A stretch of DNA of 64,000 nucleotides from Syntrophotalea carbinolica DSM 2380 (GTDB lineage: Bacteria > Desulfobacterota > Desulfuromonadia > Desulfuromonadales > Syntrophotaleaceae), in contig NC_007498.2 in the NCBI RefSeq assembly GCF_000012885.1, forward strand, positions 1,240,001-1,304,000, given 5' to 3'. Made by a program: the position numbers and the translations under genes. The notes beneath the pieces were generated by a model. It made no database searches, had not been told where the DNA came from, and saw only the letters and a program-made list of their open reading frames with translations. Numbering within the stretch: position 1 is the first letter of the stretch; every line of letters begins with the position of its first letter. Shown one piece after another: positions 1 through 64,000 of this stretch.

Positions 1-2471
1 GGGCAGGTTGTTTTATGATGCTGTTTTTCATCGGCACGAATGGCGCGTGTCGCCTCATATCCGTCCATATTCGGCATCTGGCAATCCATGAACAGCAGGT
101 CGAAAGGACTGTGACTGTAAGCCGTCAAGGCTTCTTGACCATCGGCAGCCAGGGTGACGTTGCATCCGAGTTTTTCCAGCATCCCCTTGGCTACCTGCTG
201 GTTTACCGGATTGTCTTCGACGAGCAAAACCCTGGCTTTGGTCGGGGTGCTGGTTTCAGACGCCGGGTTCGGACAGGGTGTTTGCGACTGGACGTTATCT
301 TCCAGCGGCGGTGCATTGGTCAGGTGCAGCAGTAACTTCGAGGGGCGTATCGGTTTGGTCAGGTAGCTGACCGTCGTGGCATCCGATATGCGGCATGGCG
401 GCAGTTTTTGCCCAGTCAGGCCGAGGGTGATGATATGTTTCGGAACCGTTTGGGCAACGTCGCAGCAATGCTGGATCAGTTCCCGCCCCGGCATGTCCGG
501 CAGGGTAAGGGCAACCAGTATGATCTGGAAATTTTGGGCCTGCAACATGGCCAGGGCTTTTTTTCCATGGTCAGCGGTTTTGGCCTTTATGCCCCACTCC
601 CGCAATTGTTGCTGGACGCTGCGACGGGTCAGGGGATGAGGGTCGACGATCAGTGCCTGCATATTCTTGAGCTCGGGAATGCAGGCAACATGATGCATGC
701 CGCAGGCGGGATCTTTGGTCATGGTCATTTCAAACCAGAAGTTCGACCCTTGCCCGGGTTGGCTGAAAACATGGATTTGTCCCCCCATATGGCCGATAAG
801 GTCCTGACAAATGGATAAACCGAGGCCGGTGCCGCCGTATTTGCGGGTGGTGGAGCCATCGGCCTGACTGAAGGGCCGGAACAGTTGCGGTATATGCTGG
901 GGCTCAATACCGATCCCCGAATCGCGAATGCTGACGACGATGGTAGCGGATTGCTCGGTGATATGGTGGGCACGCAGGGTCACCAGGACATATCCCTGTT
1001 TGGTGAATTTAAGGGCATTGCTGAGGAGATTGACCAGAACCTGACGCAACCGCCCGGGATCCCCCAACAGAAGCGGAGGAACGTCGTCGGCCATATCCAC
1101 CACCAGTTCCAGGCCCTTGGTCTGAGCCTTCGCTGCAAACAGGCCGGCGGCTTCCTCGACTATGCCGCAGATGTCGAAGGGGATGTTTTCGAGTTGCAGC
1201 TTGCCTGCTTCGAGTTTGGAGAAATCGAGGATGTCGTTGATGATTTGCAGCAAGGCGCGACCCGATTCAGCGACGGTGTCGGCTATTTGCCGTTGTTCCT
1301 CCGCCAGGGGGCTGTCGAGGAGCAGTTCGGTCATGCCGATGACGCCGTTCATGGGCGTACGGATCTCATGGCTCATATTGACCAGAAATTGCGATTTGGC
1401 GCGACTGGCCTCCTCTGCATGTTGTCGCGCCTGTTGCAGCTCTTGGATGGACGATTGCAACTGCTCGGTCATCGCTTGCAGGGACCGGTTCAGAATGCCG
1501 ATTTCATTGTCGCTGTCAGGGAGCCACTCGATGGTGTCGGGCGCGGTGGGGACGCGGCGGGCGATGTCGACGATTTTCATCAGCGGGTGGGTAAGGCGGT
1601 GGCTGAGGATAATCGCGTATGGCACGATCAATAATAGAACCATGGCGCAGACGCCTATGCCTAAATATAAAACGCGCTTGCTGCTGGCCAACGCCTGGCG
1701 CTGATCGAAACCGCTGAGTAAAAAACAGCCTGTCTGGTTATGAAACGGCAGCAACATTTTTGATGCGCATATCTCGGGACTGCCCAGGGTCAGGATACCT
1801 TCGCTTGTGTCGCTGTCGACGGTTTTCGCCAGGGGCAGCAAGAAATCGGCCCCGCTGCTTTGGCATTGGACCTTGCCGAAGCTTATCAGCAGCGAGTTGG
1901 AAAAAGCCGGCCCCAGTTGCATGGCTTTGCCGGTAAACAGTATCCCGATGACCTTGTTGCCGGACAGAATCGGCGCATAGGACATCAATGCCAGTTCGGA
2001 GCCGTTGTCAGCGGCCACCAGCGGGCCGAAAAAAGCCAGGGGTTCGCGCGTCATGGCACGGTTCAGGTGGTCGGACAGTGCCGACGGGGACTGATGTGGG
2101 GCCGCGCCGAGTTCGGCGACCGGTGAACCTTCCGGCGTGTAGATTGCCAACGAGGCCAAGTCGTTCTGCTCGCGCAAAAGATCCAGGTAAGCTTTCAGCT
2201 GAAAGGAGACATTCAATTTAAGCGGAACAATAAGCTGCTCGTCCGATGCGATGCGCAAGGTTTGCTCGCGAAAACCCTCCAGCTGGGTGATCAGTAAGCC
2301 GCGGTTGATCCGTTCCAGTTGTTCCAGCTTGGTATGCACGTTTTCTACAATGTGATGCTGCACCAGCTTGCCGTAGGCGAAAAAACCGATTAGCGTGATC
2401 AGTATGGGCATCGGCAGAATCGCCAACAGCAGTTTGAGGGTCAGGGATTTGTGGAACGGTATCGGTTGCAT
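1..2471 (-). CDS. Hybrid sensor histidine kinase (3' end outside window)
   Basis: Membrane-bound sensor kinase; the reading frame is open to the left edge, so the C-terminus is missing. It starts at an ATG two bases after the stop of the upstream gene, so the two are probably translationally coupled. Order of parts: membrane segment about residues 10-30, extracytoplasmic sensor region of about 230 residues without recognisable fold, second membrane segment about 262-282, HAMP-like linker, short coiled coil, H-box [11 protein letters not shown] with phospho-accepting His near 368, N-box ([11 protein letters not shown]), G1 (DSGIGI) and G2 (GGTGLGLS). Two receiver domains follow. The first has Ala (near residue 653, in [12 protein letters not shown]) where the phosphorylated Asp should be; the second keeps it ([11 protein letters not shown], near 795). 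Signal probably comes from the periplasmic binding protein encoded just upstream (inference). Confidence 0.9.
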
Positions 2472-2473
2472 GG

Positions 2474-4651
2474 TTATTCTTTCACTGGAGAGATCGCTGC
2501 AGACGGCGCATCGAAGCAGAGCATATCGGTGAAGACCAGGGCGCTGGCCAGCATATTGTCCGGAATATTGATACCCAGCATTTTCGCTCGGGCGGTGTTG
2601 AAGGTGATCACCGCTTTTCGGGCCGATTCGACAGGCACCTGGCGGATGTCCTTGTATTGCAACAGTTGCACTCCCATGTTCCCGGCCTGCTCTCCCATGG
2701 CGGCGAAGTCCACGGAGGCTCCGCCGAACAGGCCGAGTTTGGCAAAGGCGAAATTAACGGGAATTCCGGGTTTTCGGCAATTCTGCAGAAATATTCTGAG
2801 CGTGTCTCGAAAGCCGATACTCCGGTGCTGTTCATCTTTAATGCTGAGGACTACGGGATAAACCGCCTGCACCGCGGGGTCGGCGTTGATGTGCTTAATT
2901 TCCCGAAGATAGTCGGTCACGGTAGTGACGGTGCGAATGGTCAGTCGGGGGTGCCCGTCTCCTTCGGGGATTTCATGCAACAATTGCTTGCGGATCGCCT
3001 GCCCGGTGGGGGTGCCGTCCAGCAGGGCCACCACCTGGCGAAGGTCTGGCTGTATTTCCTGCATGACATTCAAGGCCGTTTGCAGGTGAAGCTGTTCATA
3101 TACGCCGGTGATGTTGCGGGATGGCCGCCCCTGGGGATCGAGGAAACGGGTGCTGCGATTATACTCCTGCGGCTGTTTGTTGATACCTGAAAATACCACC
3201 GGGTAGGGCTTGGCGACGAGTTTCAGACCCACTTCCCTGAAGGCATTGTCGTCCAGGGTGTACACCAGATCCGGTTTGAAATGCTGAATTTTGGCTATCG
3301 CCCTGGCCGCATCGGCCCGCATCCGCGCAGGGCTGCTGTTAAGGGTTTTGGTGTTCATGTAATGACTGCGTATATCGACGGCTTTGCCAAAATGCTTTTC
3401 CAGAACCGCCCGGATGCCTTTTTCCTGCGGAATGCCGCATACATGGTCATTCTCATAGCTTTGCACGATGTAGATCTTGAACTTTTCTTCTTTCGCGGCA
3501 CTGGAGAGGTGATGCTCGGTAACGCCGCGAACCGCCCAATCCATATTTTTCAGCTGGTGGGCGGTTGCACTGGCGCCTTTGATGATGCGAAGTCTGTTGT
3601 CCGTATCGTAAATGGGGCCGCTGAAGACCTTCAAACGGCCGCTTCGCAGGGCTTTTTCGCGCTCCCGGATATGTGCTGCCACCTCATCCGGCACGGCAGG
3701 GCTCAGTCGACCGAGTATGGTGGTGCCTGATTTCAGCCCTTCACATCGGTGGCCGGGAGCGAGGGTTCCCTGTTTGAGTTCGTGGATAAACTTCATGTAG
3801 AGACCCGACCAGTCAAATGCTGCGGATGTCAGTAACTGTCCGGAAGCAAAAGGCGACAGATCCGTGGCGAAACCGATGACATCTATCTTATGGTTCATCG
3901 CCCACTGCATGGGCTGAGCGGAGTGGATACCGTTGAAATAAACGTCGACGCCCTTGTGGATGAGTTCCATGGCCAGTTGGTCGGCTGTCGGCGATATGTT
4001 CGTGGGGGTATACCAGTCCGCTTCGATGACGATGGAAGGATCCGCCGACTGGGCGCCAAGCGCAAATGCATTGAGCAGGCGCAGGTTGGCCGGCGTCGCA
4101 CTTCCTCCGAGAAAGGCCAGGTGTTTTTTATCGGACATGCGGGCGGCGAGTATGCCGCTTAAGTAGGCCGGTTGGTATATTTTGCCGCAGTAGGTGACGA
4201 TATTGGGGCCTCGGCAGCGACCTTCGCATAGAAAAAATGTCGTGTCGGGATGTTGACCTGCCAGACTTTCAACCGCGTCTGAAAAACTTTCGTTTGTGGC
4301 AAATACGGCTGTCGCCCCCTGTTGTATCAGGTTTTCAATGATGCGAATCGCGTCTTCGGGGGCAACATTGGCGACCGAAATGGTTTCCAGGTTGGTGAAG
4401 GTCTCCCGGAGTTTGAGGCGGGCCAGTTCATGGGCATAGTTCCAGCCGCCGTCTCCGACCGGGCCATCGAAAACAAAACCGACTTTCATTGCTAACGGGG
4501 TCGCCCGGCAGGGCGAGGCACTCCATGTCGTGATGAGCAGGCACAGGGGCAGAACAAGGCCGGCGAGCAGCTTGATGCACCGGGTTGTGGTTCGACGTAA
4601 CGAAGGGCTGGTAACAGACTTCGGGGTGTTTCGCTGGTAATACAGGTTCAT
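2474..4651 (-). CDS. Fused double periplasmic-binding protein (BMP + ABC_sub_bind)
   Basis: Exported protein of about 725 residues. After a signal sequence/membrane anchor (hydrophobic stretch [16 protein letters not shown]) comes a BMP-type basic membrane lipoprotein domain (about 55-320: [35 protein letters not shown]), then an unrelated ABC_sub_bind domain (about 390-700: [47 protein letters not shown]). Both families normally act as single solute-binding proteins of ABC importers. No permease or ATPase lies nearby, and the next gene, two bases downstream, is a membrane sensor kinase, so a sensory role is more likely (inference). The start is taken at the ATG before NLYYQRN; an in-frame ATG 21 codons upstream is possible. 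Confidence 0.85.
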
Positions 4652-4949
4652 TTGAAAAGATCCGCCAAAATGATGACAAAAACATGTGTCAGAATACGTT
4701 TTGAATGTCGACAAGCCATGCGATACAGATCCCGGATCCCGCGGCTTTCCGGTGGCATGGCTAACTCATGAGAGTGATGCGGTATACGGGGTTGCAAAAA
4801 TGGAGCCGTATACACTATCGGTGTGGCGGGTTTTTGCAGAGGGTGGGGGATCGGCTCGGGGCCTGTTCAAAACCGGTAAAACGGTTGCCCGTCAAGGGGG
4901 GCTATGGTACCCTGTTGGTCCTTTCAAAAGGCGAAAAGAAGAGGCGTGC
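4652..4949. promoter_or_regulatory. Divergent intergenic region with 8-bp inverted repeat
   Basis: Intergenic region between the leftward binding-protein/kinase pair and rightward tlyA. It contains a perfect 8-bp inverted repeat, GTATACGG at 4782-4789 and CCGTATAC at 4806-4813, which could be an operator or part of the promoters. The rightward frame is open through this stretch, but that upstream extension of tlyA has no family similarity and is not treated as coding. Confidence 0.3.
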
Positions 4950-5708
4950 ATGGGGAAAAGTTCAGTTCAAAAAGAGCGTTTGGATAAACTGCTGGTGGTC
5001 CGTGGTCTGGCGCAGTCCAGGGAGCGGGCACGAGCCTTGATTCTCGCCGGACAGGTAGTGGTGGGGCACCACACGGTGGATAAAGCCGGTGCTCAGGTAG
5101 CCACAGATGTGTCCCTGCGCCTCAAAGGTGAGGACATTCCCTATGTTTCCCGTGGCGGCCTCAAACTGGAGAAGGCTTTAGATGCTTTTTCTGTCGATGT
5201 GACGGGGAAGGTCGCCATGGATGTCGGTGCCTCCACCGGGGGGTTTACCGACTGTCTGTTGCAACGTGGTGCCGCCCGGGTTTACGCCGTGGATGTCGGT
5301 TACGGTCAGTTGGCCTGGTCGCTGCGCCAGGACAGCCGGGTGGTGAATCTCGAGCGTACCAATATCCGCCATCTGCAACCGCAGGCCTTGCCGGAAAAAC
5401 CGAGCCTGGCGGTGATTGACGCATCCTTTATCTCGCTGGACAAGGTCTTGCCTGCAACCCTGGGGTTGCTAACGGACCAGGCTGAAATCGTGGCGCTGAT
5501 TAAACCCCAGTTCGAGGTTGGCCGGGGCGCGGTGGGCAAGGGTGGGGTGGTCAGAGATGCAAGCCAGCACCAAGCGGTGGTGGAGCGCATCCGGCAGTTA
5601 TCCGAACAGCTCGGCTGCCAGGTGCTCGGTGTGACCGAGAGTCCCATCCTCGGCCCCAAGGGCAACCGTGAATTCCTTATTTATCTGAGTAAAAGGCCGG
5701 CGGTATGA
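4950..5708 (+). CDS. tlyA: TlyA family 2'-O-rRNA methyltransferase
   Basis: Predicted 252-residue cytoplasmic RNA methyltransferase of the TlyA/hemolysin A family. In characterised members it makes 2'-O-methylcytidines in 16S/23S rRNA. An N-terminal S4 RNA-binding domain (about 5-65, RLDKLLVVRGLAQSRERARA) is followed by an FtsJ-like Rossmann fold with the SAM motif DVGASTGGFTDCLL, the catalytic Asp region VIDASFISLDKVLP and the KPQFEVGR motif. The ATG before GKSSVQKERLDKL was chosen because GAAGAGG precedes it and the S4 domain begins right after. The stop overlaps the next start as ATGA. Confidence 0.92.
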   Translation: MGKSSVQKERLDKLLVVRGLAQSRERARALILAGQVVVGHHTVDKAGAQVATDVSLRLKGEDIPYVSRGGLKLEKALDAFSVDVTGKVAMDVGASTGGFTDCLLQRGAARVYAVDVGYGQLAWSLRQDSRVVNLERTNIRHLQPQALPEKPSLAVIDASFISLDKVLPATLGLLTDQAEIVALIKPQFEVGRGAVGKGGVVRDASQHQAVVERIRQLSEQLGCQVLGVTESPILGPKGNREFLIYLSKRPAV

Positions 5709-6457
5709 ACCGCGTCTATTTTGTCGGTGCCGGACCCGGGGATCCGGAGTTGCTGACCTTGCGCGGGGCTTCTCTGCTGCAGAGCTGTCAGGCTGTTTTT
5801 ACCTTTGCGCCCCTGGACGAGACTTTTGCCGGCCTGATCGCAAAACGACCGGTTTTCGATCCTTACGATTTCGATTTCGACGAGCTTTTGGCGCATATTG
5901 AGACGCTGCTCGATGCGGGCAACGTGGTTTTTTTGCAACCCGGCGACCTGACCTTTTTCTCTCCATTTCAGGCCCTCATCGAGGCCCTCGGCGACAAAGC
6001 CGAGGTTGTGCCCGGTGTCGGCACCGCCAACGCCGCGGCGGCTCTGTTGAAACGAACCCTGAACCTTTCCGGGGTCTGTACGCGGACTATCCTGGTATCC
6101 TCGCGGGTGCTGGCGGAAATACCGGGTGCGCCAGCCCTCGAAGACCTGGCGCAACCCGGTGCGACGCTGCTGATTTATATGAACCACTACCCCCTGGAGG
6201 AGTTGGTGGGCCGGCTGCGACGCGGTTATGGGCGCAACGAACCCATCGCTTTGGCACATCGCATCGGTTTGCCCGGGCAACGTTTGTTTGTGGGCTGTCT
6301 GGATGATATTCTTGAGCGAACCGCTGATTGTACCTTGTTTGATAAACGGGGGCGGGCTGACCTTACCCTGATCATTGTCGGGCAGGCGCTTACCGCAACT
6401 CCGGATCACAGCTGGTGGGATCAGCGGCGTCTGCGCGTGCGGCGTCATCGCTGCTGA
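5705..6457 (+). CDS. Tetrapyrrole (corrin/porphyrin) methylase family protein
   Basis: SAM-dependent methylase of the uroporphyrin/precorrin methyltransferase fold, 250 residues. The diagnostic N-terminal motif VYFVGAGPGDPELLTLRG, the PGDLTFFSPF loop, the VVPGVGTANAAAA segment and a late LTLIIVGQAL strand are all present, and the closest family type appears to be precorrin-4 C11-methyltransferase (CobM/CbiF-like). It overlaps tlyA by four bases. No other cobalamin or sirohaem genes are seen in the window, so the substrate is unknown; an rRNA- or tetrapyrrole-related role cannot be separated from sequence alone. Confidence 0.8.
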   Translation: MNRVYFVGAGPGDPELLTLRGASLLQSCQAVFTFAPLDETFAGLIAKRPVFDPYDFDFDELLAHIETLLDAGNVVFLQPGDLTFFSPFQALIEALGDKAEVVPGVGTANAAAALLKRTLNLSGVCTRTILVSSRVLAEIPGAPALEDLAQPGATLLIYMNHYPLEELVGRLRRGYGRNEPIALAHRIGLPGQRLFVGCLDDILERTADCTLFDKRGRADLTLIIVGQALTATPDHSWWDQRRLRVRRHRC

Positions 6458-6575
6458 CGACGCGCAGTCTCGGGTGGATCACACTTAGGATTTTTGAAGC
6501 AGGGTTCGCTGCCACGGCGTTTGTCTGTCTCTGCGTAATCTGTTTGTTACCTATTGCTTATTCGGTTTTCTGACT

Positions 6576-7688
6576 ATGATCCGCATTTTGCATACCGCAG
6601 ATATTCATCTTGGAGCTGTTTTTGCCGAACTGGCCGAGTGCGCTGCTGCAAGGCGTAACGATCAACTGTATGCGTTTGAGCGTATGGTTGAGCTTGCCAT
6701 CGATCGTAAGGTACATCTGCTGGTTGTGGCCGGAGACCTGTTTGCGTCTCCCTGGCCGACTACGGACCTGGTGTCTCATGTGCGCGCCGGTTTTCAACGC
6801 TTATGTGACAACGGTATTCTGCCGGTGGTTCTGCCGGGTCAAAATGATATGCCGCGCTCCCCCGATGGGGTTTATGCACGCGGAGTTTTTGACGGGGTGC
6901 TGGTTCTCGATCCGCAGCAGGCCGAATCCGTGACGCTGGATATCGACGGGCAGCCTCTGCATCTGCACAGCGGTCGGATCGAGGACGACCGGGCCGTCTG
7001 GCCTGCCGCTGTTTCTGCCGCAGCCGACGGGGTGCATGTCGGCCTGCTTTACCTGCCGGCAAAGACGGGGCTGGACATCGATATCGCGCGGTGGTGCGAC
7101 AGTGCCTGGTGGCAGGAGAGCGGGGCTTCCTATCTGGCTCTCGGCGGAGTGCACAACTTTTGCGAATGGCGTAAAGATGAGCGCCTGCTTGCATGTTGCC
7201 CCGGCACACCGGAGGGCCTGACCTTCGGAGAAAACGGCGAACGTTGCTGTGTTTTGGCCAGTGTCGACGCCGCGTCGGTCAGCGTTGAGAGGTTTGCCGT
7301 GAACAAGCGTACCCTGTCTGAGGTTTGCCTGGACCTGAGTGATTGCCGCTGTCACGACGAGGTGTTGCAGCGCATTCTTTCTTTCGGCAGTCCTGACGGT
7401 ATGGTACATCTGACTTTGACCGGCCAGCCGGCGGCAGTACTGGATGGGGCACTTTTGCAACAGCAGGCAGCAGAAGCGTTTTATTATCTGGAAATCGATG
7501 ACCGGTCCATGTTGCTCGGCAGTCCGCTGGCGGAAACCCTGGCACGCAAGGACGATCTGAGCGGTTTGCTGGTACGCAACGCGCAGGCGCTGGCCGTTCG
7601 GCGGTCCGACGAGAATCAGTTGTTGCTGGACGCCGCCGTGCGGGAGATTCTGCTGCGCCGCCAAGCGCTGGGTGGAGGTGCATCATGA
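6576..7688 (+). CDS. Mre11/SbcD-like metallophosphoesterase, degenerate active site
   Basis: 370-residue protein of the calcineurin-like DNA exonuclease family (SbcD/Mre11/YhaO). Motif I (LHTADIHLG) and motif II (VVAGDLF) are intact. Motif III reads LPGQNDMP instead of GNHD, so the transition-state His is replaced by Asn. The usual His after the next strand is Tyr (GLLYLP), and the GHxH motif reads GGVH, so one of its two His is lost. Nuclease activity is therefore doubtful; a structural partner role is possible (inference). The gene overlaps the following ATPase by four bases (ATGA), the normal SbcD-SbcC pairing. Confidence 0.85.
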   Translation: MIRILHTADIHLGAVFAELAECAAARRNDQLYAFERMVELAIDRKVHLLVVAGDLFASPWPTTDLVSHVRAGFQRLCDNGILPVVLPGQNDMPRSPDGVYARGVFDGVLVLDPQQAESVTLDIDGQPLHLHSGRIEDDRAVWPAAVSAAADGVHVGLLYLPAKTGLDIDIARWCDSAWWQESGASYLALGGVHNFCEWRKDERLLACCPGTPEGLTFGENGERCCVLASVDAASVSVERFAVNKRTLSEVCLDLSDCRCHDEVLQRILSFGSPDGMVHLTLTGQPAAVLDGALLQQQAAEAFYYLEIDDRSMLLGSPLAETLARKDDLSGLLVRNAQALAVRRSDENQLLLDAAVREILLRRQALGGGAS

Positions 7689-9823
7689 TGCTGCGGCGCC
7701 TGGAATTGCAGGCTTTCGGACGTTTCCGGGACGAGGTCGTCGAATTCGCCCCTGGCATTAACCTGGTATCCGGGCCCAACGAATCGGGTAAAACCACTTT
7801 GGTACAGGCGCTATCGGCGGTATTGTTCGGCACCCCGGAGGCTTCGCGACTCATACCGTGGGAAAGCCCCGACAACTGCCGGGCGGCGCTGGTCTGGGAA
7901 GCAGATGGTCGCCAGGTCAGAATCGAACGGGATTTCGTCACCGGCCGCGTGGAATGGTCCGAAGCGACATCTGGCGGCGATTTTCAGCCCGTTTTGAGTG
8001 TCGCTCCCAAAAGCGGGGACGCGCCGGAAGAACAGCGTGCCTATCTGTCCCGTCTGCAGACCCTGCTGGGCGTAAATCGCAAGGACCTGTTTCAATTGCA
8101 GTTGTGCGGTGATGCGCTTGAGGCATCGGTGGAACAGTTATCCGAGAGCCTGAAGGCCGGTTTTGCCGATCCGGAAGCCAGTGAATTGGCGGAAGTTTTC
8201 AGGACCTTGCAGGATGAGTATGTGACCATAGACAGTGCCAACCCCTGGGGCCTTGAAACGCAGGAACCGGGGGCGCTGGATGTGATCGCACAGCAGTTGC
8301 AGACCTTGGAAACGGAATGGTTTGCGGTGCATGAATCGATTCGCCTGTGTTGCCGTCGGGATACCGGGCCTTTGAGCGAAAAACCGGTTGCCCAGCCTGC
8401 AGACAGCGACCAGGCTGGGCCGGCGACGGCATCTGAGGCGGTGCCCGTTGCGGTGGAGGAACCCGTCGGGGAGGATGCGGCTGCCGACAAAACCGCCGCA
8501 GGGCATGGCGCGTTTGTAACGGATCAGGCCAGCGAACGTGCCGCGTTGGAGGCGGAGTTGGCCAAAACCGGTTTGCCGCGTGAGATTCCTCATGAGTTGC
8601 CGGACCTGCTGAATACCTGTGCCGAGTTGCGACAGGCCATGGCCGAGCAGAAGCGCGCCCTCGGTGCCCGCCAGGAGGAGCGCCGCAGATGCCGCATACC
8701 CGGTTGGAAAAGTTCGGCGTGGGGGCTGGCCGGTTTGTGGACCGCGGCAGGTTTGTGGTACCGCGCGCAACCGGGCTTCAAGCCGATTGTCGCCGGTGCG
8801 CTGGTCGCCGGCGCGTTGGGTGCATGGCAGGGGTGGCGCTATTTGCAGGTTCGAAAGACCCGCCGTCTTTTCGATGGTCAGATTACCGCTCTCGAAGCTG
8901 CGGTCGGTGAACTACAGCAGCAACTTACCGCCCTCAACGATCGGTTCGAGGCTCTTGGTATGACGCCATCGCCCGTCGAGATGGTGCGGATGCAGAAAAA
9001 TCTGCTGCGCCATCGTCAGCTTCTGGAACAGCTGCAGCAGTGTGCAACGGCTCCGGCCGAGAGCCCCGAGGAGACGGCCCCGGTCACTCCGTCGGCCGAT
9101 GGCGCCGAAGCGCCGCCCATGCAACAGGCTTGCACTGGCGCGGCTCGACCGACAGCGGCAGCGGCGCCTGAAGACACTTCGGATTTTCCTGCGGATGAGG
9201 GCTGGCAGCCTGGCGAACTCGATGAACTGTTGGATACCCGCTCGGCTATCGAAGCGCAGGGCGAGATTCTTCGGGCTCAAGAGGCGCAACTCAAAGCGCG
9301 CAGTGCGACTTTGCGTGTGGCATGCGATCTGTTGGAGAAGACCCTGGCCGAATGTACCGGCTCCGATCTGGAAACCTTCGCTTTCATCCTTGGGCAAACA
9401 TTGAGCGGGTTGACCGGTGGGGCCATTGAGCAGGTGCGCATTACGCCGCATTTTACCGTCGAATTGCCCGGACCGGCTGGCGATTGGCTGCCGGTCGACT
9501 ATTTCAGCAGCGCCACCGGCACCCTGGTGAAGTTGGCACTGTGTCTGTCCTTTAACCAGCTGTGTTGCGAGCCGGTACGGTTGCCGCTGGTGCTTGATGA
9601 GCCGCTTGGCAATCTCGATAGAAAACGTCGCAGCCAGGTAGTGAAGTTTTTGGAACAGTGTGCAGCCGGACAACAGGTGATTCTGCTCAGTCACGAGGAC
9701 GCTCTGCGCCGCCGGGCCACACGAGATGGCTGGCACCTGGTTTCCCTGCGTACCGCGGGGGCGTCAGTGGCGGCCAGCAACGAGGAGAAAAACGACGATG
9801 ACGGACAACTGTCTTTTTTGTAA
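7685..9823 (+). CDS. YhaN/SbcC-like P-loop ATPase
   Basis: 712-residue ABC-type ATPase of the SMC/Rad50/YhaN group, partner of the Mre11-like protein. Walker A GPNESGKTTL lies near residue 35; the C-terminal half carries the signature-like stretch FSSATGTLVKLALCLSF, Walker B/D-loop LVLDEPLGNLD and the H-switch ILLSHEDAL. Between the halves are helical stretches and two hydrophobic segments (about 340-385: SSAWGLAGLWTAAGLW and IVAGALVAGALGAW), which suggest membrane attachment as in B. subtilis YhaN. Ala/Pro/Glu-rich linkers flank this region. It is shorter than classical SbcC and lacks an obvious zinc-hook CxxC. Confidence 0.85.
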   Translation: MMLRRLELQAFGRFRDEVVEFAPGINLVSGPNESGKTTLVQALSAVLFGTPEASRLIPWESPDNCRAALVWEADGRQVRIERDFVTGRVEWSEATSGGDFQPVLSVAPKSGDAPEEQRAYLSRLQTLLGVNRKDLFQLQLCGDALEASVEQLSESLKAGFADPEASELAEVFRTLQDEYVTIDSANPWGLETQEPGALDVIAQQLQTLETEWFAVHESIRLCCRRDTGPLSEKPVAQPADSDQAGPATASEAVPVAVEEPVGEDAAADKTAAGHGAFVTDQASERAALEAELAKTGLPREIPHELPDLLNTCAELRQAMAEQKRALGARQEERRRCRIPGWKSSAWGLAGLWTAAGLWYRAQPGFKPIVAGALVAGALGAWQGWRYLQVRKTRRLFDGQITALEAAVGELQQQLTALNDRFEALGMTPSPVEMVRMQKNLLRHRQLLEQLQQCATAPAESPEETAPVTPSADGAEAPPMQQACTGAARPTAAAAPEDTSDFPADEGWQPGELDELLDTRSAIEAQGEILRAQEAQLKARSATLRVACDLLEKTLAECTGSDLETFAFILGQTLSGLTGGAIEQVRITPHFTVELPGPAGDWLPVDYFSSATGTLVKLALCLSFNQLCCEPVRLPLVLDEPLGNLDRKRRSQVVKFLEQCAAGQQVILLSHEDALRRRATRDGWHLVSLRTAGASVAASNEEKNDDDGQLSFL

Positions 9824-10145
9824 AATCATTGCCGGCGAAATACCGGGCACGTTTATCTACGAGGACGAAAAGGTCGTGGTGTTGCAGGATATCGCACCGC
9901 AAGCGCCGCATCATTATCTGATCATCCCGCGTAAGCATATCCCCACCACCCTCGATCTGGCCGTTGAGGACAACGCGCTTGTCGGACATGTTTATCAGGT
10001 CGCCTCACGACTGGCCGAACGACACGGTTTCGAGAAGGACGGCTTCCGGGTTGTCAACAACTGCAACGAAGGCGCCGGTCAGACCGTCTGGCACCTGCAT
10101 TTTCATCTGCTTGGCGGCCGCACCATGAACTGGCCTCCGGGGTAA
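9798..10145 (+). CDS. HIT family nucleotide-binding protein
   Basis: 115-residue histidine-triad protein of the HINT/PKCI branch: N-terminal CLFCKIIAGEIP and the catalytic triad motif HLHFHLLGGR near the C-terminus. Such proteins hydrolyse AMP-lysine-type nucleoside phosphoramidates. The start ATG lies inside the end of the preceding ATPase gene (26-base overlap) and is preceded by GAGGAG, placing it in the same transcription unit. A longer in-frame extension upstream is out of keeping with the family length and was rejected. Confidence 0.93.
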   Translation: MTDNCLFCKIIAGEIPGTFIYEDEKVVVLQDIAPQAPHHYLIIPRKHIPTTLDLAVEDNALVGHVYQVASRLAERHGFEKDGFRVVNNCNEGAGQTVWHLHFHLLGGRTMNWPPG

Positions 10146-10181
10146 TTCCCGCCACGACGGGCAATGCCGGTGCGATACGGT

Positions 10182-10565
10182 TTAGAGCAGCCCTTTGCCG
10201 GGGCCGGCTTTTGTCTTTGCTTCTTTTTCGGCTTCTTGTCGGCAGGTCAGACACCGGCGGGTAAAGGGCAGGATCTCCAGACGGGCGATGTCGATAGTCT
10301 TGCCACAGGCCTCGCAGCGGCCGTAGCTCCCGTCTCGCAGGCGCTCCAGCGCTTCGTCGATCTCGAGGATCTCTTCGCGACCGGCATCGCCGAGCAAATG
10401 AAGATAATCCTTGAGGCTGTCCGTCAGGCCCTGATCCGCCGTATCGGCGACGCCTTCGTCGATCAAGGCGGCGGCATCGGCGTTCTGGCGACGGATTTCT
10501 TGCAGGCGCGCTTCGCGCAGATCCAGAAGTTTTTTTCGGATACTCTCCAGGCGTTTTTGGATCAT
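10182..10565 (-). CDS. TraR/DksA-type zinc-finger protein
   Basis: 127-residue protein with an N-terminal helical region (EARLQEIRRQNADAAAL) and the C-terminal four-cysteine finger CEACGKTIDIARLEILPF followed by CLTC, as in DksA/TraR. Family members bind the RNA polymerase secondary channel and tune transcription, often with ppGpp. The start was set at the ATG preceded by AAGGAGCGAAACC; the longer open frame upstream has no family match. It is divergent from an RSH-type ppGpp enzyme gene, a fitting neighbour. Confidence 0.9.
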   Translation of the reverse strand: MIQKRLESIRKKLLDLREARLQEIRRQNADAAALIDEGVADTADQGLTDSLKDYLHLLGDAGREEILEIDEALERLRDGSYGRCEACGKTIDIARLEILPFTRRCLTCRQEAEKEAKTKAGPGKGLL

Positions 10566-10714
10566 GGTTTCGCTCCTTACGTGATAGCAGGTCGTCAGGA
10601 AGTCTCCCTTCAAAGGTAAACCGGTTACGCCGGAAGTCAAAGATATCGGCGGATAAACAGGAAAAATCATTTTTTCGTTAAGGATCCTTTCGGTCCCCTC
10701 GCCATGGAGGATAT

Positions 10715-12148
10715 GTGGCAGAAACCAGTAACAAAGAACGGCGCATGGTTAACGACATCCTCGAGCTGCTGGTCACCCATTACGGTGGCGGGTTGAGTGA
10801 AGAGGAGCTCGATGCCGGCATTGGCGACTTCAATCATGCCATTGCCATTGCTTCCAAAGCGCATGAAGGGCAATTTCGCAAATCGGGCGAGCCTTTTTTT
10901 ATCCATCCGTTGCGTGTCGCCCACGAAGCTGCGCGGCACTGGATGGATTTCGCTTCGGTGGTTTCGGCCTTGTTGCACGATGTGGTCGAGGATACGCCCA
11001 TGACCCTGGCCGAGGTGGAAACCGCTTTTGGCCCCGAGGTGGCAAGACTGGTTAATGGGCTGACCAAGGTTTCATCCGAGGAACTCAGCCGCGAAGTTCT
11101 CAAGACCCAGACCTATCGCAAACAGCTGTTGCTGGCCATTGAGGATGTGCGGGTACTGTGTCTCAAGTTTTGGGACCGCATGGATAACCTGAAGACCATT
11201 TCCGCCCTCAATCCGGGTAAGCAGGCGCTCATTGCCAAAGAAACCCGCGCGGTGTACGTGCCTCTGGCCCGACATCTGGGCATGGGCCATGTCGCCTCCC
11301 ACATGGAAGCGCTTTCCCTGAATATTCTTTATCCGGGGCGTGCTAACCGCTATCGGCGCGTGGTGCAAGCTTTAAGAACACAGGTTGAACCGCAGCTTCG
11401 TCAGATCCGCGCTAATTTTCGGCAGGCTTTCGAGCACTATCGTCTGGCAACGACCATGAAGGATCGCTGGCGGCCTTTTTCCATCGATGCCACGCGTTGC
11501 ATGGGACGCGGTATTTCCTCCCTCTATACCCTGGAAATCCAGGTAGCACGCACCATGGATGCCTATCTGGCTCTCGGTATCGTGCATGAGCTTTACAATG
11601 CCATTCCCGGCAAACTGAGGGATCATCTCACCATCCCGTCTCCCTTCGGCTACCAGGCCCTTAAAACCACCGTGCAAGCCGGACAGGTCCGTTTGCGGGT
11701 TGAAATCACCACCCATAAACTGGCACGCTTCAACGAGTCGGGCGTGCTCACTCCCGGCTTCGAATTTCGCAAGGAGAATTTCCAGGAGCTTATGGAATCG
11801 CTGCTGGAAGGCGAGGCGGCTTTCGATACCGAAAGTTTGCGCCTGGCCGCATCCACGATCCAGGTCTATACCCCCAAAGGGGAAATCCGTACCTTGCCGG
11901 CCGGTAGCAGTGCCCTCGATTTTGCTTTTGCCATCCATGAAAAAGTCGGTCTGTTTGCCTGGCGGGCCCGCATCAATGGCCAGACCCGTCAACTTAAGTC
12001 GCGCCTTATGGACGGGGATCAGGTCGAGATTGAGCGGGGGATGAATCCCACGGTGCTGCCCAAATGGCTGGAGTGGGCGGTGACGCCCCGTGCCCATAAC
12101 CATATTCGACGTTATTTGCGCACCCGCGTGAAGGATGGCGGTGCCTGA
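10715..12148 (+). CDS. RSH-type HD hydrolase with degenerate synthetase and TGS domain
   Basis: 477-residue RelA/SpoT-homologue. The HD hydrolase half is well kept ([43 protein letters not shown]), so (p)ppGpp breakdown is expected. The synthetase half has lost recognisable landmarks: the SRxKxxxSIYRKM-type ATP/GDP-binding stretch is missing, GYQSLHTTV reads GYQALKTTV, and EVQIRT reads RVEITT. A TGS domain closes the protein ([20 protein letters not shown]). It is shorter than full RelA/SpoT (about 700-750) and lacks the C-terminal helical/ACT part. GTG start with GGAGG four bases upstream; an ATG ten codons later is possible. Confidence 0.87.
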
Positions 12149-12165
12149 AGTCCGGGAGGGAAGCG

Positions 12166-12582
12166 GTGAAAAGTTTTCGCAAGGAATTATGGTTCGACAT
12201 ACCCCAGCGCCGAGCCTTTATCAATATCACCAGCGATGTGCAACGGTGCCTGGACGACAGCGGTATCCGGGAAGGGTTGGCTCTGGTGAACGCGATGCAT
12301 ATAACAGCGTCCGTCTTCATCAATGACGACGAATCCGGGTTGCACCACGATTTCGAGGTTTGGCTTGAGGGCCTGGCTCCGCATGAGCCGGTCAGCGGCT
12401 ATCGGCACAATGTCGGAGAGGATAACGCGGACGGGCATCTCAAGCGCCAGATCATGGGGCGGGAAGTGGTGGTGGCGATAACCGACGGTCGACTCGATTT
12501 CGGGCCCTGGGAGCAGATTTTCTACGGAGAGTTCGATGGCGGACGCCGGAAGCGGGTGCTGGTCAAGTTGATCGGTGAGTAG
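12166..12582 (+). CDS. YjbQ/UPF0047 family protein
   Basis: 138-residue member of the YjbQ family, associated with weak thiamine-phosphate-synthase activity but without a firmly known physiological role. Conserved elements seen are ITSDVQ near the N-terminus, the [16 protein letters not shown] stretch, and a C-terminal [18 protein letters not shown] segment with the conserved GPWQ-like patch. GTG start preceded by GGGAGGGAAG, 17 bases after the RSH stop, so it is probably cotranscribed with it. Confidence 0.88.
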
Positions 12583-12627
12583 TGGGCGGCATAAGCCGCA
12601 AGGTATCCATGGACGATGAAAACGAAC

Positions 12628-12657
12628 AAGGCCCCGGAGCGTAAGCTTCGGGGCCTT
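12628..12657. terminator. Bidirectional terminator hairpin
   Basis: A 9-bp GC-rich perfect stem (AAGGCCCCG / CGGGGCCTT) with an 12-base loop lies between two convergent genes, 45 bases after the YjbQ stop and 9 bases from the methyltransferase stop. The flanks are moderately T-rich. It probably ends both transcripts. Confidence 0.8.
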
Positions 12658-12665
12658 GGTTGTCG

Positions 12666-13487
12666 TTACGATTCTTGTTGTTTGGTCGCCTGCACATGGG
12701 GTTTTTTCGCAGGCCGACTGGCGTAGATGAGAATCTTTTTGTCGGTGAAGGATTCGACTTCGCCGGCGAAGGTCTCGACCTGGAAAAAATCCTGGATTTT
12801 GTCGGAAGCTTCGATAAACAACTTATTCAGTTTCTGCACGCCGTCGCGGTTCATACCGGTACGTTGAGCCCATTCCTGGAAATCGTGGGTCTTGGACACG
12901 ACTTCGATATCGTGCAGAATGAAGTCGGCCGCTTCCACCATCTGCGACCATTCCTGCTTAGTGTAGGAACGGACATGGGTCGGATCGCGCATCTGTTCGT
13001 AGGTCTGCATGAACTCGGCGATTTCCGGATCCTCGGGCAACAATGTGTCGATGATGGCCATTCTTCCGCCACGGCGCAACACCCGGTGAAACTCGGCCAG
13101 GGCGCGCGGCACATCCGGAAAATGATGCGGAGCGATGCGGCAGGTCAGCAAGGTGAAGGCGCCGGCCGGAAACGGCAAATCCTCGGCATCGGCTTCCCGG
13201 AAGGTGACATTTTCGACACCGCCTTCCTCGCTGATGAATTCCTGCGCCCGCTTCAGCATTTGCATGGCCAGGTCGGAGGCCACCACGCTGCGTACCATGG
13301 GGGCGAAGAACAGGGCCGTGTGTCCTCCGCCGCAGGCAACATCCAGCAGGATATCATCCTGGGTCGGCTGCAGCAGGCGGGCGGCTTCTTTTAAATCGTC
13401 CCCTTGCGCGAAGCCGGGACTCTGGACATAGCTTTCGGCCGAGTGGCTGAATTGTTCCCTGACTTTATCCTTGAAATTCTTGGACAT
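12666..13487 (-). CDS. Class I SAM-dependent methyltransferase (UbiE-like)
   Basis: 273-residue soluble methyltransferase. The SAM-binding motif I is LLDVACGGGHTALF, the acidic end of strand 2 is VVASDLAMQML, and motif III/post motifs are EADAEDLPFPAGAF and VLRRGGRMAIIDTLLPEDP. The pattern fits the Methyltransf_11/UbiE group acting on small molecules; the substrate is not evident. ATG start with AGGAG eight bases upstream. No operon partner: it is convergent with the YjbQ gene and has a 264-base gap upstream. Confidence 0.87.
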   Translation of the reverse strand: MSKNFKDKVREQFSHSAESYVQSPGFAQGDDLKEAARLLQPTQDDILLDVACGGGHTALFFAPMVRSVVASDLAMQMLKRAQEFISEEGGVENVTFREADAEDLPFPAGAFTLLTCRIAPHHFPDVPRALAEFHRVLRRGGRMAIIDTLLPEDPEIAEFMQTYEQMRDPTHVRSYTKQEWSQMVEAADFILHDIEVVSKTHDFQEWAQRTGMNRDGVQKLNKLFIEASDKIQDFFQVETFAGEVESFTDKKILIYASRPAKKPHVQATKQQES

Positions 13488-13751
13488 TCATTTCTCCTAG
13501 AATGAATCGATTATAGCACCCTTGCGGGGGCTTGTCCCGGCGAAATCCACTTGTTAGGAACTGGCCGCAGGGAGGAAGGAGGATAGCATGAACGGTATCG
13601 ATTTGGGAAGTACCGGATTGTGCATTCAGCCTTTCATTGCGAGACAGCGGGGATGCGTAAACGCCTGTGCCCGGCACTTCTCGGAGATTGGATGTGCCTT
13701 GCAGGATAATTTGATGCGGGCAGGGCGGTTTCTCCCCCTGAGCCGCGGGCA

Positions 13752-14408
13752 TCAGTCCGCCTTTTCGCAGGATTCGGTTTCGGCGGCGGTGGCCGTGTCG
13801 AGCCAGGCAAGGATATCTCGCAGAACGTCGCGGTGGCCCGGCGGCACGTCGTCCATCTGTTCGACGGCATCGGTCAGGCGGCGGGCGGCAGACAGGGCTT
13901 GTTTATACAGGCGATAGCGCTCCTTGCCGTCGGGTTCCGGTTCCGGTGCAAGGCTTTTAAAACATTTGACAGCCGTGGGATGGCTGCGTTCCTGGTCGAT
14001 AACTGTCTGGCGCAGGGTGGCGTAGTCCGCATCCGAAAAGGAATGCTCTTCGCGCGCCTGGCGCAGCAGGTCAATGCTGCGGTAGTCGGGGACTGACTTC
14101 AGCGGCGACTCTTCTGCCAGCAGTTGGGGTTCTTCACGGCTGATGAAGCGGTAAGCCTGGGTCAGTTTCTGAGCCGTCGGCTTGCGGATGCGGATTTCCT
14201 TTTGACAGTATTCTTCAAAGGAGGCATAACCCCAATGCTGGTATAACGAACCCTGATTGACCCGCAACAACTGTTCCCCCAGTTCGACCCATGACGATTT
14301 GAAGCGACGTGCCACGTCAAGGACACGATAACGGTCGGATCCGGGTTCGAGTTGTGCCATGAGGTTTTCCATGTGGGTTTCCGCGGCGGTTTTGGGTGTG
14401 TCATTCAT
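13752..14408 (-). CDS. Conserved-looking hypothetical protein
   Basis: 218-residue soluble protein that I do not recognise. It has a basic, helix-rich N-terminal half with a stretch resembling a helix-turn-helix (VNQGSLYQHWGYASFEEYCQ, then IRIRKPTAQKLTQAYRFI, about residues 55-95), and an acidic C-terminal third (residues 150-218). Normal codon use with in-frame ATG. It stands alone, divergent from the RlmI-like gene. DNA binding is possible but only a guess. Confidence 0.65.
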   Translation of the reverse strand: MNDTPKTAAETHMENLMAQLEPGSDRYRVLDVARRFKSSWVELGEQLLRVNQGSLYQHWGYASFEEYCQKEIRIRKPTAQKLTQAYRFISREEPQLLAEESPLKSVPDYRSIDLLRQAREEHSFSDADYATLRQTVIDQERSHPTAVKCFKSLAPEPEPDGKERYRLYKQALSAARRLTDAVEQMDDVPPGHRDVLRDILAWLDTATAAETESCEKAD

Positions 14409-14529
14409 CGATTTAACCTTTGTAAAGAGATCCTTTTACCTTGGTGGTTGGAACATTGCCGGGTAGAATAACCTTCTTTTACTTCAGTTTCCATCGGGAA
14501 ACCCGTTTTATTTAAAAGGAATTATCCGC

Positions 14530-15726
14530 ATGAAGAAATCTGCATTTATCGTTGGTCCGCAAACCGCCCAGATGCTGCAACTCGGCCATCCCTGGGTGCT
14601 TGCCGATCGCTATACCCGGAAATGGCCTAAAGGGAATGCCGGCGACCTGATCCAGCTTGCCGATGAAGCTGGCCGTTTTCTTGCCACCGCGTTGCTTGAT
14701 CCTGCGGATCGGGTGGTGGCCCGGGTGCTCGATTTTGCGCCTATGGATTTAGATCAGAATTGGGTCCATGATAAAGTCCAACAGGCCCTCGAATTACGTC
14801 AGCGTCATCTCGCACTGGACGATACCGATGCCTATCGGTTGATAAACGGCGAGGGCGATTTTTTACCCGGACTGACGGTGGACAAGTACGGCGATTATTT
14901 GATGGTACAGCTGTTCAGTCGTGCGTGGCGACCGCATCTGCCGTTATTGGTTTCAGCTCTGCAAAAAGCTTTGGAGCCGGTCGGTATTTATGAAAAATTT
15001 CGGCCCCAACAGACCCGCAAACTGGCGGACAAGCCCAAAAAATTGAGTCATTTGCTGTGGGGACAGGGATTCTCCGGTCGCTTGAAGATTAAGGAAAACG
15101 GTCTTACTCTCCTGGTGGAACTGGAAGAGGGGCTTAATACCGGTCTTTTCAGTGATCAACGGGATAACCGGCGGGACTTGATGGCCCGTGCGGCAGGAGC
15201 CAGAGTTTTGAACCTGTTTGCCTATACGGGCGCCTTTTCGGTGGCCGCGGCGGCGGCCGGTGCGGCCAAAGTGACCAGCGTCGATGCCTCGGCACCCTAT
15301 CTGGAATGGGCACGCGCCAATTTCGAAGCCAATCGCCTCAATCCCAAACGTCATGAGTTTCTGGTCGGGGATTGTCGCAATGTTTTGAAAGACCTGCAGC
15401 GGCAGGGGCGAAGCTTTGATGTGATCATCATGGACCCGCCGAGTTTTTCCACCGTAAAAAAGAGCCGTTTCACCACCAGCGGCGGGACTTCCGACCTGGT
15501 ATCGGAAGCCTTGCCTCTGCTGGAGAAGGGCGGAGTATTGATTACTTCATCCAACCATCAGAAAGTCGATCTGGCCGATTATCTCAAAGAGCTGCGGCGC
15601 GGCGCCCTGGCCGCCGGGGCGACCTTGCGTGTGATCGGCAATTACGGGCAGGCGGGTGATTTCCCCTATCCGGTCACTTTCCCCGAGGGGCGCTATCTCA
15701 AATATCTGATCAGCGTCAAGGGCTGA
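14530..15726 (+). CDS. RlmI/RlmK-type class I rRNA cytosine methyltransferase
   Basis: 398-residue protein with an N-terminal PUA-like RNA-binding domain (about 1-75, QLGHPWVLADRYTRKWPKGNAG) and a C-terminal Rossmann methyltransferase: LNLFAYTGAFSVAAAAAGA (motif I), VTSVDAS, and the catalytic DPPSFS motif IV. The RxxxNTGLFSDQRDNR segment before motif I is typical of the YccW/RlmI family, which makes 5-methylcytosine in 23S rRNA. AAAAGGA precedes the ATG. The gene stands alone and is followed by a strong hairpin. Confidence 0.9.
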   Translation: MKKSAFIVGPQTAQMLQLGHPWVLADRYTRKWPKGNAGDLIQLADEAGRFLATALLDPADRVVARVLDFAPMDLDQNWVHDKVQQALELRQRHLALDDTDAYRLINGEGDFLPGLTVDKYGDYLMVQLFSRAWRPHLPLLVSALQKALEPVGIYEKFRPQQTRKLADKPKKLSHLLWGQGFSGRLKIKENGLTLLVELEEGLNTGLFSDQRDNRRDLMARAAGARVLNLFAYTGAFSVAAAAAGAAKVTSVDASAPYLEWARANFEANRLNPKRHEFLVGDCRNVLKDLQRQGRSFDVIIMDPPSFSTVKKSRFTTSGGTSDLVSEALPLLEKGGVLITSSNHQKVDLADYLKELRRGALAAGATLRVIGNYGQAGDFPYPVTFPEGRYLKYLISVKG

Positions 15727-15746
15727 AACCCAGGTTCCTGCAGGTA

Positions 15747-15780
15747 AGGATCCATGGGACCTGCAAGGTCCATGGATCCT
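15747..15780. terminator. Long hairpin between convergent genes
   Basis: Near-perfect inverted repeat AGGATCCATGGGACC / AGGTCCATGGATCCT with loop TGCA and one bulged G, lying between the convergent methyltransferase and cyclophilin genes. It lacks a clear T-run on the plus strand, so efficiency as an intrinsic terminator is uncertain. Confidence 0.6.
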
Positions 15781-15802
15781 ATGGATTGCAAGGTTTTACT
15801 TT

Positions 15803-16315
15803 TCAGTCGATGATGGTGATGCGTTCGATGAGGATCGGCTCGACGGGGACATCGCGGTGTCCGTTACGGCTGCCGGTCGATACCTGTTGGATCGCATCGA
15901 CGATGTCCATGCCCTCGATGACGTGGCCAAAGACAGCGTAGCCGAAGGTTGCCGGGTTGGGTCCCTGGTGATTGAGGAAATCGTTGTCCACGACATTGAT
16001 AAAAAACTGTGCCGTGGCACTGTCCACGATCTGGGTACGTGCCATGGCAATGGTGCCGCGTTTGTTCTGCAGCCCGTTAGCCGCCTCGTTTTTGATGGGA
16101 GCCCGGGTCGCTTTGCTTTCCATGTCCGCAGTCATGCCGCCGCCTTGAATCATAAAGCCGGGGATGACACGGTGAAAAATCGTATTTTCGTAAAAGCCGT
16201 TTTTTGCGTACTCGATAAAGTTGGCTACGGTGACAGGGGCTTTTTCAATGTCGAGTTCGACAGTGATCGTGCCTTGCGATGTCTCAATGCGGGCAACGGG
16301 GTTAGTATCGCTCAT
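15803..16315 (-). CDS. Cyclophilin-type peptidyl-prolyl cis-trans isomerase
   Basis: 170-residue cytoplasmic cyclophilin (PpiB type): [20 protein letters not shown], the catalytic [13 protein letters not shown] loop, [19 protein letters not shown] and [17 protein letters not shown]. It catalyses proline isomerisation during folding. No signal peptide is visible from the chosen start (ATG with AAAGGAG upstream), so PpiB rather than periplasmic PpiA. An upstream in-frame extension of 23 codons lacks a ribosome-binding site. Confidence 0.95.
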
Positions 16316-16443
16316 AAAGTGTTCTCCTTTAATGGTTTTTTTATTTTTACGGATCTTTTGAAAACTGGCTGTATAGCATGACAAAGGCCATTTTTCAAGG
16401 TTTAACGCGGTATCGCGGGTTTCCTTGCCGAAAGGGTGGTTCG

Positions 16444-17697
16444 ATGAAATCGTTTATCACGATGTGGTTGGCGCTGTTGCTTCTGTCGATTGGGCATGTT
16501 TCCGTATCCGCATCGGTTGACGTGACGGTCGACCCCGAGATGACGTTCGCAGAACTGGCCCATGCCTGCAACCTTCGCGGCGGTGTTTTGGCCGACGCTC
16601 TGGGGCTGGATCGCCCCATCGACAAACAGCTGTCCCTGCGGGAACTCGGCGTGACGGACAAGGCGGTACAGGATCTTCTGTCGTCGGGTGTTGCCTTGGA
16701 GCCCCTTTCCAGCGAACCGCTCATGCGGGGCCGGGGGCGCGGCAAGGGGCGTGGCCATAACCCGAACGCAGAAGACGCCGAAGGCGCTTCCCGCGGAGAT
16801 GGCCGCCACCGGGAAACGCAAGCTGTACCCGATTTATACAACTACCTGCTGTGGCCCGTTCTGCTTGGCGGCGTGTTGTGGTGGCTGCTGCGCGGCGGCC
16901 GATTTGAACGTGGGTGTCCGCTGCCTGTGGCAAAGCGTTATAGTCCCCTGGCTTTCCATGCCACGCTGGCCCTGGTGGTGCTGTTTTTCGGATTTGCCAG
17001 TGGTAAGTCGCCCAATCCCATGGAAGGTCTGGTGAAATTTGTTAAAGCCCTGGCAGGCTTTTATGACGACCCCTGGATAAAGCTCGGTTTTTTGCTGTTT
17101 TTCACCCTTATGGCATTATTGGGCAGCAAGTTGATATGCGGTTGGGGGTGTCCTTTCGGTGCCTTGCAGGAATTGGTCTACGATCTGCCGCTGCTGCGCC
17201 GGTATAAAAATCTGCGATTGCCGTTTCTTTTCACCATGACGGTGCGCACGCTTATTTTCGCATCGTTTCTGATCATTGTTTCCGGTGTCACCGGGACTCG
17301 ATGGGTGTTGTATCACGGCCTCAATCCTTTCAACCTGTTCGGTTTCGAGTTCAGCCAGGTTTCCATCGGCATTGCCGTGGCGGTCAGTCTGCTCCTGTCG
17401 CTGGTCATCTACCGGCCTTTCTGTCAGCTGGTCTGTCCTTTTGGCTGGTACGCCTGGTTTCTGGAAAAAATCAGTCTGACCGGCGTGCGCATCGACTCCC
17501 AGATCTGTGTCGACTGCGGGGCTTGCGATCGCGCCTGTCCGGTCGAGGCCGCCAAAGACCGTCTGGCCGGTAAAAAGTGGCCTGCCGAGTGTTTTTCCTG
17601 TGCGCGCTGTTTGCGGGTGTGTCCTGTGGATGCCATCGATTACGGGCCGCGTTGGCGGCAAAAAAGTGGTGCCGGATCCGCTGAGGTGAAGAAGTAA
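16444..17697 (+). CDS. NapH/CcoG-like membrane polyferredoxin
   Basis: 417-residue membrane iron-sulfur protein. A signal/anchor sequence (1-23) leads to an extracytoplasmic domain (about 25-85) and an Arg-Gly-rich stretch ([13 protein letters not shown], about 98-110). About five membrane helices follow, carrying the paired motifs [12 protein letters not shown] and [12 protein letters not shown] typical of NosR/NapH-type electron carriers. Two [4Fe-4S] motifs close the protein: [12 protein letters not shown] and [12 protein letters not shown]. It likely passes electrons between the quinone pool and an unknown partner; no cognate reductase is adjacent. The start is the ATG after GGGTGG. Confidence 0.85.
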
Positions 17698-17787
17698 GGG
17701 GGGCGCTTCCTGCGGGATATCCGGCACTCCTAGTATGTGCCGGGAAACCGGGCGTATTATGCGTGGCCAGCTCCTGTCGCTGGGCAA

Positions 17788-17825
17788 CATCAAAACCGGC
17801 GTGTCGCGTCTCGCCGGTTTTGATG
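17788..17825. terminator. Strong bidirectional terminator hairpin
   Basis: A perfect 14-bp stem (CATCAAAACCGGCG / CGCCGGTTTTGATG) with a 10-base loop lies between the convergent polyferredoxin and pncB genes, 11 bases from the pncB stop. The A- and T-runs inside the arms give U-rich RNA in either direction. Confidence 0.85.
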
Positions 17826-17835
17826 TCCCCGAGGG

Positions 17836-19287
17836 TTACTCCTCCCTGTAGCCGGGCTGGTTTTCCAGTGCCTCTTGCATCAGACGCGTGCGCATATCGT
17901 GCAGCCCGCTGCTTATGGCAACCTTGTAGATATGCGGATTGGTCAAACGGATGGTACCGTTGGGCAGGCGGCGCATCTGCTCGACGCAGCGGTCCGCCAT
18001 GGCATCCAGGGACGGGGACGGCCGGGTGATTTGACCGTTTTGCATGACAACCTGGCGGACCTCTTCGAAATGCGCATCGGGCGGTACGGTCTTGGTGCGT
18101 GCCGGGTTGACGGGGTCGAATACCGTCGTACCGGGGCCGGGCTCTTCGTCTTCCAGGCAGATAACATCGAGGCAGTACTCTCCGTTGGGCAATACCGCAC
18201 GCAGAAGGCGTTTGCGGTCGGGCAAGGTGGCTTTGGCGATGTCGCTGGTCACTTTTAATTTCGGATGATGATCGAAACGCACGAGTTTGTAAACCCCTCC
18301 CAGCGAACCGCCGCCTTCTCCTCCGCATGTAGCCAGTTGCGTTCCTACGCCGTAAATATCGACACAGCCACCTTCGTTGCGTATGGACTGGATAACGGTT
18401 TCATCCAGGTCGCTCGATGCGACGATCTTGATGTCCGGAAAACCTGCTTCGTCAAGCATGCGGCGCGCTTCCTTGCTCAGATAGGCCAGGTCGCCCGAGT
18501 CGAGCCGGATGCCTCGGACTTCGTGGCCGCTGGCGCGTAGCTCCCGCGCCACGATGATGGCGTTCGGTACGCCGCTGGCCAAAGTATCGTAGGTGTCCAC
18601 CAGCAGAATGCATTGATCCGGAAAACAGTCCGCGTAGGCCCGAAATGCGCTGAGCTCGTCCGGAAACGCCATCACCCAACTGTGGGCATGGGTGCCCTTG
18701 ATCGGTATGTCGAAGACCTGGCCTGCCCAGGTGTTGCTGGTACTGCGTGCGCCGCCGATAAAAGCGGCCCGGGCTTCGCTCAGACCGCCATCCGGACCGT
18801 GGGCGCGGCGCAGACCGAATTCCACCACGATACCCGGCCTGGCCACACTGACGATACGGGCGGCTTTGGTGGCTACCAGTGTCTGGAAGTTGATGATGTT
18901 GAGCAGGGCGGTTTCCACCAGTTGGGCTTCGGCCAGTTCCCCTTCAACGGTGACCAGGGGTTCGGCGGCAAACACGGCTGTGCCTTCGGTGGGGGCGGTA
19001 ACCTTGCCGCGGAAACGGAAACCTTCCAGAAAGTCGAGAAAGGCCGGTTTGAAGATACCGAGGGCTTTCAGATAGGCGAGATCCGAAGCGGTGAATCTCA
19101 GTTCCGACAGGTATTCGAGCAGAGGTTGCAGTCCGGCAAAGATGGCATAACCGGCATGGTAAGGATTATGCCGAAAGAACATGTCGAACACCGCCGTCTG
19201 CCGGTGCATGCCCTTTTCGAAATACCCGGCAAGCATGGTCAGTTCGTAGAGGTCGGTGAGCAACGCGGAATAGCGGTGAGTGGACAT
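17836..19287 (-). CDS. pncB: Nicotinate phosphoribosyltransferase
   Basis: 483-residue enzyme of NAD salvage that joins nicotinate to PRPP with ATP hydrolysis. Conserved parts: N-terminal [26 protein letters not shown], the ISGTS-like GGARSTSNT, the autophosphorylated His region GTHAHSWVM, and VRLDSGDL-type [15 protein letters not shown] start; single gene between hairpins with the YbaK and rhomboid genes upstream in the same direction (81-base gap), so possibly one operon. Confidence 0.95.
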
Positions 19288-19368
19288 GGCTCCCCCTTCG
19301 ATGGTGAAATGGCGAAAAATACCGTCGCTACCATTATAGCAACAGTTTCGATTTCGCCACCCGCCGTA

Positions 19369-19854
19369 TCAGGGTTGAGCGACGTGCACCGGGGTGGGGT
19401 CCAATACCTTGATCAGATCCTGCGGTGTCATGGCGACCAGAAATCCGCGTTTACCGCCGTTGATATAGATGGTTGGCAGTTCGGCAATGGTTTCCTCCAT
19501 GTATACCGGCATGCTTTTGCGTGTACCGAAAGGCGAGGTGCCGCCGACCTGATAGCCCGAATGACGGTCCGCTGTTTGCGGTGCGCAGGGCGTGACATGT
19601 TTGACTTGCAGCAGTCGCGCGAGATCCTTGGTGGAGATTTCGCGGTCGCCGTGCATGAGGACGATCAGGGGATCTTTGTTGTCCGTTTCCAAAATCAGGG
19701 TCTTGATCACCGCGTGCTCGTCCACCTGCAGCTCCCGGGCGCATACGGCGGTGCCGCCATGTTCTTCGTAGTTGTAAAGGTGACCGACAAAGGGGACTTT
19801 GTGTTGCCGCAGCATGCGGATCGCGGGGGTAACGGGCTGTTTTTGTTTGGCCAT
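19369..19854 (-). CDS. ybaK: YbaK-type Cys-tRNA(Pro) deacylase
   Basis: 161-residue aminoacyl-tRNA editing protein. YbaK family marks: VKTLI-like VIKTLIL, the GDREISTKDLARLL segment, GYQVGGTSPFGTRKSMPVYM (the conserved GGxSPxG loop) and YINGGKRGF. It clears Cys mischarged on tRNA-Pro. The ATG before AKQKQPV was chosen because the family starts there; the longer frame upstream overlaps the rhomboid gene. It starts 15 bases after the rhomboid stop, so both are likely cotranscribed. Confidence 0.93.
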   Translation of the reverse strand: MAKQKQPVTPAIRMLRQHKVPFVGHLYNYEEHGGTAVCARELQVDEHAVIKTLILETDNKDPLIVLMHGDREISTKDLARLLQVKHVTPCAPQTADRHSGYQVGGTSPFGTRKSMPVYMEETIAELPTIYINGGKRGFLVAMTPQDLIKVLDPTPVHVAQP

Positions 19855-19868
19855 GGTCGTGTTCCGAA

Positions 19869-20672
19869 TCAGCTTGGATAGGGGAAGATAAGCTGCAACA
19901 GCAGGCAGGCCAGTGTAACGACCGCCGCCATTACGGACAGCCCGCCGAACAGATGGGATGTTATTTTGTTCCCGCGTTTGCCCAGGGGCAGCAGCAGACC
20001 GAAAACAGCTCCGCCTATGGCGCCGCCGAGATGTCCGGCATTGTCCGCGCCCATGATCAGGCCGAATATAAAGGCGATGGCTGCCCACTGAAACATGAAA
20101 TTACGCACCGTGTGGGCATGGTTGCCCAGGCGGTGAAAATAGGCCACGGCGAAACCGATGAGTCCGAACAGGGATCCCGAGGCGCCCACCACCGGGACCA
20201 GCGGATGCCACAGCAACCCCAGCAGGGTGGCGGTCAGGGCGGTAAAGGTGTAAAGGATGAAAAAGCGTGCCGAGCCTATGTGATCTTCGATAAGGGGGCC
20301 GACCTGGTAGAGCACCACCATGTTGAACCCCAGATGCATCAGTCCGCCGTGGGTATAGGCATACGTCAGGCAACGCCACCACTGGTGGAAAACCAGAACC
20401 TCGGGATTCCAGCGCTGAGCGCCGAAATACATGAGCAGCCCGGTGGGCGGATTGAGTACGGTGCCGAGTCCGAGGCCGGCAACCAGCGCGCGCAGAATCA
20501 TCCAGGTGAACCACAGCAGGTTGATGCCGATAAGCAGGCGTGAAACGCACACCGGGTTGTAAGGCACCCGCGGATCCGAAACGTAGCGGGACAAGGTGCG
20601 TTTCCAGCGTTGCAGTCGCCAGTGCCAGTGGAGGCGGGCAAACAGGTACGGTTGCTTTTCGACGGTATCCAA
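19869..20672 (-). CDS. Rhomboid family intramembrane serine protease
   Basis: 267-residue polytopic membrane protein with about six membrane segments. Catalytic features are visible: GASGSLFGLIGF with the nucleophile Ser in GxSG, the second-helix HGGLMHLGFNM motif, and the C-terminal His in GHLGGAIGG. The N-terminal 45 residues are soluble and basic. TTG start codon, supported by AAAGGAACC eight bases upstream and by the lack of any ATG nearby. Substrate unknown. Confidence 0.9.
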   Translation of the reverse strand: MDTVEKQPYLFARLHWHWRLQRWKRTLSRYVSDPRVPYNPVCVSRLLIGINLLWFTWMILRALVAGLGLGTVLNPPTGLLMYFGAQRWNPEVLVFHQWWRCLTYAYTHGGLMHLGFNMVVLYQVGPLIEDHIGSARFFILYTFTALTATLLGLLWHPLVPVVGASGSLFGLIGFAVAYFHRLGNHAHTVRNFMFQWAAIAFIFGLIMGADNAGHLGGAIGGAVFGLLLPLGKRGNKITSHLFGGLSVMAAVVTLACLLLQLIFPYPS

Positions 20673-20869
20673 AAGTGGGGTTCCTTTCTGTGACGGGTGC
20701 CGCTACTATGGCAGAAAATCATCTGTGGTTCAAGAACCGCTGTGGGATGGATATATGAAGGGGGCATGTGTACCCGTCACGGCAGCGGAGGGGCAGGCTC
20801 CTTTGGCCTTCGGTATGGAAAAAACAAAACGCAATTAAAGAATGATCAATATAATAAGGAGATAATTCG

Positions 20870-22234
20870 ATGAGCATGGTTTCCATGAATCCCGCCACTG
20901 GCGAAGTGAACGAGACATTCGAAGTATACGATACCGCCAAGATCAGCGAAATTATCGACCGGGTGCACGGCGCCTGGCTGGACTGGCGGCATGTCTGTTT
21001 TGAGGAACGCAGCGCGCGGCTTCTTGCCGTGGCGCAACGGTTGCGCACCCGCTCCGAAGAACTGGCGCGTATGATGACGCTGGAGATGGGCAAGCCGGTT
21101 GCCGAAGCTCGGGGAGAGATCGAGAAGTGCGCATGGGTCTGCGAATACTATGCGCAGCAGGCACCTGCCATGCTGGCCGATCAGCCTGTAGCCAGTGATG
21201 CATCCCGGTCTTTCGTGGCGTTTCGCCCTCTGGGGGTGGTGTTGGCGGTGATGCCCTGGAATTTTCCTTTTTGGCAGGTCTTCCGTTTTGCGGCCCCGGC
21301 CTTAATGGCCGGCAACACGGCCTTGCTGAAGCATTCCTCCAACGTGCCGCGCTGCGCGCTGGTCATCGAGGAGCTGTTTGCCGAAGCGGGGTTCCCGCCC
21401 GACGTGTTCCGGACTCTGCTGATCGGTTCCGGTGCCGTTGATAAGGTGATCGAGCATGCCCATGTGCGGGCTGTGACCCTTACCGGCAGCGAACCGGCCG
21501 GTCGTAAAGTGGCTGCCAAGGCAGGCCAAATGCTCAAAAAAACCGTGCTGGAACTGGGTGGCAGCGACCCCTTTATCGTCACCTCCGGTGCCGGCCTGGA
21601 GCAGGCCGCGCAGGTCGGAGCGCGCTCCCGCTGCCTGAATTCCGGCCAGAGCTGTATTGCCGCCAAACGTTTTATCGTATGTGATGAGATTTACGAAGAG
21701 TTTTTGGGGTTGTTGAAAGCCGCTATGGACGGTCTGGTTGTCGGCGATCCGCTGGATGACGCTACGCAGGTCGGTCCCCAGGCCCGGGGAGACCTGCGTG
21801 ACGAATTGCATCAGCAGGTGCAAGCCTCTTTGGCCGCAGGTGCGCGTCTGGTGACCGGCGGCAAGGCTCTGGATCGAGCAGGGTTTTACTATGCGCCCAC
21901 CATTCTGGCCGATGTCGTGCCAGGGATGCCGGCCTATGACGAGGAATTGTTCGGGCCGGTGGCTTCGGTTATCCGGGTTGCCGACAGCGAGCAGGCCGTC
22001 GCGGTGGCGAACGATACCCCGTATGGCCTTGGGGCTTCCGTCTGGGATCGCGATACCACACGGGGCCGGGCCCTGGCGGAACGCATCGAAGCCGGGGCGG
22101 TTTTCGTCAATGGCATGGTCAAGAGCGATCCGCGCCTGCCGTTCGGAGGGATCAAGGCGTCGGGCTATGGGCGCGAGCTGTCCCATTACGGTTTGATGGA
22201 GTTCGTGAATGTTCAGACCGTGTGGATTGCCTGA
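20870..22234 (+). CDS. NAD(P)-dependent aldehyde (succinate-semialdehyde-type) dehydrogenase
   Basis: 454-residue aldehyde dehydrogenase of the GabD/SSADH group. Seen are the cofactor region PWNFPFWQVFRFAAPALMAGN, catalytic Glu in ELGGSDPFIV, catalytic Cys in NSGQSCIAAKRF, and the C-terminal LPFGGIKASGYGREL. It oxidises short-chain semialdehydes or aldehydes to acids. ATG with AAGGAG upstream. It stands alone and ends in an imperfect hairpin. Confidence 0.93.
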   Translation: MSMVSMNPATGEVNETFEVYDTAKISEIIDRVHGAWLDWRHVCFEERSARLLAVAQRLRTRSEELARMMTLEMGKPVAEARGEIEKCAWVCEYYAQQAPAMLADQPVASDASRSFVAFRPLGVVLAVMPWNFPFWQVFRFAAPALMAGNTALLKHSSNVPRCALVIEELFAEAGFPPDVFRTLLIGSGAVDKVIEHAHVRAVTLTGSEPAGRKVAAKAGQMLKKTVLELGGSDPFIVTSGAGLEQAAQVGARSRCLNSGQSCIAAKRFIVCDEIYEEFLGLLKAAMDGLVVGDPLDDATQVGPQARGDLRDELHQQVQASLAAGARLVTGGKALDRAGFYYAPTILADVVPGMPAYDEELFGPVASVIRVADSEQAVAVANDTPYGLGASVWDRDTTRGRALAERIEAGAVFVNGMVKSDPRLPFGGIKASGYGRELSHYGLMEFVNVQTVWIA

Positions 22235-22237
22235 CCT

Positions 22238-22276
22238 GCCGCCGGGCTAACGGAATTTTATCGGTTGCCGGGCGGC
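22238..22276. terminator. Imperfect GC-rich hairpin after the aldehyde dehydrogenase
   Basis: Arms at 22238-22252 and 22262-22276 pair at 12 of 15 positions (GCCGCC...GGGC core) around a 9-base A/T loop, starting four bases after the aldehyde dehydrogenase stop. It overlaps an in-frame TTG that would otherwise be the longest start of the next gene, which argues for a downstream start there. Confidence 0.5.
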
Positions 22277-22354
22277 GAGGTTAAGCAATTTGCGGTACAT
22301 TTATACTATCCGACGGATGGTCTTTGCTTACCCTCACAGAAAGGTTGTTGGGCA

Positions 22355-24151
22355 TTGAGCTTGGCATGTTTTCGAAACTGGATCGTGGTGTTCGTGCTGG
22401 CGCTGTTTTCCCTCGGCTCGGTGGCTTTTGCGCAAAGCCCGGAGGAGGACGCTCAGAAACCCCTTACCGTCGCGAACCAGTTGCGAGAGATGATCGAGCC
22501 TTTTGTCAGCAGTGGTGGGGGTGCCGCTCCGGTTCTGCAGATGGAAGGGCTGCAGGTCCAGCTGCATAAAGATCTGATTTCTTTTTATCGCCAGCGTGGT
22601 TATCGCCCTGCCTGGTTTCATGACGGACGTGTTACCCCTGTGGCCCAGCAATGGATTGCGCGTGTGCAGGGTGTGGCCGCCGAAGGCTTGCGACCGGCGG
22701 ATTATCATGTTGCCACCCTGGCTACCTGCCTGGAATTGGCGCATCTTTCCCAGAGCTACGGAGTACAATGCGATCCGACCGGCCTGGCCTTGCTCGACCT
22801 GTTGCTTAGCGACAGTTTTTTAAAATTCGTATCCCACCTGATAAACGGAAGGGTCGATCCCGTTCAGCTCTATGCTGCCGAGTGGCAGTCTGCCGTCTCC
22901 GCTATCGATGCCGTTGGTGTTTTGCACCAGGTACTGCGGAAGGGCGAGGTGGCCGCGGTTTTGGAGGAGATTCTGCCTTACCGGGCCGGATATCAGAGGC
23001 TGGCGGTCTACCTGGCTCATTATCGCCAGTTGGCTCTTGGCGGGGGATGGCCGGTTCTGGCGGATGGACCACCGGTAAGGCCTGGTGATCGCGACGCCCG
23101 TCTGCCGGCCTTGAGGCGCTTTCTGGTGCTGGTCGGCGACTTGGAATCATCCAGGCAGTCGTCGGGGTGGCGGATGGACGCGGTGACCGTGGCGGCTTTG
23201 AAACGTTTTCAGGTTCGGCACGGTTTGCGTGCGGACGGCGTACTGGGCAAGGATACGCTGGCGCAGATCAATGTTCCGGTTGGCCGGCGGATAGAGCAGC
23301 TTGGTCTTAACCTCGAGCGAGAGCGCTGGCCGAAGCAGGATGCGGGCGATCGCTATCTACAGGTCGATATTACCGATTTTACTTTGACGTTGGTCGACGG
23401 TGGGCGTGAAATCATGCGCATGCCGGTGGTGGTCGGTACCTCCTTTCGCCGTACTCCGGTGTTTTCTGCACTAATGACCTATCTGGTTTTTGCGCCATAC
23501 TGGACGGTTCCCCCCACCATACTCGAGCAGGATAAATTGCCGGTAATCAAAGCCAATCCCGATTATCTCGACTCCCATCATTATGAAATCGTGGCTTGGG
23601 GGAAGGATCCGAATCGTACTATCGATGCGGCATCCATCGATTGGAAGACGATAACGGCAAAGAGCTTTCCTGGTATGTTAAGGCAGAAACCGGGTCCCTG
23701 GAATCCTCTGGGGAAAGTGAAGTTCATGTTCCCCAATGCGTACCATGTCTATCTGCACGATACCCCGGCCCAGTATCTTTTTGCCAAACAGCAGCGCACC
23801 TTCAGTTCCGGTTGTATCCGCATAGCCAGACCTCTGGAGCTTGCCATTTATCTGCTTGACGGGCAAAAGGGGTGGGACTCGGAACGCATAAAAAAGGAAA
23901 TGGCCGCTTCCAAACCCTACACGGTCCGACTCAAAAATCCCATTCCCGTGCACATTCTGTATCGCACAGCCTGGGTCGATGTGCAGGGCCGATTGCAGTT
24001 TCGTAACGATGTCTATGAGCGGGATCAGGAGTTGCAGGCAGCCTTGAAGCAGCGCCCGGAGTCCTCCGGGCAGATGGCCGAGGTGACGATGCAGGTGGGC
24101 GGCGAAGCCGCGGACAGGCCTTCGGAGTCTGAGTCGGGCCTTGTCAGATAA
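22355..24151 (+). CDS. YcbB-like L,D-transpeptidase
   Basis: About 598 residues, exported. A signal peptide (FRNWIVVFVLALFSLGSVAFA) is followed by a helical domain with FYRQRGYRPAWFHDGRVTP, a peptidoglycan-binding domain (LKRFQVRHGLRADGVLGKDT, about 265-300) and a C-terminal YkuD domain with the catalytic motif HDTPAQYLFAKQQRTFSSGC. It forms 3-3 cross-links or attaches proteins to peptidoglycan. No good ATG exists; the TTG at 22355 with AAAGG upstream places the signal peptide correctly, but TTG 22361 or an earlier TTG at 22265 are possible. The 3' end overlaps the convergent TraB-type gene by 8 bases. Confidence 0.88.
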   Translation: MSLACFRNWIVVFVLALFSLGSVAFAQSPEEDAQKPLTVANQLREMIEPFVSSGGGAAPVLQMEGLQVQLHKDLISFYRQRGYRPAWFHDGRVTPVAQQWIARVQGVAAEGLRPADYHVATLATCLELAHLSQSYGVQCDPTGLALLDLLLSDSFLKFVSHLINGRVDPVQLYAAEWQSAVSAIDAVGVLHQVLRKGEVAAVLEEILPYRAGYQRLAVYLAHYRQLALGGGWPVLADGPPVRPGDRDARLPALRRFLVLVGDLESSRQSSGWRMDAVTVAALKRFQVRHGLRADGVLGKDTLAQINVPVGRRIEQLGLNLERERWPKQDAGDRYLQVDITDFTLTLVDGGREIMRMPVVVGTSFRRTPVFSALMTYLVFAPYWTVPPTILEQDKLPVIKANPDYLDSHHYEIVAWGKDPNRTIDAASIDWKTITAKSFPGMLRQKPGPWNPLGKVKFMFPNAYHVYLHDTPAQYLFAKQQRTFSSGCIRIARPLELAIYLLDGQKGWDSERIKKEMAASKPYTVRLKNPIPVHILYRTAWVDVQGRLQFRNDVYERDQELQAALKQRPESSGQMAEVTMQVGGEAADRPSESESGLVR

Positions 24152-25355
24152 GATCCTTGAGCCAGTGGAAGGCCATAAAGGTACCGGCAGTCGAGCCCAG
24201 ATTGGAAAACAAGAAGACCAGCAGAACCCGGGTAAGGCGGTTTCCCCACCAGCCGCGCAGGGTGGCCAGGTCGTCGCCGACGGTTTCCAGGTCCTGTACG
24301 GTAGGGGCGGCCAGGCATGCCTGAACAAGGCCGGTGACAAAGCCGGCACCGATGGTCGGATTAAGAGAAGTGAAGGGCGCGGCGATAAAGGCGGTGATCA
24401 CGGTCAAAGGGTGCCCCAGGGCGATGATGGCCCCCAGGGCGGACAGTACGCCGTTGGCCAGGAACCAGGCTGTTGCCGCATCGGCCAGACGCGCCCGATC
24501 TCCGAGAAAGAATCCCGCGACAAACAGCGCCACGACCATGGAAGGTATCAGCCAGGGAATCGATTTGGATAAAAGGGATTTTTCAGGAATCCGGCTGATG
24601 TCCTGAATATCTTTTTCGGTCATGGAGCAAGGCAGGTTTTTCCGAATGCCCGGGACATGCGCCGCTCCGACCACCGCAACGATCTTGTGCCCGGGGGTCT
24701 GGGCAATATGGTAGGCCATGTAACGATCCCGTTCGTCCACCAGGACCGTTTTTAATTCCGGAAGATTATCCCCCATCTCCTCCAACAGAGCGGAAAGCGT
24801 ATCCTGCTGGCGCAGCTCCGCGAGTTGTTCTTCATCCATACTGCTGTTGTCAAACATGCCCGCCACCAGAGCCGAAAACAGTTGGAGTTTTTTCCAGAGA
24901 CCGGTGCGACGCCAGGCGCGCAGCAAGGTGGTGCGGATGTTGCGGTCAATGAGGCTCAGATGCAGATCACGCTGCTCGGCTTCCTCGGCTGCTGCAGCCA
25001 GTTCTTCGCCCGGCTTCACACCGGTTCCCATGCCCATGCGCTTCTGGAACGACGACAGCGCCAGGTTGGCCAACAAAAAGGCCCCCTGTCCACGACGCAG
25101 TACCTGGATGAGGTTCAAAGAGCGCCAGCGGTGGGGGTCGCGAATCGCTTCGTAACGTTGCTGGTCGAGCTCGACACAGACGGCGTCCGGCTGTTCCGTT
25201 TCGATGATGCGACGGACCGTGTCGACGGAATCCCGTGAAATATGGGCGGTGCCGATGAGAACCACCTGTTTGTCGTGAAGCTGGATACGCAAGATATCGG
25301 AAGCGGCGGTTTCTTCTTTTGCCGATGGCTGCTGGAGAGTCTGGCTGGAGGACAT
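24144..25355 (-). CDS. TraB/PrgY family membrane protein
   Basis: 403-residue protein with an N-terminal TraB domain (VVLIGTAHISRDSVDTVRRI, AVCVELDQQRYEAI, then the late IVAVVGAAHVPGI motif), and a C-terminal region of several hydrophobic segments (WLIPSMVVALFVAGFFLG; ALGAIIALGHPLTVITAFIAAPFTSLNPTIGAG). TraB/PrgY proteins are proposed metalloprotease-like and sequester or degrade peptides; a substrate cannot be told here. The ATG before SSSQTLQQ is chosen; the frame continues 80 codons further upstream but that part lacks family similarity. Confidence 0.88.
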   Translation of the reverse strand: MSSSQTLQQPSAKEETAASDILRIQLHDKQVVLIGTAHISRDSVDTVRRIIETEQPDAVCVELDQQRYEAIRDPHRWRSLNLIQVLRRGQGAFLLANLALSSFQKRMGMGTGVKPGEELAAAAEEAEQRDLHLSLIDRNIRTTLLRAWRRTGLWKKLQLFSALVAGMFDNSSMDEEQLAELRQQDTLSALLEEMGDNLPELKTVLVDERDRYMAYHIAQTPGHKIVAVVGAAHVPGIRKNLPCSMTEKDIQDISRIPEKSLLSKSIPWLIPSMVVALFVAGFFLGDRARLADAATAWFLANGVLSALGAIIALGHPLTVITAFIAAPFTSLNPTIGAGFVTGLVQACLAAPTVQDLETVGDDLATLRGWWGNRLTRVLLVFLFSNLGSTAGTFMAFHWLKDLI

Positions 25356-26070
25356 GACGGAGCGGATTCCTGTAGTAATAACGCTCCTGCCGGAGCATCG
25401 ATAATGGATATGAAATAGGGGCGTCAGACAGGTCTGCTGCAGAGGGTGAACGATTGCGAAGCGTGGGCTGCAGAGGTGGATTTTTCCGGCTTGAGGTCCC
25501 GGCTTGCTTACCTGTCGATAAATTCCGCCCGTAAGCGTTTTAAAACAGAAAGCGCCCGGTTGATATCCGCGCGCTTCCGGTAGAAAACTCTCCACTGCTG
25601 CCGTGGGTTTTCAGGCCTCCAAGCGAGTCCTAAATAAGTGGGAATCACAGGCTGCGTATCAGGCGTCCCAATCCAGGTTGGGCTGGCACACAACACATCC
25701 TTGTTCAACCCGTTTTGAAAAATATTCCGCTGGGGCAAATAAAACCTCACCTGCAGAGCAGAGAGTCTTTCTGCACGACCACTATAGACAAATCGCAGGT
25801 GAGTGACAAGGGGGTTTTTTCTCTAAAATTTGCTATGGCTTTGGCCGATAAGTATGGTCTATAATGGCAAATTATGCTGTGGTAAAACATTGGTTGGTTT
25901 TTATTCCCGCGCTTCGTTTATCTGTGCTGCCGATTGAGGTTAGCATGATAGGCGGATATTTCTCCTGAGGTCTTGCAAGGGTTTTTGTGGCGGATCTTCA
26001 AGCACGGGACTATTTTGTTATGTCTTTATGAAATTGTTTAGTCCCGCCTCACTAAAACTCAGGTCTATAT
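25356..26070. other. 715-base gap with no supported gene
   Basis: I see no convincing gene. A leftward 80-codon frame with GTG start (25508-25750) has no recognisable similarity. An inverted pair CTCACCTGC (25744-25752) / GCAGGTGAG (25796-25804) lies 43 bases apart. Near 25830-25880 an A/T-rich patch has AATTTGC...GCAAATT symmetry and TATAAT-like sequence, possibly the promoter of the diguanylate cyclase gene. Confidence 0.4.
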
Positions 26071-28497
26071 ATGAAGATTCGTACCAAGATTATCGGTATG
26101 GGGTTGATGCTGGTATTGATTACGGCATTCACCATCGTCGGGATATCTATCGATCAGGTCCATGTCCTCGATACCGCTATCGATGAGGAAATGGAGAGCT
26201 TTATTCATAATGAAACGCGCAAGGTGGCGGAGAGCGTCTATCTCATGTGCCGGTCCGTCCAGCAGCTTCAGGACGAGTCCTTAAAACGCAATCTCGATGT
26301 TGCCACCAAGCTGCTTGATAAGCAGGGCGGGCTGTCTTTCAGTCCTGAACGGGTTCGGTGGAGTGCCGAAAATCAGTTCGATAAAAGCGTCAAAGCCATA
26401 GAACTGCCCAAGGTGCTGGTCGGCGCCCGCTGGCTTGGTCAGAATGCCGACATCACCCGCGAATCTCCGATTGTCGATCAGGTGCAGAAAACGTTGGGGG
26501 TGACTTGCACGCTGTTTCAGCGGATGAACGAGTCCGGCGATATGCTGCGCGTGGCCACCAATGTTCTTAACGATGACGGCACACGGGCTATCGGCACCTA
26601 TATCCCCCAACGTAATCCGGACGGCAGTCTGAATCCGGTTATCGGCGCGCTGATGAGCGGGAAGCCTTATGTGGGCAGTTCCTTTGTCGTGAACGATTGG
26701 TATGTTACCCGTTACGAACCGATCATGGACAACACGGGCAAACACCTTGTCGGTGCCCTGTATGTCGGGTATCGGCAAGAGAGTCTGGAGAGCCTGCGAA
26801 GCGGGATTCTCGATCTCGTGGTCGGAAAAACCGGTTATGTGTATATTCTCGGCAGCAAAGGCAGTCAGCGGGGTAAAATGCTTATTTCGCCCCTGACCCG
26901 TTACGATGGCAAGTCGGCCATCTTAAACGAGGACCGGCAGATACAGATTGTCGCGCACCGTCTGCTGCAGAAGGCCTCGCAGCTTTCCCGCAGGCCGCAC
27001 AGCAACGATGAGATCCCCGTTATTTTCGAACAATATCCGTGGCGACATAGAGCGGAGGAGCCCTATCGCGCAAAACTGGTTGCCGTGACCTATTTCGAGC
27101 CATGGGATTGGGTTATTGTGGCCGGGGCCTATCGGGACGATTACGCCGATATACAGAACCGTTTCGTCGATTCGCTATCGCGGACAGTCTTATCGATCTC
27201 GGCCGCTGCGTTGGGCATAGTGCTGCTTTCCCTGGTGATCGGTTTTTATGTCTCCAGGGGTATTGTGCGTCCTCTGGAAAGGGCTATCGCACTGTTCGAG
27301 CGTATCGGAAAAGGTCGTCTCGACCGGCATTTGAATATGACTCAGGGCGATGAAATCGGGCAGTTGGCCCGGGCTTTCGACCGCATGATCGATAATCTCA
27401 AGGACGTGACGGCCTCGCGTAACGAACTCAATCGGGAGATTATCGAACGCACCCGCGCTGAATCGGAGCTGCGAGCCACATCCGCGCAACGCCAGGAATT
27501 GGAGTCGATTGTCAATCAGAGTCCGGCGGTGGCCTTTTTGTGGCGGCTGAGAGATAAGTGGGCGGCGGAGTTTGTGTCCGACAATATTCGGCAGTTCGGT
27601 TACGAGCCCACGGATTTTACTTCCGGCAAGGTCGATTTTTTGTCCATTGTGCACCCGGACGACGTGGAAAAAGCATTATCTGCAGCGATCTCGGCAATAA
27701 AGCGGGGACGTGACGAACAGTTATCACTGGAGTTTCGCCTGATCAAATACAACGGCGATATTGCCTGGGTCGATGTGCGGCTTTGGCTTGGCCGCGACCA
27801 AGGCGATGCGGTTACCCATTTTCAGGGCGTCATGCTCGATGTCAGCGATCGCAAAAAGGCGCAGGAACAGGTTCGCCAGTTGGCTTTTTACGATGCTCTG
27901 ACCGGTCTGCCGAATCGTACATTGCTGGCCAATCGACTCGACCAAAGTCTTGCTCAGGCGCAGCGCGATGGCAGGATGCTGGCCCTGCTGTACCTGGATC
28001 TCGATCGCTTCAAGGAGATAAACGATACCTATGGGCACGCTGCGGGAGATATGGTGTTGCAGGCTGCGGCCCAACGCCTGAACTCCTGTATCCGCCGCAA
28101 CGATACCGTGGCGCGTCTTGGCGGCGACGAATTCGTGGTGCTTTTGCCGGGCCTGGAGAACGTCGACCAGCCCACGACCGTGGCGGAGAAGATCCTCAAG
28201 GTTATGAAGGTGCCGTTTCAGGTCGAGTCCCAGCAGCTTAATGTGACGCCCAGCATAGGCATGGTGCTTTATCCGGAGCATGGTCAGGAGTTGGGCGTAT
28301 TGCTGAAGAGGGCGGATATCGCCATGTATGCCGCCAAGAGCCGGGGCCGTAACGGTTACGCCTGTTTTTCCGAGGAGATGGAGAAGGACAGCCAGGTAGT
28401 TGGGACCAGTCTTCGGGCTCACCCCTTAAAGCCCCTGGAGTGCATCGCGCGGCCCGAACTTGCTGCGTCACGAAAACCGCAGAAAAAAGACCGCTGA
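26071..28497 (+). CDS. Membrane diguanylate cyclase (Cache-HAMP-PAS-GGDEF)
   Basis: 808-residue c-di-GMP synthase. Order: membrane segment (about 8-28), extracytoplasmic Cache3-Cache2-type sensor (about 40-370, with VGALYVGYRQESLESLRSGI and VGKTGYVYILG), second membrane segment (about 375-395), HAMP (VSRGIVRPLERAIALF), short coiled coil, PAS domain with PAC tail (about 475-600), and GGDEF domain (about 610-780). The active site is LGGDEFVVL, and the inhibitory I-site RRND lies five residues upstream, so product inhibition is expected. No EAL domain. Single gene. Confidence 0.93.
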   Translation: MKIRTKIIGMGLMLVLITAFTIVGISIDQVHVLDTAIDEEMESFIHNETRKVAESVYLMCRSVQQLQDESLKRNLDVATKLLDKQGGLSFSPERVRWSAENQFDKSVKAIELPKVLVGARWLGQNADITRESPIVDQVQKTLGVTCTLFQRMNESGDMLRVATNVLNDDGTRAIGTYIPQRNPDGSLNPVIGALMSGKPYVGSSFVVNDWYVTRYEPIMDNTGKHLVGALYVGYRQESLESLRSGILDLVVGKTGYVYILGSKGSQRGKMLISPLTRYDGKSAILNEDRQIQIVAHRLLQKASQLSRRPHSNDEIPVIFEQYPWRHRAEEPYRAKLVAVTYFEPWDWVIVAGAYRDDYADIQNRFVDSLSRTVLSISAAALGIVLLSLVIGFYVSRGIVRPLERAIALFERIGKGRLDRHLNMTQGDEIGQLARAFDRMIDNLKDVTASRNELNREIIERTRAESELRATSAQRQELESIVNQSPAVAFLWRLRDKWAAEFVSDNIRQFGYEPTDFTSGKVDFLSIVHPDDVEKALSAAISAIKRGRDEQLSLEFRLIKYNGDIAWVDVRLWLGRDQGDAVTHFQGVMLDVSDRKKAQEQVRQLAFYDALTGLPNRTLLANRLDQSLAQAQRDGRMLALLYLDLDRFKEINDTYGHAAGDMVLQAAAQRLNSCIRRNDTVARLGGDEFVVLLPGLENVDQPTTVAEKILKVMKVPFQVESQQLNVTPSIGMVLYPEHGQELGVLLKRADIAMYAAKSRGRNGYACFSEEMEKDSQVVGTSLRAHPLKPLECIARPELAASRKPQKKDR

Positions 28498-28649
28498 GCC
28501 GGATGACAAGCCGTTTACTTAAAGTGTTGGAGAATGTATTGATGTTTCCCTGGAATCCTTTGGTCTCGTGTCACTAGCCGTATGGGGGGCTTTGCCATGG
28601 GGGGCCGACAAGGTTGAAGCTGGAAAGTTACATGCCCCCATCTCAGTTT

Positions 28650-29168
28650 TCAGAGTTTGTGGGATCTTCTGAATAATTTTGACAGCCATTCCGCGATTGC
28701 GTTTTTTCCCGGTTTACATCCCCGAACAACAAGAGCATCCAGAATAGTTGATTCCTGGCAAAGCTCTGCGATATCCGCAACGCTTCTCCCGCTGCCACCG
28801 CCACCGTGTGTGATAAAAGGAGCAATGGTTTTTCCGGAGAGATCGGCTTGCGACAGAAACGATTGCACCGGCGGGGCTATCGTTTGCAACCAGTTTGGCG
28901 ACCCGAGGAAAATGACATCGCAGGATTCGATATTTTCGATTTTGGACTTCAGCGGCGGTTTATAACCTGAGTTCAGCTCTGCCTTGGCCTGCTTCACAAC
29001 CGCATTGTAGTCTTCGGGATACGGGTCGGCCGGTTCAATTTCCACGATGTCCCCGCCCACAATCTGATGGATCCGATGGGCGATTTCCCGAGTGTTGCCG
29101 GAGCGGGAGAAATAAATAACCAGAACTTTTTCACTGTCGGTCCAGATTTTTTGTGTCGTCCTTGGCAT
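28650..29168 (-). CDS. Flavodoxin family protein
   Basis: 172-residue FMN-binding protein. The phosphate-binding loop YFSRSGNTREIAH near residue 20, the LGSPNWLQTIAPPVQSFL second loop and ITHGGGGSGRS third loop match long-chain flavodoxins used as electron carriers or quinone/azo-type reductases. It is the last gene of a leftward run (SDR, cupin, CMD-like, flavodoxin; gaps of 88, 10 and 79 bases). AAGGATTG precedes the ATG. Confidence 0.9.
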   Translation of the reverse strand: MPRTTQKIWTDSEKVLVIYFSRSGNTREIAHRIHQIVGGDIVEIEPADPYPEDYNAVVKQAKAELNSGYKPPLKSKIENIESCDVIFLGSPNWLQTIAPPVQSFLSQADLSGKTIAPFITHGGGGSGRSVADIAELCQESTILDALVVRGCKPGKNAIAEWLSKLFRRSHKL

Positions 29169-29247
29169 ATCAATCCTTTTTCATCGTTCGTTGTGGATCG
29201 GTAAGGATTCAGATTCCGAAATCTTTTCACTCCAAATTACAGCAGTG

Positions 29248-29982
29248 CTATTTCCTGCTGACCAGCACTGCGTTCAGAACCTTACGAGCACTTTCGGCTT
29301 CTTTTTTCCCGACCTTTACATCAAGCACGGAGATAAAATCCTTCATTTGGGCTTCGCTGAATCCGGTATTCATCGCGGCACCGAAATGGAAATGCAGCTG
29401 CCCCTCCGTACCCGGCATGGCGGCCAGAGCGCCGATTGTGGCCAGCTCCCTTTCCTGATGGTTGAGGATGGCGCGGACAAAGATGTCGGCAAACAGATGT
29501 TCCTTGAGGAAAGTGTCGATGGCGGGGGCGAATTGTTGCCATTTTGCAGAAGAGATATCCGTTTCCAGGCCCGCTAGCTTTGCCCTCACTTCAGCCCCGT
29601 ATTTATCCTTGTCCAGGTCGGCAGGCGTGGGACCGGCTTCTTTGCCCATCTCATCATCGATACCTTTGGTCTGCCGTTCATCCAGGACGGCCATGAAGGC
29701 GTGAATGCCGTTGAGGCTGCGTGGGAAGCCCGCATAAGCATACATCTGCACCAGGATTTCCTTGATTTCATTGACCGTCAAACCGGCATCAAGTCCATCG
29801 ACCAGGGCTGGTTTTAACTTGTCCAGGTCGCCGTTAGCGGTAAAGGCGGCGATGGGGACGATGGCTTGCTGTCTTGCATTCAGAGTCTGAACTTTTTCCA
29901 TGTTTTTTGCCTCCGCAATGGCTGGAAAGCTAAACATCAAGGTCATCAGAATGGTTAGAAACGCGGTCCGCTTTTTATTCAT
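29248..29982 (-). CDS. Exported carboxymuconolactone-decarboxylase-like protein
   Basis: 244 residues with a signal peptide (FLTILMTLMFSFPAIAEA) and two repeated CMD/AhpD-like helical domains (about 35-115 and 150-235), each with the LNARQQAIVPIAAFTANGDL / LNHQERELATIGALAAMPG type helix. The CxxC of AhpD is not present, so a peroxidase-disulfide role is unlikely. This kind of protein is often found next to cupin and aldo/keto reductase genes in oxidative/aldehyde stress clusters. Start is the ATG after AAGGATTTCGTC. Confidence 0.87.
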   Translation of the reverse strand: MNKKRTAFLTILMTLMFSFPAIAEAKNMEKVQTLNARQQAIVPIAAFTANGDLDKLKPALVDGLDAGLTVNEIKEILVQMYAYAGFPRSLNGIHAFMAVLDERQTKGIDDEMGKEAGPTPADLDKDKYGAEVRAKLAGLETDISSAKWQQFAPAIDTFLKEHLFADIFVRAILNHQERELATIGALAAMPGTEGQLHFHFGAAMNTGFSEAQMKDFISVLDVKVGKKEAESARKVLNAVLVSRK

Positions 29983-29992
29983 GACGAAATCC

Positions 29993-30487
29993 TTATTTGC
30001 CATTGTACTGCTCGTCGGTGACTTTTTCCTTCCAGACCACGTTTTGACCATTGAGGGCGCCGGTAATGACCAGGTGGGTCATGGGAGCGTCGGGCGTGGC
30101 ACCGTGCCAGTGGTCGATGCCGCGCGGGCACCAGACTGTGTCACCGGCTTTGAAGCGCATCATCCTGCCATCCCGCGTCCCGGTCAGGGCGACACCGGAA
30201 GTAACGATCATATGCTGTCCCGCAGGATGCAGGTGCCAGGCGGTTCTGGCACCCGGCTGAAAGGTGACATAGGCGCCGGAGTAATGGGCGGTTTCGTTGG
30301 CTGGGAACAGCAGGTCGACCTGCACGTTACCGGTGAACCACTTTTCTGGCCCTTTGAAAGACTGTTGCGACTCGGCCCGGTAGGCTACTTGAGATTTTTT
30401 TTCCGGTTCGGGAGTTTTTTCGGAACCGGCATACACAACGGACGCGGCGAGCGTCGTAAGGATGAAAATCAATGTCAGCTTTTTCAT
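29993..30487 (-). CDS. Exported cupin-domain protein
   Basis: 164 residues with signal peptide (LTLIFILTTLAASVVYA) and one cupin barrel. Metal-ligand pattern: TAWHLHPAGQHMIVTSG (HxH...H/Q) and the second motif PRGIDHWHGATP. It resembles the QdtA/CMD-associated small cupins of the YqhC-type stress clusters. Ten bases separate it from the CMD-like gene. A truncated paralogue lies upstream of the SDR gene in the same orientation. Confidence 0.88.
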   Translation of the reverse strand: MKKLTLIFILTTLAASVVYAGSEKTPEPEKKSQVAYRAESQQSFKGPEKWFTGNVQVDLLFPANETAHYSGAYVTFQPGARTAWHLHPAGQHMIVTSGVALTGTRDGRMMRFKAGDTVWCPRGIDHWHGATPDAPMTHLVITGALNGQNVVWKEKVTDEQYNGK

Positions 30488-30575
30488 GGTTTTACCCCGA
30501 AGTGTAGAGATATAGGTGGCGGTTCGGATTTTTGGCATCCGCGTCTTGATCGTTTGGCACCATCGCACGTTCGCA

Positions 30576-31337
30576 TCAATGGACGGTGAATCCGCCATCC
30601 ACGGCAATCGCCTGACCTATGACGAAAGTCGAGCCGGGCCCGCATAACCAGAGAACGGCGTCCGCGATCTCGTCCGCCCGGCCGAGCCGTCCTAACGATT
30701 GCTCGCGCATGATCTCATTCATGGCATCGGCCTGGGTCTTCAGCATGTCGGACACCATGGGGGTATCGATGGTCCCCGGGCAGACCGCATTGATACGGAT
30801 GCCCCGTGGCGCGTATTCGACTGCCGCACTGCGAGTCAGCCCGATGACGCCGTGCTTGGAGGCATGGTAAGAGGCTCGCCCCGGCAGGCCGATCAGGCCG
30901 CCGATCGAGGAGCAATTGACTATGGCGCCGCTCTGCTGCTCGCGCATGTGGCGCAATTCGTGTTTCATGCAGGCCCATATGCCGCGCAAGTTTACCGCGA
31001 TGACGCGATCGAAGTATTCCGCAGGCTCGTCGGCGGCATCGCTCGGCGGAACCTGGATGCCCGCATTGTTGTATGCGGCATCCAAACGCCCGAAAGTTGC
31101 AACCGTTCGATCCACCATGGACGCAACCTGTGCTTCGTCCGTAACATCGCAATGGATCGCCAAGGCCTTGTGCCCTTCGGCAACAAGCTCTTTCGTGACC
31201 TTTTGAACCGCCTCTTCACTGATATCGGCCAGCGCCACCGCAGCTCCCGCTTTGGCGAAGGCTTTGGCCGTTGCCAGACCCATGCCCGATGCGGCACCGG
31301 TCACCAGGGCGACCTTGTCGTCGTAATACTTGTCCAT
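30576..31337 (-). CDS. Short-chain dehydrogenase/reductase
   Basis: 253-residue classical SDR. Cofactor loop TGAASGMGLATA near residue 14, NNAG motif (YNNAGIQVPPS), catalytic Ser in NCSSIGG, and YHASKHG with the Tyr-Lys pair. Asp at the end of strand 2 (ADISEEA) suggests NAD preference. First gene of the leftward operon leading through cupin and CMD-like genes to the flavodoxin. An AraC-type operator lies about 185 bases upstream, with a cupin fragment in between. Confidence 0.93.
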   Translation of the reverse strand: MDKYYDDKVALVTGAASGMGLATAKAFAKAGAAVALADISEEAVQKVTKELVAEGHKALAIHCDVTDEAQVASMVDRTVATFGRLDAAYNNAGIQVPPSDAADEPAEYFDRVIAVNLRGIWACMKHELRHMREQQSGAIVNCSSIGGLIGLPGRASYHASKHGVIGLTRSAAVEYAPRGIRINAVCPGTIDTPMVSDMLKTQADAMNEIMREQSLGRLGRADEIADAVLWLCGPGSTFVIGQAIAVDGGFTVH

Positions 31338-31396
31338 GAACTCTTTCCTTTCAGCAGTGTCCCGTGCGGTTAATTCATGACTACTCGCAAGGGATA

Positions 31397-31491
31397 CTAG
31401 GTTGGTTGGTATTGTTCGTCGCTGACATGTTCCAGCCAGTCTACCGATTTGCCGTCGAGCTCTTCCTGGATCGCGATGTGGGTCACTTTGC
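31397..31491 (-). pseudogene. C-terminal fragment of a cupin gene
   Basis: Reading leftwards, this stretch encodes [12 protein letters not shown], then [15 protein letters not shown], and a TAG stop. It matches the end of the intact cupin at 29993-30487 (MTHLVITGALNGQNVVW, then KEKVTDEQYNG). The upstream two thirds of the gene are gone. It is a decayed duplicate sitting between the AraC-type operator and the SDR gene. Confidence 0.75.
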
Positions 31492-31521
31492 GGCTACAAG
31501 ACTACTCCCCGAAGGAATAAT

Positions 31522-31557
31522 CCGGATAGATTAATCCTTTTGATTTTTTGCCTGATC
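31522..31557 (-). promoter_or_regulatory. Putative AraC (YqhC-type) operator, site 1
   Basis: On the minus strand this matches the conserved pattern GATCAGGCAA, ATC, AGGATT, TCTA, CCGG found upstream of four other units in the window. It lies between divergent SDR operon and AraC genes and points towards the SDR operon. Confidence 0.65.
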
Positions 31558-31634
31558 CTCCAAAACCAATGCGAGATATTGCCTGGGGGAGTAGGGATTG
31601 TTATGATCTAGATAACCGAAAGAGGGGGAAAAGA

Positions 31635-32579
31635 ATGAAAAAACAGAATGTTGATGGATCGGTGGTTGCGTTAACCAAGAGCGAGCCGCTCACAGCGTTG
31701 GTGGCGGATATTGCCCGATGGACCACAGGTTGTGGTGAGTTCCAAACGCCGGTGCCGGGTTTGACCTTCTATCACCACGATCAACCGACCGAACCGAAAC
31801 CCGGTCTGACCGAACCCAGTATCTGCCTGATTGCGCAAGGAGCCAAAAGGATCCATCTCGAGGACGAGACATTCGACTACGATGCCCACAGATACCTGCT
31901 TGCATCGGTCTATCTGCCGACAACTTATCAGGTCATTTCGGCCAGTCCCGGGGAACCGTACCTGGGGCTGGTGCTGAAATTCGATATGCGCGAGCTGTCT
32001 CGCCTGATGATCGACAGCAATCTGCCCGCAACGCGCACCAGGGACATCGACCGATGCATGTCGACCGGCGAGGTCACTCTGCCCCTGCTCAGCGCTTTTC
32101 AAAGGCTTGTTGCCCTGGTAAACGAACCGGAGGATATCCCGATACTCGCGCCGATGTTGCACCGGGAAATCCTCTATCGCCTACTGGTGGGCGATCAAGG
32201 CGACAGGCTGCGCCAGATCGCCGCAAGCGGCAGCCGCAGCCACCAGGTGGCGCGGGCCATCGAATGGCTGAAAACAAACTTTGCTCAGCAATTGAGAATC
32301 GACGAACTGGCCGGAATGGCCAATATGAGCGCATCGAGCTTCCACAGTCACTTTCGCGCCATGACCTCCCTGAGTCCGTTGCAATACCAGAAGCACCTGC
32401 GCCTGCAGGAGGCACGGCGACTGATGCTGGCCGAAGACCTGGATGCGACCAGGGCGGCTTTTCAGGTCGGATATGAAAGTTCGTCGCAGTTCAGCCGCGA
32501 GTACAGCCGGTTATTCGGGGCGCCACCGTTGCGGGATGTGAATAGCTTGCGGCAGGCAGCGGTTGGTGATGACGGGTGA
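31635..32579 (+). CDS. AraC family regulator, YqhC type (copy 1)
   Basis: 314 residues: N-terminal AraC_N cupin-like domain (GLTFYHHDQPTEPKPGLTEP, ICLIAQGAKRIHLEDETF; about 30-185) and C-terminal double helix-turn-helix (LRIDELAGMANMSASSFHSH, then FQVGYESSSQFSREYSRLFG; about 205-300). This is the domain layout of YqhC, which activates yqhD/dkgA in E. coli under aldehyde stress. The second copy at 40121-41044 is clearly paralogous. Start is the ATG after GAGGGGGAAAAG; a longer frame upstream runs through the operator. Divergent to the SDR operon. Confidence 0.92.
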   Translation: MKKQNVDGSVVALTKSEPLTALVADIARWTTGCGEFQTPVPGLTFYHHDQPTEPKPGLTEPSICLIAQGAKRIHLEDETFDYDAHRYLLASVYLPTTYQVISASPGEPYLGLVLKFDMRELSRLMIDSNLPATRTRDIDRCMSTGEVTLPLLSAFQRLVALVNEPEDIPILAPMLHREILYRLLVGDQGDRLRQIAASGSRSHQVARAIEWLKTNFAQQLRIDELAGMANMSASSFHSHFRAMTSLSPLQYQKHLRLQEARRLMLAEDLDATRAAFQVGYESSSQFSREYSRLFGAPPLRDVNSLRQAAVGDDG

Positions 32580-32597
32580 AAGGAGGGGGGGGAGGGG

Positions 32598-32622
32598 GGG
32601 ACGCCCATGCGATTATGCGTTT
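32598..32622 (+). repeat. Left 25-bp inverted repeat of the element
   Basis: Exact reverse complement of 33712-33736. It contains the transposase stop codon (TAA on the minus strand at 32613-32615). Preceded by long G-runs. Internal ATGCG is present twice. Confidence 0.9.
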
Positions 32623-33629
32623 ATCTCCTCTTCCAGATTCCATCCGTTTTTTCTGGCCAATACTTCGCCACGTGGCACCGATCTACTCACTGACGATTGA
32701 GATAGTCCCAACCAACCGGCAATTTCTGTGGCTGAACGTCCAAGTCCCTTGACCGCCCAAAAGGAAAGGAGGCTTCGGGCCGCTACCCTCTTTGGCTGTT
32801 TGCCTCCTTTCCAGATATCCTCCGGCGTAACTCCAAACTTTTCGGCAACCATCAGTACCATTGTTTCTAAATCGATATCCAGACTCCGGCACTGATTCTG
32901 CCTTTTCATAGCTTCGTCGGCGTCTCGTAATACCGACTCGACGAACGCGCTATCTCCGAGAATACGTTCATCGCTTTTTTGGTGGGATCGTTCTTGTCGC
33001 AAAGATGCCAAACTTTGCCAGCCGCCCGCACTTCGAACCAAGCCGCCACCGACAAGATCGGGGCGCCTGCCTTGTTCAATTCCCGCCGCAACATAGTGCA
33101 GGTAATTTTTTCTGGCTATATTTGTTCGTTTCCCAAAATGCTCCAGAACCTCGTCGGCCGCCTGCCAGCTATGGGCATGTTTTCCCAATACGCAACCATG
33201 CCCACAATAGGGAAAATCTGCCAACGCTTCCAACGTTGCTACGATACCGGCACGCAGTGGGTTGAGGTGAAGATAGCGAACCAATTCCAAAAGGTACGGC
33301 TCTTCCTGACACAATATGGATTTGTAGCGATTCTGGAACAGGTGCCCATGTCGATTGTGACGGCGGTTGAATTTTACGCTGTAACCTGTCAGCAACCGGC
33401 GCATGACATGAGCGATCGGTGTTTTCCCCGTTTGCAACAACAGGTGGAGATGATTGGGAATCAGTGCCCAGGCAAAACATCTTGTGGAGGTCTCTGAAAG
33501 AATAGTCGATAGGCGGGATACAAAATCGTCCCGGTCAACATTGTCGCGGAAAATTGCTCGACGCTCTATACCGCGACAAATGATATGGTGGAGGGCCCCA
33601 GGGGCATCTATGCGTGCTTGGCGTGGCAT
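32613..33629 (-). CDS. REP-associated tyrosine transposase (Y1/IS200-like)
   Basis: 338-residue HUH-type single-strand transposase. Motifs: N-terminal MPRQARIDAPGALHHIICRG, HUH pair in PNHLHLLLQ, and the catalytic Tyr in GHLFQNRYKSIL. The C-terminal 100 residues add a DnaA/Chromosomal-replication-initiator-like helix-turn-helix (LETMVLMVAEKFGVTPEDIW ... SATEIAGWLGLSQSSVSRSV), typical of larger RAYTs. The start ATG overlaps the 7-bp palindrome TGGCATA / TATGCCA (33624-33645). Such proteins nick REP-like hairpins; most exist as single domesticated copies. Confidence 0.9.
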   Translation of the reverse strand: MPRQARIDAPGALHHIICRGIERRAIFRDNVDRDDFVSRLSTILSETSTRCFAWALIPNHLHLLLQTGKTPIAHVMRRLLTGYSVKFNRRHNRHGHLFQNRYKSILCQEEPYLLELVRYLHLNPLRAGIVATLEALADFPYCGHGCVLGKHAHSWQAADEVLEHFGKRTNIARKNYLHYVAAGIEQGRRPDLVGGGLVRSAGGWQSLASLRQERSHQKSDERILGDSAFVESVLRDADEAMKRQNQCRSLDIDLETMVLMVAEKFGVTPEDIWKGGKQPKRVAARSLLSFWAVKGLGRSATEIAGWLGLSQSSVSRSVPRGEVLARKNGWNLEEEINA

Positions 33630-33711
33630 AATTAAAAATATGCCATAAAGTTGCCAGGGGAGGCAACTCAATATATGGAGTGCTGCATCTGTCCATATGG
33701 AAAGTCTTTAG

Positions 33712-33736
33712 AAACGCATAATCGCATGGGCGTCCC
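33712..33736 (-). repeat. Right 25-bp inverted repeat of the element
   Basis: Exact reverse complement of 32598-32622, 83 bases upstream of the transposase start. Followed outward by a C-rich (minus strand G-rich) tract to about 33770 that contains two GGGAGGTAG-type units, a possible G-quadruplex former. Confidence 0.9.
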
Positions 33737-33787
33737 TACCTCCCACCCTACCTCCCACCTCGGGCCCCCAAACACCAACACATGCAG

Positions 33788-33822
33788 GATCGGGCAAAAA
33801 TCGAAGAGTTCCGTGTATTTCT
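33788..33822 (+). promoter_or_regulatory. Putative AraC (YqhC-type) operator, site 2
   Basis: GATCGGGCAA followed by ATC at the conserved spacing; the second half (AGTTCC for AGGATT, no CCGG) is degenerate. It lies 74 bases upstream of the iron alcohol dehydrogenase start and only 51 bases from the transposon end. Confidence 0.45.
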
Positions 33823-33895
33823 TTCTGCACCCTGCCCCTCTACCATAACCACAGGAAAAAAAGGTCAAACCCAACACCACTTACAAGGAGGCACC

Positions 33896-35048
33896 ATGCG
33901 CGACTTTACCTTTTTCAACCCCACCAGAATCGAATTCGGCAAACACAAAGAAAGCCATATTGGGCAATACCTCAAAGAGTTCTGCGTCGACAGCGGACCT
34001 GATCCTGTACGGGTCGGAGCGGGTGAAGAAGAACGGGCTGTTCGACCGCGTGGCCGCCTCTCTGCAGGAACAGGGCATCACCTTCGCCGATGTGGGCGGG
34101 GTTATCAGTAACCCGCTGATCAGCCGTGTGCGCGACGCCGTCAAAATCGCCAAGGAAAAAGGTCTGCAGGCCGTCGTGGCAGTGGGCGGCGGTTCGGTGC
34201 TGGATTCCGCCAAGGCCGTTGCCGCCGGCGCGAAATACGACAGCGACGTGTGGGACTTTTTTGTCGGTAAGGCGGTGGTCGAAGAGGTCCTGCCGGTGTT
34301 CTCGATCATGACCCTGGCCGCTACCGGCAGCGAAATGAACATGGCCGGCGTGGTGACCAATGATGAAACCCGCCAGAAATACCCTATCGTCTCGCCCCTG
34401 CTGTTTCCCAAGGTGTCGGTCATCAATCCCGAGTTGATGGCCAGCGTTCCCAGGGACTATCTGGCCTACTCGGCGGTAGATATCTTTTCCCACTGTCTCG
34501 ATCTCTATTTCACCGCTGGCTACCTTCCGGAATTCAGCGCCGAATTGATCGAAAGCATCCTCAAAACCGTCATGCGTACCACCGATGCACTGCTGAAAAA
34601 TTCCGACGATTACGATGCGCGAGGCGAGTTTGCCTGGGCCGCCACCATGGCGTTGAACGGCAACACCTTCGCCGGCGTCGAGGGAAATACCTACGACACT
34701 CACATGATCGAGCATGCCATGTCGGCGCTGTACAACGTGCCGCACGGTGCCGGCTTGGCGGTGGTGCTGCCCGCCTGGATGAAAGACATCAAAAATCAGA
34801 TGCCGGAACGGTTTGAACGGTTCGCCGACAAGGTATTCGGTGTTTCCGGCGGCGATGCCAGCATCGCCAAGATGACCGAATGGTTCAGCGCTATCGGGGC
34901 CCCGGTCACTTTCGCCCAGGCCGGTCTCGCCGCGGATGCTGTCGACCCTATCGCGGAAAATGCCTTCGGCAATGCCAAGCTGTGGCAGATGGATACGCTG
35001 TATCCCCAGCAGAGAATCGCAGATATTCTGAAATTGGCGGTAAAGTAA
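33896..35048 (+). pseudogene. Frameshifted iron-containing alcohol dehydrogenase (YqhD/BDH-like)
   Basis: The first 33 or so codons (MRDFTFFNPTRIEFGKHKES) start at an ATG behind CAAGGAGG in one frame; from about 33990 the family sequence continues in the next frame (ADLILYGSERVKKNGLFDR ... ) to 35048. The shift equals one extra or two missing bases around 33985-33998 (CGTCGACAGCGGACC). All later landmarks of the NADPH-dependent aldehyde reductases are intact: AVGGGSVLD, ATGSEMNMAGV, metal ligands in AVDIFSHCLDLYF and HMIEHAMSALYNVPHGAGL. Unshifted, translation would stop after 71 codons. The clean downstream frame means a recent mutation, a base-calling error or programmed shift; I favour the first two. 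Confidence 0.8.
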
Positions 35049-35068
35049 CACGCTGAAGGGAGTATGAC

Positions 35069-36133
35069 ATGAACCGAAAAAACTTTATCGGTGGTTGCTT
35101 CCGAATAATCATCGGCATCACGTTGGGGCTGGGACTGTTCATCCCCGGCGCGGCGTCCGCCTACGATGCTCCCGGCGATGCCGCCAACTTTTACAAGAGC
35201 GACAAGGTCACCGTGCACAAGGTGACCTTTCAAAACCAATACCGGATGAAGGTGGTCGGCAATCTTTTTGTCCCTAAGAACCTGGGCAAGGATGCCAAAA
35301 ATCTTGCCATCGTTGTCGGGCATCCGATGGGGGCGGTGAAGGAACAGAGCGCCAATCTGTATGCCACCAAGATGGCGGAACGGGGATTCGTCACCCTGTC
35401 TCTGGATCTGTCTTTCTGGGGAGAGAGCGAGGGGCAGCCGCGCAACGCAGTATTGCCGGACATCTATGCCGAGGATTTCAGCGCAGCGGTGGATTTCCTG
35501 GGGACCCGTGCCTTTGTCGACCGGGAGCGGATCGGCGTTATCGGCATCTGCGGCAGCGGCGGTTTCGCCATCAGCGCGGCCAAAATCGATCCGCGTCTGA
35601 AGGCCATTGCCACCGTCAGCATGTACGATATGGGTGCTGCCAACCGGCATGCCCTCGGGCAGTCTTTGACTCTGGAGCAGAGAAAGCGGATACTCAAAGA
35701 AGCGGCGGAGCAGCGCTACGTGGAGTACGCCGGTGTAACCCCCAAATACACCAGCGGATCGGTACATGAACTGAATGAAAATTCCACTCCGATCGAGCGG
35801 GAGTTCTACGAGTTCTACCGCACGCCCAGGGGGGAATACACTCCGCAAGGCTCATCGATGAAGCTGACCACCCATCCGACCCTGACCAGCAACGTCAAAT
35901 TCATGAATTTCTATCCGTTCAACGACATCGAGACGATTTCACCCCGTCCCATGTTGTTCATTGCCGGCCAAAAGGCTCATTCCATAAAGTTCAGCCAGGA
36001 CGCCTACAGGCTGGCGGCCGAACCGAAGGAACTCTACATCGTTCCGGGCGCGGGGCATGTGGACCTGTATGATCGGGTCAACCTGATTCCCTGGGATAAG
36101 CTGACGGATTTCTTCACAGCGGCACTCAAGTGA
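35069..36133 (+). CDS. Exported alpha/beta hydrolase
   Basis: 354 residues with an N-terminal signal peptide (IIIGITLGLGLFIPGAASA). Alpha/beta-hydrolase features: oxyanion strand IVVGHPMGAVKEQ, nucleophile elbow GICGSGGFA (Cys in the expected Ser position before GSGG, or Ser in SGG), and a C-terminal His in PGAGHVDLYD. It resembles the YcjY/dienelactone-hydrolase-like group. Starts 20 bases after the alcohol dehydrogenase, so one operon. Function unknown; detoxification of esters or lactones is a guess. Confidence 0.85.
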   Translation: MNRKNFIGGCFRIIIGITLGLGLFIPGAASAYDAPGDAANFYKSDKVTVHKVTFQNQYRMKVVGNLFVPKNLGKDAKNLAIVVGHPMGAVKEQSANLYATKMAERGFVTLSLDLSFWGESEGQPRNAVLPDIYAEDFSAAVDFLGTRAFVDRERIGVIGICGSGGFAISAAKIDPRLKAIATVSMYDMGAANRHALGQSLTLEQRKRILKEAAEQRYVEYAGVTPKYTSGSVHELNENSTPIEREFYEFYRTPRGEYTPQGSSMKLTTHPTLTSNVKFMNFYPFNDIETISPRPMLFIAGQKAHSIKFSQDAYRLAAEPKELYIVPGAGHVDLYDRVNLIPWDKLTDFFTAALK

Positions 36134-36161
36134 GCGGATGGTAAGGGACGGCGGTTTATAA

Positions 36162-36194
36162 AACGGCCCCGCTCGTATTTCGAGTGGGGCCGTT
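36162..36194. terminator. Rho-independent terminator
   Basis: Stem AACGGCCCCGCTCG / CGAGTGGGGCCGTT (one G-T pair) with loop TATTT, followed by ATTTAT, 28 bases after the hydrolase stop. Also serves the convergent OYE gene in the other direction. Confidence 0.88.
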
Positions 36195-36327
36195 ATTTAT
36201 GCCTGCTACTGTTTTACAAATTGAAGGTAATGGGGCAGGGTGATTTCATCATATAGCAAAATGAAAGCAACGCCCTGTGCAAAACGAATGAGTTGAAAAG
36301 AGCGTATAAAGCACGGATCTGTCTCTG

Positions 36328-37425
36328 TCACGCCGATTCCGAATTAAGTACACAGAGATTGCCGGCCGGATTGGGGCGGAAGCAGCCGTTGCATGAAATA
36401 CAGCGGGCTGAACGACGATCGCCGTCCTGCCAGCGTTTTGCAAGCTGCGGTTCCGCCAACAGCGGCCGCGAAACAGAGAAGTACTCTATCTTGCTGGTCT
36501 CCAAAAGTTTTTCGATCACCTCGGGAGAGCGTATACCGCCCACCACCAGTATCGGTACGTCCAGTTCCTCGGCGAGTTGCGCAGCATGTCCGGCGTTGTA
36601 TGCTTCCTTCTCGGGTGCGTCGATGCGAGTCCGGCAGGGCCCGAGCTTGCCTGAGGCGAAAGTGCCGCAACTGACTTCGATGGCATCGATGCCGCGCCCG
36701 GCCAGTTCGCGGCAGAGGTAGCGGCAATCCTCGAAAGTTGCACCGTTTTCGGTAAAATCCTCCGCGTTGAGCTTGATCAGCACCGGATAGTTGGCGCCCA
36801 CCCGGTCGCGAACCTCGTCATAGATTTCAAGAACGATGCGTGCCCGATTCTCGATCGATCCGCCGTATTCATCGGTGCGGCGGTTGTAGTAGGGGCACAG
36901 GAACTGGTTGAGCAGGTAGCCGTGGGCTGCGTGTAACTGGACGCCGTCGAAACCGGCAGCCTTGGCTCGATTCGCAGCTTCACCATAGGCTTTTTTCAGG
37001 GTTTGGATATCTTCCCGGGACATTTCCCGGGGCTCCACTTTGAAAGCCAGGTCGGCAACCTCCGACGGGCCCCAGATGGTTCGTTCTTCAGGGCGATAAT
37101 TGGTTTGCGAGCCTCCGTAGGCGATCTGCATGACAATGCGGCTGCCGTGGCTATGCACCATTTCGGTCAAGGGTCGGTAGTCTTCGATGAAACTGTCGTC
37201 GTAAATGCCCATCATGCCGGGGTTGGGTTGCTCCTCAGCCAGCGGAAAAGCGTAGCCGGTTATAATCAGGCCGACGCCGCCGAGGGCCAATTCTTTGTAA
37301 AGCTTGAACAGCGGCTCGGTCATGTGGCCGCTCTGGTCGGCCATGTTTTCCCAGGTTGCACTGCGAACCAGGCGATTCTTGAGAATCATGGAATTGATCT
37401 TTGTCTCGTCGAACAGGGTGCGCAT
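36328..37425 (-). CDS. Old Yellow Enzyme-type NADH:flavin oxidoreductase
   Basis: 365-residue TIM-barrel flavoprotein. Typical parts: MRTLFDETKINSMILKNRLV, RSATWENMA, HGSRIVMQIAYGG, the substrate-binding HAAHGYLLNQFLCPYYNRR followed by TDEYGGSIENRAR, and the C-terminal ISCNGCF. It reduces activated alkenes, quinones or nitro compounds. The C-terminal iron-sulfur/FAD domains of 2,4-dienoyl-CoA reductase are absent. GGGAGAG precedes the ATG. Divergent from an HxlR regulator, which likely controls it. Confidence 0.93.
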   Translation of the reverse strand: MRTLFDETKINSMILKNRLVRSATWENMADQSGHMTEPLFKLYKELALGGVGLIITGYAFPLAEEQPNPGMMGIYDDSFIEDYRPLTEMVHSHGSRIVMQIAYGGSQTNYRPEERTIWGPSEVADLAFKVEPREMSREDIQTLKKAYGEAANRAKAAGFDGVQLHAAHGYLLNQFLCPYYNRRTDEYGGSIENRARIVLEIYDEVRDRVGANYPVLIKLNAEDFTENGATFEDCRYLCRELAGRGIDAIEVSCGTFASGKLGPCRTRIDAPEKEAYNAGHAAQLAEELDVPILVVGGIRSPEVIEKLLETSKIEYFSVSRPLLAEPQLAKRWQDGDRRSARCISCNGCFRPNPAGNLCVLNSESA

Positions 37426-37509
37426 AGTTTCTCTCCCTTGCAATAGATGCTTTTGACTTGGGCAAAACTTCGGGTTGTTCCGCCCATACCCTTTTTGCTA
37501 AGATCACAC

Positions 37510-37536
37510 GTACGTTCATATCGATCAATAACGTAC
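37510..37536. promoter_or_regulatory. Inverted-repeat operator between OYE and HxlR genes
   Basis: Perfect 7-bp inverted repeat GTACGTT / AACGTAC separated by 13 bases in the divergent promoter region. HxlR-type dimers bind such sites, so autoregulation plus control of the OYE gene is likely. Confidence 0.6.
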
Positions 37537-37586
37537 TTTTATGGGACATAGGCACTAATTTGTAACCAAGGGGATGATGGGGAACT

Positions 37587-37937
37587 ATGCAGACGAATCT
37601 TGAGGTCAAGAAAACGCTGGTCTTTCGCGACAAGGAGTACAAGTGCGGCATCGAAGTGACTTTGGCGGTCATTGGCGGCAAGTGGAAAGCGGCCATTCTT
37701 TACCATTTGGCGCAGCAGACCATGCGTTTTTCGGAACTGCAGCGTTACTTCACCAACACTACCCGCAAGATGTTGACCCAGCAATTGCGCGAACTGGAGC
37801 GGGACGGGCTGGTTCATCGCGAGGTCTATCCCCAGGTGCCGCCGAAGGTGGAATACTGGCTTACCGATGAGGGACGGAGCATTAAACCTATCCTCGATCT
37901 CATGTGCGAGTGGGGGGTAGGGCATGCAGAGAAATAA
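37587..37937 (+). CDS. HxlR family transcriptional regulator
   Basis: 116-residue winged-helix regulator: a Cys near residue 20 (YKCGIEVTLAVIGGKWKAAI), the recognition region RFSELQRYFTNTTRKMLTQQ, and wing LVHREVYPQVPPKVEYWLT. HxlR/YodB/QorR proteins sense electrophiles or quinones through that Cys and repress reductase genes. Here the divergent OYE gene is the obvious target. Confidence 0.92.
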   Translation: MQTNLEVKKTLVFRDKEYKCGIEVTLAVIGGKWKAAILYHLAQQTMRFSELQRYFTNTTRKMLTQQLRELERDGLVHREVYPQVPPKVEYWLTDEGRSIKPILDLMCEWGVGHAEK

Positions 37938-38003
37938 GGCAAAGTTCCACAAACAGGATCGTCTTGTCAGCATGCCCGGGTCAAATTTAAGAACTGAACG
38001 ACA

Positions 38004-38906
38004 TTACCCCTCGGGAAGCGACAGGAAAAGGTGGCTTTGGGAAAGCATTTGTTCGACTATGAAGTCAATCGCTTCCCGTACCCGCGCAAGTTTTTTCGAA
38101 TCCGGGTTAACCTGAAGCCAAAACTCCCTTTCGAGATAATTTTCCGGGAGTACCGGCACCAGGTCTCTCTCCGTGTGGGCCATGAAATACGGGATAACGC
38201 CGATACCGGCACCAGCTTTCAAGGCATTCATCTGGGCGATGATTGTTGAACTTCTAAAAGAAGTTTTCAGCGCAGGAGAGTATTCTTCCAGAAATCTCAA
38301 CTTCTGGTCGTAGAGAAGGTCGTCAATATATCCGACAAAGCGGTGTTCTGCGAGGTCACCGAATTTTTGGATGGGGGGGAAGCCTTCAAGATATTCCCTG
38401 GAGGCAAACAACCCGAATCTGTAGTTGGTTATTCTTCTCGCAATAATTCTGTCCACCGTCGGCTTTTTTACGGTTATAAGAATGTCCACTTCCCTTTTGG
38501 ACAGACTGTAATACATGGGCACAGCTATCAGTTCGATCTCCAACAAGGGATTTTTGCTTTGTAACGCATTGATCCTCGATGCCAGAAAACAATGACCCAG
38601 TCCATCCGGAGTTGCAATCCGGATCGTTCCCGAAAGCTGGTTGTCCCTGTCGGGAACATGTTCCTGAAATTTCAGAGCCGCCTTTTCGAGTTCTTCTGCA
38701 AGGGGGAGCAACTGTTCTCCCGCCGATGTCAGGCGGCACCCTTTTTCCGTTCTCACGAAAAGCTTCGTTTGCAAAGCGGTTTCCAGGGCTGAAATCCGTC
38801 GCGATACGGTGCTGTGCGTCACCTTTAGCTGGGTTGCGGCAGACACGAATGAGGTCGTTCGGCTGAGAGCCAGGAAGAAACGGATATCGTTCCAGTTTTG
38901 GTCCAT
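38004..38906 (-). CDS. LysR family transcriptional regulator
   Basis: 300 residues: N-terminal LysR helix-turn-helix (FFLALSRTTSFVSAATQLKV, THSTVSRRISALE; residues 5-60) and a C-terminal periplasmic-binding-like co-inducer domain. It begins at the ATG behind AAGGAGGGCGAC. Divergent from the AEC transporter gene, which it probably controls; the inducer is unknown. Confidence 0.92.
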   Translation of the reverse strand: MDQNWNDIRFFLALSRTTSFVSAATQLKVTHSTVSRRISALETALQTKLFVRTEKGCRLTSAGEQLLPLAEELEKAALKFQEHVPDRDNQLSGTIRIATPDGLGHCFLASRINALQSKNPLLEIELIAVPMYYSLSKREVDILITVKKPTVDRIIARRITNYRFGLFASREYLEGFPPIQKFGDLAEHRFVGYIDDLLYDQKLRFLEEYSPALKTSFRSSTIIAQMNALKAGAGIGVIPYFMAHTERDLVPVLPENYLEREFWLQVNPDSKKLARVREAIDFIVEQMLSQSHLFLSLPEG

Positions 38907-39090
38907 GTCGCCCTCCTTGAGGAGCGGATCTTCAACGATTTGGGCCCCATATATGGTAGGCCTTGTTTCTGGTTGTGCATAATTGCACATCTGGTGAACC
39001 ATATTCAACGTTTACAGCTCAATTGCGTGCAGCTATTTTGGCCATAGGGCTTGCTTTATGATTATCTCGTTACTTCAGGATGAATAGTAT

Positions 39091-39987
39091 ATGGAAAACT
39101 TTGTTCTCATAGGTGTTTTTGTCGGGCTTGGGGTTCTGTTTCGATACCTTGAGGCCTTTCCGGAGCAAACGCCGCAGGTGCTGAATATGTTTGCTCTGTA
39201 TGTTGCGCTGCCAGCCGTCATCCTTCTCAAGGTACCTCACCTCAGTTTTTCAGGGGACATGATCGTTCCTGCGGTTGTTCCCTGGGCGATGCTGATATTG
39301 TCTGCCGCCCTGATTTTGCTCGTCGGCAGAAGTCTACAATGGTCACGGGAAACCATCGCCGTCTTGCTTCTGGTTGTGCCGATCGGCAACACTTCTTTTA
39401 TGGGGGTACCGATGGTCAACGCGTTCTTCGGAGATTCGGGTATTCCCTATTTGATCATTTACGACCAGATCGGAACCATGCTCATCTTTGCCATTTTCGG
39501 ATCCATCATACTTGCGATGCATAGCTGTAAGGGGAAGGTGAACATAACCGACGTCATTAAACGGGCTGTCCTTTTCCCGCCGACGCTGGCGCTGCTGGTC
39601 GGATTGGCGCTGCGTTCCTGGGCTTATCCGGAGGCCCTGATCAGGGGGCTGGAAACCCTGGGGGGGATGTTGACCCCGCTGGTGATGACCGCGATAGGTT
39701 TTCAGTTGCGGATAAGGCTCAGCCCAACGGTTTTGCGTCCGTTAGGCTTCGGCCTGGCAGTCAAGTTGGTCATTGCTCCGGTGGTCGCTCTGCTCGGATG
39801 CCGGCTGTTGGGGTTGAACGGATTGGGGACGGATATCGCCGTGTTTGAGGCGGGCATGCCGCCGATGGTTACCGCCGGTGCCCTGGCCATTGCCGCGGGC
39901 ATCCTGCCGGAACTGGCTGCTGCCTTGGTCAGCCTGGGGATGGCCCTGGCATTCGTGTCGTTACCGTTACTTTATTGGATTCTTTGA
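39091..39987 (+). CDS. AEC (auxin efflux carrier) family permease
   Basis: 298-residue inner-membrane transporter with about ten hydrophobic segments. AEC features: N-terminal ALYVALPAVILLKVP, the GNTSFMGVPMVNAFFG motif after helix 4, and the C-terminal FEAGMPPMVTAGALAIAAG repeat-like motif. AEC carriers export malate, malonate or similar anions. Divergent from a LysR regulator. Confidence 0.9.
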   Translation: MENFVLIGVFVGLGVLFRYLEAFPEQTPQVLNMFALYVALPAVILLKVPHLSFSGDMIVPAVVPWAMLILSAALILLVGRSLQWSRETIAVLLLVVPIGNTSFMGVPMVNAFFGDSGIPYLIIYDQIGTMLIFAIFGSIILAMHSCKGKVNITDVIKRAVLFPPTLALLVGLALRSWAYPEALIRGLETLGGMLTPLVMTAIGFQLRIRLSPTVLRPLGFGLAVKLVIAPVVALLGCRLLGLNGLGTDIAVFEAGMPPMVTAGALAIAAGILPELAAALVSLGMALAFVSLPLLYWIL

Positions 39988-40059
39988 TTCGGAACTCTGG
40001 CGGGGGCCGTACTTACGATCCAAGTCGGGGGAAACAAAATGTGTTGGCGGGTGCATGTA

Positions 40060-40110
40060 AAGGGGGCGCGTCTACAGAGGCCATTTATTGAATTCTGTAG
40101 ACGCGTCCGT
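40060..40110. repeat. Palindromic REP-like repeat, copy A
   Basis: A-GGGGG followed by a 12-bp perfect stem (CGCGTCTACAGA at 40067-40078, TCTGTAGACGCG at 40094-40105) and A/T-rich loop. Shares AATTCTGTAGACGCG with copy B and TCTAC/GAATTCA with copy C. It lies between the convergent ends of the AEC and AraC genes and may terminate both. Confidence 0.75.
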
Positions 40111-40120
40111 TTTGTTGACA

Positions 40121-41044
40121 TTATCCTCTTTTCCCTCCTGCGACCTGCCGAAGGTTGGTAATGTCGCGCAATGGTGGCGCACCGAACAGACGACTGTACT
40201 CCCGACTGAACTGGGAAGGACTTTCGTAGCCGACCTGGAAGCCGGCAGTAGCTGCATCCAGGCGTTCCATGAGCATCAAACGCCTGGCCTCCCGTAAGCG
40301 GAGTTGCTTTTGATACTGCAAGGGACTGAGAGCGGTCATCGAACGGAAGTGATGATGAAAGGTCGAGGTGCTCATGCTTGCCTGTTCGGCGAGATCGTCG
40401 ATGCGCAAGGGTTGCGTGAAGTTGCCCTTTAACCATTCGATCGCCCTGGCTATCTGCTGGCTCTGGCTCCCCGCCGTCGCGATCTGGCGCAACCGTGCGC
40501 CCTGATCCCCCACCAGCAGGCGGTAGATGATCTCCCTTTGGATAACCGGTGCCAGGATCGGGATATCCTCATCCTCATTCAACAGATCGATAAGTCTCTG
40601 AAAAGCGTTTAGCAGCGGCCGCGTCACCTCGCCGGTCGCCATGCCGCGGCTCGACTCCCGGGTCCGTGGCGGCGGAAGCTGGCTATCCGCCATGAGCTGG
40701 GAAACCTCGCGCAGGTCGAAGGTCAGCCGCAGCCCCAGGTAAGGTTTTTCCGGACTGGCTTCGGTGATCTGCACGACCGTCGGCAGGTGCACCGAGGTGA
40801 TGAGGTAATGCTGGGCGTCGTAGACCAAGCTTTCGTCGCCCAACTTCACGCGTTTGGCTCCCTGCGCAATCAGACAGATACTCGGCTGGTACATGCCTGT
40901 GACCGGTTCGGTTGGCTCAGTCCGCCTGAAGAGCGACAGGCCGGGGATGGCAGTTGTGTGCAGCTCGCCCTGTTCAGTCAATCGGGCAATTCTCTGGAGT
41001 AAGCATTCCAGCGCATCACTGGTTTTGCCGTTTTCTTTTCTCAT
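40121..41044 (-). CDS. AraC family regulator, YqhC type (copy 2)
   Basis: 307 residues, paralogue of the regulator at 31635-32579 with the same layout: AraC_N domain (PGLSLFRRTEPTEPVTGMYQ, ICLIAQGAKRVKLGDESL) and two helix-turn-helix motifs (LRIDDLAEQASMSTSTFHHH; FQVGYESPSQFSREYSRLFG). A copy of the shared operator lies 89 bases upstream but is oriented away from the gene, as at the first copy. Ends next to palindromic repeat A. Confidence 0.92.
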   Translation of the reverse strand: MRKENGKTSDALECLLQRIARLTEQGELHTTAIPGLSLFRRTEPTEPVTGMYQPSICLIAQGAKRVKLGDESLVYDAQHYLITSVHLPTVVQITEASPEKPYLGLRLTFDLREVSQLMADSQLPPPRTRESSRGMATGEVTRPLLNAFQRLIDLLNEDEDIPILAPVIQREIIYRLLVGDQGARLRQIATAGSQSQQIARAIEWLKGNFTQPLRIDDLAEQASMSTSTFHHHFRSMTALSPLQYQKQLRLREARRLMLMERLDAATAGFQVGYESPSQFSREYSRLFGAPPLRDITNLRQVAGGKRG

Positions 41045-41132
41045 CGCATTCCTTTATTTCCCTGTGTTCTTTACAGGATAAAGATTACGCGACCATGCAA
41101 TGAGCAGACAACTATTTTCTGTTGGTTCAGAC

Positions 41133-41167
41133 GATCGGGCAAGAATCAGACAGGATCAAGCAAACGG
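41133..41167 (+). promoter_or_regulatory. Putative AraC (YqhC-type) operator, site 3
   Basis: GATCGGGCAA, then ATC, then AGGATC at the conserved spacing; ends in ACGG. Upstream of AraC copy 2 in inverted orientation. No rightward gene follows, which suggests that a divergent target gene was lost when the defence patch arrived, or that the site serves autoregulation. Confidence 0.6.
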
Positions 41168-41237
41168 TTTCAGTTTGCGGATCGGGGAGGGGGTAGCCAG
41201 GGGGAGGTGGGGTGCATAAACAAGGCGCATATGCATA

Positions 41238-41290
41238 TAAAGGGGTCGCGGCTACAAATTTCAAAAGATAAATTCTGTAGACGCGACTCT
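41238..41290. repeat. Palindromic REP-like repeat, copy B
   Basis: AAAGGGG followed by arms GTCGCGGCTACA (41245-41256) and TGTAGACGCGAC (41276-41287), pairing at 11 of 12 positions around an A/T-rich loop. Located 25 bases beyond the stop of the large NTPase gene, where it could act as its terminator. Confidence 0.75.
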
Positions 41291-41314
41291 GCAACTGCTC
41301 TTGACAATCAGCGT

Positions 41315-44300
41315 CTAACCTCGACGCTTCGCCAAATCTATACCAATTACCTTTATAGCCTCAAGATCAGGTCGCCGCTGATTGATTCGATTCGCTTCAA
41401 TCTGCACCTTGGCGATCAGTTCTTCGAAAGTCAGTCGTCGCCCGGAGACCCAGTATGCCTGACGCCTTCTGGCCAGCAAAAAAACACCATAACGGGAGCG
41501 TACGTCCCGTAAATATTGGCCGACGAGTTGCCTTTGTAGGCGTTCGATGTGTTCATTGAAACTCCAGTTGTCAGAAATTTTCAGTTCAATGACACATGGC
41601 GCATCAATTTCCTGAGCATGCACACGAATGTCGGGACGCTTGGCATCGGCCAGTTCTTCTTCTGGAGCAATGCTGTATTTCCCGCGTGCCGCTTTTCGGA
41701 GCGAATCTGAAAACCAAATACGCAATTCGGTTTCCTGATCGACTCTTTGCAAGGTCGCGGCAACGCTTGTGTCGCCTTCCTCAAGGTCGTATTTGATGTC
41801 ATCGAGACGGATGCAAACAAGATCAAATAGCTCGCCAGCAGTGGCGGGTCGTTTTTCCCCATCCTCGGCAAAAGCGACAACGTCGGAGGGCTCCCAGGGA
41901 GAGAGCTCGGTATCCGCAGCGGCCCTGCGCAGTGCTATGACAAGCATCCTCTCGCGGGAACGTTTGTGAGGCAGAATTTTGGAGAAATTCAGTAAAGTTT
42001 CAAATGCATGATGTCCAGGCGTATCACAGACTTTGCCCAACAAATAGCCTCGCATATCCTCCGCATTGTCACGCGCATCCGGAGTAAAAACACCATCATG
42101 AATATTGTCATCTTCAATACGGATATGTTGATAGATCAGCGGCACGAACTTTTCCAGAGATTCAATTCGCTCAAAATCTCGGTAATTACTACCAAAGCGA
42201 CTGAAATGATGATGGCCCATCGCACCGCAAAAGCGGATCATCTTTTCCCGCCGCTTGTCTTTGCCGTTTTCTTTTGATAACCATTGTTGTAAGGCAATCT
42301 GTGCTCCCTCGGCGTCGACACACAACCACGCAACTAGCCAGGTTAATAAGCGACTTTCATCCTCAGACTCGATATGCCGCCGTTGTGCCAACTCTGCTAA
42401 GGCACGGCCATCCAATCCATCCCCTTGCAAAACGATGGACAGGGCGTTCTCCAGGGTCTGGTCGCGCCTCGGCTCCTTGTTTTGAAGCAGTTGAAAGATG
42501 TAAGGTCCATAGCGATCTTTTAGTGGCTTCAGTCTGGAATAACGAAGTTGCGCCAGCATGTGGTGAACCGGCGTCGAGCGCTCTCCATCGTTCAATCCGA
42601 ACTCCCAAAGAAACTCTTTTTGCAATATTTCATCGATGGCTTGAGGCTGGCTGGCTAGCAAATCCTTGATCCAAGGAGGGAAACCGTTAATCTCATGAAT
42701 GGCATAGCGAACAGCCAACAGTGCTTCTTCATGGGACAGACACCGTGCCCAGTCGGGTTTCATCCTCGCCTCAATGGCTAAACCAACCATCCCGACAATC
42801 AGATCATTAGGAATGCCATTAGCATCCTGCTCAGACTTTAGTTTCGGACAGAAGTGCCTCCAGTAAGCCATCAACCCATCACGTGCAGCTTCTGCGACCT
42901 CAAGCCCAAATTCCTCGATCAGCGTTTCCCATCGGTCGCTCCCCCATTTGGAGCCTCCTTGATTCTTCTGTTCGCGAATATTCGCTGCAAGGTCATAAAG
43001 GTCGGGAAATTTCGAGGCAATCGTTGAACCTGAAATATCACATATTTGTTGGGGATCGGATTGCAATCTTTGTATCCAAGCTTGCCGGTTTTTTTTCTGC
43101 TCTCGCTCTTTGTTATTTTGTTCCTGTCTCCACTCGTTCCTCCGACGATCGCATTCCAATTCTTCAGATGACAAGGATGGTGGGTTAAGATAGCTACCTA
43201 ACTTTGCCGTCATCTCCACGTTACGGCGGGCAAGGGTTTTCATTTCTTCCAGATGCAATTTGTCACGCCCTGCATTGTGCCACAGGGATAATGCAACGGA
43301 ATACGCAACCAACTGATCATCTTTGTCCGGCAACAATTCGGCTTGAGCGAGAAAATATGTGAAATCTTCAGGCATCACTTTCCATGGAGCCGGTTCAAAT
43401 TTAATAAACCACCAGTCATCAAGCCGCTCGTTCTTTTTTTTTCGATTATCTCTAACCCGTCGGACTGCTCTCCAGAAAAAAACGTGTCGTAAATCTGGCA
43501 TGTTGTCGATGGCAGATTGCAAATCTGCCTTTGAGTCTTCATCATAATGTCGCGATTGGGCATTAAGTTCGGCGGCACGTAGTACGGCGTCATTTAGGCA
43601 AAGTGATGGATGCCTGAGAAAGCCATTAGCAATTTCAACTGCATGAGGTAACAGCCAAGCATATCGCTTCGAAATATCGCAGTGAAAATTTTCAACAAAT
43701 GGCTCAAGTTCAAGCAAACGAATAAGACCGGTCAGCAAAGGAAGAAGAGTTTCTTCGGAGCCTTTCTCGATAGCTTGCTCCAGTGCATACGATATTGGAC
43801 TTGTCGAAAACCGCTTTGGTTTGGGTATTTTGGCGAGAGTATCCAGTAACGCATCAACGGTGATCAACTCAGGGAAAAATTGCTCACATACGGCGCTGAT
43901 CAAGTCGACGTCGCCTTTTTCCGTATCGGCAAGTATGGCCAAAACAAGACGCTCTTGCTGCTCTTTAGCTCCGCAGACGCCGATTGCCCGAATTCCCCCG
44001 AGTCGCGTGTAACGATCCATTGAGAGATCGAGGGCAAGATTCAGGGCAATCTCTGCGCATTCCTTGATCTCCCCTTGCCAAATTGTTCGCAGGAGGAGAT
44101 GCCTAACCTCTTCGTTTGATTGATATTTCTTCAGAAGTTCGATGATGGTGTCTGCGAGTCGGGTGTCCGCCAAGCGTCTTATCGCAGCCAGATCGAGAGA
44201 TTCGTCGTAATATTGGTTGGAGACACATACCTCGGCAAATTGGCGTAGCAATTTTTCCCGCACTGGGATAGGGAGTCTGGATGGGTCTCCGTAACCGATC

Positions 44301-45610
44301 AGGATTTCCGGAGCAATGTTGCATAGTCGCTGGCATATTTTTTCATCCCAAAGCGCCAGCCAAGCAACGATCGGCTTCATTGACGGTACGACGACATTCA
44401 GGCCATACCGTTCAGCGAAAAGCAACTGTTCGATACAGCGTCGGGACTTGCCTTGTTGCAGTAAGTTGTAAAGCCATTGTGCCGTAAGATATTCGCGCAC
44501 TGAGCGATGATGTATCTTCGCTCGGCCATAGGTCGCCTCGTCAAACAAGGCGCGACGCAACAACGACTCGACGTCGCCGGATGTCCAATCCACCAGAACC
44601 TCTTTGGGATCGAGAGCATGGCGTGAAAATATGGAGGGGTCTTTGGGATCGGGCAGAGCAATAAAATTGCAGCGTGAGAGGGTCAGAGCCGCCGCGATGC
44701 TCTCGGCACCTGCGCGAGCCTTATCGGGTGAGAGGGGGCTCTTTTTGTCATGTTTCGGATTGGTCTCGGTCAGTTTCTTGCCGATATTGTATTCAGTCAT
44801 TTCGGCTAGCGAGGCAATTTCCCCAAACTCTTGCCAGAAAGCGATAAGGTCGATCAGATCCCGTGGCCGTTCGGCAAAGATGCCGGCATCCGCCCGCCCA
44901 ATCGCCTCGATAAAGCGAGCAGGTTCATGGACACCACGATGGCAGGCAAATAATTGAATCTGTTCCCAGGTCAACGGAGCGAGGCGGAATATACTGATCT
45001 TTAATTCTGTATCGGTGGATTCGTCCTTATCAGGCAACACAGGAGTTTTATCGCCTTCCGTTTCATTTTCTTTTTGAAAAATTTTTTCTTTGGGGACAGG
45101 CAGCCACTCCTCAACCAACGACAGATCGGAGATTGCATCCCAATCACTTCCCCGCCCCGAAATGTATATAAATGCTCTATGGGTCACATCATTGAGAGCT
45201 CTCGCGATGCGCTTCAATGCTCGTTTAAAACGATCGTGGCTGACCAGCCGCGCTTCATCGACGGAATCTAGAAAAAACCAACCGGACTGGTCGGTGTCGC
45301 GCCAAGCCCTGAACTCAGAGTAGGTCCCAACATCGAAGGCCTCTTCGATACCTATCTCCGCTAACTCTTCAATCGCACAAAAAAAGGCAGCCTTCCCTTC
45401 GGCATGAAGCCGGTGCGCTGTTTCTCTGAACTCTTCAGTCTTCCCCGTTCCGGCCTCCGCAAGGATGACAACTCGTGGTAGTTTCAGAAGTTCGGGCCAT
45501 CCAGGTTGAGAGTCTCTCGACCATAAATGCTGATAACGGAGGGCATCCGGATCGGGATCCTCTTGGTCACTTACTGCCCAGAATTTTCGATTAAGCTCAA
45601 TGTGAGTCAT
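41315..45610 (-). CDS. Large NACHT/STAND-like P-loop NTPase with C-terminal PD-(D/E)XK-like domain
   Basis: 1431 residues, not assigned to a named system. N-terminal P-loop domain: Walker A VVILAEAGTGKTEEF (near residue 50) and Walker B WFFLDSVDEARL (near 112), as in NACHT/STAND signalling ATPases; a sensor-like YISGRGSDWD follows. Residues about 400-1250 are helical and repeat-like (HEAT/TPR style) with few other marks. The C-terminus (about 1310-1400) holds RPDIRVHAQEIDAPC then VIELKISDNW, a PD...ExK pattern of restriction-type nucleases. The composition is visibly more A/T-rich than neighbouring genes, and the gene is flanked by repeat B and gene fragments, which points to transfer. A single-gene anti-phage role resembling Avs-type proteins, but with reversed order, is my inference. 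Confidence 0.8.
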   Translation of the reverse strand: MTHIELNRKFWAVSDQEDPDPDALRYQHLWSRDSQPGWPELLKLPRVVILAEAGTGKTEEFRETAHRLHAEGKAAFFCAIEELAEIGIEEAFDVGTYSEFRAWRDTDQSGWFFLDSVDEARLVSHDRFKRALKRIARALNDVTHRAFIYISGRGSDWDAISDLSLVEEWLPVPKEKIFQKENETEGDKTPVLPDKDESTDTELKISIFRLAPLTWEQIQLFACHRGVHEPARFIEAIGRADAGIFAERPRDLIDLIAFWQEFGEIASLAEMTEYNIGKKLTETNPKHDKKSPLSPDKARAGAESIAAALTLSRCNFIALPDPKDPSIFSRHALDPKEVLVDWTSGDVESLLRRALFDEATYGRAKIHHRSVREYLTAQWLYNLLQQGKSRRCIEQLLFAERYGLNVVVPSMKPIVAWLALWDEKICQRLCNIAPEILIGYGDPSRLPIPVREKLLRQFAEVCVSNQYYDESLDLAAIRRLADTRLADTIIELLKKYQSNEEVRHLLLRTIWQGEIKECAEIALNLALDLSMDRYTRLGGIRAIGVCGAKEQQERLVLAILADTEKGDVDLISAVCEQFFPELITVDALLDTLAKIPKPKRFSTSPISYALEQAIEKGSEETLLPLLTGLIRLLELEPFVENFHCDISKRYAWLLPHAVEIANGFLRHPSLCLNDAVLRAAELNAQSRHYDEDSKADLQSAIDNMPDLRHVFFWRAVRRVRDNRKKKNERLDDWWFIKFEPAPWKVMPEDFTYFLAQAELLPDKDDQLVAYSVALSLWHNAGRDKLHLEEMKTLARRNVEMTAKLGSYLNPPSLSSEELECDRRRNEWRQEQNNKEREQKKNRQAWIQRLQSDPQQICDISGSTIASKFPDLYDLAANIREQKNQGGSKWGSDRWETLIEEFGLEVAEAARDGLMAYWRHFCPKLKSEQDANGIPNDLIVGMVGLAIEARMKPDWARCLSHEEALLAVRYAIHEINGFPPWIKDLLASQPQAIDEILQKEFLWEFGLNDGERSTPVHHMLAQLRYSRLKPLKDRYGPYIFQLLQNKEPRRDQTLENALSIVLQGDGLDGRALAELAQRRHIESEDESRLLTWLVAWLCVDAEGAQIALQQWLSKENGKDKRREKMIRFCGAMGHHHFSRFGSNYRDFERIESLEKFVPLIYQHIRIEDDNIHDGVFTPDARDNAEDMRGYLLGKVCDTPGHHAFETLLNFSKILPHKRSRERMLVIALRRAAADTELSPWEPSDVVAFAEDGEKRPATAGELFDLVCIRLDDIKYDLEEGDTSVAATLQRVDQETELRIWFSDSLRKAARGKYSIAPEEELADAKRPDIRVHAQEIDAPCVIELKISDNWSFNEHIERLQRQLVGQYLRDVRSRYGVFLLARRRQAYWVSGRRLTFEELIAKVQIEANRINQRRPDLEAIKVIGIDLAKRRG

Positions 45611-45751
45611 ACGAGATACTCGGGGTAAAATTGGGACATTTTGCTTTTCTCTTATTTTTCAGTGTTAGTTCAAAATAGCAGTTGTCTCCCAAAACGTGTA
45701 TGCAGCTCAAAAATCGATTATGGCAAAAACAGAAACGTTTCCCCATTTTCC

Positions 45752-46780
45752 TCATTCCCCATGCCCCTTCTTCTCAATCCTCTTCACCACCCGCTCAAAC
45801 GCATCCTCCTCTTGAGCCTCTTCCTCCAGTCGGCGTGCATGAAACTTGTCATACTCTGTCTGGGCAAGCTGCTTCGCCACTTCGGCGCGCACATGCCCGG
45901 CATGGTCGAGCACATCGCGCTCGTTGAAACTCAAAAAGGCATCCAGTTTGGAGGCCCAGTCGGCCATGTTCATGGGACGCTTGCGTCTGGCCTGGTCCTC
46001 GGCGTAATCGAGATACATGGTAACGATGCGGTTGAGACCGTTCAGCTCTTCCGCGGTCATATAATTCTTGGCGACTGCCACATCCGGCTTGCGCACCTTG
46101 GCGCCTTTCCAGCTGGTAAGTCCCATGTTCGGCTTCTTTGCATCGGCTCGCTCGGCAATCAGTTCGGCGGCGGTGTGGCCGGTAACGGCCCAGTGGAGTT
46201 TGTTCTGGACGGTTTGAAAAAAGGTCTGTGCCGGTTCGCTCCGGGAATCGTAATCCACGGCGGTGGCGTAGATGTCGGTGATTTTGCGGTAAAAGCGTTT
46301 CTCGGAGGCGCGGATATCGCGGATGCGTTCGAGCAGTTCGTCGAAATAATCGGCGCCGAACGGGGTGCCGATATTTTTCAACCGCTCGTCGTCCATGACG
46401 AAGCCTTTGACCAGATATTCCTTTAGCCGCTCGGTGGCCCAGCGCCGAAACTGGGTGCCGCGATGTGAACGCACCCGGTAGCCGACCGCGATGATGGCAT
46501 CGAGATTGTAGTGTTTGACGTCTCGATTGACTTGTCGTCTACCTTCGATTTGAACTGTCAAGTATTCCTTGACAGTTGCCTTCTCGTTCAATTCGCCTTC
46601 GGCAAAAATATTCTTCAGATGCAGGCTGATATTCTGCTTGGTCACCTGGAACAGTTCCGCCAAAGCAGCTTGCGGCAACCAGACTGTTCCATCCTCGAGA
46701 CGCACATCGATTTTGGTCTGCCCGTCCTCGGTTTGATACATCAGAATGTCGGAGGTTGCTTCCGGAAGGTATTCATTCAT
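45752..46780 (-). CDS. RhuM family protein
   Basis: 342 residues of the RhuM/virulence-protein family: N-terminal DGTVWLPQAALAELFQVTKQ (Fic-Doc-associated or Bro-like DNA-binding part) followed by NISLHLKNIFAEGELNE, VNRDVKHYNLDAIIAVGYRV, RSHRGTQFRRWATERLKEYL, and a helical C-terminus ending in Glu/Lys-rich sequence. RhuM genes are frequent passengers in restriction-modification and toxin-antitoxin loci; the biochemical role is unknown. Start at the ATG overlapping the stop (ATGA) of an upstream gene remnant. In the same direction as the large NTPase, 141 bases upstream of it. Confidence 0.88.
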   Translation of the reverse strand: MNEYLPEATSDILMYQTEDGQTKIDVRLEDGTVWLPQAALAELFQVTKQNISLHLKNIFAEGELNEKATVKEYLTVQIEGRRQVNRDVKHYNLDAIIAVGYRVRSHRGTQFRRWATERLKEYLVKGFVMDDERLKNIGTPFGADYFDELLERIRDIRASEKRFYRKITDIYATAVDYDSRSEPAQTFFQTVQNKLHWAVTGHTAAELIAERADAKKPNMGLTSWKGAKVRKPDVAVAKNYMTAEELNGLNRIVTMYLDYAEDQARRKRPMNMADWASKLDAFLSFNERDVLDHAGHVRAEVAKQLAQTEYDKFHARRLEEEAQEEDAFERVVKRIEKKGHGE

Positions 46781-46869
46781 AAGCCAAACTCCTTCAGGCC
46801 GGTCGCCATTTCTTCCCGTACCTGCGCCGGTTCCTTTTCGATTCCGTCGATACGTTGGCCAGTTATCCA
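46777..46869 (-). pseudogene. C-terminal remnant of a gene upstream of rhuM
   Basis: A leftward 30-codon fragment (WITGQRIDGIEKEPAQVREE, then MATGLKEFGL, stop) overlaps the rhuM start by ATGA. Its amphipathic end fits a restriction-modification subunit (HsdM or HsdS tail), the usual upstream partner of rhuM; I cannot prove which. Everything upstream is lost at palindromic repeat C. Confidence 0.5.
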
Positions 46870-47027
46870 GAGGGGGCATCTACGGAATTCAGTTTTTTAA
46901 ATCTGGAGATGCAATTTTTCAGACTTGTCGCCACCTGGCGCCGCGGCAGATGGGTTGCTTCGCAGAATTCCACCAGGTTATAGGGCGTGATCTTATCGGC
47001 GACAAACTCGCGGAACTGGGCGGGCCA
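46863..47027 (-). pseudogene. Unidentified coding fragment
   Basis: An open stretch of 54 codons without a start (WPAQFREFVADKITPYNLVE, FCEATHLPRRQVATSLKNCI, SRFKKLN...) runs through repeat C to a TAA. It has protein-like composition but I do not recognise the family. It probably is the tail of a truncated gene, perhaps the toxin partner of the HipB-like regulator upstream. Confidence 0.4.
46870..46916. repeat. Palindromic REP-like repeat, copy C
   Basis: AGAGGGGG followed by imperfect arms GCATCTACGG (46876-46885) and CTGGAGATGC (46903-46912); the TCTAC-GAATTCA core matches the reverse complement of copy A. It lies exactly at the junction of two truncated genes. Confidence 0.55.
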
Positions 47028-47069
47028 AGGCTACCGATTGGTCCCGTCATACGGATAGGGACTCCGCCA

Positions 47070-47324
47070 TCACTCCTCCCAGGACTCAACGGTGAGACGC
47101 ATACCGAGCATACGGCAGACCGTCAGGATGCTCGAAAGCTTGACGTCTCCTTTGGCCGTTTCGATCCGGCTCAGAGTATCGACCGCGACCCCGCAAAATG
47201 CTGCCGCCTCGTGGATACCCAGTCCTGACTGTGTCCGGCGGGCACGAACGAACGCTCCCAAGGTTTCGGCATCGAGGGGGCCGCTCTGCACAGGCATTGG
47301 CATCGGCTTGATGGTTTTGGGCAT
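47070..47324 (-). CDS. HipB-like XRE antitoxin/regulator
   Basis: 84-residue helix-turn-helix protein: LGAFVRARRTQSGLGIHEAA, then CGVAVDTLSRIETAKGDVKL, ending in LGMRLTVESWEE. This is the Xre type found as HipB antitoxin, which represses its own operon. Start is the second in-frame ATG, five bases after GGAGG. No intact hipA follows: an ATG overlapping the stop begins MAESLSV and then stops, as expected of a one-base-broken hipA start. Two palindromic operators lie upstream. Confidence 0.82.
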   Translation of the reverse strand: MPKTIKPMPMPVQSGPLDAETLGAFVRARRTQSGLGIHEAAAFCGVAVDTLSRIETAKGDVKLSSILTVCRMLGMRLTVESWEE

Positions 47325-47340
47325 TCCGTCCTCCATAAAA

Positions 47341-47358
47341 ATACTGTTTACGCAGTAT
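47341..47358. promoter_or_regulatory. Operator 1 of the HipB-like gene
   Basis: Inverted repeat ATACTG / CAGTAT within an 18-bp unit, 17 bases upstream of the start. The same unit recurs with three changes at 47390-47407, as in hipBA promoters with repeated operators. Confidence 0.65.
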
Positions 47359-47378
47359 ATATGGCAGATATGGGCCAT

Positions 47379-47418
47379 CGTCAACTAAAATACTGTTTTG
47401 ACAGTATTTTAGTTGACG
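47379..47418. promoter_or_regulatory. Operator 2 inside an 18-bp perfect hairpin
   Basis: Perfect 18-bp inverted repeat (CGTCAACTAAAATACTGT and its complement) with loop TTTG. Its centre, 47390-47407, repeats the operator-1 unit ATACTGTTT...CAGTAT. It may be a high-affinity HipB-type site. Confidence 0.7.
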
Positions 47419-47497
47419 TATATATCTTTTTTGCTCCCCCTTGTCTTCGGTCTTCTTACGCCACTCCTCTCAACCACCTTTCATTACTCTTTCGGAC

Positions 47498-47532
47498 GAT
47501 CAGGCAATGATCCAATAGGATCGGTCTACCGG
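47498..47532 (+). promoter_or_regulatory. Putative AraC (YqhC-type) operator, site 4
   Basis: GATCAGGCAA, ATC, AGGATC, GGTCTA and CCGG at the shared spacing. It lies 86 bases upstream of the second iron alcohol dehydrogenase; a TATGAT sequence at 47551-47556 could be the -10 box. Confidence 0.7.
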
Positions 47533-47617
47533 TTCCGAAGGCACTTTGCGTATGATCGAAGCACATCAAGGGCAATCCGCTTTACGAAGAATTGCTGTCA
47601 CTCCCGGAGGAAACAAC

Positions 47618-48808
47618 ATGGACAATTTTATTTACAGCATTCCGACCACGGCCTATTTCGGCAAGGGACAGATCAAGGTGCTCGGCGAAACCATCAAAAC
47701 CTATGGCGGTTCCAAAGTGCTGCTGGCTTATGGCGGCGGCAGTATCAAGAAAAACGGCATCTACGATGCGGTTATCGAACAGCTGGACAAGGCCGATCTT
47801 GCTCGTGTGGAGTTGAGCGGCATCCAGCCGAACCCGCGCATCGAAAGTGTGGAGGAAGGTATCGATCTGTTTCGGAGAAACGGCTGCGATTTTATTCTGG
47901 CTGTGGGCGGCGGATCGACCCTGGATGCCTGCAAAGCCATCGCTGCCGGAGTGGAGTTTGACGGCCCGGCTACCGACCTGTTTGTCAATGAGTCAGGCTT
48001 GTCGCCGATTTATGATGCGGCTCCTCTGGCAACGATTCTGACCATGGCAGGGACCGGTTCCGAAATGGACATGGGAGCGGTCATTACCGTCGGCGAAGAT
48101 CACAAGAAAAAAGTAGTCATGCACCCGCTGCTCAATCCCAGGTTTTCCATCCTGGATCCTGAGTACACCTTTAGCGTGCCGGAATATCATTCCATGGCGG
48201 GGGCTGCGGATATCCTCTGCCATTTGATGGAGCAGTATTTCACCAACGATGTTGCCGCGAAGGTTCAGGATCGCATGAACGAGGGCGTCATGAAGGTGGT
48301 GCTGGAGGATGCCGTGAAAATCCTGGCCAATCCGCAGGACTATGATGCCCGCGCCAACATCATGTGGGCCAGTTCCATGGCGTTGGCCGGCTTCCAGTTT
48401 TTGCTCGGCAAGCCGTCTCCCACCTTTCCGCTGCACGGCATGGGGCACGAACTCTCCAGCATGTACGACATGACCCACGGCGTGACCCTGGCGCTGCTGA
48501 CCCCCGCCTGGATGCGCCATACCATAAGCGCGGCGCCGGAACACCTGCCGATATTCGCACGATTCGCCCGCAACGTCTTCGACATCCGCGAGGAGGATGA
48601 TGCCAAAGCCGCGGAACAAGGCGTCGCACGGCTGGTGGAATTCTACGCCGCCATCAAGATGCCCGCGAACCTGCGCGATGCCGGCGTCAGGGAAGAAGAC
48701 CTGGCAGTGATCGCCGGAAAAGCCGTGGAAAACGGCAAGCTGGGCATCCTGGCTTCTCTTGGCAAGGATGAGGTGCTGCAGATTCTGCGGGCGGCATTTA
48801 CCGGTTAA
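47618..48808 (+). CDS. Iron-containing alcohol dehydrogenase (YqhD/BDH-like)
   Basis: 396-residue group III alcohol dehydrogenase/aldehyde reductase. NADP-binding GGG motif (AVGGGSTLDACKAIAA), TMAGTGSEMDMGAV, and metal ligands in AADILCHLMEQYF and FPLHGMGHELSSMYDMTHG. In E. coli YqhD reduces toxic short aldehydes with NADPH. Intact, unlike the paralogue at 33896-35048. CCCGGAGG precedes the ATG. The AraC-type operator upstream ties it to the proposed regulon. Confidence 0.93.
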   Translation: MDNFIYSIPTTAYFGKGQIKVLGETIKTYGGSKVLLAYGGGSIKKNGIYDAVIEQLDKADLARVELSGIQPNPRIESVEEGIDLFRRNGCDFILAVGGGSTLDACKAIAAGVEFDGPATDLFVNESGLSPIYDAAPLATILTMAGTGSEMDMGAVITVGEDHKKKVVMHPLLNPRFSILDPEYTFSVPEYHSMAGAADILCHLMEQYFTNDVAAKVQDRMNEGVMKVVLEDAVKILANPQDYDARANIMWASSMALAGFQFLLGKPSPTFPLHGMGHELSSMYDMTHGVTLALLTPAWMRHTISAAPEHLPIFARFARNVFDIREEDDAKAAEQGVARLVEFYAAIKMPANLRDAGVREEDLAVIAGKAVENGKLGILASLGKDEVLQILRAAFTG

Positions 48809-49049
48809 AAGAAGACAGGGATGGAAAAGCGAAAATCGGGCAAAAACGGTCCGGAAATTCCGCCTCCAGGTCGGGACAGGCGCCCAGCGGATGGGGCAAT
48901 TCCGGTATCGGGATAGCCGGGGGAGCCGCTTCCTGAAGGAATATCTGTTCGCGGCCATTTTGCCCGCAACAACATCGACCATCAATGCTGGGAAACGGTA
49001 ACCATCGCCAGCCCTGCCGGATGGCTGACTTCAGGCAAAACGTTAAGCA
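48809..49049. other. Intergenic region, possible degenerate operator
   Basis: Between the alcohol dehydrogenase and the metallo-beta-lactamase gene. AATCGGGCAA at 48834-48843 resembles the first half of the AraC-type operator, but the rest does not match. No gene or terminator seen. Confidence 0.3.
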
Positions 49050-50198
49050 ATGAAACGAATCATATTCCACATCCTGGTAACGGGAGTTATTGTCCTTATG
49101 GCATCCACGCTGCTCAATAACTGTAGCGGTTCCGCCCACCCCCGATCATCTCTGTCGCTGGACAGGGATCTGAAAAAGCCCGTAAAGGTTACAAAGGGTG
49201 GACGGCTGGAGCATGCTCGCATCCTGTGGGATTTCTTTTTCAATAAACCTGCGGATACACGTCCCTCGGGAAAAATCCCTGTGCAGGCAATGACAAAAGA
49301 GCAGTTGTTGGCTGCCCCGAACAATACGGTGTATCGCCTTGGACACTCAACTGTTCTTATGAAGCTGCATGACGCTTTCTGGATAACCGACCCCATGTTC
49401 TCCGATCGCGCTTCTCCTATCCAGTGGGCAGGGCCACAACGGTTTCACAATCCCCCGATAAGCATTGAAGACCTGCCACCGATCAAGGCGGTCATCATCT
49501 CTCACGACCATTACGATCACCTGGATCATGACTCAATCATGAAGCTGACCGGAAAGGCAGAGTATTTTCTGACGCCGCTCGGGGTGGGAGATATTCTTAT
49601 GGGATGGGGGGTGCCGGCATCCAAGGTGAGGCAACTGGATTGGTGGCAGGGCACTGAGGTTGACGGTGTCCGTTTTGTTGCTACGCCTGCGCAACACTTT
49701 TCCGGTCGTGGTCTATTCAACAAGAATCGGACTCAATGGGCTTCATGGGTCATCATGGCCGGCGACCGCCGCGTGTTTTTCAGCGGAGATTCAGGCTATT
49801 TCGATGGCTTCAAAAAAATCGGCGAAAAATACGGTCCCTTTGATCTGACCTTGTTGGAAACAGGTGCCTACGATGCAAATTGGCCAGAGGTTCATATGCA
49901 TCCGGAAGAAACCATCCGGGCTCATATCGATCTGCGAGGTAAAAAACTGCTTCCTATTCATAACGGCACTTTTGATTTGTCCATGCACTCCTGGCGCGAT
50001 CCCTTTGACAGGATAACCGCTCTCGGGAAGATTCAGCGCATACCGATCATTACGCCCGAAATGGGTGAACAGGTCAGTATGCAAAACCCGGGGAGCTGGC
50101 ATACGTGGTGGGCCTATGTGGATAGAGAGAAAGAGCCTGGCCAGGTACATGTGCAAGGCAAGCAGGTGCAGGACCTCCCCGGAAAGAGCTACTTATGA
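49050..50198 (+). CDS. Membrane-anchored metallo-beta-lactamase fold hydrolase
   Basis: 382 residues of the RomA/NAPE-PLD-like branch. An N-terminal hydrophobic segment (IIFHILVTGVIVLMASTLL) anchors or exports it; a Cys follows (LNNC), a poor lipobox. Metal ligands: ISHDHYDHLDHDS, TPAQHFSGRG, FFSGDSGYFDG, and late PIHNGTFDLSMH. Usual substrates of this branch are lipids or lactones; not determinable here. It sits between two members of the aldehyde-stress set but lacks a clear operator of its own. Confidence 0.88.
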   Translation: MKRIIFHILVTGVIVLMASTLLNNCSGSAHPRSSLSLDRDLKKPVKVTKGGRLEHARILWDFFFNKPADTRPSGKIPVQAMTKEQLLAAPNNTVYRLGHSTVLMKLHDAFWITDPMFSDRASPIQWAGPQRFHNPPISIEDLPPIKAVIISHDHYDHLDHDSIMKLTGKAEYFLTPLGVGDILMGWGVPASKVRQLDWWQGTEVDGVRFVATPAQHFSGRGLFNKNRTQWASWVIMAGDRRVFFSGDSGYFDGFKKIGEKYGPFDLTLLETGAYDANWPEVHMHPEETIRAHIDLRGKKLLPIHNGTFDLSMHSWRDPFDRITALGKIQRIPIITPEMGEQVSMQNPGSWHTWWAYVDREKEPGQVHVQGKQVQDLPGKSYL

Positions 50199-50430
50199 CT
50201 CCCGATTAAAAAAAGCGCAACAGACCGTTCGTGCTGCAATTGGTGCCGATGGTCGGGGGATCGTCGTTTTCCTCGGCCTATCGGACAACCTTCCCTAAAA
50301 ATGTTTCCGGATATGGCCCTCGGCTACGGTTCTAGGAAACCCACCTATATCATTTATTTCAAAAAGATATTTTAAACAGCAACCCGATCGAGCTTTCCGA
50401 AGGTCACAACCGTTTTTCGGATAGTCGTAC
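50199..50430. other. Intergenic region without gene
   Basis: A/T-rich stretch before the operator of the aldo/keto reductase; I see no ORF with family similarity, no hairpin with a T-run and no repeat. Confidence 0.5.
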
Positions 50431-50465
50431 GATCAGGCAATAATCCGGCAGGATTGGTCTACCGG
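50431..50465 (+). promoter_or_regulatory. Putative AraC (YqhC-type) operator, site 5
   Basis: Best match to the shared pattern: GATCAGGCAA, ATC, AGGATT, GGTCTA, CCGG. It lies 69 bases upstream of the aldo/keto reductase start. Together with site 4 the two share 28 or more of 35 positions by eye. Confidence 0.72.
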
Positions 50466-50521
50466 CCATGGCTCTTTTCGAAATACCATAAGATCATCGA
50501 CCAGAACATATGAACGGGTGA

Positions 50522-51538
<1,017 letters not shown>

Positions 51539-51721
51539 ACTACAGACACGCAAATCAGATGGATGACCCGGAAAATGATTGAAGAGAACGTTCGCCATAT
51601 CACAGATATAAGCGAGGTAAGGGATGAAACGCCCGCACGGCGATTCGTTACCATGCCTGCAACAGAACAGCCTATGCCATCGATGTGGCGTCATGGAATT
51701 ACGCAACAGGGCAGGGCGGTC

Positions 51722-52927
51722 ATGAGAGGGTTGCTTGTAACTCTCATCCTCCTCTTGCCTCTCATGCTTGGAGCATGCGGAAAAGAATCGGAAAAGGCGT
51801 CAGCGTCTCCTGCGCCGCCCGAGGTGGATATTGCCAGACCGCTAATGCACAGCATCACCGAATGGGACGAATACATCGGACGCTTTGAAGCCGTGGAGCA
51901 AGTCAACGTGCGCACCCGGGTGACCGGCTATCTGGTGAAAAAGAAATTCAAAGATGGCCAGATCGTAAAAAAAGGCGATGTGCTGTTTGTCATCGACCCG
52001 CGGCCTTTTAAATACGCCATGCAGCGCGTCGAAGCACAGTACGCGTTGGCGCAAAAAGAATACCGGCGGGCCGAAGAGTTGCGCAAAACCCGGGCCATTT
52101 CCCAGGAAGATTTCGACCGGCGCCTGCAGGAGTTGAAAGTTGCGAAGGCAGCACTGAACGACGCCAGGCTCGATGTGGAATTTACCGAGGTTACCGCTCC
52201 GATCGATGGAAAAATCAGTGACGGTTTTGTCGATATCGGCAACCTTGTCCGGGAAAATGAAACGATCCTGACCCGGATCGTCTCGGTCGATCCGATTCAT
52301 TTCACCTTCGATGCCTCCCAGGGAGAATTGTTAAAGAACCTTCGACACGACCGGATCGAAAAGTGGACGGGCGCCGATGCCAGGCCCAAGCCGATTTTCA
52401 TCAAGCTGCAGGATGAAGACCGTTACCTTCATGAGGGGCAGATGGATTTTGTCGATAACAGGGTGGATCCCGGCACGGGAACCATTCAGGCCCGTGCCCT
52501 GGTTGAAAACAGGGATGCGCTCCTGTATCCGGGGATGTTCGGTCGGGCTCGTTTGACCAGCAGAGGGGAGTATCAGGCGGTTCTGCTGCCGGAAAAAGCC
52601 ATCAATACCGACCAGGACAAGAAGTTCGTTTATGTCGTCGACAGTGCAAACAAGGCAGGCCGAACCTACGTCACCCCCGGTCCTGTTCTCGACAATGGCT
52701 TTGTTGTTATCCGGGACGGATTGATCGGTGATGAACTGGTGGTCGTAAATGGCGTACAGCGTATCCGCCGGGCCGACCAGATCATTACACCCGTTGAAAC
52801 GAAACTGGCGTGGATTGCTCCGGGAACCATGCCGGGCCGCAACACGGTCCCCGATCTGCTGGAGATAGCCGACAGCCAGGCCCAGCCGACACTTGCGGCC
52901 GGCGATGCCATAGCGCAGGCGGATTAA
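51722..52927 (+). CDS. RND efflux membrane fusion protein (lipoprotein)
   Basis: 401 residues. Lipoprotein signal LLVTLILLLPLMLGAC with lipobox LGAC sets the start at the ATG before RGLLV; a longer frame exists. Fusion-protein features: barrel-lipoyl halves (VRTRVTGYLVKKKFKDGQIV, KKGDVLFVIDPRPF and VEFTEVTAPIDGKISD), alpha-hairpin (about 95-155) and beta-barrel part (VDPGTGTIQARALVENRDAL). AcrA/MexE type. First gene of mfp-rnd-omf; 12 bases to the next gene. Confidence 0.93.
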   Translation: MRGLLVTLILLLPLMLGACGKESEKASASPAPPEVDIARPLMHSITEWDEYIGRFEAVEQVNVRTRVTGYLVKKKFKDGQIVKKGDVLFVIDPRPFKYAMQRVEAQYALAQKEYRRAEELRKTRAISQEDFDRRLQELKVAKAALNDARLDVEFTEVTAPIDGKISDGFVDIGNLVRENETILTRIVSVDPIHFTFDASQGELLKNLRHDRIEKWTGADARPKPIFIKLQDEDRYLHEGQMDFVDNRVDPGTGTIQARALVENRDALLYPGMFGRARLTSRGEYQAVLLPEKAINTDQDKKFVYVVDSANKAGRTYVTPGPVLDNGFVVIRDGLIGDELVVVNGVQRIRRADQIITPVETKLAWIAPGTMPGRNTVPDLLEIADSQAQPTLAAGDAIAQAD

Positions 52928-52939
52928 GGGAGACCGGAC

Positions 52940-55900
52940 ATGAACATTGCCAAATTCTTCATCGACCGGCCTATATTCGCTACGGTTCTTTCGGTTCTCA
53001 TCGTGATTGTCGGCGGGCTGGCCTATTTCAGCCTGCCGATCGAGCAATATCCGCAGGTGGCGCCGCCGACCATCGAGATCACAGCCACCTATCCCGGCGC
53101 CAATGCCGAGACCGTGGCAGCCACCGTGGCCACGCCGATCGAGCAGGAAGTCAACGGTGTCGAGGGGATGCTCTACATGTTCTCCCAGTCGACCTCCGAC
53201 GGTCGCATGACCCTGACCATCACCTTTGCCCTGGGAACCGACCTGGATACCGCCCAGGTGCTGGTGCAGAACCGTGTTGCCGTGGCCGAACCCCGCCTTC
53301 CGGAAGAAGTGCGTCGCTTGGGCATAACCACGAAAAAGAACACGCCGGATCTGATGCTGGTCGTCAACATGTATTCACCGGACGGCACCTATGATCAGAC
53401 CTATATCGGTAACTACGCGGTTCTGAATATCCTTGACCGCATCCGACGCATCGATGGGGTTGGCAATGTCCGCCTGTTCGGAGCGTCGGAATATGCCATG
53501 CGCATCTGGCTCGACCCGGATCGCATTCAATCATTCGGCATGACGCCCGGCGACGTGTTGGATGCGCTGCGGGCACAGAACGTCCAGGTCGCCGGCGGTG
53601 CGCTGAATCAAGCGCCGCAACCGAAACAGAACTATTACGAATATGTCGTTCAGACACAGGGCAGGCTGAAAGCACCGGAAGAGTTTGGCGACATCATCGT
53701 GAAATCCGGCGAGAACGGCCGGATCGTATATCTGCGGGATATTGCGCGGATCGAGTTGGGTGCGCAGGATTACGCGACCAAGGGTTATCTGGGTAAATAC
53801 CCGGCCGTGGCCTTGCCCGCCTATCAACGGCCCGGCTCCAATGCATTGGAGACGGCCGATGCGATCATCAAGGAGATGCGCGAAATAGGGAAGGATTTTC
53901 CTCCCGGTCTGCAATACGACATCGCCTACAATCCGACCCAATTTATCGAAGAGTCCGTCGTTGCCGTCCAGCACACCGTGTACGAAGCCATTGTTCTGGT
54001 GCTCATCGTGATCGTCCTTTTTCTGCAAACCTGGCGGGCGGCGATTATTCCGATTGTCGCCATTCCGGTTTCGCTGATCGGAACTTTTGCCGTCATGGCC
54101 GCGCTCGGTTTTTCCCTGAATACTCTTACCTTGTTCGGACTGGTACTGGCCATCGGAATCGTGGTCGATGACGCGATCGTGGTGGTGGAGAACATGGAGC
54201 GCAACATGCGCGCCGGGCTATCGCCCAGGGATGCTGCCCGCAAGACGATGACCGAGGTCGGCTCGGCCCTGGTAGCCATTGGGCTGGTGTTGGTCGCCGT
54301 GTTCCTGCCCACAATTTTTCTCGGAGGGTTGTCGGGGAAATTCTATCAGGCATTCGGCATTACCATTGCCGTGGCGACCATGATCTCGGTCTTTGTTTCC
54401 CTGACCCTTTCGCCTGCTTTGGCAGCCATTCTGATGAAACCGGGCGACCATGATACTCACGGACCCGGACGATGGTATAAGACGCCGCTGAGATTTTTCT
54501 TCCATTATTTCAACACCGGAATGGAATGGCTATCGGATCGCTACGGCAGACTGGTTGGCAAACTGGTGTTTCTGGGCGGCCCGGTTCTGCTGCTTTACGC
54601 GGGCTTGATGGCGCTGACCGGCTGGCAATTCGACCGCGTTCCATCCGGTTTTATCCCGCCTATGGATCAGGGCTATGCCATTGTTTCGGTAGAGCTTCCC
54701 CCCGGTGCGTCCCTGTCGGAAACCGACAAGGTTGTGCAAGTGGCGACCCGCAAACTTCTGGCCATTGATGGCGTGGATGACGTGATAGGTTTTGCCGGCT
54801 TTTCAGGGGCGACGCGCGCCAACGCTTCCAACGCGGCTGGGCTGTTTCCAACGCTGAAGCCGTTCAAGGAACGGGAAAAGAAAGGCATTACCTTCGAAAG
54901 CCTGTTGCAGAAAATGCGTACCGAGATGGCCACGATCAAGGAGGCCTCCATAGTCGTCATCCCACCGCCGCCGGTGCGCGGCATCGGATCTGCCGGGGGC
55001 TACCGGATGATGATTCAGGATCGCGGGGGGCGAGGCGTGGACGCATTGAACAGTGCGGTCTGGGCGATGGCCGAAGCGGCCAACGGGCCAGGAACCCCGG
55101 AGACGCGTTCCGTTTTTACCTTCTTTGAAAAAAATACGCCGCAGACTTTTCTGGATATCGACCGCGAAAAGGCCGAACGCCTGCATGTGCCGGTCTCCCG
55201 CGCATATGAAGCGCTGGAGGTCTTTATCGGCTCCGCCTTCGTAAACGATTTCAACTACCTGGGACGGACATTCCGGGTTACAGCGCAGGCCGATGCACCC
55301 TACCGGTTGAGTGCCGAAGACATGTTGCGCATCAAGGTGCGCAGCGACGATGGGGCCATGGTGCCGCTTGGCTCGATCGCCCGTGTCCATAATGCGGCGG
55401 GTCCGTCCCGCATGCCGCGCTACAACCTGTATCCGTCTGCCGCTTTGATCGGCGACACGGCCCCCGGGTACAGTTCTGGGCAGGCCCTGGAAGCCATGGA
55501 GCGGTTGGCCGACAAAGTCTTGCCCGAAGGGATCGGCTACGAGTGGACGGAACTCGCTTACCAGCAAAAAGCGACCGGAAATACCGCGGTCATTGCCTTC
55601 GTCCTGGCGGTAGTCTTTGTGTTCCTGTTGCTGGCGGCCCAATATGAAAGCTGGACCCTGCCGCTTTCCGTCATTCTGATCGTGCCGATGTGTCTGCTGT
55701 CGGCGATCAGCGGCGTGGCCCTGATGGGGATGGACAACAATGTCCTGACCCAGATCGGTTTTGTCGTGCTGGTGGGGCTGGCATGCAAGAACGCCATTCT
55801 GATCGTCGAATTCGCCCGCGAACTGGAACGGCAGGGCCGCGACCGCTGGCAAGCTGCTGTCGAGGCGGCACACCTGCGCCTGCGCCCGATTCTTATGACC

Positions 55901-56122
55901 TCCTTTGCCTTCATTCTCGGCGTGGTGCCGATGGTGCTTGCCCAGGGAGCCGGAGCGGAAATGCGCCGGGCTCTGGGGGTGGCGGTCTTTTCCGGCATGC
56001 TGGGCGTAACCTTTTTCGGTCTGGTTTTCACGCCTGTTTTTTACGTGCTGTGCCGCAAGCTGTCCCTGATCAGGGTTAAAGAAGCCCCCGGTAAAGCCGC
56101 CCCGGAAGGAACCGAATCATGA
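52940..56122 (+). CDS. RND multidrug efflux permease (HAE1 family)
   Basis: 1060-residue AcrB-like inner-membrane proton antiporter with twelve membrane helices and two large periplasmic loops. N-terminal FFIDRPIFATVLSVLIVIVG, proton-relay acids in LVLAIGIVVDDAIVVVENME, and the GFVVLVGLACKNAILIVEFA second-half motif are intact. Substrate range cannot be read from sequence; AcrB-type pumps export drugs, dyes and hydrophobic aldehydes. The stop overlaps the outer-membrane gene as ATGA. Confidence 0.96.
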   Translation: MNIAKFFIDRPIFATVLSVLIVIVGGLAYFSLPIEQYPQVAPPTIEITATYPGANAETVAATVATPIEQEVNGVEGMLYMFSQSTSDGRMTLTITFALGTDLDTAQVLVQNRVAVAEPRLPEEVRRLGITTKKNTPDLMLVVNMYSPDGTYDQTYIGNYAVLNILDRIRRIDGVGNVRLFGASEYAMRIWLDPDRIQSFGMTPGDVLDALRAQNVQVAGGALNQAPQPKQNYYEYVVQTQGRLKAPEEFGDIIVKSGENGRIVYLRDIARIELGAQDYATKGYLGKYPAVALPAYQRPGSNALETADAIIKEMREIGKDFPPGLQYDIAYNPTQFIEESVVAVQHTVYEAIVLVLIVIVLFLQTWRAAIIPIVAIPVSLIGTFAVMAALGFSLNTLTLFGLVLAIGIVVDDAIVVVENMERNMRAGLSPRDAARKTMTEVGSALVAIGLVLVAVFLPTIFLGGLSGKFYQAFGITIAVATMISVFVSLTLSPALAAILMKPGDHDTHGPGRWYKTPLRFFFHYFNTGMEWLSDRYGRLVGKLVFLGGPVLLLYAGLMALTGWQFDRVPSGFIPPMDQGYAIVSVELPPGASLSETDKVVQVATRKLLAIDGVDDVIGFAGFSGATRANASNAAGLFPTLKPFKEREKKGITFESLLQKMRTEMATIKEASIVVIPPPPVRGIGSAGGYRMMIQDRGGRGVDALNSAVWAMAEAANGPGTPETRSVFTFFEKNTPQTFLDIDREKAERLHVPVSRAYEALEVFIGSAFVNDFNYLGRTFRVTAQADAPYRLSAEDMLRIKVRSDDGAMVPLGSIARVHNAAGPSRMPRYNLYPSAALIGDTAPGYSSGQALEAMERLADKVLPEGIGYEWTELAYQQKATGNTAVIAFVLAVVFVFLLLAAQYESWTLPLSVILIVPMCLLSAISGVALMGMDNNVLTQIGFVVLVGLACKNAILIVEFARELERQGRDRWQAAVEAAHLRLRPILMTSFAFILGVVPMVLAQGAGAEMRRALGVAVFSGMLGVTFFGLVFTPVFYVLCRKLSLIRVKEAPGKAAPEGTES

Positions 56123-57531
56123 AATCGATAACAGCTATTTTCCTATGTACATTGGTTTTAAGCGGCTGTTCGGTGTTCCGTGACTACACACCACCTGAAA
56201 ACCCGGTCGGTGCGGAGCAGACCGACCTGACGGTGTCCGATGCGGTGCGCTACAAAGCCGCACAAGAGCCTGTCGCTGCATGGTGGCAGAAGTTCGACGA
56301 TCCGCAATTGGTGGCACTGGTCGAAGAAGCGCTGGATACCAACCTCGATGTCCGTATTGCCCTGGCCAATCTCGGAGAGGCCCGCGCCATGGCCCGGGAG
56401 GTCGGTCTCGACCGCTTTCCGACCGTGACCGGCAATGCAGCCTATTTCCGCCTTCTGAACTCCCGGGAAACATCTGCCGGCAACTCTGTTGAGCGCGATG
56501 TGAACAGCTATACAGCAGGATTCGACGCCCTTTGGGAGTTGGATCTGTTCGGGCGAGTATCCCAACGGATCGCAGCGCAAAAAGCTCTTACGGACGCAGC
56601 ACTGAACGATGTGCGGCAGATATACGTGACGGTTAGCGCAGAAGCCGCGCGTACCTATATCGAACTGCGCGGGGCCCAATACCGCCTTAATATTGCCGAA
56701 CGCAACGCCCGTAACCAGGCCGGCACCTATGAACTGACGCAGAAACTTTTCGATGGCGGACGCGGCACGGCACTGGACGTATCCCGGGCCATAACGCAAC
56801 GTGATCTGGCCCGCTCCCGCATCCCCCCGTTACAGGCCGAGGTGACAGCCGCCATAAATCGGCTCTCCGTTTTGACCGGTCGTGTTCCGGATGCCTTACT
56901 CGAAGCGTTGTCGGGCAGCAAACCGTTGCCGAGCCTGCCCGTGACGGTCGCCGTCGGCGATGCAGAAGGGCTTCTCAAGAGGCGCCCGGATATTCGCACG
57001 GCCGAACGGCAACTGGCCGCCAGCGTGGCGCGGTATAACGTGGCGGCAACCGACCTTTTCCCGACTGTCAGCATTCTCGGATCCATCGGTTTCAGTGCCA
57101 CCGACCTGGGTAGTTTCGGAGCCTCCGCCCTGGCGGGATCCTTGGGGCCTTCCATTCACTGGCGTGCTTTCGACCTGGGTCGGGTGCGTGCGCAGATGGC
57201 CCAGGCCGATGCCAGATCCATAGCCGCGTTGGCTGCTTACGAGAAAACGGTGCTAAAGGCGCTGGAGGAAACACAGACGGCTCTGAGCAATTTTTCCCGG
57301 GAGGAAGAACGCCGCGGAACATTGCAGCAAGCCGCACGTTCCGCACGGCACTCGGCACAGCTCGCCAAGCAGCGTTATGAACAGGGGATGGATGCTTTTC
57401 TGGACGTGTTGGATGCGGAACGCACCCAGTTGCAGACCGAGGACGCCCTTGCCGCCAGCGAAACCACGGCGGCGTTGGATTTAATCGCCATCTATAAAGC
57501 CCTTGGCGGCGGGTGGCAGGTGGTGGAGTAA
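56119..57531 (+). CDS. NodT family outer-membrane efflux lipoprotein
   Basis: 470-residue TolC-like outer-membrane channel subunit. Lipoprotein signal with lipobox LSGC, then two outer-membrane-efflux repeats (about 60-250 and 270-460) with the ALxxNLDVRIALANLGEARA helix and DLFPTVSILGSIGFSA strand. Completes the tripartite pump with the two preceding genes. Confidence 0.94.
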   Translation: MKSITAIFLCTLVLSGCSVFRDYTPPENPVGAEQTDLTVSDAVRYKAAQEPVAAWWQKFDDPQLVALVEEALDTNLDVRIALANLGEARAMAREVGLDRFPTVTGNAAYFRLLNSRETSAGNSVERDVNSYTAGFDALWELDLFGRVSQRIAAQKALTDAALNDVRQIYVTVSAEAARTYIELRGAQYRLNIAERNARNQAGTYELTQKLFDGGRGTALDVSRAITQRDLARSRIPPLQAEVTAAINRLSVLTGRVPDALLEALSGSKPLPSLPVTVAVGDAEGLLKRRPDIRTAERQLAASVARYNVAATDLFPTVSILGSIGFSATDLGSFGASALAGSLGPSIHWRAFDLGRVRAQMAQADARSIAALAAYEKTVLKALEETQTALSNFSREEERRGTLQQAARSARHSAQLAKQRYEQGMDAFLDVLDAERTQLQTEDALAASETTAALDLIAIYKALGGGWQVVE

Positions 57532-57587
57532 CTTTTCCGGCACCGCCTTTATCGACAAAACAGTCTTGGCAGTAAACGGAGGGCAGT

Positions 57588-57644
57588 ATGAAAGCCATAA
57601 CCATTAACAGAAGCCTTTTCCGTCCTGTCGTGCAGGAAATGTGA
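57588..57644 (+). CDS. Possible 18-residue small ORF before the MFS exporter
   Basis: ATG with a strong ribosome-binding site (CGGAGGGCAGT) opens MKAITINRSLFRPVVQEM and stops 18 bases before the MFS start, just ahead of its own AGGAG. It could be a leader peptide, or the front end of a lost flavodoxin-like gene (compare MKALAINGSPRKGG of the reductase at 61341). No other support. Confidence 0.35.
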   Translation: MKAITINRSLFRPVVQEM

Positions 57645-57662
57645 CTATCAGGAGTTCCCGTA

Positions 57663-58925
57663 TTGACCAAGCTTTTTTCGAAAACACACGAACCTGTTGA
57701 CGGTTCTTCACCCAATGCTCCCGGTTGGTACATGCTGGCAGTTCTAAGCCTATTGATGGGATTCGCGTCCATTTCGACCGATCTTTATCTGCCGGCCATG
57801 CCGACGATGGCCCGTTCGCTCGGTGCGGATGCCGGCATGATCGAATTGACGATCTCCGGCTATCTCGTCGGTTTCAGCCTGGGGCAGCTCCTGTGGGGAC
57901 CGATAAGCGACCGTTACGGTCGCCGTCCGTCGGTGGCGGTCGGGCTGGTGCTGTTCGTCATCGGTGCGGCCGGTTGCGCCCTTTCGGAAAACGTGCTCAT
58001 CTTGATCGCCTGGCGCATTGTGCAGGCGCTCGGCGCCTGCGCCAGCGTGGCATTGTCACGTGCTATGGTGCGGGACCTCTATGAAGGCAATCGTGCGGCG
58101 CAGATGCTCTCAACGTTGATAACGGTGATGGCGATCGCGCCGCTTGTCGGACCGTTGGTGGGTGGGCAGATCGTCGCTTTCGCCGGATGGCGGGCCCTTT
58201 TCTGGACGCTGGTCGGCATCGGTCTGGTGACGCTTGCAGCGCTTTTTACCATTCCGGAAACCTTGCCTGCCGAGCGGCGCAACCGGGAGTCAATCGGTCA
58301 CGCTCTGATGCGATACGGCGAGCTTTTGCGCTACCGGCGACTTCTGGGGTATGCGGGCACCGGCAGCTTCCTTTATGCCGGCGTATTTGCTTATGTCGCG
58401 GGAACACCCTTCGCCTACATCACCATTTACCATGTGCCGGTGCAGCTTTACGGTCTGCTGTTCGGCCTCGGTATCATCGGTATCATGGTCGCCAATCTCG
58501 TAAATTTGCGCTTGGTTCCGCGGTTTGGCTATGACCGGATGCTCCTGTTCGGCACGGTCATCACTGCCATCTCGGCCATTGTGACGGCCGTGGCCACTCA
58601 TACCGGCTGGGGCGGACTTTGGGGATTGGTTGCGCCGCTGTTCGTGTTCGTCTCCATGACCGGTTTCGTTGTCGCCAATTCGATCACGGGGGCAATGGCC
58701 GATTTCCCGGAACGCGCCGGTGCCGTATCTGCGCTGGTCGGTGCCCTTCAGTACGGCCTCGGTATGGTCGGCTCCGGTCTGGTCGGTGCCTTCGCCGACG
58801 GGACGCCCTGGCCCATGGGCTGGGTGATCGCGATTACCGGGGTCGGAAGCTTACTTTGTATGGGGCTGCTGGCTCCAGAGCGCATCCGGAAAACCGCAGA
58901 CGCAGGATATGAAAAAATCGCTTGA
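57663..58925 (+). CDS. Bcr/CflA-type MFS drug exporter
   Basis: 420-residue major facilitator with twelve membrane helices (drug:H+ antiporter, Bcr/CflA). Motifs: STDLYLPAMPTMARSLGA in helix 1, GQLLWGPISDRYGRRPSVAV (motif A), ALGACASVALSRAMVRDLY and IAPLVGPLVGGQI (motif C). TTG start after AGGAG. It follows the RND operon in the same direction and probably belongs to the same export module. Confidence 0.93.
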   Translation: MTKLFSKTHEPVDGSSPNAPGWYMLAVLSLLMGFASISTDLYLPAMPTMARSLGADAGMIELTISGYLVGFSLGQLLWGPISDRYGRRPSVAVGLVLFVIGAAGCALSENVLILIAWRIVQALGACASVALSRAMVRDLYEGNRAAQMLSTLITVMAIAPLVGPLVGGQIVAFAGWRALFWTLVGIGLVTLAALFTIPETLPAERRNRESIGHALMRYGELLRYRRLLGYAGTGSFLYAGVFAYVAGTPFAYITIYHVPVQLYGLLFGLGIIGIMVANLVNLRLVPRFGYDRMLLFGTVITAISAIVTAVATHTGWGGLWGLVAPLFVFVSMTGFVVANSITGAMADFPERAGAVSALVGALQYGLGMVGSGLVGAFADGTPWPMGWVIAITGVGSLLCMGLLAPERIRKTADAGYEKIA

Positions 58926-59066
58926 AGGCAAAACTGCTGTGGAGGTCTCCGCCGAAAAAAGTTCGACAACATGGCTAAATCCCGTATCATACGAAGACTA
59001 AAGGGCATCCCAATAACGGGTATAGGATTTTTTCACATAAAAGATGAACTGCAAAGGTTGTTTTTG

Positions 59067-61247
59067 ATGAATCTTTTTTCCCAAGCGTCTTCGTTCTCCT
59101 CAGAACCTCTGGCATCCAGAATGCGCCCCCGCACTCTGGAAGAGTACGTGGGACAAGACCATATTCTCGGAGAAGGTCGGCTTTTGCGCCGTGCCATTCG
59201 GGCAGATCAGCTTTCATCCTTGATCTTTTACGGCCCTCCCGGTACCGGGAAAACTACGCTGGCCCAGGTGATTGCCAATAGCACCGCCAGCCGTTTTGTG
59301 TCGATGAATGCTGTTCTCAGCGGTGTGAAAGATTTGCGGGAAGCCATTGAAGATGCTCGGCAATCTCAGGAATATTACGACAAACGCACCATCTTGTTTG
59401 TCGATGAAGTTCATCGGTGGAATAAATCCCAGCAGGATGCACTGCTGCCCTGGGTGGAAAAGGGCACCATTATTCTGATCGGAGCCACGACGGAAAACCC
59501 CTATTTTGAAGTGAATAAAGCACTGGTCAGTCGCAGCCGGGTTTTCCAGCTTCTGGGACTGACCGAAGAAAATCTCCGGCAGATCGTTACACAGACCCTG
59601 CAGGATAAACAACGGGGTTACGGGAAATGGCAGGTGGAGTTCGAGCCCGATGCGCTGGACCACTTGGTACGGGTAGCCTCGGGAGATGCCCGGTCACTCC
59701 TGAATGCTTTACAGTTGGCCGTGGAAACGACCCCTGAAAGTTTCCCCCCTCCGGCAAACAGCCGGATACATATCACCCTTTCGGCTGCCGAAGAGAGTAT
59801 CCAGCAGAAAGCCGTTCTCTACGATAAAGAAGGGGATTACCATTTCGATACCATCAGTGCCTTTATAAAATCCCTTAGGGGATCCGATCCCGACGCAGCC
59901 CTCTACTGGATGGCGCGTATGGTAAGGGCCGGCGAAGATCCCCGGTATATTTTCAGAAGGATGCTGATATCGGCCAGCGAAGATGTCGGTATGGCCGATC
60001 CCTACGCATTAGGGGTCGTGGAAGCGGCCGCATCAGCTTTTGACCGGGTAGGTCTGCCGGAAGGGCAATTTCATCTTACCCAGGCAACCTTGTATCTGGC
60101 GACCTGTCCCAAATCCAACTCATCTCTGGCTTTTTTCGACGCCCTGGAGGCGGTAGCAAAAGAAGAGGCTGAGGTTCCCAATCATCTCCGGGATTCCAGC
60201 CGGGACGAACATAGCTTCGGCCATGGCAAAGGTTACAAATATCCCCATGCCTTCCGGGATCACTGGGTCGCCCAGCAATACCTGCCCGGAACCCTGAAGG
60301 GCCGGATTTTCTATCAGCCCACGGGTCAGGGATATGAGGGGAGCATTCAGACTCAGGTTATCCGGCACCGTGAAGAACAACTGGACCGGATGTTGGAGGA
60401 GACCCCGGAAACCCTAAGCTTCTCACCGGGAGATAAAGAGCGGGACCGGTGGATTCGCCGTGTACAGGGAACGTCATCTTCCCGCAAAAAGCTGCTGAAA
60501 GCCTTGGTCGAACCGATGCAGATAGGGCGTTCCGACCGCATATTCCTGGCCCCACTCCGATGGAACCAGCTCTTCTGGGAACTGTTCCGCAAGGTACCGG
60601 AAGGAGGACTCACTGCTTTAGCCGACCAGGAGGACTACCGTAATCTCGTGGAGTTCTCCATGGAAAGTCTCCCTGAATCGGAACGGCCCCTCCTGGTTGA
60701 CCGCTCTCTTAAAGATCCTCGATGGCTGGAGCATCCGGATCTTCAACCGCTGACATGGGAGCACATTGTTCTGGACGGGGTACTGGATCAGCAGGACGAA
60801 CTTTTTCCTCAGATTCTGGAAGAAAAATTAGCGCCCAAAGGGTGGTTTACCGGCTGTCTGCCCCTTCCCGGAGCTGGCAGCCGATTAAGCGAATTACTAA
60901 AAGGCCGGGTAGAAGACAAACTCTTATCTCGGATAGAAGAAGGGGAGGAACTATTTTATACCGAAAGAGCACCTTACCCCCAAAAAGAACGTATGGAAAA
61001 CCTGGCTGATTTGACATTGGTTGAGTGGACTCAGTTGCCCATCGAAGAATCCCTGGTGCCCAATGCCCAGTGGCTTGCCCCCTGGTTCAAAGATCTACCC
61101 GGTAGTTGGTTTAATTATGTCAGTCGCAACCTGGGTGAAGATGAGATCAGGAGAATTCGAGCCCTTTTACAACCGGAAAAACTTCCCTCCTCCTTTCCGT
61201 GGACCCGCAATTGGCTTATTTACCGCCTTCGGAAATCCGCAACATAA
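59067..61247 (+). CDS. rarA: RarA/MgsA AAA ATPase with C-terminal extension
   Basis: 726 residues; ordinary RarA has about 440. Residues 1-430 are a clear RarA clamp-loader-like ATPase acting at stalled forks: RMRPRTLEEYVGQDHILGEG, Walker A FYGPPGTGKTTLAQ, Walker B ILFVDEVHRWNKSQQDALLP, sensor IGATTENPYFEVN and the tetramerisation part RMLISASEDVGMADPYAL ... PHAFRDHWVAQQYLP. The remaining 290 residues look like the partner seen in RarA-unknown-domain fusion proteins, with a worn methyltransferase-like patch (APLRWNQLFWELFRKVPEGG). ATG after AAAGG; a 32-codon upstream extension is rejected. Composition differs slightly from neighbours. Confidence 0.9.
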   Translation: MNLFSQASSFSSEPLASRMRPRTLEEYVGQDHILGEGRLLRRAIRADQLSSLIFYGPPGTGKTTLAQVIANSTASRFVSMNAVLSGVKDLREAIEDARQSQEYYDKRTILFVDEVHRWNKSQQDALLPWVEKGTIILIGATTENPYFEVNKALVSRSRVFQLLGLTEENLRQIVTQTLQDKQRGYGKWQVEFEPDALDHLVRVASGDARSLLNALQLAVETTPESFPPPANSRIHITLSAAEESIQQKAVLYDKEGDYHFDTISAFIKSLRGSDPDAALYWMARMVRAGEDPRYIFRRMLISASEDVGMADPYALGVVEAAASAFDRVGLPEGQFHLTQATLYLATCPKSNSSLAFFDALEAVAKEEAEVPNHLRDSSRDEHSFGHGKGYKYPHAFRDHWVAQQYLPGTLKGRIFYQPTGQGYEGSIQTQVIRHREEQLDRMLEETPETLSFSPGDKERDRWIRRVQGTSSSRKKLLKALVEPMQIGRSDRIFLAPLRWNQLFWELFRKVPEGGLTALADQEDYRNLVEFSMESLPESERPLLVDRSLKDPRWLEHPDLQPLTWEHIVLDGVLDQQDELFPQILEEKLAPKGWFTGCLPLPGAGSRLSELLKGRVEDKLLSRIEEGEELFYTERAPYPQKERMENLADLTLVEWTQLPIEESLVPNAQWLAPWFKDLPGSWFNYVSRNLGEDEIRRIRALLQPEKLPSSFPWTRNWLIYRLRKSAT

Positions 61248-61340
61248 AGAGAACATTGCATTTGCGGGGGAGGCCCCGTCGCTGATCCTCAATAATCAGT
61301 TAACGCAATAACACTTTATTATCCATGCAAAGGAAAAACC

Positions 61341-61961
61341 ATGAAAGCCTTGGCCATAAACGGAAGTCCCAGAAAGGGCGGTAATACGGAAATTTTGCTC
61401 AAGCAGGTGCTCGAGCCTCTGGAAACAGATGGCTGGGAAACCGAGTATCTGCAGATCGGCGGCAAGCCGGTGCGGGGTTGCACGGCCTGCATGAAATGCG
61501 TCGAAAACCGGAACGGTCGCTGCGTTATCGAAGGCGATTTTGTGAACGACTGCCTGGAAAAGATGTTCGAGGCCGATGCCATCCTCCTCGGCTCGCCGAC
61601 CTACTTCGGCGATGTCACCGCCGAGCTGAAGGCCCTGATCGACCGGGCCGGTTTTGTCGCGCTGGCCAACGGCGGCGCTTTCAGCGGCAAGATCGGGGCC
61701 GCAGTAGTAGCGGTCCGGCGTGGGGGCGGGACCCATGTTTTCGACTCCATCAACCATATGTTTCAAATCTCCTCCATGATTGTTCCAGGCTCCCTCTATT
61801 GGAACCTGGGCATGGGGCTCGACAAAGGAGACGTTCTCAAGGACGATGAGGCCCTGCGGAACATGAACCATCTTGGGCAAACCATCGCCTGGCTCGGCAA
61901 GGCCATGACCTCGATCTCCGAAACGACCCCTTTTCCCAAAGTTGCGGTGGAACTCGGTTAG
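61341..61961 (+). CDS. Iron-sulfur flavoprotein-like NADPH-dependent FMN reductase
   Basis: 206 residues. Flavodoxin-like fold: AINGSPRKGGNTEILL, GSPTYFGDVTAELKALIDR. A compact Cys cluster GCTACMKCVENRNGRC binds a [4Fe-4S] in archaeal and anaerobe iron-sulfur flavoproteins, which reduce O2/peroxide or quinones. Typical of strict anaerobes. AAAGGAAAAACC precedes the ATG. Single gene. Confidence 0.9.
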   Translation: MKALAINGSPRKGGNTEILLKQVLEPLETDGWETEYLQIGGKPVRGCTACMKCVENRNGRCVIEGDFVNDCLEKMFEADAILLGSPTYFGDVTAELKALIDRAGFVALANGGAFSGKIGAAVVAVRRGGGTHVFDSINHMFQISSMIVPGSLYWNLGMGLDKGDVLKDDEALRNMNHLGQTIAWLGKAMTSISETTPFPKVAVELG

Positions 61962-62151
61962 ATGGGGCAGGGGAAGTCGATATCGCGGCACCGCTTGCCA
62001 TGAACTTGATCCGGTTGAAAACTGATCGCCTACTTTCGCTTGGCGGAGGTTCAGGTAAGTAAGCGGCTTGGCCGGATGATTGCGGGAGTGTTATGCCCTA
62101 TCGGGAGGATTGTCGGGGCGGATGACGGGGTAAAGTCGCTGTGTCGTTTCC
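61962..62151. other. Intergenic region between convergent genes
   Basis: 190 bases without a supported ORF between the reductase and the FlhB-like gene; no clean hairpin followed by T-run is visible. Confidence 0.5.
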
Positions 62152-62424
62152 TCAGTCCATGCGTTGGTTGACGCGATAGACAAAAGCCAGGATTTCCGCC
62201 ACCGCCTGATAGAGTTCCTCGGGGATTTCCTGCCCCAGGGGAACCTTGTCCAGTATCTCCACCAGGTCGGGATCCCGAACGACTTCAACCCCCGCTTCGC
62301 CCGCCGTTGCCAGGATTTTTTCAGCAACGGCGCCTTTGCCGCTGGCTACCACAACCGGCGCTTTACCGCTGGCTTTTTGGTAGGTCAGGGCAACGGCTTT
62401 ATTCTGTCTGTTCTTCTCTGTCAT
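62152..62424 (-). CDS. FlhB C-terminal-like protein (YlqH/FhlB type)
   Basis: 90-residue protein homologous to the cytoplasmic end of FlhB: AVALTYQKASGKAPVVVASG, then GVEVVRDPDLVEILDKVPLG and EIPEELYQAVAEILAFVYRV. The autocleavage NPTH motif is absent. It accompanies FliK-like genes in many flagellated bacteria and may act in export-substrate switching. The start was taken at the ATG before TEKNRQNK because the similarity begins there; the longer frame overlaps the FliK-like gene. Confidence 0.87.
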   Translation of the reverse strand: MTEKNRQNKAVALTYQKASGKAPVVVASGKGAVAEKILATAGEAGVEVVRDPDLVEILDKVPLGQEIPEELYQAVAEILAFVYRVNQRMD

Positions 62425-62485
62425 GATAATCTCTGTTGCTCGTACCTCAGGATGGAAAGGTTCGGGAATAGGGCATCCTTTTCGG

Positions 62486-63499
62486 TCAAATCCGGGTGTT
62501 GACGAAACCGTGCGTATCGTTGCCAAGGTGTGCCATAAAGTCTTCTTCGGGGCGCGTCTTGCCGGTGGTGAAAAGGATTTCCGGTGACGGTCCGAAATGC
62601 AGAGCCTGGCAGAGTTCCTCACTGAAAGCGGACAGCATTCGACTGGTTTTCGGTTTGTCGCAAGTGAATTTGATGCGCAGCTTGTCCGCATCCCATAGCA
62701 TGTCTATCCGTAATTCTCCCAATCTCTCAAGGCTGAGAAAGATGCTCAGCTTTTTTGATGCATTTGACTCAGCTTCCGGTCGTTCGCCACAATCCTCCAC
62801 GAGAAGAAAGCCCTGCTCGATAAACGGCAAAGGCAACGGCAGCAGCGCAATACCTTCCGCTTCGCGCTGCAGATTGAAATGCCGGATCATATCGAGCCCC
62901 TGTAATGCATCGGTTGCCCGTTCGGTAGCAGCATCTTTGCCGTCGATGCCTTCTTCGAACAACAAAGTCAAGGTCTGGCTAAGGTTGGCAGGGGGTTGGT
63001 CGTGTTTAAGTCTGATAACTCCAAGACTTTCCAGAAGGGTCGTCAGAATGTTCCCATCCACCTTGCCTGTTGAACCTTCCACCCCCTCCATGAACATTTT
63101 TAAAGCCTTGCCGAAAGGATCAAGCAATGGATTTTTTTCGCGATGGTCCCGGCTTTGCAGGTGACGGGCCAGAGCCGGCAGTTTCCATCCGGCGTCAAGT
63201 AGTTGCAATAGTGCCTTGTGCTGGTTTTCCGGATTCAACCCCAACGGTTGCAATTGGACTTCTCCGGCACTGCTTGTAACGTGCAGCAGCAGTTGTTGCC
63301 CTTCGCGTAATCCAAGGGTAGAGCGCGCCGCGACCGTGCGACCGCTCATCTGCAAGGTAACTTGTCCGTCTTTCAACGCCATAACCGTTGCCCGGAGAAT
63401 CTGCCCCGGTCGCCAGACACTGGTGTCATCCGGTTGTGGCTTGGCCTGGCCGGTTCCCGATACGGGGAGTACGGTAAAGGTTGCATCATTGATTTTCAT
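62486..63499 (-). CDS. fliK: FliK-like flagellar hook-length control protein
   Basis: 337 residues. The N-terminal part carries an OB-like stretch (VMALKDGQVTLQMSGRTVAA), the middle is helical with a LLESLGV region, and the C-terminal Flg_hook-like domain (about 225-320) has LSLERLGELRIDMLWDADKL. Together with the adjacent FlhB-like gene it makes the usual pair for hook-length control and secretion switching. Divergent from the receiver-domain gene at the right edge. Confidence 0.75.
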   Translation of the reverse strand: MKINDATFTVLPVSGTGQAKPQPDDTSVWRPGQILRATVMALKDGQVTLQMSGRTVAARSTLGLREGQQLLLHVTSSAGEVQLQPLGLNPENQHKALLQLLDAGWKLPALARHLQSRDHREKNPLLDPFGKALKMFMEGVEGSTGKVDGNILTTLLESLGVIRLKHDQPPANLSQTLTLLFEEGIDGKDAATERATDALQGLDMIRHFNLQREAEGIALLPLPLPFIEQGFLLVEDCGERPEAESNASKKLSIFLSLERLGELRIDMLWDADKLRIKFTCDKPKTSRMLSAFSEELCQALHFGPSPEILFTTGKTRPEEDFMAHLGNDTHGFVNTRI

Positions 63500-63645
63500 G
63501 GCATCTCTTCGACAGGAGGGTCCTGTTTCTTTACTGGTTGCAGGATCTTTTTTTTTTGCGCCAAAGGAATGAAAGACCTAAAGATCGCCGTTTGTTGTGT
63601 CGATAATAAGAGCAACGAGTCGTTTTATGTGACGGGAGAGATTTT

Positions 63646-64000
63646 ATGTTGAACACGGCACTGATATTGGGCAGCACGGCGGCAACGCGCGGCGAAGTTG
63701 CCGATTGCCTGGATAAAACCGGTCTGGTTCATCGCAAACTTTATTGCAAGGACGCCCGCCGGGCCATTCGCTGGTTGAGTGAACACAATGTCGATATCGT
63801 GTGTTGCGATTGGCGTTGGTCCGCTGTCGATGACGTCACCGATCTGATGGGTGTTCTGCGGCGTCGCACAGAATGGCAGGATCTTCCCGTATTGCTGTTC
63901 AGTTCGGGTGATGAGCGCGATCTGTGGATGGCCGGTATGGAGATCGGTGTCAGCGAATGTCTGCCGATGGGGTTGCCCATGGAGGAGCATCGCATAAAAA
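63646..64000 (+). CDS. Receiver-domain protein, degenerate acidic pocket (cut by window end)
   Basis: The first 118 residues form a CheY-like fold: LNTALILGSTAATRGEVADC, then NVDIVCCDWRWSAVDDVTDL with the Asp of strand 3, and LPVLLFSSGDERDLWMAGM. The N-terminal acidic pair that holds Mg2+ is replaced by GST, so phosphorylation is uncertain. GGGAGAG precedes the ATG. The output domain lies beyond the window. Confidence 0.8.
   Translation, partial: MLNTALILGSTAATRGEVADCLDKTGLVHRKLYCKDARRAIRWLSEHNVDIVCCDWRWSAVDDVTDLMGVLRRRTEWQDLPVLLFSSGDERDLWMAGMEIGVSECLPMGLPMEEHRIK

Follow-up and report, generated by a model that had tools for sequence, protein, structure and literature searches.

A divergent HyoA-type protein of Syntrophotalea carbinolica, probably a single-gene NLR-related anti-phage system with a predicted C-terminal nuclease

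The stretch of Syntrophotalea carbinolica DSM 2380 DNA analyzed here (64,000 nucleotides, hereafter the window) carries on its minus strand, at positions 41315 to 45610 with the stop codon included, an intact gene for a 1431-residue protein that is a divergent member of the HyoA family, which already bears an antiphage name. With a probability that we put at roughly 0.8, this protein is a HyoA-type, NLR-related receptor acting as a single-gene anti-phage system, in which a NACHT switch would be combined with a HEAT/ARM-like arm for sensing and autoinhibition and with a PD-(D/E)XK effector at the C-terminus. Membership of the family, an architecture of three parts, residues of the NTPase and the nuclease that never vary, and the lack of a recurrent partner gene among the flanking ORFs examined, all drawn from sequence and structure models, form the basis of this reading together with the patchy distribution of HyoA and its presence or absence at one site within the genus; the relief of autoinhibition, the ATP-driven oligomerization and the cutting of DNA by clustered nucleases are what we infer beyond them.

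Membership of the HyoA family

Against the NCBIfam model NF058534 ('NACHT domain-containing antiphage protein HyoA') the protein scores 1595.7 bits, the curated equivalog cut-off being 1200, and the alignment is full length, with residues 6-1429 lying on profile positions 1-1430 of 1430. The score against the EruA model NF058535 is 205.2 bits, which falls below the curated cut-off of 1000 and thereby leaves the protein outside EruA. The closest relatives seen (L029 and L039) are about 46% identical to it, and two other HyoA copies in the class exceed it on the HyoA model (1803 and 1827.6 bits). A sequence-only reading of the same DNA had placed a 1431-residue frame at these coordinates, leaving the strand unstated, and had implied that it was novel; the frame is indeed intact there, while the novelty is contradicted by the full-length match over the HyoA cut-off and by EruA, whose architecture is the same. 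Because an antiphage family HyoA is already named, the gene is a good further example of it and no new kind of system. A refuting condition set beforehand was that the protein belong to an already named family whose role is not defence; the family found is a defence family, and its name therefore does not refute the defence reading.

Other collections were silent on the whole protein: neither Pfam nor PADLOC gave a match above cut-off, no PADLOC 2023 family matched at E up to 1, Avs/AVAST models included, and phmmer against PDB sequences returned nothing, so that no solved relative was found by sequence. The literature searched yielded no phage challenge of the window copy, no mechanistic study of the family and no paper mentioning any two of HyoA, EruA and NACHT together, and neither protein name occurs in the accessible part of the DefensePredictor paper (PMC13092281).

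When genome contigs were scanned with the single sequence, no relatives were recognized among 57 stretches, and with an alignment (A1) 168 were recognized among 177. Viral contigs gave 2 relatives among 23 stretches, and E. coli genomes gave no DNA match to a query of 4000 of the 4293 coding bases. A phage collection returned two records, each labelled Acinetobacter phage MD-2021a; since the one that was examined shows ordinary bacterial chromosome genes around the homologue, carriage of hyoA by phages is not claimed.

Three modules in one protein

The N-terminal module (residues 1-462; 44225..45610, minus strand, as are all features below) is a NACHT/NLR-like NTPase, as had been proposed from its motifs. 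An AlphaFold2 model of residues 1-700 (pLDDT 87.8, pTM 0.85) aligns with NLRC4 (8fw2; Z 14.5, rmsd 6.1, 365 residues aligned, covering model residues 1-462), and Foldseek with the same model retrieves NOD2 (5irm, E 3.1e-8) and Avs4 (8dgf, E 7.1e-6), NLRP proteins also being among the matches. It is thus by fold, from residue 1 on, that the NACHT domain is recognized, the 1431-residue protein not being listed by the Pfam NACHT model. Within the window's own genome that Pfam model matches at two other places, both below cut-off, the hyoA gene not being one of them. Walker A (AEAGTGKT, residues 51-58; 45437..45460) and Walker B (FLDSVDEAR, residues 113-121; 45248..45274) lie where the sequence-only reading had put them, at the N-terminus, and the PD...ExK pattern that it had noted at the other end falls at residues 1326-1344. 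In a set of 14 sequences, made up of the window protein and 13 homologues that a profile or tblastn search had retrieved with no Walker B pattern involved, the residues G56 and K57 of Walker A, D115, D118 and E119 of Walker B, and D1327, E1342 and K1344 of the C-terminal motif are invariant in all 14; the motifs are thus not due to chance.

Residues from about 463 to 1275 (41786..44224) form, in the secondary structure of the models, an all-helical HEAT/ARM-like superhelix, in agreement with the roughly 850 residues of helical repeat suggested earlier. ARM/HEAT proteins are among the structural matches of both models (residues 1-700 and 690-1431), and the best match of a profile search with residues 1-700, artificial alphaRep HEAT-like repeats at E 8.4e-10, is consistent with such repeats. 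The superhelix is a probable sensor arm.

The C-terminal domain (residues 1278-1425; 41336..41779) is predicted from the model and its motif to be a DNA-cutting PD-(D/E)XK domain. VIA-align matches it to the restriction endonuclease EcoT38I (7edb; Z 8.4, rmsd 3.5, 124 residues aligned) and to the small subunit of R.BspD6I (2p14; Z 7.7, rmsd 3.5, 123 aligned), both scores being middling. In the 690-1431 model one strand (1328-1332) has D1327 beside it and another (1335-1345) carries E1342 and K1344; taken with the fold matches, this gives the core fold and a predicted D...ExK active site. The predicted active site comprises E1317 (41660-41662), D1327 (41630-41632) in PDIRV, residues 1326-1330, the ExK formed by E1342, L and K1344 (41579..41587) within IELK, residues 1341-1344, Q1361 (41528-41530) and Y1366 (41513-41515). 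The six named residues are identical in 70 of 70 full-length sequences, namely the window protein, 68 loci from species genomes and one contig from a viral collection, 13 of 82 loci having been left out before the count because they were broken, truncated or aligned short of the query ends. As these loci were chosen with a Walker B pattern, their Walker B conservation follows from the way they were picked, which is not so for the C-terminal motif. For structure prediction, 58 of 69 loci were kept after an 80% identity filter.

A fold match at the C-terminus had been set as a check on the nuclease claim, and VIA-align, the only method to list nucleases, left the claim unrefuted, though no nuclease occurs among the best 50 Foldseek matches of the 690-1431 model, which are helical-repeat proteins and a few others such as aminopeptidases (best E 7.1e-3). 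Profiles searched against the PDB gave an ETS domain and one other chance-level match for residues 690-1431 (best E 0.13), and six rows led by ETS domains (E 0.013), no nuclease among them, for residues 1270-1431. Pfam run on 59 copies of the domain named 24 families, with one member each and a best E of 0.0078, so that no domain was assigned; the single restriction-type nuclease was DpnII-MboI, in one member at E 0.11. The PD-(D/E)XK fold is used on several substrates, and the domain might accordingly act on RNA, or be purely structural, without DNase activity. We regard this as improbable, given that none of the residues predicted to be catalytic varies in the 70 sequences or across EruA, and that the two nuclease fold matches are both DNases.

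Neighbourhood and states of the site

The surroundings described earlier (RhuM, a HipB-like gene and gene debris) were all recovered. Upstream of hyoA stands a RhuM-family gene (45752..46879; Pfam PF13310, E 6.2e-122), itself a PADLOC candidate (PDC-S05), followed by remnants of a deleted hipA (46915..47069), which account for the debris, and by a HipB-like HTH gene (47070..47384; HTH_31, E 5.1e-9) that is without its hipA, the orthologue in the sister genome G001 adjoining one. Positions 46915-47010 (87.5%) and 47049-47407 (82.7%) align to the hipBA region of that genome. The same site was found in three states in three genomes of the genus, with hyoA present in the window, only its last 11 codons left beside hipBA in G001, and an empty site in G003, bearing out the notion of a site with gene turnover and making present, remnant and empty versions of one hyoA site available within one genus.

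RhuM and hyoA lie on the same strand 141 bases apart, and RhuM being a candidate defence gene, the two could be imagined as one two-gene system. This is the least probable of the readings considered, for RhuM is near hyoA in just 2 of 80 loci, flanks (taken up to 6 kb) of more than 1 kb being present upstream in 68 and downstream in 66 of them; RhuM is thereby ruled out as a constant partner. In 3 of the 80 loci a DUF3800 gene lies downstream, in copies that are 90-96% identical and hence represent one lineage. More generally, no Pfam family occurs in more than 3 of the 136 nearest flanking ORFs, these having been taken mechanically, one per side and at least 110 residues long (136 of 141 used, five above 900 residues left out), a sampling that a small partner could escape. 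As no partner gene recurs beside its homologues, HyoA is probably a single-gene system, and the suggestion of a stand-alone anti-phage system gains support as the probable one, from this and from the antiphage name of the family. SIR2, helicase or type III restriction genes lie within about 8 kb of the homologue in 3 of 7 annotated records, and the other four have no clear defence system nearby. No enrichment in defence genes is claimed, since PADLOC was run on the 136 flanking ORFs without a control.

Reversed order of parts and proposed mechanism

In Avs proteins the effector is N-terminal to the STAND module. The window protein departs from that layout, with a NACHT match from residue 1 and the nuclease at 1278-1425, exactly as the sequence-only reading had remarked, and it shares with Avs4 the STAND/NACHT switch (the Foldseek match above). 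Its NACHT fold is common to the animal NLRs NLRC4, NOD2 and NLRP3, from which it differs in having a HEAT-like arm instead of LRRs, nothing before the NACHT module and a nuclease of its own. The architectures of STAND systems are varied (PMC7159879, PMC8195603), and this one was not found among those described in the accessible parts of these two sources. The systems bNACHT25 and bNACHT32 likewise join a NACHT switch to a PD-(D/E)XK effector, at the N-terminus there and at the C-terminus here; according to the available portion of PMC12169576, both require that domain and degrade DNA upon infection, which by analogy supports the nuclease step proposed below.

A more direct mode of action would be that the C-terminal domain cuts invading DNA itself in the manner of a restriction enzyme, gated or loaded by the NTPase and the repeats and without abortive infection. 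In favour of this, its fold neighbours are restriction endonucleases, and the HEAT-like arm carries it at the far tip, whereas in Avs it is found on the NACHT side. On the other hand, no methyltransferase or specificity family recurs among the 136 flanking ORFs (none in more than 3), the NTPase module resembles that of NLRs, and bNACHT25/32, nucleases related to NLRs, come into action once sensing has taken place, as far as the same portion of PMC12169576 goes. We consider direct restriction unlikely. In the receptor reading that we prefer, the N-terminal NACHT module would be the nucleotide switch and the superhelix both sensor and autoinhibitory arm; autoinhibition would be lifted by a product of the phage or by the effect that this has on the host, ATP binding would drive oligomerization, and the clustered C-terminal nucleases would cut DNA, whereby the phage would be stopped or the infected cell killed.

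With the window copy it becomes testable how an NLR can operate when the effector is at its sensor end. The window protein matches the HyoA family in size and parts, and EruA likewise has a NACHT-like N-terminus and the same order of parts on a shorter model (1318 positions versus 1430). The C-terminal E/D/ExK/Q/Y motif is common to HyoA, EruA and two intermediates, and a locus over the EruA cut-off (L138) carries it. We tentatively suggest, at somewhat less than even odds, that HyoA, EruA and the intermediates L135 and L136 constitute one superfamily of reversed-polarity NLRs with the nuclease on the tip of the sensor arm, a position from which activation would need release of, or clustering by, that arm. 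If true, this would be a reversed-polarity activation that departs from Avs and inflammasomes, where the effector is N-terminal. The name EruA, judging from the title of a paper, is also used for an unrelated E. coli regulator.

Family assignment and domain order

The reading frame that the sequence-only reading had described as a NACHT/STAND-like NTPase with a nuclease-like C-terminus is intact at 41315-45610 on the minus strand, where it runs uninterrupted for 1431 aa, and every motif quoted for it is present (residues 51-58, 113-121, 1326-1330 and 1341-1344). The gene, which occurs once in its own genome (3.67 Mb, single contig), encodes a divergent member of the already known antiphage family HyoA: NCBIfam NF058534, 'NACHT domain-containing antiphage protein HyoA', aligns over profile positions 1-1430 of 1430 with 1595.7 bits (curated cut-off 1200), and the runner-up NCBIfam family, EruA, attains 205.2 bits against a cut-off of 1000. 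No Pfam or PADLOC 2023 model scored above threshold for this protein.

The domains had been read correctly from the raw sequence. An AlphaFold2 model of residues 1-700 built from 59 sequences (pLDDT 87.8, pTM 0.85) retrieved NOD2 (E 3.1e-8), NLRP2, NLRC4 and NLRP3 with Foldseek, Avs4 bound to a phage portal ranking 18th (E 7.1e-6). VIA-align superposed model residues 1-462 on NLRC4 with Z 14.5 (r.m.s.d. 6.1, 365 aligned), and three NLRC4 or NAIP-NLRC4 entries exceeded Z 13, the approximate value below which helical models may reflect a common arrangement; 31 of the best 35 rows bear titles of NLR proteins or complexes, and the other four are oocyte cytoplasmic lattice chains with titles that leave the chain unnamed. 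Since the NACHT match begins at residue 1, no space is left for an effector N-terminal to it.

The model of residues 690-1431 (pLDDT 90.5, pTM 0.62) consists of a long helical run up to about residue 1308, followed by strands and helices ordered as in a PD-(D/E)XK core. In VIA-align, residues 1278-1425 align with DNA-bound EcoT38I (Z 8.4, r.m.s.d. 3.5, 124 aligned) and a nearly identical stretch with the small subunit of R.BspD6I (Z 7.7, 123 aligned), values that are middling on their own; the best 50 Foldseek matches to this model, however, include no nuclease. The assignment of the C-terminus to the PD-(D/E)XK fold leans on fold and motif combined, and to that extent the earlier proposal stands. 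Among 14 sequences (the window protein and 13 relatives obtained by profile or tblastn), G56, K57, D115, D118, E119 and R153 are invariant in the NTPase part, as are E1317, D1327, E1342, K1344, Q1361 and Y1366 in the C-terminal part; each of the latter six is retained in 70 of 70 full-length sequences, whereas in 50-residue blocks the commonest residue has a mean share of 0.33-0.67.

The same C-terminal set recurs in a locus above the EruA cut-off (L138, 1409.9 bits), in a near-EruA locus (L137, 835.9 bits) and in two intermediates, L135 and L136, under both the HyoA and EruA cut-offs. Because the motif is common to HyoA, EruA and the intermediates, the pairing of a NACHT-like module with a predicted C-terminal nuclease belongs to a wider group and is not a quirk of the window gene. 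The intermediates (L135:786-4916, 1377 aa; L136:1107-5195, 1363 aa) are themselves NACHT-like with the C-terminal nuclease motif, and may represent a third family.

A proposed scheme of activation by analogy

Proteins of the STAND family Avs provide one of two analogues, here for sensing, oligomerisation and effector activation. By analogy with these and with the NLR-related systems bNACHT25/32 (PMC12169576), HyoA would most likely act by sensing, followed by an oligomerisation powered by ATP and activation of a DNase, the outcome being abortive infection or loss of phage DNA. Of this scheme, the analysis shows the parts alone; the trigger, oligomer and substrate are what we infer. Unlike bNACHT25/32 and Avs, HyoA is unusual in that the nuclease sits on the sensor side, and it is this polarity, together with a mechanism not found in the literature searched, that gives the window HyoA its main interest.

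Spread and history of the site

Matches occur in 16 of 277 genomes of the class, six of them over the cut-off (the window's own counted); the genus's five other genomes show none. A profile scan of GTDB species genomes yielded 168 relatives from 177 candidate stretches; the titles of the 80 kept name Pseudomonadota, Desulfobacteraceae and other Deltaproteobacteria MAGs, Cyanobacteria, Chlorobiaceae, Nitrospirales, Spirochaetales, Planctomycetota and others. Among 72,556 plasmid records, 63 have a match, 36 of them covering at least 80% of the query and all below 60% identity. So patchy a taxonomic spread suggests horizontal transfer.

The homologue at L025, carried by an IncC-typed plasmid of Vibrio parahaemolyticus, is bracketed by IS630 copies and has qnrVC4 and a type III restriction system nearby. 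On Burkholderia glumae plasmids (H2-H21), the transposase under the match is of the ISNCY family in 17 of the 20 listed records and IS5-like in one; in H3 the match is in one uninterrupted piece.

The hyoA-RhuM-hipB block of the window, with hyoA and RhuM whole and hipA only as remnants, lies between two divergently oriented genes, one for AraC and one for an alcohol dehydrogenase. Their matches in the sister genome G003 are likewise divergent and some 0.2 kb apart, an empty site (AraC, 80% over part of the gene and split in two frames; dehydrogenase, 84% with one internal stop). In G001, another sister genome, the same two genes, inside both of which the contig ends, flank hipB, hipA and then the last 11 hyoA codons with the stop; this remnant at the orthologous site, directly behind hipA (L134 on C75, ~2591-2672), comprises 82 bases including 3' flank at 84% identity (E 3e-22). 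Most simply read, G001 has lost hyoA, the window genome has lost hipA, and G003 has neither; the G001 assembly is 78% complete, so that genome may have a copy elsewhere. The ten 500-base bins from 41000 to 45999 have a GC content of 45-55%, compared with 54-61% for the six of 39500-40999 and 47500-48999.

Neighbouring genes

The RhuM and HipB-like neighbours and gene debris reported earlier were all found again upstream of hyoA on the same strand, the debris being the hipA remnant. RhuM is close to hyoA in 2 of 80 loci and no Pfam family appears in more than three of the 136 nearest flanking ORFs scanned (at least 110 aa; 141 minus five over 900 aa), which, for flanking ORFs of that size, argues for a single-gene system. 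Of seven annotated records inspected, three have defence-type genes near the homologue. The first has SIR2 and an ATP-binding protein; in the second, SIR2 lies to one side and a helicase plus an ATP-binding protein to the other; the third has a type III restriction system. The remaining four show no clear defence system, one having an adjoining gene labelled 'endonuclease'.

In three rhizobial-type loci, a DUF3800 gene of 313 aa begins two bases past the hyoA stop (L037:9778-10716, L083:10308-11246, L091:9299-10237; copies 90-96% identical to one another), possibly an accessory gene of one lineage. In the window, ACTGT...ACAGT palindromes at 47338-47418, one an 18-base perfect inverted repeat and the other an imperfect copy, lie immediately upstream of the hipB-like gene and are probably its operators.
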